A DNA stretch of 43,033 nucleotides, from NCBI GenBank assembly GCA_017416685.1, contig JAFQBN010000021.1, forward strand, positions 1 to 43,033. The letters are read 5' to 3'. Below are positions 1 through 43,033 of this stretch, in pieces. Under the pieces are notes generated by a model. That model saw nothing but the letters and a program-made list of their open reading frames with translations. It was not told the DNA's origin and did not search any database. The position numbers and the translations under genes were made by a program. The stretch is from Oscillospiraceae bacterium. GTDB taxonomy: Bacteria > Bacillota > Clostridia > Oscillospirales > Oscillospiraceae. Position 1 is the stretch's first letter. Every line of letters starts with the position of its first letter.

Positions 1-1
1 C

Positions 2-223
2 ATCGTGGATTTCTACGGCTTCAAGTGGCTGATCCAGACCACCGACCTGTCCCCCGTGGGCAGCCGCATCGGCATCAAGATCGACCCCGACGGTATCCAC
101 GTTATGAAGAAGAGCCAGTACTCCGGCATGTTCGGCGACTACTCCTCCTACTCCGAGGAATATGAGGAGATCGGCGACGTGTCCATTGAGCCTGACGAGG
201 AGGAGCCTGCGGATGAAGAGTAA
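2..223 (+). CDS. potA: Spermidine/putrescine ABC transporter ATP-binding protein, C-terminal fragment
   Basis: Only the last 73 codons lie in the window; the reading frame is open at base 2 and the gene begins upstream. The fragment would be the C-terminal (TOBE-like) regulatory part of a PotA ATPase, which energises polyamine import from the cytoplasmic face. The fragment itself carries no ATPase motif, so the call rests on its position: its stop overlaps the start of potB by 11 bases, and potB and a PotC-PotD fusion follow in one operon. The tail is very acidic (several Glu and Asp in the last 20 residues). An ATPase for a related ABC importer cannot be excluded, but the downstream permeases and binding domain make the polyamine class the best fit. 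Confidence 0.8.
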   Translation: MVDFYGFKWLIQTTDLSPVGSRIGIKIDPDGIHVMKKSQYSGMFGDYSSYSEEYEEIGDVSIEPDEEEPADEE

Positions 224-1094
224 ACTCTCCGGCTTCGCCGTGCCCTACGTGGTGTGGATGGCGCTGGTGGTGGTTATCCCCATCCTGATCATGGCGGTGT
301 ATTCCGTGACTACGGCGGACTTTGACCTGACGGGCGACAACTTCACCCGCATGGGCGACTACGTATCCGTATTCACCCGGTCGTTCAATCTGGCCATCAT
401 CGCCACCCTGGTCTGCCTGCTGATCGGCTATCCCATGGCCTATCTCATGGCCAAAGAGGGTCCCGGCTTCCAGCGGGTGGCCATGGCGCTGATCATGCTG
501 CCCATGTGGATGAACTTCCTGCTGCGGACCTACTCCTGGATGTCCATTCTGGAGAATAACGGTCTGCTCAACCGCCTGTTTGCCCGCATCGGCCTGATCG
601 ACCTGGTCAACACCATCGGCCTGGCTCTGGCCGCCGACCCCAGCCAGTATGTCCCCATCACCCATTTTCAGATGATCGGCACCTCCGGCGCGGTGGTGCT
701 GGGTATGGTATACAATTACCTGCCCTTTATGATTTTGCCCATCTACTCGGTCATCGTCAAGCTGGACCACTCCCTGCTTGAGGCGGCCCGGGATCTGGGT
801 TCCAGCAATGTCACCGTGTTCCGCCGTGTCATCCTGCCCCTGTCCCTGCCCGGCGTGCTGTCCGGCGTGACCATGGTATTCGTCCCCTCCGTGTCCACCT
901 TTGCCATCTCCCGTCTGCTGGGCGGCGGCACCCACATGATGCTGGGCGACCTGATCGAGCAGCAGTTCCTGGGCGGCGCTTACGACCCCCATCTGGGTGC
1001 AGCCATCTCCATGGTGATGATGGTCATCGTGGTGGTCTGCATGGTGGTCATGAACCATTTCGGTGAGGGTGAAGAACAGGCGGTGATGCTATGA
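213..1094 (+). CDS. potB: Spermidine/putrescine ABC transporter permease PotB
   Basis: A 293-residue inner membrane permease with about six hydrophobic segments. The cytoplasmic EAA loop that docks the ATPase is visible as EAARDLGSSN followed by VFRRVILPLSLPGVLSG, typical of binding-protein-dependent permeases of the PotB/CysU type. I chose the ATG at 213 (MKSKLSGF) because a GAGGAGGAG ribosome site lies 8-16 bases upstream and the gene then overlaps the potA stop by 11 bases; a longer reading from 162 only extends into potA in another frame. Its stop overlaps the next gene by four bases (ATGA), so the three genes are translationally coupled. Length is normal for PotB. Confidence 0.93.
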   Translation: MKSKLSGFAVPYVVWMALVVVIPILIMAVYSVTTADFDLTGDNFTRMGDYVSVFTRSFNLAIIATLVCLLIGYPMAYLMAKEGPGFQRVAMALIMLPMWMNFLLRTYSWMSILENNGLLNRLFARIGLIDLVNTIGLALAADPSQYVPITHFQMIGTSGAVVLGMVYNYLPFMILPIYSVIVKLDHSLLEAARDLGSSNVTVFRRVILPLSLPGVLSGVTMVFVPSVSTFAISRLLGGGTHMMLGDLIEQQFLGGAYDPHLGAAISMVMMVIVVVCMVVMNHFGEGEEQAVML

Positions 1095-3088
1095 AAAAAC
1101 AGCGTCGTACCGGCAGCCGCCTGCTGATGGGTCTGGTGTTCACCTTCCTGTACGCCCCCATCCTGCTGCTGATCATTTTCTCCTTCAACGCCGGGGAGAG
1201 CAACACCGTCTGGCACGGTTTCTCCCTGCACTGGTACAGGGAGCTGTTCCATAACCGCATTATTATGGAAAGTGTGTACACCACCCTGCTGGTGTCCGTG
1301 CTGTCCACCATCATTGCAACCGTTATCGGCACCTTTGCCGCCATCGGGTTGTACAGCCTGCGCCGCCGGCTGCGCTCCTCCCTGCTGACGGTAAACAACA
1401 TTCCCATGATGAATGCCGACATCGTCACCGGCGTGTCCCTGTGCCTGTTTTTTGCCGCTTTTTTCCAAGGTTGGCGCGCCTTTGCCCGCTGGTTCAACGG
1501 CGTGCAGGACGTGTTGGAGCTGCCCCTGCGGCTGACCCTCGGCTTTACCACCCTGCTCATCGCCCATCTGGTGTTCAACATCCCCTACGTCATTTTGAAC
1601 GTTGCTCCCAAGCTGCGGCAGATGGACAAAAATTTGGTGGATGCGGCACAGGATCTTGGCTGTACATGGATGCAGGCTTTCCGAAAGGTCATCCTGCCCG
1701 AGATCAAGCCCGGTATCGTCTCCGGCGCACTCATCGCGTTCACGATGTCCATTGATGACTTCGTCATCTCCTACTTCACCGCCGGCTCTGCCACCTCCAC
1801 CCTGGCCATGACCATCTACGGCATGACCAAAAAGCGCATCACGCCGGAGATCAACGCTATCTCCACCCTGCTGTTTGTGACGGTGCTGGTGCTGCTGCTG
1901 GTCAACAACGTGCGTGAGGCCCGGCAGGAGCGGCAGGATCAGCGCCGCACCGCCCCCCGCCCCGCTTCCGCCCCTGTCAAGTCGGTCAGAAACCATCGCA
2001 GTCTCAAGCGGTTCGGCGCCCTTGCCGCCGCGGCCGCTCTGTTGGTTGGTCTGGTTGCGCTGGGCGGCTCCACCCGCTCTCAGCGGGTGGTCAACGTGTG
2101 CAGCTGGGGCGAGTACATCGACACAGAGCTGATCGACATTTTCGAGGAGCGCACCGGCATCCGCGTTAACTACCAGACCGCCGAAAGCAACGAGGCCATG
2201 TACTCCCTGCTTATGAGCGGCGGCGGCGATTACGATGTCATCACCCCCTCGGACTACATGATCGCCCAACTGATCGAAGAGGACATGCTGGCCGAGCTGA
2301 ACTACGACAATATCCCCAATTTCGCCAAAATCGGGGAACAGTTCAAGAACCTGCCCTACGACCCGGAGAACAAGTACACCGTCCCCTACGCCTGGGGTAC
2401 CGTGGGCATTATCTATGACCGCAACAAGCTGGCCGAAGAGCCTGCCAGCTGGAGCGTGCTGTACGACGATGCCAACGCCGGAGATGTGCTGTTGATCAAC
2501 AACTCCCGGGATGCCTACGGCATCGCCCTGAAGCATCTTGGCTACTCGGTCAACACCATCAACGAGGACGAGATCCGCAAGGCCCACCAGCTTGTGGCTG
2601 ACGCCATGAGCCGCGGGGTCTTCCAGGGCAAGGTCATGGACGAAGTGTTCCAGAAGATGGAGGGCGGCAACGCCGCCATCGCCACCTACTACGCCGGTGA
2701 CTACCTGTCCATGGTGGACAATCAGGCAGACTATGTGGATCTGGGCTTTGTGGTCCCTGAGGAAGGCTCCAACTGGTTTGTGGATGCCATGTGCGTGCTG
2801 AAAGACACCCCCCATATGTCCGAGGCGGAGGAATGGATCAACTTCATGGCCTCCACCGAGGCGAGCCTGCGCAACATGGACTACATCTGGTACGCCTCTC
2901 CCAATACGGAGGCACTGGAGCAGTACCCCACCTATTACGAGGAACTGTATGAAGAGCCTTTGGATCAAGAGGTCTACGAAATCATGGCCGCCCCCGCCGA
3001 AGTGCTGGAGCGGTGCGAGATGTACGTCAGCCTCCCCCCCAGGATCCGTACGCTTTACAAAGATCTTTGGATCACCCTTGGTATTTAA
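1091..3088 (+). CDS. potCD: Fused polyamine permease PotC and substrate-binding protein PotD
   Basis: A 665-residue protein joining two normally separate transporter parts. Residues 1 to about 275 are a PotC-type permease with several membrane segments and an EAA loop (DLGCTWMQAFRKVILPEI). A basic, Pro/Ala-rich linker follows, then one hydrophobic helix at about 305-326, then a PotD-like periplasmic-binding domain from about residue 333 (VNVCSWGEYIDTELIDIFEE, later YDVITPSDYMI and VPYAWGTVGIIYD). There is no lipobox, so the binding domain would be tethered outside the cell by the extra helix rather than by lipid. No stop or frameshift is seen between the parts. The gene overlaps potB by four bases and ends just before a strong terminator. 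Confidence 0.92.
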   Translation: MKKQRRTGSRLLMGLVFTFLYAPILLLIIFSFNAGESNTVWHGFSLHWYRELFHNRIIMESVYTTLLVSVLSTIIATVIGTFAAIGLYSLRRRLRSSLLTVNNIPMMNADIVTGVSLCLFFAAFFQGWRAFARWFNGVQDVLELPLRLTLGFTTLLIAHLVFNIPYVILNVAPKLRQMDKNLVDAAQDLGCTWMQAFRKVILPEIKPGIVSGALIAFTMSIDDFVISYFTAGSATSTLAMTIYGMTKKRITPEINAISTLLFVTVLVLLLVNNVREARQERQDQRRTAPRPASAPVKSVRNHRSLKRFGALAAAAALLVGLVALGGSTRSQRVVNVCSWGEYIDTELIDIFEERTGIRVNYQTAESNEAMYSLLMSGGGDYDVITPSDYMIAQLIEEDMLAELNYDNIPNFAKIGEQFKNLPYDPENKYTVPYAWGTVGIIYDRNKLAEEPASWSVLYDDANAGDVLLINNSRDAYGIALKHLGYSVNTINEDEIRKAHQLVADAMSRGVFQGKVMDEVFQKMEGGNAAIATYYAGDYLSMVDNQADYVDLGFVVPEEGSNWFVDAMCVLKDTPHMSEAEEWINFMASTEASLRNMDYIWYASPNTEALEQYPTYYEELYEEPLDQEVYEIMAAPAEVLERCEMYVSLPPRIRTLYKDLWITLGI

Positions 3089-3096
3089 CGGAAAAA

Positions 3097-3126
3097 CGGC
3101 AGACCGAAAACGGTCTGCCGTTTTTT
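3097..3126 (+). terminator. Rho-independent terminator of the pot operon
   Basis: A perfect 10-bp stem (CGGCAGACCG / CGGTCTGCCG) with an AAAA loop, preceded by an A run and followed by six T. It starts nine bases after the potCD stop. Its T run abuts the proposed promoter of the next small gene. Confidence 0.95.
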
Positions 3127-3155
3127 GTATAAACCTCCCATTTTCGGACATACTG
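3127..3155 (+). promoter_or_regulatory. Candidate sigma-G (forespore) promoter
   Basis: GTATA at 3127-3131 and CATACTG at 3149-3155, 17 bases apart. The Bacillus sigma-G consensus is roughly GHATR, 18 bases, then CATNHTA, so the -35 matches fully and the -10 matches six of seven with spacing one short. It would start transcription near 3162, giving a leader of about 26 bases with the ribosome site at 3171-3178. No comparable sigma-A promoter is evident here. The assignment is inference from the match and from the SASP-like composition of the gene. Confidence 0.4.
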
Positions 3156-3187
3156 GAGTTACATTCTTAAAAAGGAGGTAATTTCCT

Positions 3188-3307
3188 ATGTCCGAGCAGA
3201 ACAACAACCGCAACAATCAGCAGAATAATCAGCAGAACAACAGCAAGCAGAACCGAAACGATCAGCAGTCCAAGAACAGCAAGGACCAGAACCAGCAGAG
3301 CAAGTAA
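3188..3307 (+). CDS. Small Asn/Gln-rich protein, possibly spore-associated
   Basis: A 39-residue ORF starting MSEQNNNRNNQQNN and ending in QNQQSK. About two thirds of residues are Asn or Gln, with scattered Lys, Arg and Ser and no hydrophobic stretch, so it should be soluble and disordered. An ideal ribosome site (AAAGGAGG at 3171-3178) with 9-base spacing makes translation likely. Composition recalls gamma-type small acid-soluble spore proteins (SspE), which act as amino-acid stores in the forespore, and the upstream element resembles a sigma-G promoter; both are suggestive rather than diagnostic. It stands alone between two terminators. I see no sequence motif that fixes a function. Confidence 0.65.
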   Translation: MSEQNNNRNNQQNNQQNNSKQNRNDQQSKNSKDQNQQSK

Positions 3308-3494
3308 AATTCACACTTTGTTTACGCACTGTTTTCAATTTCTTGATGTTTCTTTTTCTGATTATGGTAAACTGACATCAAGGTAAGGGGATCCCCTCCC
3401 CCAAGCCCATTTTTCTGCTTCTCGGGCCGGCGCGTGCCGGCCCGACGGGCAGACCATGTTCAATTTCTCTCTATCTTCTTTTTCTCTCCTTAAG
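3308..3494. other. Intergenic region with GC-rich hairpin
   Basis: No convincing ORF. It contains the palindrome GGGGATCCCC, a 9-bp perfect hairpin at 3423-3444 (CGGGCCGGC / GCCGGCCCG, loop GCGT) and a pyrimidine-rich stretch leading to the terminator at 3495. A small RNA reading rightwards and ending there is possible, but I find no good promoter for it. Confidence 0.4.
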
Positions 3495-3536
3495 TACAGG
3501 ACCCCGTGCCGCATGGCACGGGGTCCTGTATTATTG
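3495..3536 (+). terminator. Strong terminator hairpin
   Basis: A perfect 16-bp stem (TACAGGACCCCGTGCC and its complement, loop GCAT, 3495-3530) followed on the + strand by T-rich sequence. On the - strand, where the convergent LTA-synthase-like gene ends at 3537, the hairpin comes immediately after the stop but lacks a clear U tract. It probably separates the two transcripts. Confidence 0.8.
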
Positions 3537-5567
3537 TTATTCCACGGTTTCCGGCGCAAACAGATGCCGGTAGTAGTCCTCATCCAGGATCAGGGCCGAG
3601 AACCGGAACCGGTCCCGCACGTCCTGTATGGTTTGGGCCACGTACTGCTCATCATCCGGCCGTCCCTCTCCCCACGGGGTAAACTGTTCCTGCGTGAACC
3701 GATAGCTCCCCCGTTCAGACAGAAAACTGTAGTTGGAGAAGATGACCAGTCCCGGTGCATCGGACAGGATGTCCCGACCTGCCAGCAGGCGGGAATCGTA
3801 CTCCAGATCAAACAGGTTTGCCAGCGTCGGCATCACGTCCAGACTGGAGCAGTACTTATCCACCTGCACCGGCTGTTCCATCTCACTGTTCCAAAGAATC
3901 AGCGTGCTTTCATACTTTTCAAAATCGGGGTCAACCGGGTGTCCCAGCAGTTCACTGATTTCCTCATCCTGCAAACCGTAGGGGTAATGATCGCCGGAGA
4001 GAACAATGACCGTGTCGTCCAGCTTCCCTGCCGCCTCCAGCTGTTCCAGCAGGTATCCCACCGCCCGGTCCAGCTCCACCTGACTGGCAAGATATGCTTT
4101 CGGTCCTTCAGTCAGCGGACGGTCATCCACCAGCTCCCAGTGCTTGGCAGACATATCGTTCTGCTCCCGGTTATAGTTCAGGTGACCGCTGAAGGTCAGG
4201 TAATATACCATGAACTGATCTTCATACAGGTACTGGGGCAGACTCTTCTCCATCATCTCCAGATCGGAGGCCGGCGAGGTCCGGGCCACGTCCAGTCCGT
4301 TGCCCACGCCGTAGTACTCGTATCCCATGTTGGGGTAGGATTCATCCCGTCCGTAGTAAGTATAGGTATTGTTATGGTAGGCCAGCGTGCGGTAGCCTTG
4401 CGCTTTGAACCGGTGTCCAAATCCAAAGGGCATATGGTTTTCTGCCGACTGCAGATAGCTCCACGTTCCCGCCTTGGGGATCAGTCCGGTGGTGGTGACG
4501 TACTCACCGTCCGAGGTAGAAAGTCCCCACAGGGGCGTGTAGAAGTTGTTGAATACGAACCCTTCCCGGCTCAGGCGGTACAGGTTGGGGGTCAGCTCCG
4601 GATCCAGCGCCAGCGTGGAAAATGCTTCGCCGACGATCCAGATGAGGTTTTTCCCCTTGAAGTAGCCGGTCCATTCATGCTTCTGCGTCGGCTCAACACT
4701 TGCGAAGTATTCATGCATGGCCAGCAGATCGGGATCCTCTTCCCGTGCGATCAGGGCGTCAAAATCAATGTCCAGGACTCGGTCGTTTTCATCCAAAATC
4801 GGCCTCGGTCCGCGGTTTGGCGTTGGGACATCGGCACCGCCCAGGCTATCAAGAACGTCGCCGTCCGGATCCAAAACGCTGTCCGCCTGCGCCCCGAACA
4901 CCAGCCGCACCAATTCGCGCCGGGTATTGGTCAGCACACCGAAATTAGTCACCATCAGTTCCGCGGCATCGGATTGGTGGTAGATGTGGTAGAGGGTGAC
5001 CGGGCCACTGCTTACGTGGAGGCTCAGCAGTATGATCGCCATCTGCACCATCAGCGCCGCCGCCGCCCACTGGACCGCATCCCGCCGGCGGGGTTTTTCG
5101 CCGTCCAAAATCCACCTGCACCCCGCTACCGCCCCGGCAAAAGGAATGCACAGCATCAAAATGGGAAACCAGCTCTTCAGGATATTTCCCAGGGCCATGC
5201 CGCCGAACTCGCCGGCCACCATGGGCGTGCGCACCAGCGAGGACAGGGACATAAACGTCTCAAACAGTCCGTAATACACAGCCTGCGATGCCAGCCATAT
5301 GCACAGGATCGCCGTCACGGTCAGCAGAACTCTCTGCCCCGTCTTGGGCCTGACCGCCGCGCACCACAGGCCCAGCAGCAGCGCAATGGGCAATGTGAAC
5401 AGCGCGGTAAATATAAGTCCCCGGACGGGGATCACCCGAAAGCAGTACAGCTTCAGAAAAAATTCCCCATATACGATGGACAAAAAGAAAAACAGCGTCG
5501 GCTTGATAAGCCGCATCCAGCCCCGCAGTTTGGCCTGCCACGCCCACTGCTTTGTTTCCACTGTCAT
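3537..5567 (-). CDS. LTA synthase family membrane sulfatase-fold enzyme
   Basis: A 676-residue polytopic membrane enzyme. The first ~190 residues hold about five hydrophobic helices; the extracellular part from about residue 300 has the alkaline-phosphatase/sulfatase fold of lipoteichoic acid synthases, which transfer glycerol-phosphate from phosphatidylglycerol. Expected residues are visible: Glu314 in IVGEAF (metal ligand), Thr351 in LSTSDGEYVTTT (the catalytic Thr position) and the metal-binding SGDHYPYG near residue 525. Start ATG at 5567 is preceded by GGGAGGTG and a TTGACT-17-TAAAAT promoter. Substrate cannot be fixed: related enzymes (LtaP-type primases, phosphoglycerol transferases) share these motifs. 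Confidence 0.88.
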   Translation of the reverse strand: MTVETKQWAWQAKLRGWMRLIKPTLFFFLSIVYGEFFLKLYCFRVIPVRGLIFTALFTLPIALLLGLWCAAVRPKTGQRVLLTVTAILCIWLASQAVYYGLFETFMSLSSLVRTPMVAGEFGGMALGNILKSWFPILMLCIPFAGAVAGCRWILDGEKPRRRDAVQWAAAALMVQMAIILLSLHVSSGPVTLYHIYHQSDAAELMVTNFGVLTNTRRELVRLVFGAQADSVLDPDGDVLDSLGGADVPTPNRGPRPILDENDRVLDIDFDALIAREEDPDLLAMHEYFASVEPTQKHEWTGYFKGKNLIWIVGEAFSTLALDPELTPNLYRLSREGFVFNNFYTPLWGLSTSDGEYVTTTGLIPKAGTWSYLQSAENHMPFGFGHRFKAQGYRTLAYHNNTYTYYGRDESYPNMGYEYYGVGNGLDVARTSPASDLEMMEKSLPQYLYEDQFMVYYLTFSGHLNYNREQNDMSAKHWELVDDRPLTEGPKAYLASQVELDRAVGYLLEQLEAAGKLDDTVIVLSGDHYPYGLQDEEISELLGHPVDPDFEKYESTLILWNSEMEQPVQVDKYCSSLDVMPTLANLFDLEYDSRLLAGRDILSDAPGLVIFSNYSFLSERGSYRFTQEQFTPWGEGRPDDEQYVAQTIQDVRDRFRFSALILDEDYYRHLFAPETVE

Positions 5568-5599
5568 GATGACACCTCCCGTGTCAGAAGCTGTACTAT

Positions 5600-5628
5600 A
5601 TTTTACTCGCTTTGCACGGCAAAGTCAA
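5600..5628 (-). promoter_or_regulatory. Sigma-A promoter of the LTA-synthase-like gene
   Basis: On the - strand TTGACT (5623-5628) and TAAAAT (5600-5605) are separated by 17 bases, upstream of the ribosome site and ATG at 5567. Confidence 0.75.
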
Positions 5629-5671
5629 TTTCCCTCCCGGACAGAAATATGCATATTTCGCAGTTCCACCC

Positions 5672-5720
5672 TTGCCCCTTTCCCGAAATCCTGTTATGAT
5701 ATACGTATATATTTACGTAT
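5672..5720 (+). promoter_or_regulatory. Extended -10 promoter with operator-like dyad
   Basis: TTGCCC (5672-5677), 17 bases, TATAAT-like TATGAT (5695-5700) with an upstream TG (extended -10). Immediately downstream is a perfect inverted repeat ATACGTA (5701-5707), six bases, TACGTAT (5714-5720), covering the predicted transcription start. This position suits repressor binding. It serves the 170-residue gene starting at 5733. Confidence 0.65.
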
Positions 5721-5732
5721 TCCGGAAGGAGA

Positions 5733-6245
5733 ATGACCGTGTCCTTTGACCACGAAGATCTGCTGCTGCATCTGGCATCCTGCTGCTGTCCTCAGCACGC
5801 TTTGACTGCTGTACCCGATGCCGCCCCCCTGCAAATTCAGGGTTGGCATCACAGCAGCACCGCCCGCTGTCTCTTCACGCCAAAAATTCCCCTTTGGACC
5901 GACCAATGCAGTGACTACGTCTGTGCATTCCATGTGGATGAGCTGAATTTTGACACTCTGGCCCAATGTCACACCGCCGCGTTGAAGGCCGGTATGGCCC
6001 GGTTTGACCCCGCGGCCAAGCACAGCCTGACCCGCATCACCGCCCTTATTCTCTGCGACATGGCTCAGGCCGACGCTCTTGAGGCCCTCGTCCGCTTCAA
6101 AAAGCGTATCGTTCGCCCCCTGACCTTCTCCGCAAAGCTGGACTACCGTCTGGCCGCGGTAGATCTGTCCGGCGGACAGGTGGTCTGCAACCGCCGCGCC
6201 CGCAGGCTAAAAGCACCTCTGCAGGATCATATTCCCGCGCGTTAA
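5733..6245 (+). CDS. Hypothetical cytoplasmic protein, 170 residues
   Basis: Not recognised. The protein has no signal peptide or membrane segment and is rich in Cys and His near the N terminus (ASCCCPQH at about 15-22), with a basic C-terminal end (CNRRARRLKAP). Start ATG at 5733 follows GGAAGGAG, and a good extended -10 promoter with an operator-like dyad lies just upstream, so it is probably an expressed, regulated gene. It is followed after 68 bases by the DUF1538 gene, whose promoter begins at its stop codon, so co-transcription is possible but not required. The Cys cluster could bind metal, but no known zinc motif is complete. Confidence 0.7.
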   Translation: MTVSFDHEDLLLHLASCCCPQHALTAVPDAAPLQIQGWHHSSTARCLFTPKIPLWTDQCSDYVCAFHVDELNFDTLAQCHTAALKAGMARFDPAAKHSLTRITALILCDMAQADALEALVRFKKRIVRPLTFSAKLDYRLAAVDLSGGQVVCNRRARRLKAPLQDHIPAR

Positions 6246-6280
6246 ATTGCGCCTGCGTTACTTCTATAATAGCAGTAACG
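6242..6280 (+). promoter_or_regulatory. Promoter with dyad spanning the -10 box (DUF1538 operon)
   Basis: TTAAAT (6242-6247), 17 bases, TATAAT (6265-6270). The perfect inverted repeat CGTTACT (6256-6262) / AGTAACG (6274-6280), spaced by 11 bases, is centred on the -10 box, a classic repressor position. Confidence 0.6.
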
Positions 6281-6313
6281 ATCAACTTTGGATGAATGGA
6301 GGTACCGCACCAC

Positions 6314-7846
6314 ATGAACCATGTTCTGCAGGAGAAGATAAAAGAAGCCTTATCTTCCGTCCTGCCTATCACGTTTATCATCCTGCTTCTCAGCGCAACG
6401 GTCACACCGATCCCCGTCGGTATGATGATCATGTTTCTGGTAGGTACGGTGATGCTGATTTTGGGTACCGCTCTGTTCTCCCTCGGCACCGACATGGCTA
6501 TGACTCCCATGGGCGAGGGTATCGGCGCACAGCTGCCCAAAACCCACAAGGTATGGCTGGTATGCTTCATCACCTTCCTGATCGGCGTACTCATCACCAT
6601 GGCAGAGCCGGACCTGCAGGTGCTGGCCGGTCAGGTTCCCTCCATTCCAAACATGACCCTGATTCTGACCGTAGCCCTCGGCGTGGGCGGCTTTTTCGTG
6701 CTGGCTGTTCTGCGCACCCTGTTCCGCATTCCTCTGTCCCGGCTTCTGGTCATCTTCTATGCGGCAGTTTTCATTCTATCCGCCTTCGTTCCCAAAGAGT
6801 TTGTTTCCATCGCCTTTGACTCCGGCGGCGTGACCACCGGTCCCATCACAGTCCCCTTCATCATGGCGATGGGCGTCGGCATCGCCTCCATCCGCGGCGA
6901 CCGCGGCTCTCAGGACGACAGCTTCGGTCTTGTGGCCCTGTGCAGTGTGGGTCCTATTCTGGCCGTCCTGATTTTGGGCATCTGCTTCAGCGGAAGCGAT
7001 CCGTCTTATACCCCCATTTCCGTCCCCAACGTAGACGACACCCGGCAGGTCGCCATGGCTTTTGCCCGTCAGCTGCCCCACTATATCCGCGAGGTGGTTG
7101 CCGCACTGCTCCCCATCCTGTTCTTCTGTGCGGTGTTCCAGCTTGTCTTCCGGCGGTTTACCAACCACCACCTGCGCAAGATCTCCGTCGGCTTCCTGTA
7201 CACGTTCCTCGGCCTGTCCATCTTCCTGACCGGCGTGAACGTTGGTTTTATGCCTGCCGGCCACTATTTGGGCAGCCAGATCGCAAGCCTTGAGTTCAGT
7301 TGGCTGATCGTCCCCCTGAGTATGGTCATCGGCTACTTTATCGTCACGGCTGAGCCTGCGGTACACGTGCTGAATAAACAGGTGGAGAGCATCACCAACG
7401 GCGGCGTGTCCCAACGGGCCATGATGCTGTCTCTGTCCATCGGTGTGGCCATTTCGCTGGGTCTTGCCATGGTGCGGGTGCTGACCGGCATCTCCATCTA
7501 CTGGCTGCTGATCCCCGGTTACACGCTGGCCATCGGCCTGACCTTCTTTGTCCCCAAGATGTTCACCGGCATCGCCTTTGACTCCGGCGGCGTGGCCAGC
7601 GGTCCGCTGACCTCCACGTTCCTGCTCCCCTTCGCCATGGGTGCGTGTGAGGCATCCGGCGGCAACATCCTGACCGATGCATTCGGTGTCGTATCTATGG
7701 TTGCTATGACCCCTCTGATCACCATTCAGCTGCTGGGCCTGATTTACGCCCTGCGCAGTAAGTCTGCACAGGCCGAAGTCCCCGTTGTCGACGAAATCGA
7801 GGACGACGATATTATTGAGATCAAGGAGGAACTGCCCCATGAATGA
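6314..7846 (+). CDS. DUF1538 membrane protein (two-repeat transporter-like)
   Basis: A 510-residue integral membrane protein made of two homologous halves. The signature AFDSGGVTTGP at 167-177 recurs as AFDSGGVASGP at 421-431, each after a run of helices and a FVPK segment, which is the hallmark of DUF1538. The symmetric repeat suggests an inverted or pseudo-symmetric ion transporter; I recall a two-subunit DUF1538 system (UmpAB) reported as a Na+/H+ antiporter, which should be verified. The C-terminal tail (about 490-510) is strongly acidic and cytoplasmic. I chose ATG 6314 because TGGAGGT at 6298-6304 gives normal spacing; a start at 6296 would lie upstream of that site. It overlaps the P-II-like gene by eight bases. 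Confidence 0.88.
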   Translation: MNHVLQEKIKEALSSVLPITFIILLLSATVTPIPVGMMIMFLVGTVMLILGTALFSLGTDMAMTPMGEGIGAQLPKTHKVWLVCFITFLIGVLITMAEPDLQVLAGQVPSIPNMTLILTVALGVGGFFVLAVLRTLFRIPLSRLLVIFYAAVFILSAFVPKEFVSIAFDSGGVTTGPITVPFIMAMGVGIASIRGDRGSQDDSFGLVALCSVGPILAVLILGICFSGSDPSYTPISVPNVDDTRQVAMAFARQLPHYIREVVAALLPILFFCAVFQLVFRRFTNHHLRKISVGFLYTFLGLSIFLTGVNVGFMPAGHYLGSQIASLEFSWLIVPLSMVIGYFIVTAEPAVHVLNKQVESITNGGVSQRAMMLSLSIGVAISLGLAMVRVLTGISIYWLLIPGYTLAIGLTFFVPKMFTGIAFDSGGVASGPLTSTFLLPFAMGACEASGGNILTDAFGVVSMVAMTPLITIQLLGLIYALRSKSAQAEVPVVDEIEDDDIIEIKEELPHE

Positions 7847-8525
7847 TCACACTGCAAGCGCGGCTATCCATTTGGTCGTTACCGTAGTTGACCGCGGCCG
7901 CAGCGAAAAAGTAATCGCCGTGTGCAACGAGGCCGGCGTTCCTCTGCACATGGTCAGTCTGGGACACGGCACCGCCAGAACGGAAATGCTGGACCTGCTT
8001 GGTCTTGGCGAAACCAGCAAGGACATTGTCCTCTCCCTCACGCAGGAGAGCAATCTGCACTCCCTGCTGGACCTGCTGGCCGACCGGATGAAAATGCGTT
8101 ATCCCGGCAAGGGCATCTCCTTTGCCATCCCTCTGAGCAGTGTCAGCGGCCGGATGTACCGCGCCCTGACCGAAACCGAAAATTCAGACACAGAAAGGAT
8201 GTCGACCAATATGGCCTGTCCCGGAAAATATGAACTTGTCGTTGCCCTTACCAACCGCGGCTACACCGACCTTATCATGGAGGCCGCCCGACAGGTGGGT
8301 GCCCCCGGCGGCACTGTGCTGAACACCCGCGGCCTCGGCTCGGAAGAGGTTGAGCAATTCCTCGGCATCTCCATTCAGGCCGAGAAGGAGCTTGTCTTCC
8401 TTGTTGTCCCCAGCGAAAAGCGTCAGGACATCATGCAGGCCATCAGCCACGAGGCAGGTCTGAAGACCCCGGCAAAGGGCATCGTGCTGTCCCTGCCTGT
8501 CAGCCACGCCATCGGCCTTGCCTGA
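7839..8525 (+). CDS. Tandem P-II-like signalling protein
   Basis: A 228-residue soluble protein made of two P-II/GlnB-like domains, residues about 8-105 and 128-225. The second half shows the beta-alpha-beta pattern best (YELVVALTNRG, then GTVLNTRGLGSEEV, then EKELVFLVVPSE); the first repeats it in divergent form (IHLVVTVVDRG, VSLGHGTARTEMLDLLGL). Stand-alone P-II proteins are about 112 residues and trimeric, so this looks like an internal duplication. Start ATG 7839 has AAGGAGG upstream and overlaps the DUF1538 stop, indicating coupled translation and probably direct control of that transporter. The uridylylated Tyr of GlnB is not apparent; the ligand is unknown. Confidence 0.82.
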   Translation: MNDHTASAAIHLVVTVVDRGRSEKVIAVCNEAGVPLHMVSLGHGTARTEMLDLLGLGETSKDIVLSLTQESNLHSLLDLLADRMKMRYPGKGISFAIPLSSVSGRMYRALTETENSDTERMSTNMACPGKYELVVALTNRGYTDLIMEAARQVGAPGGTVLNTRGLGSEEVEQFLGISIQAEKELVFLVVPSEKRQDIMQAISHEAGLKTPAKGIVLSLPVSHAIGLA

Positions 8526-8544
8526 GCCAGTACAGCAAAAGCAG

Positions 8545-8584
8545 AAAGGACCCCTGCCCGAAGTGATCGGGCAGGGGTCCTTTT
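8545..8584. terminator. Bidirectional terminator
   Basis: A perfect 17-bp stem (8545-8561 with 8567-8583) with a GC core CCCCTGCCCG, flanked by A and T runs. It lies between the convergent P-II-like gene and the PHP phosphatase gene and can serve both. Confidence 0.93.
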
Positions 8585-8586
8585 GT

Positions 8587-9297
8587 TCATGATGTAATAA
8601 GCTGCATTCCCCGCGCGAGGATTTCCTCCACAGCCTCTTGATCCATTTTTCGGCGCAGTCGTTCCACGCCCTCAGCCATGTTGGGTGCGCGGAAAGTCAG
8701 ATTGTGGCAATCGGAAGCCAGAACCACATTCCGCTCCCTCTCCACAAACCGGACCAATTTACGCCCCGCGATGGGCCCATGCAGCGCACCGGTACTGATC
8801 TGAATTGGAACACCCATACTTATGATCTCTTCCACAGCGGTTCTGCGCCCGGGCTGGAAATAACGCTCCAGATGGGCCAGTACGGGGGTAATCCCCTGAT
8901 TGAGCAGATTGTAAATGGTGTTCAGCACCTGATCGTTCCACCGGCTATGGGGCAGCTCCAGCAGCATATTGCGGGTGGAGCCGATGCAAAGCCTCTCCAG
9001 CTCCTCCCAATGTCGCATATTGGGCCGCCATGCCACCTCTGCCCCCAGTATCAGCCGGGGCAGCCGCTCCTGCTCTGCCGTGGGCAGCGCATCCACTGCC
9101 GCCTGCAGGCGCGCCATGGCACGTGATCTCCGGGTCAGAAAATGCTCCACGTTCTCCCGCTCACGGTAAAAGTGCGGGGTCAACACCACCACACGCACTC
9201 CCTGCTCCGCCTGCCTGCGCAGCATCGCCAGACTCAGCTCCGCCGTTGCGGCGCCATCGTCCATTCCGGGCAGAATGTGTGTATGAAGATCAATCAT
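8587..9297 (-). CDS. PHP-domain tyrosine-protein phosphatase, CpsB/YwqE type
   Basis: A 236-residue metal-dependent phosphatase that dephosphorylates the partner BY-kinase and thereby controls capsule or exopolysaccharide chain length. The metal-binding PHP motif DLHTHILPGMDDGA opens the protein; further ligands appear in TPHFYRE, VLAHLERY and LASDCHN. I start at ATG 9297 (MIDLHTH), which is where the family begins and gives an eight-base overlap with the kinase gene; a longer reading upstream runs through the kinase gene out of frame and has no phosphatase homology. Third gene of the three-gene operon. It is followed by a terminator rather than glycosyltransferases. Confidence 0.92.
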   Translation of the reverse strand: MIDLHTHILPGMDDGAATAELSLAMLRRQAEQGVRVVVLTPHFYRERENVEHFLTRRSRAMARLQAAVDALPTAEQERLPRLILGAEVAWRPNMRHWEELERLCIGSTRNMLLELPHSRWNDQVLNTIYNLLNQGITPVLAHLERYFQPGRRTAVEEIISMGVPIQISTGALHGPIAGRKLVRFVERERNVVLASDCHNLTFRAPNMAEGVERLRRKMDQEAVEEILARGMQLITS

Positions 9298-10141
9298 CGG
9301 CTTCTTCGTCGGCATCCGCCTCGTAGGCCTTGGCAATGGCGGCATGATAACCGTACTTGCCGTAACCGTACTTGCCGTAACCGTACTTGCCGTAACCGTA
9401 TTTCTTGTAGCTGTAATAGCGCTTATAACGCTTCTTGCTGTAGCCATAGTAAGATCGGTCACGCTCCAGACCATTGAGTACGAAGCCAAGCACCTTGATC
9501 TTGGCGTATTCCAACTGATCCAGCGCCCGGGTAACGGCGCCGCGCTCGGACTGGTTGGCACGGACCAGGAACACCACGCCATCGCTGTTAGGTGCCACAA
9601 CCAGCGCATCCGTAACCATGTTTACGGGCGGGGAGTCGATAAAGACGTAATCGTAGCGGCTGCGCAGTTCCTCCAAAAGGGTCTGCATGCGGGAGGAACC
9701 CAAAAGTTCGGAGGGGTTGGGGGGAATACTGCCGGCCAAAATCACATCCAGACCGCTTTTATCGGTGTGGATGATGGCCTGGTCCAGCAGGCTGGGGTCC
9801 AGCAGCAGGTTGCTCATGCCCACCTTATTGCCCAGCTGCAGCAGACGCGCCAGCTTGGGGCGGCGCATATCGCAGTCGATGATCAGCACCTTGCAGTCGG
9901 TCATGGCATAGGAGATGGCCAGATTGATGGCAGTCGTACTCTTACCCTCGCTCTGCAGGGCAGAGGTGAGCACCACGACCTTGCTCTTGCTGTCACCGGT
10001 CAAAGCGAAGGACACGTTGGTACGCAGTGCCTTATATGCCTCACGCACAAAGAAGTTACTGTCAGGGGTAAGCAGGTTCTTGCGTGCCTCTTCGATCTGC
10101 CGGTTTCTGAGCTGTTCCAGATTCTTTTTGTTGCCCAGCAT
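9290..10141 (-). CDS. Bacterial tyrosine kinase (BY-kinase), CpsD/CapB type
   Basis: A 283-residue cytoplasmic autokinase of the polysaccharide copolymerase system. Walker A is ALQSEGKSTT (61-70), Walker A' VLIIDCDMRRP (85-95) and Walker B YVFIDSPP (165-172). The C terminus carries the autophosphorylated Tyr cluster, here unusually long: YYGYSKKRYKRYYSYK then four KYGYG/H units (about 231-265), encoded by a 15-bp tandem repeat. An acidic tail closes the protein. Its membrane partner is encoded immediately upstream (TAATG overlap of one base), the usual split arrangement in Bacillota. The phosphatase that reverses the modification follows with an eight-base overlap. Confidence 0.94.
   Translation of the reverse strand: MLGNKKNLEQLRNRQIEEARKNLLTPDSNFFVREAYKALRTNVSFALTGDSKSKVVVLTSALQSEGKSTTAINLAISYAMTDCKVLIIDCDMRRPKLARLLQLGNKVGMSNLLLDPSLLDQAIIHTDKSGLDVILAGSIPPNPSELLGSSRMQTLLEELRSRYDYVFIDSPPVNMVTDALVVAPNSDGVVFLVRANQSERGAVTRALDQLEYAKIKVLGFVLNGLERDRSYYGYSKKRYKRYYSYKKYGYGKYGYGKYGYGKYGYHAAIAKAYEADADEEADD
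9346..9403 (-). repeat. 15-bp tandem repeat coding for KYGYG units
   Basis: About four copies of a 15-base unit (GCCGTAACCGTACTT on the + strand, from 9359, 9374 and 9389, plus a partial copy at 9346) inside the kinase gene. Copies are nearly identical, so copy number may vary by slippage without breaking the frame. Not a CRISPR: there are no spacers. Confidence 0.9.
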
Positions 10142-10887
10142 TATGCCTGCGCCCCCTTTTCTTTGGTCTTCTTGGTCTCGGATCCTTTGGTTTCCTCAAC
10201 CATAAACTCCGGGATCTGTCCCAGCACGGGATACTTGGAAATAGCGTTCAGATCCTCTTCATCCTTGATGCGCACATCCAGCAGGTACATCAGCGCGACG
10301 ATCAGAATCGCGAGCATGCTGCCCATGATGCCGCCCAGCACGATATTGCGTTGAATGTTGGGCGAGTAGGGGGCCTTGGCCAGCTTGGGCTGGTCCACTA
10401 CTTTGGTAGAGCTTCCCTCAACGATGGTAGTCAGATGGTCGGGCATGACCTCCTCCGCCGCCCGGGCAATACGCAGGGCCACAACGGGATTGGTGTGGCT
10501 GACGCTGACGCGGAACAGGACCGTCTCGGTCACCTGCTGGGCAGACATGCAGCTGCGCACCTGTGCAGCAGACAGACCGCCGGCCTGCTGACCCACCTTC
10601 TCCAGTACGGTATCGGTGGAGATGATGCCAATATAGGTGTTGACCAACTGCTCGGCCGCAGACAGGCTGGAACTGGAAATGTAATTGACCTGCTCATAGC
10701 CCTCCGCATTGTTGACGTAGAACGTTACTGTCGAGCGGTACTTAGGCGCGATCAATTTCGCAGTAAACAGTCCGGCGGCGGTAGCGGCAAGAATCGCACA
10801 CAGCACGATCAGCCACCACTTATCCAGACACGCAAAGACAAGCTTGCGAATATTGATTTCGATTCCTTCTCTTCTTTCAGTATCCAA
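10141..10887 (-). CDS. Polysaccharide copolymerase membrane protein (Wzz/YveK family)
   Basis: A 248-residue protein with two membrane helices (about residues 18-40 and 173-195) flanking an extracellular domain, the layout of Wzz/CapA-type chain-length regulators that activate a separate BY-kinase. After the second helix comes a cytoplasmic tail (LDVRIKDEEDLNAISKYPVLGQIPE) of the type that contacts the kinase. The start is TTG at 10887, with AAAGG about 11 bases upstream; in-frame ATG alternatives are absent because a stop codon lies just before it. First gene of the operon, read from a TTGCAA-16-TATAAT promoter, and joined to the kinase by a one-base TAATG overlap. Confidence 0.88.
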   Translation of the reverse strand: MDTERREGIEINIRKLVFACLDKWWLIVLCAILAATAAGLFTAKLIAPKYRSTVTFYVNNAEGYEQVNYISSSSLSAAEQLVNTYIGIISTDTVLEKVGQQAGGLSAAQVRSCMSAQQVTETVLFRVSVSHTNPVVALRIARAAEEVMPDHLTTIVEGSSTKVVDQPKLAKAPYSPNIQRNIVLGGIMGSMLAILIVALMYLLDVRIKDEEDLNAISKYPVLGQIPEFMVEETKGSETKKTKEKGAQA

Positions 10888-10961
10888 TTATGTCACGCCT
10901 TTCACACATACTTTGAATTCATAAATGCCGCAACACGACATAATACCACAGTATTGTATCC

Positions 10962-10989
10962 ATTATACAACAAATAAATTATTTTGCAA
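10962..10989 (-). promoter_or_regulatory. Sigma-A promoter of the tyrosine kinase operon
   Basis: On the - strand TTGCAA (10984-10989), 16 bases, perfect TATAAT (10962-10967). A second possible -10 (TATTAT) lies about 25 bases further downstream. The leader of roughly 70 bases has no obvious terminator. Confidence 0.75.
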
Positions 10990-11012
10990 GAGTTTACCCG
11001 TTTTTTCCTTAT

Positions 11013-11052
11013 TAAAAGAAAATGACCGGACCGCAGATGCGGTCCGGTCATT
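11013..11052 (-). terminator. Terminator of carAB
   Basis: A perfect 14-bp stem (11021-11034 with 11039-11052; core GACCGGACCGC) followed on the - strand by TTTTCTTTT. It begins nine bases after the carB stop. Confidence 0.95.
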
Positions 11053-11061
11053 CTTTGTCGA

Positions 11062-14000
11062 TCAGATCTTGGTGATATCGATGGGGGTCAGTTCTTCGCT
11101 GCGGCTCTGCTGGCGGACGGTCAGCAGGGCTCTGGCAGTATCGATTGCGGTGACACAGCCCACGGAATGCTCCACCGCACTGCGGCGGATCTTAAATCCG
11201 TCGGTGTCCTGCTTGCGTCCCTTGGTGGGGGTGTTGATGATCAGGTCCACAGTACCGGATGCGATCATGTCCAGAATGTTGGGGTGGGCCTGAGACACGC
11301 GGTTGACCCGCTTGCAGTCCACGCCCGCCTCGGTCAGCACATCGCAGGTGCCGGAGGTGGCGTACAGTTCCACACCCATCTCCTCAAAGCCGCGGGCAAT
11401 GGGAACGATCTCCTTTTTGTCCTCGTCCTTGACGGTGATGATGATGCGGCCGCCGCGCTTGGGAGCGCGCATGCCGGAACCCTTGAACGCCTTCAGCAGG
11501 GCCTGGGGATAGGTTTCGGCCAGACCCAGCACCTCACCGGTGGACTTCATTTCGGGGCCAAGTCCGGTGTCCACGTCGGTCAGCTTCTCAAAGGAGAACA
11601 CGGGGGCCTTGACGGCGTAGTAGTCGGCCTCCTTATAAATGCCGGTGCCGTAACCCAGATCCTTCAGCTTCTGACCCAGCATGACCTTGGTGGCAAGGTC
11701 GATGATGGGTACGCCGGTGACCTTGGAGATATAGGGAATGGTGCGGGAGGAACGGGGATTGACCTCGATAACGTAGATATCGTCGTTATAGAGGATATAC
11801 TGGGCATTGATCAGGCCGATAACACCCAGATGCTTGGCCATGTTGCGGGTGTGCTTCAGGATCAGCTCACGGTGCTTGTCCTCCAGATTCAGGGGAGGAT
11901 ACACGGCGATGGAGTCACCGGAGTGCACACCGGCACGCTCCACGTGTTCCATGATGCCGGGGATGAGGAGGTCCTCACCGTCAAACACGCCGTCCACTTC
12001 CAGCTCACGGCCCATCAGGTACTTATCCACCAGAATGGGGTGTTCCTGAACGGTCATGTTGATGATCTTCATGAACTCCTCGATGTTGCGGTCGGAGTAG
12101 GCGATCTCCATACCCTGACCGCCCAGCACGTAGGAGGGGCGCACCAGCACGGGGTAACCCAGCTCGTGGGCGGCATCCAGCGCCTCCTGAGTGGTGAAGA
12201 TGGTGCGGCCCTTGGCACGGGGAATATCGCACTTTTCCAGAATTTCGTCAAAGCGCTCCCGGTCCTCGGCGGCATCCACGCCGTCGGAGGAAGTACCCAG
12301 AATGCGCACGCCCATGTCGGTCAGAGCCTTTGCCAGCTTGATGGCGGTCTGGCCGCCGAACTGGACCACAGCGCCCCAGGGCTTCTCCTGCTCCACGATG
12401 TTCTGCACGTCCTCGGCGGTCAGCGGCTCGAAGTACAGCTTGTCCGCCACGTCGAAGTCGGTGGAAACGGTCTCGGGGTTGTTGTTGACGATGATGGTCT
12501 CGTAACCCAGACGGCGGAAGGCCCACACAGAGTGGACGGAGCAGTAGTCAAACTCGATACCCTGTCCGATTCGGATGGGACCGGAGCCGAGGACCAGCAC
12601 CTTTTTCTTGTCGCCGGTATCCACGGCCTCGTTCTCACCGTCGTAGGTGGAGTAGTAATAGGGGGTCTTGGCGTCGAACTCGGCGGCGCAGGTGTCAACC
12701 ATCTTGAAGGAGGGAATGATGCCGTAGCTTTCCCGCAGGGCCTTGACCTCCTCCTGCTTCATGCCGCACAGAGTGCCGATATAGCTGTCGGCAAAGCACA
12801 TCTCCTTGGCCTGCTTCATAAGGTCCGCATCGGGCGCGCCCTTGCAGGCCTTCAGCGCCTCTTCCATGTCGATGATGCGCTTGAAACCGTCCAGGAACCA
12901 GATGTCCATCTTGGTGATGTGGTTGATCTTCTGGGGGGAGAAGCCGCGGCGCAGAGCCTCGGCCACCACGAACAGCCGCTCGTCGGTGACGTTGACCAGC
13001 ATATCCTCGATCTCGTCGGTGTACAGGCCCTCAAGCTTGTCCAGCTTCAGGGCGCGCACGTTCAGCTCCAGAGAGCGGATGGCCTTCATCAGGGCGCCCT
13101 CGAAGGAGTTGGCAATGGCCATGACCTCGCCGGTGGCCTTCATCTGGGTGCCCAGAGTGCGGCTGGCGGTGGTGAACTTGTCAAAGGGCAGGCGGGGGAT
13201 CTTCAGCACGCAGTAGTCGATGGTGGGCTCGAAACAGGCCATGGTGGTGCCGGTGACCGCGTTGGTGATCTCGTCCAGAGTGTAGCCCAAAGCCACCTTG
13301 GCCGCCACCTTGGCGATGGGATAGCCGGTGGCCTTGGAGGCCAGGGCGGAGGAACGGGACACGCGGGGGTTGACCTCGATGACCGCGTACTCAAAGCTGT
13401 CGGGATTCAGGGCAAACTGGCAGTTACAGCCGCCCTCGATCTCCAGGGCGTTGATGATGTCCAGGGCCGCAGAGCGCAGCATCTGATATTCCTTGGGAGC
13501 CAGCGTCTGAGTGGGAGCCACCACGATGGAGTCGCCGGTGTGGACACCCACGGGGTCGATATTCTCCATGGAGCAGATGGTGATGGCGTTGCCGGCGCTG
13601 TCGCGCATGACCTCGAACTCGATCTCCTTCCAGCCGGAGATGCATCGCTCGATCAGCACCTGACCCACACGGGACAGGTTGATGCCGCGGTCGGAGATCT
13701 CCTCCAGAGAGGCCCGGTCATAGGCAATGCCGCCGCCGGTGCCGCCCAAGGTATAGGCGGGACGGACGATGACGGGGTAACCGATGGACTCGGCAAATTC
13801 AACGGCATCGGCCACACTCTCCACCACCAGAGAGGTCACGCAGGGCTGACCGATGGACTCCATACAGTCCTTGAAGCCCTGACGGTCCTCGGCCTTGTGG
13901 ATGGACTCGGGGCTGGTACCCAGCAGGCGGATGCCGTACTTTTCCAGCGTACCGTTTTCATACAGGGCCATGCCCATGTTCAGGCCGGTCTGACCGCCCA

Positions 14001-14268
14001 GGTTGGGCAGCAGGGCGTCGGGACGCTCTTTCTCAATGATCTGGGTGATGGAGGGGATGTTCAGCGGCTCGATATACACATGGTCGGCAATATCCTTGTC
14101 GGTCATGATAGTGGCGGGGTTGGAGTTGACCAGAACGACTTCCAGTCCCTCCTCCTTCAGGGCGCGGCAGGCCTGAGTGCCGGCGTAGTCAAACTCGGCA
14201 GCCTGACCGATGACGATAGGGCCGGAGCCAAGAACAAGAACCTTCTTAATGTCAGCATATCTGGGCAT
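11062..14268 (-). CDS. carB: Carbamoyl phosphate synthase large subunit
   Basis: A 1068-residue enzyme of normal length that makes carbamoyl phosphate from bicarbonate, ammonia and two ATP for pyrimidine and arginine synthesis. The two homologous ATP-grasp halves are evident: each begins with a VLVLGSGPI(V/R)IGQ nucleotide-binding segment (near residues 10 and 560) and contains VRPxYxLGG and EVNPRxSR motifs. The C-terminal MGS-like allosteric domain (about 935-1068) includes ELYATSGTCDVL and IINTPTKGRKQDTDG. The start overlaps the carA stop by one base (TAATG). Its normal ammonia donor would be glutamine hydrolysed by CarA, which here appears to lack the catalytic Cys, so the pair may use free ammonia. 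Confidence 0.97.
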   Translation of the reverse strand: MPRYADIKKVLVLGSGPIVIGQAAEFDYAGTQACRALKEEGLEVVLVNSNPATIMTDKDIADHVYIEPLNIPSITQIIEKERPDALLPNLGGQTGLNMGMALYENGTLEKYGIRLLGTSPESIHKAEDRQGFKDCMESIGQPCVTSLVVESVADAVEFAESIGYPVIVRPAYTLGGTGGGIAYDRASLEEISDRGINLSRVGQVLIERCISGWKEIEFEVMRDSAGNAITICSMENIDPVGVHTGDSIVVAPTQTLAPKEYQMLRSAALDIINALEIEGGCNCQFALNPDSFEYAVIEVNPRVSRSSALASKATGYPIAKVAAKVALGYTLDEITNAVTGTTMACFEPTIDYCVLKIPRLPFDKFTTASRTLGTQMKATGEVMAIANSFEGALMKAIRSLELNVRALKLDKLEGLYTDEIEDMLVNVTDERLFVVAEALRRGFSPQKINHITKMDIWFLDGFKRIIDMEEALKACKGAPDADLMKQAKEMCFADSYIGTLCGMKQEEVKALRESYGIIPSFKMVDTCAAEFDAKTPYYYSTYDGENEAVDTGDKKKVLVLGSGPIRIGQGIEFDYCSVHSVWAFRRLGYETIIVNNNPETVSTDFDVADKLYFEPLTAEDVQNIVEQEKPWGAVVQFGGQTAIKLAKALTDMGVRILGTSSDGVDAAEDRERFDEILEKCDIPRAKGRTIFTTQEALDAAHELGYPVLVRPSYVLGGQGMEIAYSDRNIEEFMKIINMTVQEHPILVDKYLMGRELEVDGVFDGEDLLIPGIMEHVERAGVHSGDSIAVYPPLNLEDKHRELILKHTRNMAKHLGVIGLINAQYILYNDDIYVIEVNPRSSRTIPYISKVTGVPIIDLATKVMLGQKLKDLGYGTGIYKEADYYAVKAPVFSFEKLTDVDTGLGPEMKSTGEVLGLAETYPQALLKAFKGSGMRAPKRGGRIIITVKDEDKKEIVPIARGFEEMGVELYATSGTCDVLTEAGVDCKRVNRVSQAHPNILDMIASGTVDLIINTPTKGRKQDTDGFKIRRSAVEHSVGCVTAIDTARALLTVRQQSRSEELTPIDITKI

Positions 14269-15350
14269 TACTTGGCACCTCCCATAATCTCAACAACGCG
14301 GTCAAAGACGTACTTCACTTCCATGGGGCCGGTATTGCCCTCGGGATGATACTGCATGGTAAAGCAGTTGGCGCGCTTGTACTTCAGACCTTCCACGCTG
14401 CCGTCGTTGACATTGACGTGGCTGACCTCGGCGATTTTGGCGTCCACGCTGTCGCCGGCCACGGCGTAGCCGTGATTCTGGCTGGTGATGAACACCTTGC
14501 CCTTTTCCAGATCGCGGACGGGGATGTTGCCGCCCCGGTGGCCGTAGGGCAGCTTTTCCACTCTGGCACCGGTGGCAAGGGCAAGCAGCTGGTGGCCCAG
14601 ACCGAAGCCGAACAGGGGCAGGTCGCTTTCATAGAGCTTGTTTACCTGCTCAATGACGGCGGCGTTCTCATTGGGGTCGCCGGGACCGGGAGACAGCACT
14701 ACGCCGTCATAGCCGCCGGCGAGAATGTCGGCCGCGGAAGTGTCCGCAGGCAGCACAGTCACTTTGCAGCCGCGACCGGTCAGGCAGGCGATGATGCTGT
14801 TGGCCACGCCGCAGTCCAGCACGGCAGTGTGGCAGCGCTGCTCCCCCTCGGCGGGGATGACCTTGGCCTGCTTGCAGGTGACCTCCGCTACCTTTCCGGT
14901 AACCTTATGAGCGCGGAGCTTGTCCATCACCTGGGCAACATTAAAATGCTCCGCACAGGTGAGCATAGCCATCATGCTCCCCTGATTGCGGAGTATTCTC
15001 GTCAGGGCGCGGGTGTCAACACCCTGCACGCCTGCAATATTATTCTGTTTCAGATAGGTATTCAGGTCACCCTGGCAGCGGAAGTTGCTGCCCCGGTCGG
15101 ACAGGTGACGGACCACGATGGCCTCCACCCAGGTGCGGTCGGACTCCACGTCCTCGTCATTGACACCGTAGTTGCCAATGAGGGGATAGGACATGACCAC
15201 GCCCTGTCCGGCGTAGGAGGGGTCGGTCAACAGTTCCTGATAACCGGTCATAGAAGTGTTGAACACCAGCTCACAGATCTTTTCTTCCGTGCTGCCGATG
15301 CTGGTTCCGGTAAACACGCTGCCGTTTTCCAGAATCAATGTCGCTTTCAT
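14268..15350 (-). CDS. carA: Carbamoyl phosphate synthase small subunit with Cys-to-Gly change at the active site
   Basis: A 360-residue class I glutamine amidotransferase subunit. The N-terminal CPSase domain is intact (ILENGSVFTG, FNTSMTGYQE, VQGVDTRALTR). The C-terminal amidotransferase domain keeps LSPGPGDP and the His335/Glu337 pair (QYHPEGNTGP), but the nucleophile motif, GICLGHQ in E. coli, reads GFGLGHQ: Gly250 (codon GGT, 14601-14603) stands where Cys must attack glutamine. Glutaminase activity should be lost, and ammonia would have to be the nitrogen source. I start at ATG 15350, ten bases after AAAGGCGG; ATG 15359 would be too close to that site. A consensus promoter and attenuator-like hairpin precede the gene. 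Confidence 0.95.
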   Translation of the reverse strand: MKATLILENGSVFTGTSIGSTEEKICELVFNTSMTGYQELLTDPSYAGQGVVMSYPLIGNYGVNDEDVESDRTWVEAIVVRHLSDRGSNFRCQGDLNTYLKQNNIAGVQGVDTRALTRILRNQGSMMAMLTCAEHFNVAQVMDKLRAHKVTGKVAEVTCKQAKVIPAEGEQRCHTAVLDCGVANSIIACLTGRGCKVTVLPADTSAADILAGGYDGVVLSPGPGDPNENAAVIEQVNKLYESDLPLFGFGLGHQLLALATGARVEKLPYGHRGGNIPVRDLEKGKVFITSQNHGYAVAGDSVDAKIAEVSHVNVNDGSVEGLKYKRANCFTMQYHPEGNTGPMEVKYVFDRVVEIMGGAK

Positions 15351-15391
15351 ACTGTGCATCCCGCCTTTCGTTCCATTCCACGCTTGTCTTG

Positions 15392-15449
15392 AAAAAAGGG
15401 AGTGACCGCGCGCATCCATCATCCATCCGGATGGCGCGTAGTAACTCCC
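15392..15449 (-). promoter_or_regulatory. Attenuator-like terminator hairpin in the carAB leader
   Basis: On the - strand GGGAGT (5' arm, complement of 15444-15449) pairs with ACTCCC (complement of 15398-15403), and an inner CGCGCCATCC-type stem pairs with one bulge; six T follow (15392-15397). It lies between the promoter (start near 15458) and the carA ATG, so unmodified it would stop transcription before the gene. No PyrR-binding consensus is apparent, so the sensing mechanism is open. Confidence 0.6.
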
Positions 15450-15464
15450 GAGTTCGTTCAGTAT

Positions 15465-15493
15465 ATTGTATCGAAAAACCGGACAAATTGCAA
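15465..15493 (-). promoter_or_regulatory. Sigma-A promoter of carAB
   Basis: On the - strand TTGCAA (15488-15493), exactly 17 bases, TACAAT (15465-15470). Predicted start near 15458, about 108 bases before the carA ATG. Confidence 0.8.
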
Positions 15494-15611
15494 GAGCTTG
15501 TCCCCTCTTTTTTTGCTGTTTTTCAATTCCGTATAATTACCCAAAACCCACCGGCATATTTCGCCCACAAAACGGCATAATAACCGCATCACCGCCGAAA
15601 GGAGCCTGCCC

Positions 15612-16301
15612 ATGGCCATCGCGTTTATCCGCACCGTCATTCTCTATATCCTCATCATCGCCGGCGTGCGGCTCATGGGCAAGCGACAGGTGGGTGAGCT
15701 GGAACCGTCAGAGCTGGTGGTGTCCCTGCTCATTGCCGACCTTGCCGCCGTCCCCATGCAGGACTTCGGCATTCCTCTGCTGACCGGTGTGATCCCGATT
15801 TTCACCCTGTTGGCGCTGACTATGATCCTGTCGGTGCTGACCATGAAAAGTACCCGCCTGCGGGTACTGCTGTGCGGCAAGCCCAGCATCGTGGTCCGGG
15901 ATGGCAAGCCCGACCAGCGGGAGATGCGCCGTAACCGCTTCACCGTGGACGAACTGCTGGAAGAGCTGCGCATGAACGGCTACACCGACCTGACCCAGAT
16001 CAAGTACGCCATTCTGGAGACCAACGGAAAGCTGTCCGTCCTCCCCTACGCCGATCAGGTACCGCCCACCAGCAGGCAGATGGGCGTCCGCACCAAGGAC
16101 CCCGGCCTGCCCCGGGTCATCATCAGCGACGGTCTTTTGCTGAAAGAGAACCTGACAGCCGCCGGCTACGATGACCAATGGCTGACCCGGCAGCTTCGCC
16201 GCCATCACGTCCACTCCCCCGCTCACGTCTTTCTGATGACGGTGGACGAGCTTGGGAATGTGTATCTGGTGGATGGGGATACAAAGGAGGCGAAGGGATG
16301 A
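15612..16301 (+). CDS. DUF421 (YetF/YrbG family) membrane protein
   Basis: A 229-residue protein with two or three N-terminal membrane helices (to about residue 75) and a soluble cytoplasmic domain. The DUF421 pattern is clear: GVRLMGKRQVGELEPSELVV at 19-38, then GKPSIVVRDGKPD, then RRNRFTVDELLEELRMNGYT and IKYAILETNGKLSVLP. Several members occur per Bacillus genome and are linked loosely to sporulation and phospholipid handling; biochemical function is unsettled. ATG 15612 follows AAAGGAG. The stop overlaps the next gene by four bases (ATGA), so it is expressed with the DUF4363 protein. It is divergent from carAB. Confidence 0.92.
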   Translation: MAIAFIRTVILYILIIAGVRLMGKRQVGELEPSELVVSLLIADLAAVPMQDFGIPLLTGVIPIFTLLALTMILSVLTMKSTRLRVLLCGKPSIVVRDGKPDQREMRRNRFTVDELLEELRMNGYTDLTQIKYAILETNGKLSVLPYADQVPPTSRQMGVRTKDPGLPRVIISDGLLLKENLTAAGYDDQWLTRQLRRHHVHSPAHVFLMTVDELGNVYLVDGDTKEAKG

Positions 16302-16678
16302 AACGACTTGTCATTGCCGCCGCACTGCTTCTGGCTGTGCTGGGTGCCACCGCATTCCACAGTCAATACCTAACTAAGCTGACCGACGGCTATTGCGAAC
16401 AGTTGAAACAAGCCGCCGTTTTGGCCGACCAGGATAACTGGCCCCGGGCGCTGGAGCTGACCGAGCAGACCCTTGCCGCGTGGGAGAGGCACGACTTTTA
16501 CCTCCATACCCTGCTGCGCCACGTGGATATTGACAATATCCGCCTGACCTTTCACGAGGTGGTGGAATACCTGCGCCTTGCAGAGCCGGACCAATATACC
16601 GCAGCCAACGCCAGGCTGATCACCCAATTGGCACTGCTGGCTGAGGCCGAACGGCTGGATCTGAAAAATGTGTTATAA
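16298..16678 (+). CDS. DUF4363 family membrane-anchored protein
   Basis: A 126-residue protein with one N-terminal hydrophobic helix (LVIAAALLLAVLGATAF) that acts as a signal anchor or uncleaved signal, followed by an all-helical extracytoplasmic domain. The pattern DNWPRALELTEQTLAAWERH, then FYLHTLLRHVDIDNIRLTF, then NARLITQLALLAEAERL is the DUF4363 signature as I know it. Its start overlaps the DUF421 stop, with AAAGGAGG upstream. This two-gene pairing is common in Clostridia, which suggests that the proteins act together at the membrane. Function is unknown. It ends at a strong terminator. Confidence 0.85.
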   Translation: MKRLVIAAALLLAVLGATAFHSQYLTKLTDGYCEQLKQAAVLADQDNWPRALELTEQTLAAWERHDFYLHTLLRHVDIDNIRLTFHEVVEYLRLAEPDQYTAANARLITQLALLAEAERLDLKNVL

Positions 16679-16710
16679 AAAAGATGCCGCCCGCCGGGCG
16701 GCATCTTTTG
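16679..16710. terminator. Bidirectional terminator
   Basis: Stem AAAAGATGCCGCC / GGCGGCATCTTTT with a CGCCG loop, immediately after the DUF4363 stop and just before the convergent rarA stop. Confidence 0.93.
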
Positions 16711-16712
16711 TT

Positions 16713-17975
16713 TCATTTCTTGATCTCATCCCAGTACTTTTTGGCCGCCTGTTCGGTCTTGTTGTCGCCGTACTGGTAGTACTTTCGGTCCTTGATGGCG
16801 TCAGGCAGATACTGTTGCTTAACCCAATGGTTGGGGAAGTCGTGTGGGTACTTGTACCCCTGCTCCCGCTCCATGCCGGCAGAGTCGGCGTGGACGTTTT
16901 GCAGCTCTCTTGGGATGTCCCCGGTCCGTCCGGCCCGGATATCCTCCATAGCGGCGGCAAGGCCGGCATAGACGCTGTTGGACTTGGGCGCGGTGGCAAG
17001 CAGGACGGTCGCCTGCGCCAAAGGAAGCCGCGCTTCGGGCAGACCAAGCTGCAGGGCGCTGTCCACGCAGGCTTTGACGATCTGCACCGCCTGGGGGTAG
17101 GCCATGCCCACATCCTCGCTGGCGGAACACAGCAGACGGCGAATAGCGGTGATCATATCCCCTGCCTCCAGCAGCCGGGCCAGATAGTGCAGGGCCGCAT
17201 CCGGGTCGGAGCCTCGCAGGGACTTCATCAGGGCGGAAGCGATGTCAAAATGGGCGTCCCCCTCCCGGTCATAGCGCATGGCGGACTGCTGAGACACCAG
17301 TTTTGCATCCGCAAGGGTGACAAGCAGTTTCCCCTCACAGCGCTTGGCAGCGGTAAGAAGCAGCTCAATGGCATTCATGGCCTTGCGCACGTCGCCGCCG
17401 CAAGAGGCGGCAATATGCTCCCGCACGCCGTCCTCACATTCCGCCGCAGCGCCCAGTCGCTGTTCCATGAGGGAAATGCCCCGGTCGACAGCGGGCAGCA
17501 CATCTTCGGCGGTGTGCTGCTTAAACTCAAACACCGTGGCACGGGACAACACCGCGTTGAATACCGCGAAGTAGGGGTTCTCGGTGGTGGAAGCGATCAG
17601 GGTTATCTTTCCGTTCTCCATAAACTCCAGCAGGGACTGCTGCTGTTTTTTATTGAAGTACTGGATCTCGTCCAGATAGAGCAGCACGCCCTCCGGCGCC
17701 ATGAAGGTACCGATCTCCTCCATAATGGCCTTGATGTCGGAGATGGAGGCGGTGGTGGCGTTCAGCCGATGGAGGGGGCGGTTGGTCTGTTTTGCGATAA
17801 TGTTGGCAACGGTGGTCTTGCCAGTTCCGGATGGGCCGTAGAAGATGAGGTTGGGGATGCTGCCGCTTTCGATAATGCGGCGCAGCAGACCGTCCCTGCC
17901 GAGGATGTGGGACTGGCCCACCACTTCGTCAAGGCTTTCCGGTCTGATCTCATCTGCCAGGGGACGATAGGACAT
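16713..17975 (-). CDS. rarA: Replication-associated recombination protein A (AAA+ ATPase)
   Basis: A 420-residue clamp-loader-like AAA+ ATPase (RarA/MgsA/WRNIP1 family) that acts at stalled replication forks. It shows RPESLDEVVGQSHILG near the N terminus, Walker A GPSGTGKTT, Walker B LLYLDEIQYF, sensor I STTENPYF and the arginine-finger segment LSRATVFEF. The C-terminal tetramerisation domain ends in the family-typical YKYPHDFPNHWVKQQYLPD. I use ATG 17975 (MSYRPLAD), eight bases after AAGGAG; the GTG at 17984 would sit too close to that site. It follows the YczE-like gene by 12 bases, so it is probably co-transcribed with it and nth. Confidence 0.95.
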   Translation of the reverse strand: MSYRPLADEIRPESLDEVVGQSHILGRDGLLRRIIESGSIPNLIFYGPSGTGKTTVANIIAKQTNRPLHRLNATTASISDIKAIMEEIGTFMAPEGVLLYLDEIQYFNKKQQQSLLEFMENGKITLIASTTENPYFAVFNAVLSRATVFEFKQHTAEDVLPAVDRGISLMEQRLGAAAECEDGVREHIAASCGGDVRKAMNAIELLLTAAKRCEGKLLVTLADAKLVSQQSAMRYDREGDAHFDIASALMKSLRGSDPDAALHYLARLLEAGDMITAIRRLLCSASEDVGMAYPQAVQIVKACVDSALQLGLPEARLPLAQATVLLATAPKSNSVYAGLAAAMEDIRAGRTGDIPRELQNVHADSAGMEREQGYKYPHDFPNHWVKQQYLPDAIKDRKYYQYGDNKTEQAAKKYWDEIKK

Positions 17976-17987
17976 GTCTCTCACTCC

Positions 17988-18635
17988 TTACGCAACACCT
18001 GCTGCCCCACGCAGCTTTTTCATCACAAGGTGGTTGAACAGGGCCACCACGCGGCCCACGCCAAGCATGGCCGCGACAGTACCGACGCCTACGCCAATCA
18101 GCTTGCCGCCGAAGATCAGGCTGATGGCAGTGGTCACACAGGCACAGCCGATGTCAAAGACATTTTTGGTCAGGCCCTGACTCCAGCCGGTCTTTTCGGA
18201 CAGCGCCTGCACGATACCCTCACCGGGGTTGGGGACCAGGCGCATATTCAGCGAACAGGACACGCCGATACCGATGAACACGATAGCCACCAGCATCAGC
18301 AGGAGATTGCCCCACAGACCGTGGGCGGCGCTGTCATAGGGGATGATCCCCACCAGCTTGTCCATGGCCCAGCTGAACACCACACTGACCACCAGCTGCA
18401 GCAGATCGTAAATGCGGCAGTTCTTACCGCGCAGAATGAACTGTGCCGCCACAAACGAGGCGTACACAAGGAAGTTCATAACGCCAAGGTTCAGGCCCCA
18501 AATGGAGGAGATGCAATAGGCCACCGAAGATATGGGGGACGTGCCGAGATTTGCCTTGATGCTCAGGGAAATACCGAAGGCCAGAGAGAACAGGCCCAGC
18601 AGATATACGCTCCAGCGCAGAATGGGTTTTTTCAC
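17988..18635 (-). CDS. YczE/YitT-type integral membrane protein
   Basis: A 215-residue protein with about five or six membrane helices. The N terminus, RWSVYLLGLFSLAFGISLSI then ANLGTSPISSVAYCIS, is the typical opening of the YczE/YyaS/YitT group, and a middle motif reads NMRLVPNPGEGIVQALS. Start is GTG 18635 with GGAGG seven bases upstream; the GTG overlaps the nth stop (GTGA), so translation is coupled. YczE in Bacillus is needed for surfactin and bacillaene production by an unknown route, but this should not be read across: the family is broad and the substrate is unknown. It lies between two DNA-repair genes without an evident functional link. Confidence 0.83.
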   Translation of the reverse strand: MKKPILRWSVYLLGLFSLAFGISLSIKANLGTSPISSVAYCISSIWGLNLGVMNFLVYASFVAAQFILRGKNCRIYDLLQLVVSVVFSWAMDKLVGIIPYDSAAHGLWGNLLLMLVAIVFIGIGVSCSLNMRLVPNPGEGIVQALSEKTGWSQGLTKNVFDIGCACVTTAISLIFGGKLIGVGVGTVAAMLGVGRVVALFNHLVMKKLRGAAGVA

Positions 18636-19288
18636 TTCGTTTCCTCCGTCTGTTGCTTGATAAAGTGGTCGCACCAGGGCCGCAGGGTGCAGCTTTGGCA
18701 TCGGGGCCGGCGGGCGATGCACACGGCACGGCCGTGCAGCACAATGCGATGGCAGAAGTCGTTGGACTCCTCCGGGGGCAAAACCTGCCGAAGCTGAGTC
18801 TCCACCTTGGCCGGGTCCTTTGTGCCGTCGGTCAGACCCAGCAGACCGGCAATGCGGATGCAATGGGTGTCCGCCACAACCACGCCGGGCGTGCTGTACA
18901 CGTCGCCCAAAATCAGGTTGGCCGTCTTTCGCCCCACACCGGGCAGGCGCAGAAGATCTTCCATATTGTCCGGCACTCTGCCGCCGTATTCCCGAATGAG
19001 CATCTGGGAGGCCAGCACAATGTCCCGGGCCTTGGCCCGGAAAAAGCCGGTGGAGTGGATGTACTGCTCCACCTCGGCAATATCTGCCTGGGCAAGCGAC
19101 TGCAGGGTGGGAAACCGCCTGTACAGGGCGGGCGTGACCTGATTGACCCGCTCGTCGGTACACTGGGCGGCCATGCGCACGGCAAACAGCAATTCGTAGT
19201 CTTTTTTATAGTTCAGGGAGCAAATACTCTCGGGATAAAGCCCCTTGAGTTCCTCGATGATGGCACTCACGGCAGCAGGGTCTTTCAC
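18632..19288 (-). CDS. nth: Endonuclease III (DNA glycosylase/AP lyase)
   Basis: A 218-residue base-excision-repair enzyme removing oxidised pyrimidines. Visible are the helix-hairpin-helix LPGVGRKTANLIL with the catalytic Lys, the catalytic Asp in VVADTHCIR, and the C-terminal [4Fe-4S] ligands in CIARRPRCQSCTLRPWC (C-x6-C-x2-C-x5-C pattern). I place the start at GTG 19288 (VKDPAAV), six bases after GAGGTG; the GTG at 19297 is part of that ribosome site. The gene is divergent from glyA and heads an operon with the YczE-like gene and rarA. Confidence 0.95.
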   Translation of the reverse strand: MKDPAAVSAIIEELKGLYPESICSLNYKKDYELLFAVRMAAQCTDERVNQVTPALYRRFPTLQSLAQADIAEVEQYIHSTGFFRAKARDIVLASQMLIREYGGRVPDNMEDLLRLPGVGRKTANLILGDVYSTPGVVVADTHCIRIAGLLGLTDGTKDPAKVETQLRQVLPPEESNDFCHRIVLHGRAVCIARRPRCQSCTLRPWCDHFIKQQTEETK

Positions 19289-19318
19289 ACGTCTCACCTC
19301 GACAAAACAGTTTTATAC

Positions 19319-19327
19319 ATTCTACCA
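19319..19327 (-). promoter_or_regulatory. Extended -10 promoter of nth
   Basis: On the - strand TGG-TAGAAT (19327-19319). No good -35 hexamer is present at the usual distance, as is common for extended -10 promoters. Confidence 0.45.
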
Positions 19328-19369
19328 CATTCCCGGTCCAAAAGCGACACACTTTTTCCATTTAAACTA

Positions 19370-19397
19370 TTGTTTTTTTGACAGAACTTGATATAAT
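19370..19397 (+). promoter_or_regulatory. Extended -10 promoter of glyA
   Basis: TTGTTT (19370-19375), 16 bases, TGA-TATAAT (TATAAT at 19392-19397). The TTGACA at 19378 is only eight bases from the -10 and cannot serve as its -35. The predicted leader is about 25 bases, too short for a riboswitch. Confidence 0.65.
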
Positions 19398-19426
19398 GTG
19401 TTCAATCAAAATTTGGGAGGTTCACC

Positions 19427-20671
19427 ATGATTCATTCTGCTATGGATTTTCTCGCTAAGGTCGATCCCGAACTGGGCGCTGCTGTCCGCTCCGAGTTTGA
19501 CCGTCAGCAGCGAAACATCGAGCTGATCGCATCCGAAAATATCGTCAGTCCCGCCGTGCTGGCCGCTGCCGGCACCGTGCTGACCAACAAATATGCCGAG
19601 GGTTATCCCGGCAAGCGCTACTACGGCGGCTGCCAGTGTGTGGACGTGGTGGAAAACCTGGCAATCGAACGCGCCAAGCAGCTGTTCGGCGCCCAGTATG
19701 CCAACGTACAGCCCCACTCCGGCGCTCAGGCCAACTACGCCGTGTATCAGGCCCTGTGCAATCTGGGCGACACCGTGCTGGGCATGAGCCTGGACAATGG
19801 CGGTCACCTGACCCACGGCTCTCCTGTCAACTTCTCCGGAAAGAACTACAACATGGTTTCTTACGGCGTCAACGATCAGGGCTACATTGACTACGATCAG
19901 GTCCGCGAGCTGGCCCGCAAGCACAAGCCCCGCATGATCCTGGCCGGCGCCTCCGCCTATCCCCGTGTCATCGACTTCAAGACTTTTGCCGACATCGCTC
20001 ACGAGGTTGGCGCCTACCTGTTTGTGGACATGGCCCACATCGCCGGTCTGGTTGCCGCCGGTGTGCATCCCTCCCCCGTCCCCTACGCCGACGTGGTCTC
20101 CACTACCACTCACAAGACTCTGCGCGGTCCCCGTGGCGGCATGCTGCTGACCAACGACCCCGAGATCGCCAAAAAGCTGAACTCCGCCATCTTCCCCGGC
20201 TCTCAGGGCGGCCCTCTGGAGCATATTATCGCCGCCAAGGCCGTGGCTCTGGGTGAGGCACTGAAGCCTGAGTTCAAGACCTATCAGCAGCAGATCGTCA
20301 AGAATGCCGCCGTCCTGGCCGACACCATTATGGCTCAGGGTCTGAACCTGGTATCCAACGGCACCGACAACCACCTGATGCTGGTGGACCTGCGTCCCGC
20401 TCACCTGACCGGCAAGGAGATGGAACACCGTCTGGACGAGGTGTGCATCACCGCCAACAAGAACGCCATTCCCAACGACCCGGAGAAGCCTTTCGTCACC
20501 TCCGGCATCCGTGTAGGCACCCCCGCCGTCACCTCCCGCGGCTTCGTGGAGGAGGATATGAAGGTCGTGGGCAAGCTGATCGCCGACACCGCCTTCCACT
20601 TTGACACCAAGGCCGACGAGATCCGCGCCGCCGCCATGGCACTGACTGCCAAGTATCCCATTTACGGCTAA
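19427..20671 (+). CDS. glyA: Serine hydroxymethyltransferase
   Basis: A 414-residue PLP enzyme interconverting serine and glycine while charging tetrahydrofolate with a one-carbon unit. The family motifs are intact: [55 protein letters not shown] and the PLP-lysine segment [14 protein letters not shown] (Lys230). Length is normal. ATG 19427 follows GGGAGG with six-base spacing. The gene appears to be monocistronic, with its own promoter and a terminator at 20677. Confidence 0.98.
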
Positions 20672-20676
20672 TCATC

Positions 20677-20710
20677 AAAAGGCCCGTGCAAGCGCACGGG
20701 CCTTTTCTTT
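20677..20710 (+). terminator. Terminator of glyA
   Basis: A perfect 13-bp stem AAAAGGCCCGTGC / GCACGGGCCTTTT, loop AAGC, followed by CTTT. It lies six bases after the stop. Confidence 0.95.
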
Positions 20711-20725
20711 CTCAGAGGTGATCGT

Positions 20726-21553
20726 ATGTCCAGCCTGTTCCGCTGTCCCATCTGCGCCGCGCCGTTAATGCGGGGCGAGCGCGCCTATACCTGCCCCGCG
20801 GGCCACAGCTACGACCTGTCCGCCGAGGGGTACACCTATCTGCTGCCCGCCAATCAAAAGCACTCCAAAAATCCCGGCGACGACAAGCAGATGGTGGCTG
20901 CCCGGTGCGCCTTTCTGGACAAAGGTTACTACGTCCCCCTGCGTAACACCCTGACCGATCTTGCGGTGGAACTGACACGGGATATCGACCTCCCCACCCT
21001 GCTGGACAGCGGCTGCGGTGAGGGGTACTACACCGCCGGTCTTGCCGAAGCCGTCCCTCACGCCCGGTTGGCGGGCATCGACATCTCCAAATTCGCTCTG
21101 CGTCGGGCGGCAAAGAAAGTGCCCGGTGGCGAGTTTGCCGTGGCCTCCGCTTATCGGCTGCCGGTCATGGACAACAGCATTCACCTGCTGTATAATATTT
21201 TCTCCCCCCTGTCGGCGGAGGAATTTGCCCGTGTGCTGACCGACGGCGGATATTTTGTCTATGTAGTCCCTTCGGAACGGCATCTGTGGCAGATGAAAGA
21301 AGTTTTGTACGACAACCCCTACGAAAATCCGGTCAAACGGGAGGATTATCCCGGTTTCACATGGCAGCAGGTCGTCCCCCTGCGCTATACCGTCACACTG
21401 AACGACAGCACTGACATTATGTCACTGGTCTCCATGACTCCCTATGCGTGGAAAACCCCCAAAGAGGGCGTGGAGCGTTTGAGCCGGCTGTCCCGGCTGG
21501 AAACGGAGATCGGATTTGACATCCACGTATACAAAAAAAGTTCCGCAGACTAA
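20726..21553 (+). CDS. 23S rRNA (guanine-N1)-methyltransferase, RlmA family
   Basis: A 275-residue SAM-dependent methyltransferase. The N-terminal zinc finger has Cys7, Cys10, Cys23 and His27 (FRCPICAAPL, CPAGHSYD), followed by the family segment YTYLLPANQKHSKNPGDDKQM. The SAM-binding motif I is LLDSGCGEGYY (about 92-102). E. coli RlmA modifies G745 and the Gram-positive homologue TlrB/RlmA(II) modifies G748, the latter giving tylosin resistance; the two cannot be separated by eye. ATG 20726 follows AGAGGTGAT. The end of the coding region lies inside the terminator stem. No neighbour is functionally linked. Confidence 0.88.
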   Translation: MSSLFRCPICAAPLMRGERAYTCPAGHSYDLSAEGYTYLLPANQKHSKNPGDDKQMVAARCAFLDKGYYVPLRNTLTDLAVELTRDIDLPTLLDSGCGEGYYTAGLAEAVPHARLAGIDISKFALRRAAKKVPGGEFAVASAYRLPVMDNSIHLLYNIFSPLSAEEFARVLTDGGYFVYVVPSERHLWQMKEVLYDNPYENPVKREDYPGFTWQQVVPLRYTVTLNDSTDIMSLVSMTPYAWKTPKEGVERLSRLSRLETEIGFDIHVYKKSSAD

Positions 21554-21572
21554 GGTCTGCGGAACTTTTTAT
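21537..21572. terminator. Bidirectional terminator overlapping the rlmA-like stop
   Basis: A perfect 14-bp stem AAAGTTCCGCAGAC / GTCTGCGGAACTTT, loop TAAG containing the stop codon, with T runs on both strands. It serves the convergent genes on either side. Confidence 0.93.
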
Positions 21573-22030
21573 TTCACGGGGCGTTGCTTTTCTTTTGCGG
21601 TGACCTCATCCATGTGGATCTTCCAGATACCTGTCACCTTAAGGCTGCGGGCAATGGCCGCGTCAAAGGCCGGCATATGGGCAGGGGTGAGCTTTTCGCA
21701 CAGGGCGCGCAGGGCGGCGATCTTCTCCCCCTCGTCGGTGACCTCCGTCGCCGTACCCCTGACCATGGCGCTGCGAAAATAGGTGGTAAAGTCATCGGCA
21801 GCGGCCACATTCTCCCCCACAAAACTGACCCACACTTTGTTGTTCCTGCGCAGCAGGTCCATCTTCTTGCCCTCCAGCGCACAATGGAAGTACAGGTCCT
21901 CCCCCACCCGCACCAGAGACAGGGGCAGGCAGTAGGGTTCGTCCCCCTGCAGGGCAACCGTGCCGTACTCGCAGCTGTCGATGACCGCAAGACCGAATTC
22001 CCGGTCACGCTCCCGGTCTTTTCTTCTCAT
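21569..22030 (-). CDS. Pyridoxamine 5'-phosphate oxidase-fold flavin protein (NimA-like)
   Basis: A 153-residue split-barrel protein. MRRKDRERD, then CEYGTVALQGDEPYCLPLSLV, then LYFHCALEGKKMDLLRRNNKVWVSFVG is the pattern of the pyridoxamine-phosphate-oxidase-related/nitroimidazole resistance (NimA) group, which binds FMN or heme; members are widespread in anaerobes and their physiological reductive role is mostly unknown. I use ATG 22030, six bases after AAAGGAGTG; a longer frame to 22084 crosses the nrdR terminator hairpin. It lies downstream of nrdR with a hairpin between, so it may be read partly through it. Confidence 0.83.
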   Translation of the reverse strand: MRRKDRERDREFGLAVIDSCEYGTVALQGDEPYCLPLSLVRVGEDLYFHCALEGKKMDLLRRNNKVWVSFVGENVAAADDFTTYFRSAMVRGTATEVTDEGEKIAALRALCEKLTPAHMPAFDAAIARSLKVTGIWKIHMDEVTAKEKQRPVK

Positions 22031-22050
22031 GGTTTTCACTCCTTTGATGT

Positions 22051-22082
22051 AAACGCCGAGGCCTTTACAGCCCCGGCGTTTC
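22051..22082 (-). terminator. Hairpin after nrdR
   Basis: On the - strand AAACGCCGGGGC pairs with GCCTCGGCGTTT (one G-U pair). The T tract is short, so termination may be partial and allow read-through into the flavin-protein gene. Confidence 0.6.
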
Positions 22083-22087
22083 AATGC

Positions 22088-22543
22088 TTATTTGTTTTTC
22101 AGCAGCTTGTTCAGCTCCGCCATAAAGGTGTTGAGATCCTTGAACTGGCGGTAGACGGAGGCAAAGCGCACGTAGGCCACCTCATCCACGTCCTTCAGCC
22201 GGTCCATGACCAGCTCGCCGATGCGCTCGGTGCTGGTCTCACGCTCCAGAGAGTTCTGCAGCTCCTGCTCGATCTCCTCGGCGATGCGCTCCAGCGTGTC
22301 AAAGGACACGGGGCGCTTTTCGCAGGCGCGCATCATGCCGTTGAACAGCTTGGCACGGTCAAAACTCTGGCGGCTGCCGTCCTTCTTGATGACGACCAGA
22401 GGCAGGCTTTCCACCGTCTCATAGGTTGTAAAGCGCTTGTGACACTCCAGACACTCGCGGCGGCGACGGATGCTGGCCCCCTCTTCCGCAGGACGGGAGT
22501 CCACCACTTTACTTTCCAGCTGACCGCAAAAAGGGCATTTCAT
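22088..22543 (-). CDS. nrdR: Transcriptional repressor NrdR
   Basis: A 151-residue nucleotide-sensing repressor of ribonucleotide reductase genes. The N-terminal zinc ribbon has Cys3, Cys6, Cys31 and Cys34 ([20 protein letters not shown]) with the intervening RRRREC stretch; the ATP-cone domain follows ([20 protein letters not shown]). Length and layout are canonical. ATG 22543 follows GGAGG. No nrd genes are in the window, so its targets lie elsewhere. Its own promoter contains an ACAC/GTGT dyad that could be an autoregulatory site. Confidence 0.97.
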
Positions 22544-22593
22544 AGGAATACCTCCATCACGTCGGTTACCCGACTATTTATGTACTACAGAAG

Positions 22594-22615
22594 ATTGTAC
22601 CACACTATTTTGTGT
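22594..22615 (-). promoter_or_regulatory. Extended -10 promoter of nrdR with ACAC/GTGT dyad
   Basis: On the - strand TGG-TACAAT (TACAAT at 22594-22599) with a poor -35. Directly upstream is ACACAAAATAGTGT (22602-22615). NrdR boxes are about 16 bp with ACAC and GTGT ends, so this 14-bp dyad is a shortened match only. Confidence 0.4.
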
Positions 22616-22653
22616 TTTGGTAGTCTTTTTTTACAATTTTGCCCTTTTTTCGT

Positions 22654-25176
22654 TTACAGTTTGCTCATTTGGGCAGCAGCAAATTTCAACATCAGCCGCT
22701 TGGTACCCACGTTGTCAAAGGCGATCTCCACCAGCACGTCGCCGCCCGCCTTCTGGGTGGCGATGACCATACCCCTGCCAAAAGCCTTATGATTGACCAT
22801 ATCGCCCTTCTGCAGGACCATAGAGGGTGCTGTTCCGGCGGATTTGATGCCGCCGGCAGTCGGTGTGGACACCGGTTTTTTACCCGGCAACGGGTACTTT
22901 GCCGCGCCGGAGGGTGCAGCGCTGCGATAGGTGTTGACCGGTGCCTGCCGCTGGGCATAGCCGCTGCGGTAACCGCTGTCGTAGCCGCCGTACCCACCAT
23001 AGCCGCTGGTGCGGCTGGCAATGCCCGGCGACCACTCGTCGTCCGGGTCCCGGTCAAGGAAGCTGCGGCCGCTGCGTTCCAGATACTGCTCCGGGATCTC
23101 CCCCACAAAGCGGGAGGGGCGGTTGGAGCTGGTGCGGCCAAAGAGCATGCGCTGGTTGGCGCAGGTCAGGTACAGCTGCTGCTTGGCACGGGTCATGGCC
23201 ACGTAGCAAAGCCGCCGCTCCTCCTCCATTTCCTCCGCATCACCGATGGTGCGCTGACCGGGAAATACTCCCTCCTCAACGCCCACCACAAAGACCACAG
23301 GAAACTCCAGTCCCTTGGCCGAGTGCATGGTCATCATGACCACGCAGTCCTCTCCGGCGTCGTGGCTGTCCAAATCGGTGTACAGGGCGATCTCATCCAG
23401 AAAACCGGACAGGCTGGGTTCCTCCCCGGCATTCTCCAAATAACCGTTGATGGAGGTCAGCAGCTCCCGCACGTTTTCAAGGCGGGTGCGGTCCTCCACC
23501 GTGTTCTTGCTCTCCAGCATGACGGCGTAGCCGGTGGTGGCCAGCAGCTCCTCGTAGAAATCGGGCAGGGGCATCTCCGCCGCCTGCTTCTGCAGGGTGC
23601 GGATCATGTCCACAAACTGCGCAAGCTTGCCCGCGGCCTTTTGCAGGTCGGGGTACTCCGCCGCACGGCTGATGACCTGAAACAGGGGTCTGCCCTCCTG
23701 CACGGCGATAGCCTGAGCGGTCTCCACCGTCTTGGCGCCGATGCCCCGGGGGGGATTGTTGATAATGCGCTGCAGACGCAGGTCGTCGTCGGTGTTGTTC
23801 AGCACGCACAGATAGGCCACCATGTCCTTGACCTCGGCGCGGTCAAAAAAGCGGGTGCCGCCGATGATTTTATAAGGAATGCCGTTGCGTTTGCAGGCAT
23901 TTTCCATCTGGTTGGACTGGGCGTTCATGCGGTAGAGAATGGCGTGATCCTTCCACTTTCTGCCCTTGCTGAACCCGTCCATGATGCGCATGGCAACGTA
24001 CTGGGCCTCGTCATTTTCGTTCATGGCGGTGTACATCTGCAGCTTGTCCCCCGCCCCCGCTTTCGTCCACAGTTCCTTGCCCTTGCGGCCCTGATTGTTG
24101 CGGATGACGGCGTTGGACGCCTCCAGAATGTTGCCGGTGGAGCGGTAGTTCTGCTCCAGACGGATGACACGGGCCTTGGGGTACTGCTTTTCAAAGGACA
24201 GAATGTTCTCGATGGTAGCGCCGCGGAAGCGGTAGATGGACTGGTCATCGTCACCCACCACGCAGAAGTTCTCGTATCCGCCCGCCAGAGTGGAGGCCAG
24301 CAGGTACTGCAGGTTGTTGGTGTCCTGATACTCGTCGATGAGGACGTAGCGGAATTTGCGCTGGTAGTAGGTGCGCACCTGCTCATCCTGCTGCAGCAGG
24401 CGAACGGTGTGCAGGATGATGTCATCAAAGTCCAGAGCGCTTGCTTCCCACAGTCTGCGCTCGTACTCGGCGTAGATACCGGCAATACGCTGCAGGCGGA
24501 AGTCTCCGCTCTTGCTGCACTCGTTCTGATACTGAACCGCCAATTTCATCTCGTCCTTGGCCCGGGAGATGTACCCCAGCACCGTCCGGGGCGGGAACTG
24601 CTTGTCGTCGATGTTCTGCTCCTTCAAAATATCCTTGATGACCCGCAGGGAGTCGTCGGTATCGTAAATCGTAAAGGAGGACGAGAACCCCAGCTTGTCA
24701 ATGTCCCGGCGCAGGATACGCACGCAGGCGGAATGGAAGGTACTGGCCCAGATGTCGTTGGCCTCCGGCCCCAGCATCATGGCAAGGCGCTCTTTCAGCT
24801 CCCCGGCGGCTTTATTGGTAAAGGTGATAGCCAAAATGGACCATGGGGCAGCGGGGTCCAGCTGGCACAGCCGACGGGCGCGCTCGGTGTCCTTTTCGGC
24901 CGGATCGGCGGCATAACTTTCCAGAAAGGCAAGGTCCTCTGCCGTCACATCCTCCGGCACCTCCACACTGTCTGAACCGCAGCCATAGCGGATCAGGTTG
25001 GCGATGCGGTTAATGAGCACCGTGGTCTTGCCGCTGCCCGCACCGGCAAGCAGCAAAAGCGGGCCCTCCGTAGTCAGGACGGCCTGCTGCTGTTCAGTAT
25101 TCAGCCGGGTGAAATCCCGTGCGATTGCCGCCCGGCGCGCTTTGCAAAATCGAAGTTCCTGTTGGTGATCAAGCAT
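22654..25176 (-). CDS. pcrA: ATP-dependent DNA helicase PcrA/UvrD
   Basis: An 840-residue superfamily 1A 3'-5' helicase acting in repair and replication. Motifs in order: Q motif LNTEQQQAVL, Walker A AGAGSGKTTV (about 45-54), ITFTNKAAGELKER, Walker B LIDEYQDTN, GDDDQSIYRFRGA, LEQNYRSTG, TMHSAKGLEF and VAMTRAKQQLYL. The C terminus has a Gly/Tyr/Arg-rich linker and then the Tudor-like RNA-polymerase-binding end (VNHKAFGRGMVI). I use ATG 25176 (MLDHQQEL), seven bases after GAGAGGG; an ATG at 25191 lies before that site. A TTGACC-17-TAAAAT promoter precedes it. Confidence 0.96.
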   Translation of the reverse strand: MLDHQQELRFCKARRAAIARDFTRLNTEQQQAVLTTEGPLLLLAGAGSGKTTVLINRIANLIRYGCGSDSVEVPEDVTAEDLAFLESYAADPAEKDTERARRLCQLDPAAPWSILAITFTNKAAGELKERLAMMLGPEANDIWASTFHSACVRILRRDIDKLGFSSSFTIYDTDDSLRVIKDILKEQNIDDKQFPPRTVLGYISRAKDEMKLAVQYQNECSKSGDFRLQRIAGIYAEYERRLWEASALDFDDIILHTVRLLQQDEQVRTYYQRKFRYVLIDEYQDTNNLQYLLASTLAGGYENFCVVGDDDQSIYRFRGATIENILSFEKQYPKARVIRLEQNYRSTGNILEASNAVIRNNQGRKGKELWTKAGAGDKLQMYTAMNENDEAQYVAMRIMDGFSKGRKWKDHAILYRMNAQSNQMENACKRNGIPYKIIGGTRFFDRAEVKDMVAYLCVLNNTDDDLRLQRIINNPPRGIGAKTVETAQAIAVQEGRPLFQVISRAAEYPDLQKAAGKLAQFVDMIRTLQKQAAEMPLPDFYEELLATTGYAVMLESKNTVEDRTRLENVRELLTSINGYLENAGEEPSLSGFLDEIALYTDLDSHDAGEDCVVMMTMHSAKGLEFPVVFVVGVEEGVFPGQRTIGDAEEMEEERRLCYVAMTRAKQQLYLTCANQRMLFGRTSSNRPSRFVGEIPEQYLERSGRSFLDRDPDDEWSPGIASRTSGYGGYGGYDSGYRSGYAQRQAPVNTYRSAAPSGAAKYPLPGKKPVSTPTAGGIKSAGTAPSMVLQKGDMVNHKAFGRGMVIATQKAGGDVLVEIAFDNVGTKRLMLKFAAAQMSKL

Positions 25177-25212
25177 GGTATTCCCTCTCATTTTGACAGT
25201 TTTCCAGCTTCT

Positions 25213-25241
25213 ATTTTATTACATTCTCTCCCACGGGTCAA
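25213..25241 (-). promoter_or_regulatory. Sigma-A promoter of pcrA
   Basis: On the - strand TTGACC (25236-25241), 17 bases, TAAAAT (25213-25218), with the pcrA ATG about 37 bases downstream of the -10. Confidence 0.75.
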
Positions 25242-25435
25242 CCGCGCAGGGCGGTAAAAATATTTTCTTCAGGGGTCTTTTTCGGGTCTTGTCCACATAC
25301 ACTCAAAACAGGTGGACGAGCCGGTCTGTAATTATCTGTAACCGTTTCTTCACCGCATCGTAATATCAGGGACGGGAATGTAACCATAAGCTGGTGGTAT
25401 ACTGATATCAGAAAGAAGGAAAGGAGGCTCACGCC

Positions 25436-26071
25436 GTGAAAAAACTATTTTGTACCCTGTTGTCGGTTTGTTTGCTTGCCCTGCCCATGTCCGCAAGCGT
25501 TCTGGCCGATGACCTGTCTGCCGCACCGCAGATTCAATTCGAGGAAGTGGGTTTCCTGCCCGGCTCCGTCCCCGCCGACAGCGCCCTGACCGACGGGATC
25601 AGCCTGCCTCTGAGCGCACTGGCTTTGTCCATGCTGGAAAGCGGCATGGACTACGATGCCGGCTCGGACACGTTTGTCTGGAATGCCCTATATTACGTCC
25701 TGTCCCTCTACGGGCATGAGGACGACCGGGCGCAGGTGACGGAACATAGTCTGCTTCTCCCCTCGGAGTGCATCGGCGACTTCTTCGCGGCGCTGTTCGC
25801 CACGCGGGACGCGCTGCCCGCCATCCCCGCCGAACTCACCGATAAAGTCAAATACAATTCCCATACCGACCTGTACGAGTTGGCTTTGGGCGACCCCGCT
25901 CTTGTGGCGCTCGAACAGGCCTCCCCCGTTCCGGCGGCAGACGGCCTGTTCACTCTGGACGGCACCCTGACCGCCCCCGCGGACGGACATATCCTCTGCA
26001 CGTTCCGCGCCGTTCTGGTGGAAAATGACACCATGTTCGGTTTCTCCATCGTTGATTTTGTTCTCTCATGA
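25436..26071 (+). CDS. Secreted protein of unknown function
   Basis: Not recognised. A 211-residue protein with a clear signal peptide: basic MKK, hydrophobic LFCTLLSVCLLALP and an ASVLADD cleavage region near residue 25. The mature part is acidic, low in Cys, and shows no known domain, repeat or cell-wall anchor that I can see. Start is GTG 25436, with AAGGAGG at 25421-25427 and eight-base spacing. An extended -10 (TGG-TATACT, 25395-25403) without a good -35 lies upstream, suggesting a regulated or weak promoter. It is monocistronic, with a hairpin after the stop, and divergent from pcrA. Confidence 0.7.
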   Translation: MKKLFCTLLSVCLLALPMSASVLADDLSAAPQIQFEEVGFLPGSVPADSALTDGISLPLSALALSMLESGMDYDAGSDTFVWNALYYVLSLYGHEDDRAQVTEHSLLLPSECIGDFFAALFATRDALPAIPAELTDKVKYNSHTDLYELALGDPALVALEQASPVPAADGLFTLDGTLTAPADGHILCTFRAVLVENDTMFGFSIVDFVLS

Positions 26072-26084
26072 CTCCTCCGTGTTA

Positions 26085-26120
26085 GCAAAGGGCCGCAGGC
26101 GAATGCCTGCGGCCCTTTGC
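26085..26120. terminator. Hairpin between convergent genes
   Basis: A perfect 16-bp stem GCAAAGGGCCGCAGGC (26085-26100) with GCCTGCGGCCCTTTGC, loop GAAT. T tracts are short on both sides, but stem strength and position between two converging stops support a terminator role. Confidence 0.8.
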
Positions 26121-26133
26121 ATTTATTGGTTTT

Positions 26134-26478
26134 TTAGTCCAGCACGATCAGGGCGATGAATTCCAGAATCTCGTCGCCGATGTTCTTGATGCCGTGCCCC
26201 TGACCGGAGGGGGTAAAGGTAACCGTGCCCGGCTCCACCTCTACAAACTCGTCGTTGTCCTGATACAGGCCCTTGCCGGAGATGATGTAGTAGCTTTCAA
26301 ACTCGCCGGTGTGGATGTGGAACTCCACCTCCTCGCCGGGCTTGAGCTTCACGTTGGAGAACATACGCAGCTTGGGATTGCGGCCGGGGAAGTCGGCTAG
26401 ATTGTGCAGATGCATCTTAACCTCGCCACGGGCGTTGTCCTCAGTGGTGATGGTCAGCTGATTTGGGGTTTTGATCAT
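26134..26478 (-). CDS. Small cupin-domain protein
   Basis: A 114-residue single-domain cupin. Motif 1 appears as EFHIHTGEFESYYIISGKG and motif 2 as PSGQGHGIKNIGD, giving His ligands for a metal, usually Mn, Fe or Zn. Such small cupins often bind sugars or small acids or act as isomerases; nothing in the sequence fixes the ligand. ATG 26478 follows AAGGAGGG. A strong TTGAAA-16-TATAAT promoter with extended TG sits upstream, and there is no operon partner. Confidence 0.88.
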   Translation of the reverse strand: MIKTPNQLTITTEDNARGEVKMHLHNLADFPGRNPKLRMFSNVKLKPGEEVEFHIHTGEFESYYIISGKGLYQDNDEFVEVEPGTVTFTPSGQGHGIKNIGDEILEFIALIVLD

Positions 26479-26504
26479 AACAAGTCCCTCCTTGTTTTTT
26501 CTTC

Positions 26505-26532
26505 ATTATAACATATATTCGAGGAATTTCAA
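26505..26532 (-). promoter_or_regulatory. Sigma-A promoter of the cupin gene
   Basis: On the - strand TTGAAA (26527-26532), 16 bases, TGT-TATAAT (26505-26510). Close to consensus with an extended -10. Confidence 0.8.
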
Positions 26533-26564
26533 TCCCCCTCACCCTCTCAGGGTTCGAATGCCTT

Positions 26565-26609
26565 ACCAAAAAAGAAAACCCTCCACCCCATCGAGGGGTG
26601 GAGGGTTTT
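26565..26609 (-). terminator. Terminator hairpin in the truncated tRNA repeat copy
   Basis: Perfect 15-bp stem AAAACCCTCCACCCC (26575-26589) with GGGGTGGAGGGTTTT, followed on the - strand by TTTTCTTTTTT. It follows a 15-base tRNA 3' remnant, the same order as the intact tRNA and its terminator. Confidence 0.85.
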
Positions 26610-26755
26610 GTACGGCTGAAGGGATGCAGCCGCTTGCGCGTCTGCCGTCCTTGCGGCACAGCCGCTGCGGACTTCGCGGCTAAAAACGTGCCACCGGCAC
26701 GTTTTCTTCACGCCGCGACCCTCTCAGGGTTCGAATCCCTTTGCCGTACATATGC

Positions 26756-26791
26756 AAAAACGCAGACCACCGAATGGTGATCTGCGTTTTT
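26756..26791 (-). terminator. Terminator of tRNA-Arg
   Basis: A stem of about 16 bp with one mismatch (AAAAACGCAGA core with TCTGCGTTTTT), ending in T5 on the - strand directly after the encoded CCA. Confidence 0.85.
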
Positions 26792-26867
26792 GGTACGGCT
26801 GAAGGGATTCGAACCCCCGACCTTTTGGTTCGTAGCCAAACACTCTATCCAGCTGAGCTACAGCCGC
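26791..26867 (-). tRNA. tRNA-Arg(ACG)
   Basis: A 77-base cloverleaf on the - strand. The acceptor stem is GCGGCTG with CAGCCGT (closing pair G-U), the D arm is GCTC/GAGT, and the anticodon stem is TTTGG/CCAAA with loop CTACGAA, so the anticodon is ACG (read as ICG after editing, decoding CGN). The T arm GGGGG-TTCGAAT-CCCTT has two G-U pairs. CCA is encoded at 26793-26791. The wobble pairs are unusual but the fold is complete. Confidence 0.95.
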
Positions 26868-26969
26868 ATACTGCTTGCGACAGCTAGATTATAATAGCAC
26901 AAAGGTTTTGATAATGCAAGCCTTATTTTCAAAAAATTGCAACTTTTTTATTTTCCCTTCCCTGCCCCT

Positions 26970-27012
26970 AAAAAAGAACGCTCCGCTGCACACAACTGCA
27001 CAGCGGAGCGTT
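26970..27012 (-). terminator. Terminator of the gcdCDB/hydroxyglutarate operon
   Basis: A 12-bp stem AACGCTCCGCTG / CAGCGGAGCGTT followed on the - strand by TCTTTTT. It starts 18 bases after the gcdB stop. Confidence 0.9.
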
Positions 27013-27029
27013 TATTTTTTGGTTGGAAA

Positions 27030-28214
27030 TCAGCCGCCAAACACCTTGATCATGAAACCTGCGGCAACGGCGGAGCCGATGACGCCGGCCACGTTGGGAC
27101 CCATGGCGTGCATGAGCAGGAAGTTGGAGGGATTCTCCTTCTGACCCACGGACTGAGCCACGCGGGCGGCCATAGGCACGGCAGACACGCCGGCAGAGCC
27201 GATCAGGGGGTTGATTTTTCCCTTGGACAGGAAGTACATCAGGTCACCCAGCAGCAGACCACCGGCGGTAGACAGCAGGAAGGCAATCAGGCCGAGGACG
27301 ATGATGCCCAGGGTCTTGGGATCCAGGAACTCCTCGCCGGTGGCCTTGAAGCCAACGGACAGACCCAGGGGGATGGTGACAATGTTGATCAGGGCGTTCT
27401 GGGCGGTGTCGGACAGACGTTCGGTCACGCCGCACTCACGGAACAGGTTGCCCAGCATCAGCATGCCGATCAGAGGGGCGGTATCGGGGATGAGCAGAAT
27501 AACGAAGGTGGCCACCGCAACGGGGAAGACAATCTTCTCCACCTTGGACACCTGGCGCAGCTGGGTCATCTTGACCGCGCGCATCTTCTTGGTGGTCAGC
27601 AGCTTCATCAGCGGGGGCTGGATCATGGGGATCAGCGCCATGTAGGAGTAAGCCGCAATGGCAATGGCGGGCAGGATCTGGGGGGACAGCTTGGAGGCCG
27701 TCAGGATGGCAGTGGGGCCGTCGGCGCCACCGATGACGCCAATGGCGGCGGCCTCAGCAGGGGTGAAGAAAATCGCACCGCCGGTAGCAGGGCCAAGACC
27801 CAGCGCCATCAGGAAGGCGGCGAAGATGCCCATCTGGGCGGCAGCGCCCAACAGCATGGACTTGGGGTTGGCCAGCAGGGGGCCAAAGTCGGTCATTGCG
27901 CCAATTCCAAGGAAGATGATGGAGGGATAGATGGCGTGGCCCACGCCCTGATACAGCACCCACATAAAACCGGGGGACGCCTCGGCAGTGGGGGCGGCCA
28001 TCAGACCGGTCAGGGGCAGGTTGGCCAGCAGCATACCGAAGGCGATGGGGACCAGCAGCAGAGGCTCGAACTTCTTGCCGATACCCATATACAGCAGCAC
28101 GAACGCGATCAGGATCATGACTGCTTCCTTCCAGCTGCCGGCAAAAATGCTGGCAAAGCCGGAGTCACCGAGGATTCGGGACATTACATCAGTAAAAAAA
28201 TCAACAATATTCAT
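27030..28214 (-). CDS. gcdB: Glutaconyl-CoA decarboxylase beta subunit (Na+ pump)
   Basis: A 394-residue, highly hydrophobic protein with roughly ten membrane helices, the OadB/GcdB/MmdB family that decarboxylates carboxybiotin and exports Na+. Family segments are conserved: [20 protein letters not shown] (the Na+-binding Asp loop), then [20 protein letters not shown]-like sequence, [12 protein letters not shown], and near the C terminus [20 protein letters not shown] and [14 protein letters not shown]. Last gene of the gcdC-gcdD-gcdB group, 18 bases after gcdD. Members also serve oxaloacetate and methylmalonyl-CoA decarboxylases; the neighbouring gcdA and hgd genes decide for glutaconyl-CoA. 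Confidence 0.96.
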
Positions 28215-28232
28215 GGTTCCGTCTCCTCCCTA

Positions 28233-28547
28233 TCAGTATTTGATCACGCTGGTCAGACGGGTCTGGTCGGGAGTGGTCCCCATCTCGGCGGCAACGGCGG
28301 CGGTGATGACGGCGATGATCTCCTCGTCATCCTCCTGCTTGGGGGCGGGGGCGGCAACGGGTTTGGCGGCAGGAGCGGCAGCCTTGGCAGGCAGCTTGCG
28401 CTCGATGACGCCCACCACCTTGGAGATGATGGTGATCATCAGTGCCAGCACAGCCAGCACCAAAAACACCACCACAAAACCGCACACGGCGATCATCAGC
28501 GCGCCGGGCCAGCCACCAAGCTGTTCAAAGGTCATTCCATAAAACAT
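28233..28547 (-). CDS. gcdD: Glutaconyl-CoA decarboxylase delta subunit (OadG-like)
   Basis: A 104-residue membrane-anchored small subunit. One N-terminal helix (ALMIAVCGFVVVFLVLAVLA) is followed by an Ala/Pro/Lys-rich linker and a C-terminal acidic segment DDEEIIAVITAAVAAEMG, the conserved end of OadG/GcdD-type subunits, which hold the cytoplasmic carboxyltransferase against the membrane pump. It lies 18 bases after gcdC and 18 before gcdB, each with its own ribosome site. Start ATG 28547 follows GGGAGGCAG. The symbol follows the Acidaminococcus naming; sequence alone would only say gamma/delta subunit of a Na+-decarboxylase. Confidence 0.88.
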   Translation of the reverse strand: MFYGMTFEQLGGWPGALMIAVCGFVVVFLVLAVLALMITIISKVVGVIERKLPAKAAAPAAKPVAAPAPKQEDDEEIIAVITAAVAAEMGTTPDQTRLTSVIKY

Positions 28548-28565
28548 TCAATCTGCCTCCCGGGA

Positions 28566-28994
28566 TCAGCCCAGAGTGACCAGCAGGTCATCGGTGTTGA
28601 CGGCAGCACCCTGAACAGCGGGGATGGCCTTGACAGTGCCGGCGCAGGGGGCGGACACCTCGATCTCCATCTTCATGGCCTCCAGCACCACCAGCACGTC
28701 GCCGGCGTTGACGGACTGACCCACGCTGCACTCCACCTTGAACACGGTGCCGGGCATGGGACTCTTCACAGCGGTCTCGCCGGCGGCCACGGCAGCGGGA
28801 GCAGCAGCGGGAGCAGCGGCGGGAGCGGCAACAGGTGCAGCCACAGGAGCGGCAGCTACGGGAGCGGCAACGGGAGCGGCAGCTACGGGAGCGGCAACGG
28901 GAGCGGCAGCGGCCTTGGGGGCGGCCTTGGCGGCAGACTCCTTCTCCACGCTGACGGAGTAAGTCTTGCCGTTAACGGTAATAACGTAATTCAT
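28566..28994 (-). CDS. gcdC: Glutaconyl-CoA decarboxylase biotin carrier (gamma) subunit
   Basis: A 142-residue biotin-carboxyl-carrier protein that shuttles CO2 from the GcdA carboxyltransferase to the GcdB pump. The biotinylation motif EAMKMEIE contains Lys108, about 35 residues from the C terminus as usual. The short N-terminal domain (MNYVITVNGKTYSVSVEK) is joined by a flexible Ala/Pro/Val linker (about 21-72) with PVAAPVAA-type repeats. It is preceded by its own TTGACA-18-TATAAT promoter, so carrier and pump can be made independently of the dehydratase genes upstream. ATG 28994 follows AAGGAG. Confidence 0.94.
   Translation of the reverse strand: MNYVITVNGKTYSVSVEKESAAKAAPKAAAAPVAAPVAAAPVAAPVAAAPVAAPVAAPAAAPAAAPAAVAAGETAVKSPMPGTVFKVECSVGQSVNAGDVLVVLEAMKMEIEVSAPCAGTVKAIPAVQGAAVNTDDLLVTLG
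28779..28934 (-). repeat. Low-complexity Ala/Pro linker repeats in gcdC
   Basis: The linker DNA consists of short near-repeats of GGAGCGGCAACGGGAGCGGC type. This encodes the swinging arm of the biotin carrier; linker length is a known variable feature in this family. Confidence 0.85.
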
Positions 28995-29072
28995 ATTGAT
29001 GATCTCCTTCTTTATATATTGGTCCGAAGACCGGTTTTACGTAACAGGACAGTATAGCCGAAAATCGAAGGC

Positions 29073-29102
29073 ATTATACCTGTCTCCGCCTCGGCTTGTC
29101 AA
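29073..29102 (-). promoter_or_regulatory. Internal sigma-A promoter for gcdCDB
   Basis: On the - strand perfect TTGACA (29097-29102), 18 bases, perfect TATAAT (29073-29078), starting within ten bases of the hgdB stop. The leader of about 70 bases includes a GGTC-TTCG-GACC mini-hairpin. Confidence 0.85.
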
Positions 29103-29106
29103 GCGT

Positions 29107-30243
29107 TTACAGCACGTCGGCAAAGGCCTGAATGGCGGTACTGGCCTGACCGAAGTCCCGCATCTGCTGATCCACACCCAGCTTGATGTGGGGAATGCCG
29201 GCCTCGTCCAGCGCCTTTTTCAGGTAGGGGTACTCCATCTCCTCGGGGTCGCAGAACTGCTGCATAAAGAGGATCAGGCCCTGAGCGCCGGACTCCTTCA
29301 CCAGATTGGCCACGAACTCACCGCGGCGGTTGGAGGAAGATGCGGGATCGTACAGCAGCACGTCGTAGTCGGTGTTGGCAAACTGCTTGGCAAGGGCCAG
29401 CATGGGGTCGCCGGTCTCGTCCGCATCGGTGCGGAAGGCGCGGGACTCGTGGGCCACATCGTCGGCGGCAATGGCGATATTGTTCTCCTCAAAGATAGCC
29501 AGCAGCTTGGGGTTGTCACACACGATGCCGGAGGTTACCACCTTCACGCCCTTCCAGTTGGCCTTGGGCAGCTTCTTCAATTCCTCATTCAGAGCAACCA
29601 GCTTCTCGGTGTACTCGTCCTTGAGCATGAACCAGCTTGCCTTCAGCACGGCGGAACGTAGGGTCGGGGTGACCACATCACAGTGCTCGTTTGCCAGTTT
29701 GACAAACTCCCGGCGCGCTGCGCGGGAAGCGTTGTAAACCTTGATCGCTTTACGGATATCCTCGTCGGTCATCTCATGCCCGGAGATCTTGTCCAGCATC
29801 TTGCGCACATCGTTGTACTGATCCATACAGAACTTCAGGCCCCAATCGGCAAAGCGGTTCTGGGGGTGGGCCAGGAAGATGGTGGGGATCTTGTCACCGA
29901 TGGCCACACGGAAGTTCTGGCTCATGGGACGCAGGGTGTCGCAGATGGTGGGGGTGATCAGACCGTCCAGCTGGTCCATGGTGCCGTCCAGCAGCATCTC
30001 CAGCGCCAGCTGGGCGATGGTGCAGTAGAAGGTGGCACAGTACTCCTTGGCCCGGGAGATGGTCTTTTTGTTGCTGCCCCACATGCCCATGGGCACCATA
30101 CCGGCGGCATAGACCAGTTCCTCGGGGGCGTAGTAAGGCAGGACACCGATGACCTTTTTGCCGGCGGCCTTAAAGTCGGCCAGCTGCTTGTTGGGATTAT
30201 AAGCGATGTCCTGGAATTGCTTCATCATCAGTTCAATGCTCAT
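29107..30243 (-). CDS. hgdB: (R)-2-hydroxyglutaryl-CoA dehydratase beta subunit
   Basis: A 378-residue iron-sulfur subunit of the oxygen-sensitive dehydratase (component D) that converts (R)-2-hydroxyglutaryl-CoA to glutaconyl-CoA through a ketyl radical. Family features are visible: GVLPYYAPEELVYAAGMVPMGMWG near the N terminus (a region of short conserved blocks), CDTLRPMSQNF, and near the C terminus QFCDPEEMEYPYLKKAL followed by GIPHIKLGVD. The conserved Cys residues fit [4Fe-4S] ligation. It starts three bases after the hgdA stop, with AAGGAGGG overlapping the hgdA end, so the subunits are translationally linked. Confidence 0.95.
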   Translation of the reverse strand: MSIELMMKQFQDIAYNPNKQLADFKAAGKKVIGVLPYYAPEELVYAAGMVPMGMWGSNKKTISRAKEYCATFYCTIAQLALEMLLDGTMDQLDGLITPTICDTLRPMSQNFRVAIGDKIPTIFLAHPQNRFADWGLKFCMDQYNDVRKMLDKISGHEMTDEDIRKAIKVYNASRAARREFVKLANEHCDVVTPTLRSAVLKASWFMLKDEYTEKLVALNEELKKLPKANWKGVKVVTSGIVCDNPKLLAIFEENNIAIAADDVAHESRAFRTDADETGDPMLALAKQFANTDYDVLLYDPASSSNRRGEFVANLVKESGAQGLILFMQQFCDPEEMEYPYLKKALDEAGIPHIKLGVDQQMRDFGQASTAIQAFADVL

Positions 30244-30246
30244 CGG

Positions 30247-31683
30247 TTAACCCTCCTTGTTGGCGGCGTTCTGTTCCATGGCTTCCACCAGGCCCTGAAC
30301 GCGGGTCTCATACTGGGCGGCATTGAAGTTGCGGGGGTCGGCCTGGTCGCCGTCGAAGCCGGCGCAGGGGATGCCCAGATCGGCGGTAAAGCGGCGCTGC
30401 ATCTCGGCCATGTAGCCGGACCAGGGCTTGCAGGAGCGGTTGTAGTGGACCAGCACGCCATCCACCTTGTTGTCCTTGCAGATACCCTCACGCCAGGCAA
30501 CGCCCTGCTCGATACAAACGGAGTTGGGGGCCTTGTAGTAGGCCCGGGCCATACCGTCCAGATCCTCATAGACGAAACCGAAGGCGGGGGCATACACCAC
30601 GGCAGTGACGTTGACGCCGTTGGCCTTCAGGGGCTTGAACAGGTCGGGCAGCTTGGGCCAGCAAGGGATACCCTCGAACATGACGCGGTACTTCTCGGGG
30701 AAGGGCGTGGTGGTGGTGCCTTCCTTGATGGCCTGCTCCAGATCCTTCTCCAGCAGCTCGAATGCCTCAGCCGCCTGCACCTTGGCGCGGGCGGTGACGA
30801 TGTCGGCCATGTGGTTGAACAGGTCGAAGCCGGAGTAGGGCGCGGGCTTGTACTGCAGGTAGTCGCACACACGCAGCCAAGCGCTGGCAGTGCGGTTGGC
30901 GTTTGCACAGGCCTGCTCGAACTTCTTCTCGTCGAACTTCTTGCCGGTCAGCTCTTCCAGTTGCTTGATGGCAGCATCAAACTGAGCCCGGACGTAGGCC
31001 ACGTTGGAGTCGTGGACTTCCACGGTGTTGTTATAGGGGATGTCGATCATGATCAGGGGGATGTTGCACATACGGGCGATGTTCTCATACCACTTGGTCA
31101 TGCAGTTGCAGATGTTGTTGCAGCACAGCAAAAAGTCGGGCTGAGGGATGCGCATCTGACGGTAGGGCTTGACGGACTCCCAGTACTTGTCCTTCAGCGG
31201 GCCGTCGGGCATGGCCTCGATTTCGTGGATGTCCACAAGGACAGTGTAGGGCTGCTGGGTCTTGGGGTCTTTGACGGGCTTGCCGTCCTCTCCCATCACG
31301 ACCTTGCCGTTCTCGTCCTTCAGGGGTTTGCCGGAGTTGGGGTCGATGATATACTCCAAAGTCTCCGGGTCGAACTTGCGGGCAGCACGCTTACCGGCGG
31401 CGTAGGCCAGGCTGATGCGGGCGTAACCGCAGATGTCGTTGTCAAAGCCCAGATCCTCGGCTGCCTGACACATGATCTCGCCGTCGCGGTTGGCGGCGAT
31501 ACCGGCGGCCTGGTTCTCGGGGTACATGACGTCCAGATCGAATGCGGCGGCCAGCTCACAGGGGAACTTGGACGAGGACCAGCCTACCAGCTTACCTTCG
31601 GCCTTGGCCTTGCGGGCATCGGCGTGGACGTCGTCCACCACCTTGCGCAGCGCCAGAACGCCGGGGCTAACTTCTTTAGCCAT
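30247..31683 (-). CDS. hgdA: (R)-2-hydroxyglutaryl-CoA dehydratase alpha subunit
   Basis: A 478-residue subunit, the usual length, partner of HgdB. Conserved stretches include LVGWSSSKFPCELAAAFDLD at the N terminus, CGYARISLAYAAGK, PDFLLCCNNICNCMTKWYEN (a Cys-rich segment suited to [4Fe-4S] binding) and VHYNRSCKPWSGYMAEMQRR. A Lys/Gly/Asp-rich loop at about 118-143 (PNSGKPLKDENGKVV) forms a surface insertion in this family. It lies 20 bases downstream of hgdC and immediately upstream of hgdB; the order hgdC-hgdA-hgdB is that of Acidaminococcus fermentans. Confidence 0.95.
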   Translation of the reverse strand: MAKEVSPGVLALRKVVDDVHADARKAKAEGKLVGWSSSKFPCELAAAFDLDVMYPENQAAGIAANRDGEIMCQAAEDLGFDNDICGYARISLAYAAGKRAARKFDPETLEYIIDPNSGKPLKDENGKVVMGEDGKPVKDPKTQQPYTVLVDIHEIEAMPDGPLKDKYWESVKPYRQMRIPQPDFLLCCNNICNCMTKWYENIARMCNIPLIMIDIPYNNTVEVHDSNVAYVRAQFDAAIKQLEELTGKKFDEKKFEQACANANRTASAWLRVCDYLQYKPAPYSGFDLFNHMADIVTARAKVQAAEAFELLEKDLEQAIKEGTTTTPFPEKYRVMFEGIPCWPKLPDLFKPLKANGVNVTAVVYAPAFGFVYEDLDGMARAYYKAPNSVCIEQGVAWREGICKDNKVDGVLVHYNRSCKPWSGYMAEMQRRFTADLGIPCAGFDGDQADPRNFNAAQYETRVQGLVEAMEQNAANKEG

Positions 31684-31703
31684 TACAGTTTCCTCCCTAC
31701 TGA

Positions 31704-32489
31704 TTATTTATTACACTTTTTGTACGCAAACAGAGCGGCGCCCAAAGCGCCCACATACTGGGTCAGAGGCGAGGTGTGGATGGTGTGTCCCAGCTGCTCC
31801 TGCAGCGCATTCACCACGCCGGAGTTCTGCGCCACACCGCCGGTCATCACCACGTCATCCTGCACGCCCACACGGTGAGCAAGGCCCGCCACGCGGCCAG
31901 CCACGGACTTGTGGATGCCGTTGATGATATCGCACTTATCGGTACCCTGAGCCAGCTGGCTGATAACCTCGCTCTCGGCAAAAACGGTGCAGGTAGAGCT
32001 GATGGCCACTTCCTTGGTGGATTTGGCGCCCAGCGTTCCCAGATCGTTCACGTCCACCTCCAGCACCCGGGCCATCACGTCCAGAAATCGGCCCGTGCCG
32101 GCAGCACACTTATCATTCATCTGGAAGTTGGTCATAGCACCGTTTTCCACCCGCAGGATCTTTACGTCCTGTCCGCCGATGTCTACGACGGTGCGCACCT
32201 GCGGAAACAGGAAGGCAGCGCCGCGGGCATGGCAGCTCAGCTCGCTCATCTGGTGGTCGGCAAACCCCTCCAGCGAGTTGCGGCCATAGCCGGTGGCCAG
32301 CACGAAAGCGATCTGCTCGCGGGTCTTCCCTGCCGCCTCAAGCACAGCGTCGATGGCCCGCTGAGGACCACTGGTGCCGGCACCCACGGCGATGAGGGAC
32401 TTGGCGACAATTTCTTTGCCGTCGGCCAGCATCACGCACTTGGAAGCGGTGGAACCGATATCAATACCCAGTGTATAAATGGTTTCCAT
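31704..32489 (-). CDS. hgdC: 2-hydroxyglutaryl-CoA dehydratase activator (archerase)
   Basis: A 261-residue ASKHA-fold ATPase that injects one high-energy electron into the dehydratase, driven by ATP. The phosphate-binding loop GIDIGSTASKCVML opens the protein, followed by GTGYGRN, DIGGQDVK and GGVAQNSGV. The homodimer shares one [4Fe-4S] cluster held by two Cys per subunit, seen here in DKCAAGTGRF (about 127) and SSTCTVFAES (about 166). It lies between gcdA and hgdA. The electron donor, a ferredoxin or flavodoxin, is not encoded nearby. Confidence 0.96.
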   Translation of the reverse strand: METIYTLGIDIGSTASKCVMLADGKEIVAKSLIAVGAGTSGPQRAIDAVLEAAGKTREQIAFVLATGYGRNSLEGFADHQMSELSCHARGAAFLFPQVRTVVDIGGQDVKILRVENGAMTNFQMNDKCAAGTGRFLDVMARVLEVDVNDLGTLGAKSTKEVAISSTCTVFAESEVISQLAQGTDKCDIINGIHKSVAGRVAGLAHRVGVQDDVVMTGGVAQNSGVVNALQEQLGHTIHTSPLTQYVGALGAALFAYKKCNK

Positions 32490-32524
32490 AGTGTTTCTCC
32501 GTTATTGCGCCGGAGCGCAAGAAA

Positions 32525-34291
32525 TTACTTGTTGTTCAGATTGTCGTAGTCGCGGCACACCCGGGGCAGCAGCATCTGATGCACGGGGCAGACGGACACG
32601 CTGTTCTGATAGCAGGACTCGGTGAAGGCGATCATGTAGTTGCGCATGAGGGGCATCTTGACCACTTCGTCCACCAGACCGGCCTGAGCGCAGTACAGGG
32701 GCTTGGACTTCAGGTCGTAGTCCTCGATCATCTCGTTCATCTTGTCGATGACGGGCTGCAGATCGTTGCCCGCCTTCTGCTCCTTGGCAAGGCGGCCGGT
32801 GTACATGGCGTTGGCGGCAGTCTTGCCGTTCATGACGTTGATCTCGGTGGCAGCGCAGCCCAGAGAGAAGGCATTGTTGTCGTTGCCCTGAGGACCGCCC
32901 AGAACGTAGTGGGCGGCGGCAGTGCCGTGGCGCAGGGTGATTTCCATCATGGGCAGCTTGCTGGACTGGATGGAGTAGATCAGGGACTGGCCCAGACCCA
33001 GCAGCTCGGCGACCTCGGCATCATCGCCCACGTCGATGCCGGTGGTATCCTGCACCCAGATGATGGGCAGGCGGTCGCGGGCGCACATGGTGACAAACTC
33101 GCTCATTTTGATCAGGCCCTGACGGTACAGCTTACCGCCTGCACCCATAGCCTGACCGTACTTGGCCATCTTATACTCGGGATAGTTGGGGAACACGCCC
33201 TGCTGGTTGGCCACGATACCCACAGGCAGACCGGCCACTTTGGCGATGCCGGTGATCATCTCGGGGCCGTAACCCTTCTTGAACTCCATCAGCTCGCCGC
33301 CGTCCACCAGATGGGCGATGACAGAGTACATATCATAGGGACGGTTCTTGTTGTTCAGCACGATGTCGTACAGTTCCTCCGGGTCACCGGCGGGGTTGGC
33401 AGGCTCGGCCACGCGGAAGAACTCCAGATCGTAGTTGGGCAGCATACCGATATACTTCTTGATGCCCTCGATGACACCCTCCTGCTCGGCATAGACCTCA
33501 CGCCAGAAGCCGGTCTGACCGTAGTGGATGGAAACGGAGCCGGGAGGATCGGCACGCAGACCCTTTGTGGCTTCGATCTGAGCCAGGGCGGCCTCCATAT
33601 CCACATAGGGCTTGGGGTTCATGCCGCCCACGATGCCGGCGCCGCCCACGGCCATGTTAGCCTTCTCGTGGGCCACCAGAATGGTGGGAGAAATGGAGTG
33701 GTAGCCGCCGCCGGCGGGGTTGGTGCCGTGGATGCCCACGATAACAGGCACACCCATCTGGTTCAGCTCGGAATTGCGGTAGAAGGGCGTACCGCCGCCG
33801 CGGCGGTTGGGGTACACCTTCTCCTGCTTGTCCAGCTCTACGCCGGCGCACTCCAGCAGGTAAACAAGGGGGATACGCAGACGCTTGGCAGTATCGCTGC
33901 CGCGGATCAGGTCGTCGGCCTGACCGGGTACCCAGGTGCCGGCATGCTTTTTGTTGTCGGAGGCAATGATGCAGCACCACTTGCCGTTGACACGGCCCAG
34001 ACCCTTGACGATAGAGGTCGTGCCGGTCTTGTTGCCCTCGGGATTATAGAGGGTGTTCAGGGGACACCAGGTACCCTCGTCCACCAGCAAGGCAATGCGC
34101 TGCATAGCGGTGAGCTGCCCCTTCTCGTTCATAGCCTCGTCAGGCTTGCCGTTGGCAAGGCACTGGGCGATCTTCTCGTCGATCTCAGCCTCGACAGCCT
34201 TCAGTTCGGCGGCGTTTTCGGGGTTGGGGCGAACTGCCTTGCCAACCACGGGCATATTCTGGAAATAGCCGGGCATGGAATAGAAACCCAT
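32525..34291 (-). CDS. gcdA: Glutaconyl-CoA decarboxylase alpha subunit (carboxyltransferase)
   Basis: A 588-residue cytoplasmic carboxyltransferase that moves the carboxyl group of glutaconyl-CoA onto biotin of GcdC, yielding crotonyl-CoA. It has two crotonase-fold halves. N-terminal: NKTGTTSIVKGLGRVNGK, ECAGVELDKQEK, GTNPAGGGYHSISP, VGGAGIVGGMNPK. C-terminal: GYGPEMITGIAKVAGLPVGI and VQDTTGIDVGDDAE, with LRHGTAAAHYVLGGPQGN. Length matches the Acidaminococcus enzyme. It lies in the first half of the operon, 5 kb from its membrane partners gcdCDB, a separation that explains why those have their own promoter. Confidence 0.95.
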   Translation of the reverse strand: MGFYSMPGYFQNMPVVGKAVRPNPENAAELKAVEAEIDEKIAQCLANGKPDEAMNEKGQLTAMQRIALLVDEGTWCPLNTLYNPEGNKTGTTSIVKGLGRVNGKWCCIIASDNKKHAGTWVPGQADDLIRGSDTAKRLRIPLVYLLECAGVELDKQEKVYPNRRGGGTPFYRNSELNQMGVPVIVGIHGTNPAGGGYHSISPTILVAHEKANMAVGGAGIVGGMNPKPYVDMEAALAQIEATKGLRADPPGSVSIHYGQTGFWREVYAEQEGVIEGIKKYIGMLPNYDLEFFRVAEPANPAGDPEELYDIVLNNKNRPYDMYSVIAHLVDGGELMEFKKGYGPEMITGIAKVAGLPVGIVANQQGVFPNYPEYKMAKYGQAMGAGGKLYRQGLIKMSEFVTMCARDRLPIIWVQDTTGIDVGDDAEVAELLGLGQSLIYSIQSSKLPMMEITLRHGTAAAHYVLGGPQGNDNNAFSLGCAATEINVMNGKTAANAMYTGRLAKEQKAGNDLQPVIDKMNEMIEDYDLKSKPLYCAQAGLVDEVVKMPLMRNYMIAFTESCYQNSVSVCPVHQMLLPRVCRDYDNLNNK

Positions 34292-34321
34292 AGTTCTTCT
34301 CCTCCTAAATTCGTTTCGCGC

Positions 34322-35125
34322 TTAGCCCTTGGGAACTTTAATGAAGGCCTGACCGGGATCGATCTGCTCACGAATGAGCTTGATGATCTCGGGAGGGGGA
34401 CCCTCCATCAGCTCGGCACGGGACACGTCGATCTCGAAACCGGTGTTCTCCTGCACCATCTCGGGGCTGGAGAACGGATAGTAGTAGGCCAGATACATAC
34501 GCTTGGTTTCCTCGTCAAACTTCATGATACCCAGGTCGGTGACCACCATCTGAGGACCGCGGTTGCCGGGCAGACCGGCGCGCTCACGGCCGCCGGGGCC
34601 GTCCATCCAGCCGCAGGAGGTGATGTAGTCGATCTTTTCCATGAAGCGGCGCTTCTGATGCTGCATCATGATGACAGTGTTGCAGTAGGTGGCAATGCCG
34701 TTGGCGCCGCCGGAACCGGTGAAGCGGGTCTGGGGCTTGATATAGTCGCCGCTGCCGTAGATACAGGTGGAGTTCACGTTGCCGTAGGGGTCGATCTGAG
34801 CGCCGCCGATAAAGGCGATCAGACGGTCCTCGTTGTGCAGCCACTCGTTGGCCTCAAAGCCGATAAAGCGGATGTTGGGCCACTGCACGGCGCAGTGAGC
34901 CATGAAGCGGTCATCACCCACGGAGCGGGGTACCTCCACAGGGTCACAGTCCATCAGACCGGACTCAACAATGGGGTGGCAGCTGGGGCAAATGGCAGCC
35001 TTGGCAAGGGAGGCGCCGATCAGGGGCAAACCGGTGCCCACGATAACGATCTGGTTTTCCTTGATGCTCTTGGCAATGGCGTAAGCCTGCATTTCCTGTT
35101 TGGTATAGTTCGTATAATCAGCCAT
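34322..35125 (-). CDS. gctB: Glutaconate CoA-transferase subunit B
   Basis: A 267-residue subunit bearing the catalytic residue of the enzyme that moves CoA from acetyl-CoA or glutaconyl-CoA to (R)-2-hydroxyglutarate. Glu54 in PIVESGLMD matches the CoA-carrying glutamate of the Acidaminococcus enzyme, and VGTGLPLIGASLAK, GGAQIDPYGNVNST and FTGSGGANGIATY are conserved. The near-identical opening MADYTNYTKQEMQA supports the start at 35125. It follows gctA by 18 bases and precedes gcdA by 30. Confidence 0.96.
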   Translation of the reverse strand: MADYTNYTKQEMQAYAIAKSIKENQIVIVGTGLPLIGASLAKAAICPSCHPIVESGLMDCDPVEVPRSVGDDRFMAHCAVQWPNIRFIGFEANEWLHNEDRLIAFIGGAQIDPYGNVNSTCIYGSGDYIKPQTRFTGSGGANGIATYCNTVIMMQHQKRRFMEKIDYITSCGWMDGPGGRERAGLPGNRGPQMVVTDLGIMKFDEETKRMYLAYYYPFSSPEMVQENTGFEIDVSRAELMEGPPPEIIKLIREQIDPGQAFIKVPKG

Positions 35126-35143
35126 TTCTCTCTTCCTCCCTGC

Positions 35144-36247
35144 TTACTTGATGTGGGTATTGGAATAGCCCAGGTGGGGGGCGTTGCGCAGACTCATCAG
35201 TCGGTGACCGCCGATCTTGTCGAGCATTTCGTTGTGGTCGGCAACGGAGTAGACCCACTTGTTCAGATAGTCCTTGAATGTCTCGGGGATGGCGACGCCG
35301 GCAGCGGCATCATCGGCAGCCTTGCGGGCGCGGGCAGCGGCCTCGGCCAGCTTTTCGTCGCCGGGTGCCTTCTCGGCGGCCTTCTCCGCCTTGACGGCAG
35401 CCTTGGCAAGCTGCACCTTGGCATCCTCGGCATCCTGATACTTGGAGGCCTTGTCATACTCACGCAGGGCGTTGGGGTCGTTGTCGTAATAGCCGTAGCA
35501 CTGGGTGGGCCATGCGCCGTAGGGGCAGTGGACCACCGCGCTGACACACTCACCGAAGATACGGGTCAGAGTGGGGTCACGGCGGATGTACTCGTTGCTG
35601 ACCAGCTCGTCGCAGGTCACGATGACCTTGCGGGCGGCGATGGCGATGTCCACGTCGTGGAACTCATCACCCATGATGATGCAGGTGCCGTCAGGGGAAG
35701 CCTGCTGCACATGGATCACAGCGGTGTCCAGACGGGGGACGGGAACGGCGACCACCTTCTCGCCGGGCTTGAAGGGGTTTTCGATCTCGACGCACTTCAG
35801 GTCGTCCACCTTTTCCAGCGTCTTGCGCTGCTCCTCGCTGATGCCCCAGTACTTCATCAGGCCGGAACCCTGCATCAGCCGCACGGGCAGGAAGGGCAGG
35901 CCCAGGGAGGCGGCGTGCAGCTGCAGCATCACCACGTCCTGAGAGTAGTCCTCATAGGTCAGCTTACCGGCCTCGATGGCGGCACGGAAGCGGCGGGACA
36001 CGTTGGTGTAGCCGGAGTTGGCGGTGTAGCAGTTGATGTACGCCTTCACGCGGCCCTCGCCGATCATCATGTCCCAGTCACCACCGGCAGCACCGGCCCA
36101 GACCGTAAAATCTTTCTGACCCTGACGCAGGATCTCGTTCACCGCAGCATAGGGCTTGCGGTTGGTGGTGAAGCCGCCGAAGCAGATGCAATCGCCGTCT
36201 TCCACAAACTTGGCTACCGCGTCGTGCAGGGAATACACTTTATCCAT
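35144..36247 (-). CDS. gctA: Glutaconate CoA-transferase subunit A, with helical insertion
   Basis: A 367-residue subunit, roughly 45 longer than the Acidaminococcus protein (about 320). The core is well conserved: GGFTTNRKPYAAVNEILRQG, GAAGGDWDMMIGEGRVKAY, TNVSRRFR, FLPVRLMQGSGL and PYGAWPTQCYGYYD. The extra length is a Lys/Glu/Ala-rich block at about 270-322 (DAKVQLAKAAVKAEKAAEKA and onwards), predicted as charged helix, between YDKASK and the conserved FKDYLNKWV end segment. First gene of the operon; ATG 36247 follows GGAGG by eight bases. A weak-35 promoter with operator-like repeats lies upstream, facing the AraC-family gene. Confidence 0.95.
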   Translation of the reverse strand: MDKVYSLHDAVAKFVEDGDCICFGGFTTNRKPYAAVNEILRQGQKDFTVWAGAAGGDWDMMIGEGRVKAYINCYTANSGYTNVSRRFRAAIEAGKLTYEDYSQDVVMLQLHAASLGLPFLPVRLMQGSGLMKYWGISEEQRKTLEKVDDLKCVEIENPFKPGEKVVAVPVPRLDTAVIHVQQASPDGTCIIMGDEFHDVDIAIAARKVIVTCDELVSNEYIRRDPTLTRIFGECVSAVVHCPYGAWPTQCYGYYDNDPNALREYDKASKYQDAEDAKVQLAKAAVKAEKAAEKAPGDEKLAEAAARARKAADDAAAGVAIPETFKDYLNKWVYSVADHNEMLDKIGGHRLMSLRNAPHLGYSNTHIK

Positions 36248-36261
36248 GTTTCATACCTCCA

Positions 36262-36314
36262 AACGATATTTTCGCGCACCTGCGCATTCTATCGTTAACA
36301 TCTTAACGCAAGCC
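36262..36314 (-). promoter_or_regulatory. Putative regulated promoter/operator of the gct-hgd-gcd operon
   Basis: On the - strand a -10 TAGAAT (36286-36291) without a good -35 at the usual distance. The spacer is filled by the perfect dyad CGTTAA-CATC-TTAACG (36293-36308). TATCGTT occurs at 36290-36296 and inverted as AACGATA at 36262-36268. A weak -35 plus repeats suggests activator control; the exact binding protein is inferred to be the adjacent AraC-type regulator. Confidence 0.5.
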
Positions 36315-36348
36315 GATATTTTTTTCTTTTGGTATGTTAGCAAAAAGT

Positions 36349-36404
36349 TTGCATATCGTTACCTGCCGTGTTATAATATATTGTGTCTGCAGGATCACTG
36401 CAGA
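36349..36404 (+). promoter_or_regulatory. Sigma-A promoter of the AraC-family gene with downstream dyad
   Basis: TTGCAT (36349-36354), 17 bases, TGT-TATAAT (36372-36377). A third TATCGTT copy (36354-36360) overlaps the -35/spacer. Just after the predicted start is the dyad TCTGCAG-GATCA-CTGCAGA (36386-36404), and a further CTGCAG follows at 36412. Confidence 0.65.
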
Positions 36405-36464
36405 CGATCATCTGCAGTTTCCCCATATTTTTACCGCAAGATACCGCAGAAAGGAGACGGCTTT

Positions 36465-37295
36465 ATGACCGGCATCGAATTCCACGCACGGCTCAAGCAA
36501 AACGACAGCTGGAGCATGAGCCGCCTGCATTTTCACGATTATTACGAGCTGATGCTCCCCCTGACCAGTTCGGGCAGCATTTTTGTTAAGGATCAAATCT
36601 ATCCCCTGCAGCGCGGGCAGCTGTATCTCATCAGCGAGAACACTCTGCACCGCACCATCGCCAACGGTTTTCACTCCCGATACGTGCTGCACGTCAGCCG
36701 CCGCACCCTGACAGAGCTGTCCACCCAGCAGACCGACTTTGTCCGCCTGCTGCAGGATCCGTTCCGATGCGTCCCCTTGGAGCAAACGCAGTTCGAGCAG
36801 TTGTCCTGCCTGTTTCAATCTTTGGACAACTGCCAAAACGACGGTGAATTTGGCAGTGATCTGCGCCAGACCGTCAGCCTGATCGAATTACTGCTGGCGG
36901 CATCACAGATTCTGCATCTCTCCCCTGCCGACGATATAGCGCAGAGCAAGGATTTTGCCCGTATCAACCCCATTTTGGACTACATCCACGACAATCTGAC
37001 CGAACCGCTGTCTCTGGACCGTATCGCCGGTCACTTCTTCCTGAACAAGCACTATCTTTGCCGCATTTTTAAGGCCGCCACCGGCTTTTCCGTCATGGAC
37101 TATATCATCCGCAGCCGGGTGCTTCGCGCCCGCCAGCTGCTGCTGGAGGGCGTCAGCGTCCAGCAGGCCGGTGAGCAGGCCGGTTTTGCCGACAATTCCC
37201 ACTTTATCCGCACCTTCGGCAACCTGACCGGCACCTCCCCCGGCCGCTACGCCCGGGAGTATCAAAGCGGTGAACAGGTACACATCGACAACTAA
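36465..37295 (+). CDS. AraC-family transcriptional regulator
   Basis: A 276-residue regulator with an N-terminal cupin sensor (LHFHDYYELMLPLTSSGSIF, LQRGQLYLISENTLH) and a C-terminal pair of helix-turn-helix motifs, from about residue 170: PLSLDRIAGHFFLNKHYLCR and then SVQQAGEQAGFADNSHFIRT with the family-typical GTSPGRYARE end. ATG 36465 follows AAAGGAG. It is divergent from the glutamate-fermentation operon and shares its intergenic region, so it is the probable regulator, with a small acid or amino acid as plausible ligand; this is inferred from position only. It ends at a strong terminator. Confidence 0.9.
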   Translation: MTGIEFHARLKQNDSWSMSRLHFHDYYELMLPLTSSGSIFVKDQIYPLQRGQLYLISENTLHRTIANGFHSRYVLHVSRRTLTELSTQQTDFVRLLQDPFRCVPLEQTQFEQLSCLFQSLDNCQNDGEFGSDLRQTVSLIELLLAASQILHLSPADDIAQSKDFARINPILDYIHDNLTEPLSLDRIAGHFFLNKHYLCRIFKAATGFSVMDYIIRSRVLRARQLLLEGVSVQQAGEQAGFADNSHFIRTFGNLTGTSPGRYAREYQSGEQVHIDN

Positions 37296-37309
37296 ATGTC
37301 AAGATATGC

Positions 37310-37344
37310 AAAAACCGACCTGTGAATATCACAGGTCGGTTTTT
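37310..37344 (+). terminator. Terminator of the AraC-family gene
   Basis: Stem AAAAACCGACCTGTGA (37310-37325) with TCACAGGTCGGTTTTT (37329-37344). It also lies 16 bases after the convergent TetR gene's stop and could act in both directions. Confidence 0.93.
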
Positions 37345-37360
37345 CATTTCACTTACATGC

Positions 37361-37954
37361 TCACAGCCGGATCTTCTTGCCATAAATACACACGGTAATG
37401 ATCTCTGCGATTTCGTCAATCGGCTTGGAACACCCATCTTTCAGCCATTCCACAACGATTGCGTTGATGCCGTTGAGATAATACATCATCACATAATTTC
37501 TGTCCGCGACCGGGTAGTGAAAGCGCTCCAGGACCGGGTTGAAAATATATTGGAACAGCTGTCTGTACACCCCTTCAAAGCCGAGGGTCTTGTCGTGGGC
37601 AAGCGCTGTACCGAACACCTCTTTGTGGTCCCGGATATAGGTCAGATACGGTGACAGGTATTTGTCCGTAATAAAGACCAGTTCTTCCAGCGCACAGGTT
37701 TCAAGTTTGTGTGCCACCGCCCGCATTTCACCCGGAAAATAAGACAGAAAATCATCCAGCAGATACCTTGCGGCTTCCTCCAGCAAATCGCCGACAGTTT
37801 CGTAGTGCAGGTAGAAGGTGGAGCGATTGACCTGCGCTGTCCGACACAGCTCGCTCACGGTGATATACTCCAGCGGTTTTCGTTTCAGCAGCTCAATCAG
37901 CGCAAGGTCCATCTTTGCGGCGGTATTGAAATACTTGCTTTCGGACCTGTTCAT
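37361..37954 (-). CDS. TetR/AcrR-family transcriptional regulator
   Basis: A 197-residue regulator. The N-terminal DNA-binding domain is clear: AKMDLALIELLKRKPLEYITVSELCRT ending in AQVNRSTFYLHYETVGDLLEE, the recognition-helix signature of TetR proteins. The C-terminal ligand-binding part is divergent and resembles the group with a C-terminal TetR_C_33-like helical domain only loosely. ATG 37954 follows GGGAGTGG. It lies 23 bases after the stop of the upstream small membrane-protein gene, so the two are probably one transcript, and the regulator may control it. Ligand unknown. Confidence 0.9.
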   Translation of the reverse strand: MNRSESKYFNTAAKMDLALIELLKRKPLEYITVSELCRTAQVNRSTFYLHYETVGDLLEEAARYLLDDFLSYFPGEMRAVAHKLETCALEELVFITDKYLSPYLTYIRDHKEVFGTALAHDKTLGFEGVYRQLFQYIFNPVLERFHYPVADRNYVMMYYLNGINAIVVEWLKDGCSKPIDEIAEIITVCIYGKKIRL

Positions 37955-37977
37955 ATCACCACTCCCTGTACAGGCAC

Positions 37978-38334
37978 TTACGCCCGCTCGTCTGCGATCT
38001 CCCGGGCAAGCTGCATGATCTCAAAGGCGTACTTCGCCTTCCCCTTTTCCAGCATCCGCGTATAGATCGGATAATTGACGCCGCAGCCCACAAAACCGAT
38101 CACACCCAGTAAAATGCCGAACACCATACCGGCAAGTCCGCTGCCGATAACCTGCATAGACAGGCACATTCCGGCACCCGCCACAAGGCTCGCCACGATA
38201 CCGAACGAATAGGTAAACACCGTGGCGGGCAATTTCGCCCGATTGTCCAGTTTTTTCAAGGCTATCAGCTTGGAATTATCCTTCGGCGCGTACTCCTTGG
38301 CAATGGCCTCTGCTGCAATTTTATCTGTGTTCAT
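37978..38334 (-). CDS. Small two-helix membrane protein of unknown function
   Basis: A 118-residue protein. After a polar N terminus (KIAAEAIAKEYAPKDNSKLI) come two hydrophobic helices (about 46-66 and 74-93: FGIVASLVAGAGMCLSM, GMVFGILLGVIGFVGCGV), then NYPIYTRMLEKGKAKYAFEI and a polar end. Proteins of this type in Clostridia are often labelled 'dihydropteridine reductase', a name that the sequence does not support: there is no nucleotide-binding motif and it is clearly a membrane protein. ATG 38334 follows AAAGGAGG. It is probably co-transcribed with the TetR regulator. Confidence 0.8.
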   Translation of the reverse strand: MNTDKIAAEAIAKEYAPKDNSKLIALKKLDNRAKLPATVFTYSFGIVASLVAGAGMCLSMQVIGSGLAGMVFGILLGVIGFVGCGVNYPIYTRMLEKGKAKYAFEIMQLAREIADERA

Positions 38335-38436
38335 ATTGATAACCTCCTTTGTGTTATGCCGCAATTCTATCGCACCCGGGAGGTTAACGGAACAACAGGC
38401 ACCTTAAAAAATGTTGATTTTAGTCAGCCTATAGCA

Positions 38437-38465
38437 ACAGGCGCAGCTAAATTCGCTGCGCCTGT
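38437..38465 (-). terminator. Hairpin downstream of dapL
   Basis: An 11-bp perfect stem ACAGGCGCAGC / GCTGCGCCTGT with a 7-base loop, seven bases after the dapL stop. The U tract on the - strand is poor (TTGCTAT), so it may be a weak terminator. Confidence 0.6.
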
Positions 38466-38471
38466 CTGTTT

Positions 38472-39689
38472 TTACAGCATATTCACAATGCGCTCCACGG
38501 CTTCCTTGGTGGCTTCCGCGCCGCCGAAGGCAGTCAGGCGGACATAGCCCTCGCCGCTGGGGCCGAAGCCGGAGCCGGGAGTCGTGGCTACATTCGCCTT
38601 GTCCAGCACCAGGTCAAAGAAGTCCCAGGAACTCATGCCAGCGGGAGTCTTCAGCCAGATGTAGGGGGCATTCACGCCGCCGGAGGCAGACAGCCCCGCA
38701 CGGCTCAGACCCTCGCGGATGACCTTGGCGTTATTCAGGTAGTACTCAATGGACTCGCGGGTCTGGGCGCGGCCCTCGGGGGTGTAGATGGCGGCGGCGC
38801 CCCGCTGGATGACGTAGGGTACGCCGTTGAACTTGGTACACTGGCGGCGGTTCCACAGGGCGTTTAGTTTTGCGCCGTCCCGCTCCAGCTCCTTGGGCAC
38901 CACGGTGTAGGCACAGCGGTTGCCGGTGAAGCCGGCGGTCTTGGAGTAGGAACGGAACTCGATGGCGCAGGTGCGGGCACCCTCGATCTCATAGATGGTG
39001 TGAGGCACATCCTCCTCGGTGATAAAGGCCTCATAGGCGGAATCGTACAAAATCACGCTGCCGTTCTTGTTGGCATAGTCGACCCAATCCTGCAGCTGCT
39101 GGCGGGTGGCGACGGCGCCGGTGGGGTTGTTGGGGAAGCACAGGTAGATGAGGTCAGCCTTTTCTGCAGGAATTTCGGGGGCAAAGCCGTTGGACTCCAC
39201 ACAGGGCATATAGACCAGCTTGTTCCAGCGGCCCAGCTCCTGCTGGTACTCCCCTGCCCGGCCGGCCATGGCATTGGTGTCCACGTAGACGGGATACACG
39301 GGGTCGCACACGGCCACCACGTTGTCCACACCGAAGATGTCGCCGATATTGCCGCAGTCGCTCTTGGCGCCGTCGGACACAAAGATCTCGTCGGGAGCAA
39401 TGTCCACGCCACGGGTCTTGTAATCAAACTCGGCAATGGCGCTGCGCAAAAAATCGTAACCCTGCTCGGGGCCGTAACCGCGGAAGGTCTCCGCCGCGCC
39501 CATCTCGTCCACGGCCTTGTGCATGGCCTCAATGACCGCAGGAGCCAGGGGGCGGGTCACGTCGCCGATGGACAGCTTGATGATCTTGGCCTCGGGGTGA
39601 GCGGCAGAATAGGCGCCGATGCGGCGGGCCACCTCGGAAAACAGATAGCTGCCGGGCAGCTTCAGAAAGTTTTGATTTACCTTGGTCAT
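38472..39689 (-). CDS. dapL: LL-diaminopimelate aminotransferase
   Basis: A 405-residue PLP aminotransferase that converts tetrahydrodipicolinate directly to LL-diaminopimelate for lysine and peptidoglycan, bypassing the DapC/D/E steps. [49 protein letters not shown] and the PLP lysine in [15 protein letters not shown] (Lys250) fit the DapL class. ATG 39689 follows AAGGAG. It lies only 12 bases after glnA and is probably co-transcribed with it, coupling glutamine synthesis to a glutamate-consuming transamination. Confidence 0.95.
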
Positions 39690-39701
39690 ATTGATCGCTC
39701 C

Positions 39702-41033
39702 TTAATACACGGTAATGTACTTCTCGGTCTCCCAGGAGGACACGCGTGTGCGGTATTCGTTCCACTCCTTGCGCTTGCCCTCAATATAGTTCTCGGCCAC
39801 GTGCTCGCCCAACACATCCAAAATCAGCTGATCCTTCTCCAGCTCGTCCAGCGCCTCACGCAGGCTGCCGGGCAGACTGTCAATGTGATGGGCGACCCGG
39901 GTATCCTTGCCCATCTCAAAGATGTTCTCGGTGATCTCGGGGGGCGGGGTCAGCTTCTTCTCAATGCCGTCCAGTCCGGCAGCCAGACACACCGCAACCG
40001 CCAGATAGGGATTGCAGGAGGGATCGGGGTTGCGCAGCTCCACGCGGGTGGCCTTGCCCCGGGCGGCGGGGATACGGATCAGGGCCGAGCGGTTGGAGGC
40101 AGACCACGCCTTATAGCAGGGGGCCTCATAACCGGGCACCAGCCGCTTATAGGAATTGACCAGAGGGTTGGTAATGGCGGTAAATCCCTTCACATGGGCC
40201 AGCAGACCGGCAATGAAGTGATAGGCAGTATCGGACAGCTGGCGGGGGTCATCGGGATCGTAAAACACATTCTGTCCTTCCTTAAACAGGGACATATTCA
40301 TGTGCATACCGTTGCCCGCCACACCGTAAATAGGCTTGGGCATAAAGGTGGCATGAAGCTTGTGCTTCTGGGCGATGGTCTTGGCCACCAGCTTGAAGGT
40401 CATGACCTTGTCGGCACCGTCCAGCGCCTCGGCATACTTAAAGCCGATCTCGTGCTGACCGGCAGCCACCTCATGGTGGACGGCCTCGATCTCAAAGCCC
40501 ATCTTCTCCAGCACCATGCACATTTCACGCCGGGCAGGCTCTCCCCGGTCCAGAGGGCCAAGGTCGAAGTAGCCCACCTCGTCATTGGTGTGGGTGGTTG
40601 GGTTGCCCCGCTCGTCGGTCTCGAACATGAAAAATTCCATCTCCGGGCCGATGTTGAAGGTGTCAAAGCCCATGTCCTTGGCGCGCTGGATGACCCGGTG
40701 CAGCACACCGCGGGGGTCGCCCACGAAGGGGGTTCCGTCGGGGTTATGCACGTCGCACACCAGTCGGGCCACTTTGCCGTACTCCGGCTGCCAGGGCAGC
40801 TGGACAAAGCTGTTCAGGTCGGGGTACAGATACTGGTCGGACTCGTTGATACGCACGAAACCCTGAATGGAGGAGCCGTCGATGGCGATCTCGTTGTTCA
40901 CGGCCTTCTCGATTTGAGAGGCGGTAATGACCACGTTCTTCAGCTGGCCGAAAATATCCACAAACTGCATGCGGATAAACTCGATGCCTTCTTCCTTGAC
41001 AATGCGGATAACGTCCTCTTTTGTGTAAGCCAT
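39702..41033 (-). CDS. glnA: Glutamine synthetase, type I
   Basis: A 443-residue GSI-alpha-type enzyme making glutamine from glutamate, ammonia and ATP. The beta-grasp N terminus (EFIRMQFVDIFGQLKNV), the Mg/ATP loop EVAAGQHEIGFKYA, MPKPIYGVAGNGMHMNMSLF and NSYKRLVPGYEAP are conserved. GSI-alpha enzymes lack the adenylylation control of longer GSI-beta forms and are instead feedback inhibited. A perfect TTGACA-17-TATAAT promoter precedes it, and the leader of about 50 bases has AAAAGGGG as ribosome site. It is followed by dapL after 12 bases. Confidence 0.98.
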   Translation of the reverse strand: MAYTKEDVIRIVKEEGIEFIRMQFVDIFGQLKNVVITASQIEKAVNNEIAIDGSSIQGFVRINESDQYLYPDLNSFVQLPWQPEYGKVARLVCDVHNPDGTPFVGDPRGVLHRVIQRAKDMGFDTFNIGPEMEFFMFETDERGNPTTHTNDEVGYFDLGPLDRGEPARREMCMVLEKMGFEIEAVHHEVAAGQHEIGFKYAEALDGADKVMTFKLVAKTIAQKHKLHATFMPKPIYGVAGNGMHMNMSLFKEGQNVFYDPDDPRQLSDTAYHFIAGLLAHVKGFTAITNPLVNSYKRLVPGYEAPCYKAWSASNRSALIRIPAARGKATRVELRNPDPSCNPYLAVAVCLAAGLDGIEKKLTPPPEITENIFEMGKDTRVAHHIDSLPGSLREALDELEKDQLILDVLGEHVAENYIEGKRKEWNEYRTRVSSWETEKYITVY

Positions 41034-41091
41034 AAAAATACCCCTTTTCTCTCCCGCTTTCCGCGGTTTAAGGCTATTATTTCAATGGTTG

Positions 41092-41120
41092 ATTATATAT
41101 GTGTATTTTTGCTCTGTCAA
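41092..41120 (-). promoter_or_regulatory. Consensus sigma-A promoter of glnA-dapL
   Basis: On the - strand perfect TTGACA (41115-41120), exactly 17 bases, perfect TATAAT (41092-41097). No obvious GlnR or TnrA-type dyad flanks it. Confidence 0.93.
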
Positions 41121-41149
41121 GGCATTTTCCCCGTTTCCACGCAGACATC

Positions 41150-41179
41150 AAAAAGACCCGCCAAACGGCGAGCCTTTTT
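41150..41179 (-). terminator. Terminator upstream of the glnA promoter
   Basis: On the - strand AAAAAGGCTCGCC pairs fully (with G-U pairs) with GGCGGGTCTTTTT around a GTTT loop and ends in T5. It terminates a leftward transcript that starts upstream of glnA, most likely that of the 46-residue membrane peptide gene. Confidence 0.8.
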
Positions 41180-41229
41180 GTCATTATTTGCATCCACGAC
41201 TTCGTGCCAAATGTCTCTGCCGACCTTTT

Positions 41230-41370
41230 TCAGATCATCTTTACCACCCAATAAATGACCCCGTAAATCACGCTGGCACTCACGCCATATACGATCACCG
41301 GACCTGCGACCGTGAACAGCTTGACTGCCATGCCGGTAACGTACCCCTCTGGTTGTGTCAAGATAGACAT
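41230..41370 (-). CDS. Small membrane peptide, 46 residues
   Basis: A short ORF (MSILTQPEGYVTGMAVKLF then a hydrophobic helix AGPVIVYGVSASVIYGVIYW, ending VVKMI). One membrane helix covers most of the C-terminal half. The ribosome site before ATG 41370 is weak (GAAGAA); an internal ATG at 41331 (MAVKLFTV) with AGAGGGG upstream is an alternative start. A terminator 50 bases after the stop supports transcription in this direction. No known family; it could be an intact small membrane protein or the remnant of a larger gene. It was too short for ordinary ORF calling. Confidence 0.45.
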   Translation of the reverse strand: MSILTQPEGYVTGMAVKLFTVAGPVIVYGVSASVIYGVIYWVVKMI

Positions 41371-41394
41371 ACAAAATTCTTCAAAACTATTTGG

Positions 41395-41418
41395 GCGGCC
41401 CACTTTTCAGTGGGCCGC
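41395..41418 (-). terminator. GC-rich hairpin downstream of the MarR-like gene
   Basis: A perfect 9-bp stem GCGGCCCAC / GTGGGCCGC with a 6-base loop. On the - strand it is followed by CCAAATAGTTTTG, a poor U tract, so termination there is only probable. Confidence 0.5.
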
Positions 41419-41510
41419 TCCTGCCACGGGATGTCGTTTGGACTAAATCAGCATACTCACCCGAGAGGCCCAATGGAAGTTCAGAAAAAGTGCAGATTCA
41501 CACGACATTA

Positions 41511-41861
41511 CTATGGCTCATCCGGAAAAGTCAGCTTGACTCCAAAATTTCCAACTTTGACGCAATACGGATTTTTGACTTGGCGCAGATAGCTGTACCA
41601 CCTGTCCATCGGCGAAAGATTTGGATCGGCCTTAATTGTGCGAATATCAACAAGCTGTTCGACCGCTTTGGAAATTGTACCCTTTCTCAAGCCAAGAGCG
41701 TTAACCAGCTCATGCTGTTCCTTTACTTTTCCAGTAGTTAAAGAAAGAATAATCGACGCTTGTATCCCCGAAATCCCCATGAGGTTGTATTGGCGGTTCA
41801 GCCATGGCTGTATGCGCCGAAATAATCTGATATAAGTTTCCATACATTTGCTCTGCGCCAT
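41511..41861 (-). CDS. Short MarR-like winged-helix protein, possibly truncated
   Basis: A 116-residue protein. Residues about 25-75 (GISGIQASIILSLTTGKVKE, then HELVNALGLRKGTISKAVEQ) look like the helix-turn-helix of MarR regulators, preceded by the usual N-terminal helix. It is shorter than normal MarR proteins (about 140-150) and the C terminus (VKNPYCVKVGNFGVKLTF) does not resemble the MarR dimerisation helix, so it may be a decayed or divergent member. No ribosome site is seen at ATG 41861; ATG 41843 (METYIRLF) is an alternative. The region is AT-richer than its neighbours, which may indicate acquisition. Confidence 0.55.
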   Translation of the reverse strand: MAQSKCMETYIRLFRRIQPWLNRQYNLMGISGIQASIILSLTTGKVKEQHELVNALGLRKGTISKAVEQLVDIRTIKADPNLSPMDRWYSYLRQVKNPYCVKVGNFGVKLTFPDEP

Positions 41862-41969
41862 TTAAATCTAAATATAACAATGAACACTTGTCGCAACTAT
41901 AAGGCGGTCAGTCTACTGCAGATTATCCAAAACGCGAACAAGTTCTTCCAGCACAATACTGTCCCTGCA

Positions 41970-42599
41970 TTATTTCTTTGGTAAGATCATATTGATCCCC
42001 CGCTGAAGGGTCTCTGCATTGATTGCTCCCGTTGCCTGGGCAATGCCATGACCCTCCGCATCAATAAAAAGGGTCGTCGGCAGAGAGTAAACACCATAGG
42101 TCATGGCAGCATCGGCGTCCGTATCATAGTACACCGGGAATGAGTAGCCCTGTTCCTCGATGAAAGAGGTTGCACTCTCCAGCGTTTCCCGTCCGGAGGT
42201 CATGTTGACCATGAGGAAATGGACATCCTCTCCCAGCTCGGCGTAGGCATCATCGAAATCCGGCATCTCCATCTTACAGGGGCCGCACCAACTGGCCCAG
42301 AAGTTAAGCACCACAGGCTTCCCAATGAAATCAGACAGATGCACCTCGTTGCCGTCCGGATCATAGACAGTGAAGTCGGGAACCAGAACCTTCTCCGGCT
42401 CCGTTGACTCCTCCCCGGAACCGCCCGTGTCCTGCTGCGGTTCCTCCGGTTGCTGGGCCGTCTGCGCTTCCGTACCGCCCTGTACGGACAGCTGATCCGG
42501 AGCGGCATCCTGTGCCAGCCTGTTATAGAGCACATATGCTCCGCCCAGCAACAGGACGAAAACCAGCGCTATGATCAAAAGCGTTTTATTCTTATTCAT
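41970..42599 (-). CDS. Membrane-anchored TlpA/ResA-like thioredoxin
   Basis: A 209-residue extracytoplasmic redoxin. An N-terminal signal anchor (TLLIIALVFVLLLGGAYVLY, about 6-25) is followed by a low-complexity Gln/Glu/Gly linker and a thioredoxin domain with FWASWCGPCKMEMPDF (redox Cys105 and Cys108) and the cis-Pro segment YSLPTTLFIDAEG. Such proteins keep exported thiols reduced for cytochrome c assembly, spore maturation or oxidoreductase repair. The electron source is the CcdA-type protein encoded just upstream (eight-base gap). ATG 42599 follows AGGAGGT. No cytochrome c genes are visible here. Confidence 0.93.
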   Translation of the reverse strand: MNKNKTLLIIALVFVLLLGGAYVLYNRLAQDAAPDQLSVQGGTEAQTAQQPEEPQQDTGGSGEESTEPEKVLVPDFTVYDPDGNEVHLSDFIGKPVVLNFWASWCGPCKMEMPDFDDAYAELGEDVHFLMVNMTSGRETLESATSFIEEQGYSFPVYYDTDADAAMTYGVYSLPTTLFIDAEGHGIAQATGAINAETLQRGINMILPKK

Positions 42600-42607
42600 A
42601 ATACCTC

Positions 42608-43033
42608 CTAACTGAGCAGGCTGAGCAGCCGCCCAAGAGTCCCGGCAGCCATCAGGATACCGATCAGAACGAGCAGGATGCCGCTGACGGTGTTGATAAC
42701 GTTATAGTTCTTCTTGATCCAGTTAAATGCACTTTTCAGATAATCGATCAGCACAGCGCTGAGAATGAAGGGAATACCCAAACCAAGAGAGTAGGCCAAC
42801 AGCATCAGCATTCCTTCCAGCGCATGCGCCTGCTGGGATGCAAGCATCAGTGCAGAACCCAGAAACGCTCCAACGCAGGGCGTCCACCCAATGGAGAAGA
42901 CCACACCGAACAGAAGTGCCGAAAAGAAACCCATGTTGTTGGTGTTCACAGCACGGTGACTCCCTTTGAACAGATTCAGGTTGAACACACCCAGAAAATT
43001 CAAGCCGAAGACGATCACGATCAAACCGGAAAC
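42608..43033 (-). CDS. ccdA: CcdA-type thiol-disulfide transporter, C-terminal part
   Basis: The last 141 codons of a membrane protein; the frame is open at the window edge, so the start lies outside. It has about four hydrophobic helices. The segment VVFSIGWTPCVGAFLGSAL holds the Cys of the second CcdA repeat (TPC motif), and LAYSLGLGIPFILSAVLI plus the C-terminal hydrophobic helix are typical. CcdA passes electrons from cytoplasmic thioredoxin across the membrane to proteins such as the redoxin encoded next in the operon. The symbol is a family call; a DsbD-like relative is possible. Confidence 0.9.
   Translation of the reverse strand, partial: VSGLIVIVFGLNFLGVFNLNLFKGSHRAVNTNNMGFFSALLFGVVFSIGWTPCVGAFLGSALMLASQQAHALEGMLMLLAYSLGLGIPFILSAVLIDYLKSAFNWIKKNYNVINTVSGILLVLIGILMAAGTLGRLLSLLS

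Follow-up and report, generated by a model that had tools for sequence, protein, structure and literature searches.

In this study, we found that carA, the gene for the small subunit of carbamoyl-phosphate synthase, has lost the codon for the catalytic Cys of its glutaminase site in a 43,033-nucleotide stretch of DNA from an Oscillospiraceae bacterium (the window). The enzyme is likely, with a probability of about 0.8, to be a two-subunit synthase fed by free ammonia, in which CarA would be unable to hydrolyse glutamine and would be kept as a structural subunit. This reading is drawn from sequence comparison. Carbamoyl phosphate is the shared precursor of arginine and pyrimidines, and the bacterial enzymes that make it are, as far as we know, regarded as glutamine-dependent.

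The carAB genes of the window

The carA gene lies on the minus strand at positions 14268..15350, from an ATG at 15350 to a stop codon that ends at 14268. It encodes a protein of 360 amino acids with a profile-complete glutaminase domain that has no nucleophile. The nucleophile motif, LPLFGFGLGHQLL, places Gly250 in a GFGLGHQ (FGFGLGHQ) context; codon 250 (14601..14603, minus strand) is GGT, or ACC on the plus strand. An alignment with E. coli CarA placed Gly250 at the catalytic Cys, which is Cys269 in the numbering used in the accessible part of PMC6245113. The same part of that paper describes Cys-269 and His-353 as essential for glutamine hydrolysis in E. coli. The catalytic His (codon 335, 14346..14348; His353 in E. 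coli) and the catalytic Glu (codon 337, 14340..14342) are both retained on the minus strand, within TMQYHPEGN. Two residues that are invariant in 30 Cys-type CarA were also replaced on this strand, the Asn of the SNGPGDP motif by Pro (codon 221, 14688..14690) and a Lys by Ala (codon 183, 14802..14804). The window CarA scored 422.7 bits against TIGR01368, the profile of the glutamine-hydrolysing small subunit (curated cut-off 307.35). The profile score, His and Glu that mark a member of this family are thus present and the Cys nucleophile is missing, and annotation by family profile calls such a CarA 'glutamine-hydrolysing' although the catalytic residue is absent.

The carB gene, for the large (synthetase) subunit of 1068 amino acids, occupies 11062..14268 of the minus strand. 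Its start codon overlaps the stop codon of carA by one base, and the two are separate genes. CarB scored 1499.5 bits against TIGR01369 (curated cut-off 1027), and the alignment showed that Cys/Ala/Ala, which we take to be the ammonia gate residues by E. coli numbering, are kept. The profile score, the conserved residues and the gate residues expected of a functional synthetase were all found in the window protein. Directly downstream of carAB, at 9290-10887, lie genes for a polysaccharide chain-length determinant and a tyrosine autokinase.

The first-pass annotation had claimed that CarA lacks its catalytic Cys, that His335 and Glu337 are present, and that the gene is otherwise intact and operonic with carB; the codon, the open frame, the profile match and the gene overlap bear this out. 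It had also pointed to a second, Cys-bearing carA as a finding that would speak against it. A PF00988 search of the whole genome, which is 98.91% complete, found one CarA and no second copy with Cys. A base-calling error at 14603 was ruled out, since six other genomes of the genus have Gly at the same site and a Gly-type CarA occurs in 13 of the 394 genomes sampled from the order, counting that of the window.

Cys-less CarA in the genus and the order

Among 64 genomes of the same genus, CarA was matched in 58 and in none of the other 6; 54 of these CarA were read, four partial matches being left out. The nucleophile position was Cys in 47 and Gly in seven, namely those of the window genome (G000), G012, G014, G015, G016, G017 and G057. 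In another set of 54 CarA loci readable at the site, 52 had Cys and the remaining two were members of the Gly clade. The seven Gly-type CarA formed one branch, with support of 100/99 in a 61-row tree in which G057 was flagged as a long branch, and of 93/86 (not starred) in a 57-row tree from which the trait columns had been removed. The change is thus fixed in a clade, a point on which the earlier annotation had called for an alignment, and the contrary outcome it had named, Cys in all close relatives, was not what we found, as six relatives share the Gly.

G000 and G057 retain the catalytic His, whereas Asn replaces it in G014 and Asp in G012, G015, G016 and G017, so that it is gone in five of the seven clade members, or five of the six other than the window. 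Because His is still present in two members and replaced in the others, Cys was lost first and His afterwards, the latter probably more than once. The glutamine-binding residues of E. coli presumably correspond to Ser33, Gln254, Asn292 and Gly294 of the window CarA, and all four are still present across the clade. The genomes of the clade measure 1.5-1.9 Mb; most others of the genus measure 2-4.5 Mb, and some incomplete ones are equally small. One relative, with a CarA 90% identical to that of the window (L032), carries the record label goat cecum, and the record of another (L033, SIG489) names no habitat. The label fits an ammonia-rich gut and does not show the amino-acid fermentation that the first-pass annotation had supposed, and a gut habitat is suggested only by this one relative's label.

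In the order as a whole, a pattern for the Gly motif matched in 15 of 394 genomes, and 13 of the matches were CarA, that of the window included. The other two (L236 and L237) were chance matches to the pattern and were dropped. The class I glutaminase domain (PF00117) was then searched in 36 genomes, which comprised the 12 other Gly-motif genomes, 22 family neighbours without the motif, G013 and G057. Forty carA regions were fetched, 36 from the searched genomes and four from the genus; carB followed carA directly in all 40, four of which were cut by a contig or stretch end. CarA was found in 17 of the 22 family neighbours and was Cys-less in six of these (G101, G104, G116, G120, G132 and G308). 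In the other five the PF00117 search alone found no CarA, and four of the genomes in which none was found by this search (G150, G163, G446 and G248) belong to families that also hold Cys-less CarA.

The final set contained 57 CarA, of which 30 were Cys-type (23 from the order and seven distant rows) and 27, all from the order, were Cys-less. The replacing residue was Gly in 25, Ser in one and Ala in one, an excess of Gly that is partly ascertained because 12 genomes were chosen with a Gly-only pattern. The seven Cys-less CarA that came from the 22 neighbour-only genomes had Gly in six cases and Ser in one. On structural grounds, Gly is probably favoured as the replacement, since it would relieve the strain of the turn that holds the nucleophile. 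His was lost in 23 of the 27 Cys-less CarA and Glu in nine. The 57-row tree required seven changes at the nucleophile, six of them forced by well-supported (starred) branches, with a bootstrap range of 6-8; the exact number is uncertain because L296 and L307 are on long branches. Such a count gives no direction, and we read the changes as losses on the ground that all seven distant rows have Cys. These results suggest that the loss of Cys arose repeatedly across the order, the more distant relatives seemingly having lost it on their own. A looser pattern, which also catches another family, hinted at further Cys-less CarA in G385, G413 and G419 among the matches listed; they entered none of the counts.

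The carB frames examined differ in length. Half of them (21 of 42) measure 1303-1354 amino acids and probably carry a C-terminal fusion to a diaminopimelate epimerase domain, which was confirmed by profile in two (L294:5236-9273 and L302:5264-9325) and visible as a tail in five. Loci L273 and L276 instead have dapF as a gene of its own after carB, and the window CarB is without the fusion.

Constraint on CarAB and loss of other glutamine enzymes

The strength of constraint was estimated by a simple Nei-Gojobori count of dN/dS over six clade pairs and nine Cys-type pairs. In the glutaminase half, the clade gave 0.18-0.27 versus 0.03-0.21 in the Cys-type relatives; in the N-terminal half, the values were 0.06-0.12 versus 0.01-0.14. 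The ranges overlap in both halves, and the frames were open in all CarA rows read. These values suggest that CarA has been retained in the clade and that its glutaminase domain is still constrained, the constraint in the dead half being at most somewhat relaxed.

Site by site, 53 CarA positions are invariant in the 30 Cys-type rows, and the 27 Cys-less rows show variation at 33 of them; the glutaminase half accounts for 23 of these (out of 33 invariant positions) and the N-terminal half for 10 (out of 20). K183, N221, H335 and D344 are altered in most Cys-less rows, and the commonest changes besides those of Cys and His fell on N221, K183, S45 and D344, positions that we take to be near the active site. 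In CarB, only 14 of the 218 positions invariant in 21 Cys-type rows vary in any of 22 Cys-less rows; ten of the 14 vary in one row only, and the window CarB shows no change at any of the 218. By this comparison of the two subunits, the damage sits on the CarA side.

The loss appears to be wider than the first-pass annotation supposed, as it recurs across the order and is accompanied by the loss of other glutamine-dependent enzymes. CTP synthase is usually an essential enzyme. It was absent (PF06418) from all seven small-genome relatives (G000 and G012-G017, including G013, in which no CarA was found) and from G057, and was present in all six other genomes of the genus that were searched. It was also missing from 13 Cys-less-only genomes of other families and from G139, G150, G163, G248 and G446; some of the genomes without it are more than 95% complete. 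In a survey subset, it was present in one of 15 Cys-less-only genomes (including G057), in 14 of 15 with Cys-type CarA and in one of five without CarA. Overall, PyrG was found in one of 21 Cys-less-only genomes versus 18 of 19 with Cys-type CarA (Fisher p 5e-9, a raw count that ignores descent), and a glutaminase-bearing GMP synthetase was missing from 18 of the 21. Among the genomes behind this association, some are only 65-87% complete. Outside the window genus, a full GuaA was judged by frame length and match span, not by residues, and an ambiguous 637-amino-acid GuaA frame in G140 was counted as lacking the glutaminase form and left out of the pair test. In five phylogenetically independent pairs, three to four went in the same direction and none in the opposite one (median p 0.125). 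The association of Cys-less CarA with loss of glutamine enzymes is clustered by descent and not significant; with only five independent pairs, significance is not claimed.

Within the genus, the only GMP synthetase of G012, G013, G014, G016 and G017 is a short form that has no functional glutaminase half, and none was seen in G015. G000 and G057 have both a short and a full form, the short form of G000 lying on contig C4 (L155). A short form with an absent or degenerate glutaminase stands beside a full one in four of the six other same-genus genomes searched (G004, G047, G061 and G062). A search for class II amidotransferase domains (PF13522) found none in G012, G013, G014 and G017 and a single 342-amino-acid protein in each of G000 and G015. 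PurF- and GlmS-like proteins were found in G016 and a GlmS-like protein in G057, these being named from sequence and not by profile; neither GlmS nor PurF was found by PF13522 in G000, G012, G013, G014 and G017. As a guess, glucosamine-6-phosphate may be made there by NagB running in reverse with ammonia. For the genomes without CTP synthase, the obvious guess is that CTP comes from cytidine salvage. CTP synthase is lost entirely, which suggests that nucleotides are salvaged and which ammonia use leaves unexplained, so that part of the enzyme-loss pattern is genome reduction.

The carAB genes might be decaying toward arginine and pyrimidine auxotrophy, with the loss of Cys as an early step and an enzyme that now does little. 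The small genomes of the clade, the missing CTP synthase, the absence of PF13522 domains from four of the seven small-genome relatives and the four genomes of related families without a CarA match all agree with such decay. We nevertheless consider it unlikely. The frames are open throughout, with dN/dS well below 1 in both halves; CarB is essentially unchanged; and the persistence of the Cys-less form across several families is unlike decay. The consumers of the product are also kept: matches to curated profiles showed that the window genome encodes an ornithine carbamoyltransferase as well as an aspartate carbamoyltransferase.

Gene neighbourhoods also bear on this point. Twelve were listed, and the genes of nine were scanned in part against profiles. 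The Cys-less carAB of G079 and G384 lies behind genes for ArgJ, an amino-acid kinase, a class III aminotransferase and a carbamoyltransferase, in an argJ-argB-argD-argF-like order, which argues against decay. A carbamoyltransferase gene precedes the Cys-less carAB in G104, and a dihydroorotase-like gene adjoins it in G140 and, together with OMP decarboxylase, in G407. No arginine or pyrimidine context was seen in G097 and G123, with one neighbour scanned in each, nor was there any next to the window carAB. In G140 and G116 (loci L273 and L276), the Cys-type carAB is grouped with other glutamine enzymes, namely asparagine synthase and a purF-like gene, and with dapF; the G140 cluster (L273) also holds CTP synthase.

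Free ammonia as the likely nitrogen donor

Since the nucleophile is missing while the synthetase and two consumers are intact, free ammonia is the likely donor. CarB would form carbamate from free ammonia, which may come in by way of the vacated glutaminase pocket or from an opening at the side. The retention of CarA would serve to stabilise or regulate CarB, and the carbamoyl phosphate would feed ornithine and aspartate carbamoyltransferase. Such a scheme would be workable where ammonia is plentiful. The first-pass annotation had proposed that the glutaminase is dead and that the enzyme uses free ammonia, as vertebrate CPS I does. The clade-wide loss of Cys, the loss of His, the unchanged CarB and the two carbamoyltransferases support this proposal by comparison; its ammonia step is what we infer from these features, and the accompanying loss of CTP synthase is a part of the pattern that ammonia does not account for.

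Human CPS I belongs to the same family as the window enzyme (chains 5dot and 6uel matched CarA with 187 bits and CarB with 880 bits) and likewise keeps a glutaminase-like domain without a functional Cys beside an intact synthetase part. However, it is a single fused polypeptide, whereas the bacterial window enzyme has separate carA and carB genes; it has Ser rather than Gly at the nucleophile, and the likely products of the window pathway are arginine and pyrimidines. The available portion of PMC4655335 gives this Ser as Ser294 and reports that the former ammonia tunnel of human CPS I is closed by a Gln where E. coli has Gly293, and that E. coli enzymes remain active with ammonia from outside when their glutamine tunnel has been blocked or perforated. 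The window CarA has no such blocking residue, as Gly274 stands at that place when counted on the alignment to E. coli. Among the Cys-less rows this residue is Gly, Ala, Cys or Ser, and it says little because the Cys-type rows vary there as well.

E. coli CarAB resembles the window enzyme in operon order and domain plan (1t36_B matched CarA with 296 bits), and the E. coli sequence of 1c30/1c3o has Ser at the nucleophile. The E. coli Cys269 mutants are laboratory products, whereas the loss in the window is natural and clade-wide, and the active site has since decayed further. The carbamoyl-phosphate synthases of Alcolapia and frogs, described in the accessible text of PMC7657897 as ammonia-preferring through a convergent move from glutamine, keep the Cys-His-Glu triad and alter the glutamine-binding residues, the reverse of the window clade. 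The GMP synthetases without a glutaminase in the same genus resemble the window enzyme in that the synthetase is kept and the glutaminase half is absent or degenerate; in GuaA, however, the domain is missing or cut down, whereas CarA stays as a subunit and the active site alone is lost. External ammonia is usable in vitro by GMP synthetases and their synthetase subunits, according to the part of PMC10526850 at hand. Taken together, the comparisons suggest that the window enzyme is likely an ammonia-dependent variant of the bacterial enzyme. Our searches of open-access papers turned up no account of a bacterial CarA that lacks the Cys by nature, which does not prove that none exists.

The synthase might still depend on glutamine if another glutaminase subunit or a free glutaminase supplied the ammonia. 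TrpG/PabA glutaminase subunits are shared between enzymes elsewhere. Glutamine can still be made, since glnA, for glutamine synthetase, lies in the same window (39702..41033, minus strand); glutamine synthetase was present in all 17 genomes searched. A HisH-like protein that retains its Cys, named from sequence and not by profile, is also present, and ammonia could be handed on within the cell. However, the window genome has no second CarA, and the Cys-less CarA should still fill the docking place, because its gene overlaps carB and it is constrained. We regard such a supply as quite improbable. It is very improbable that the enzyme now works chiefly in reverse, generating ATP from carbamoyl phosphate with no need of glutamine hydrolysis. 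Carbamoyl-phosphate synthases can make ATP in this way in vitro, and a fermenter might use it; homologous Cys-less operons, however, lie behind arginine biosynthesis genes. The overall reaction is also described as irreversible in the accessible part of PMC6022934. That a different residue took over as nucleophile is hardly credible: the clade CarA has further cysteines, such as Cys329 six residues before His, but all those present in all seven members (Cys 26, 92, 132, 195 and 329) are also Cys in the 47 Cys-type relatives (with one gap at 329), so that no compensating Cys was gained, Cys180 is confined to three clade members, and His itself was lost in five.

Several observations stand against feeding by free ammonia. 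According to the portion of PMC6245113 available, ammonia sustains the E. coli reaction only at concentrations that are very high and likely unphysiological. A genuine switch should thus require a site better suited to ammonia; no gained feature of this kind was found in the comparisons of CarA and CarB. The glutamine-binding residues, as aligned, are retained, which is more than ammonia feeding requires. The loss of CTP synthase is that of a whole enzyme and not an ammonia switch. Four genomes of related families are without a CarA match in the PF00117 search, and the window carAB has no arginine or pyrimidine genes around it, as was also the case for the single neighbour scanned in each of G097 and G123.

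A broader proposal, for and against which we see about equal weight, is that ammonia-fed two-subunit synthases evolved at least six times in this one order and by the same route. The nucleophile would change to Gly, the rest of the glutaminase site would then decay, CarA would be kept as a scaffold and CarB would stay unchanged. Some genomes would pair a glutamine version, the Cys-type carAB in the glutamine-enzyme cluster with asparagine synthase, a purF-like gene and CTP synthase, for times of ammonia shortage, with an ammonia version, the Cys-less carAB beside arginine or pyrimidine genes, for times of plenty; whole lineages would then drop the glutamine set. If this is true, the rule of glutamine use would be false for part of a large bacterial order, and the wiring of the enzyme would be linked to ammonia supply. 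The Cys-less forms would also provide ready-made intermediates for studying the evolution of the ammonia channel and of a dead subunit.
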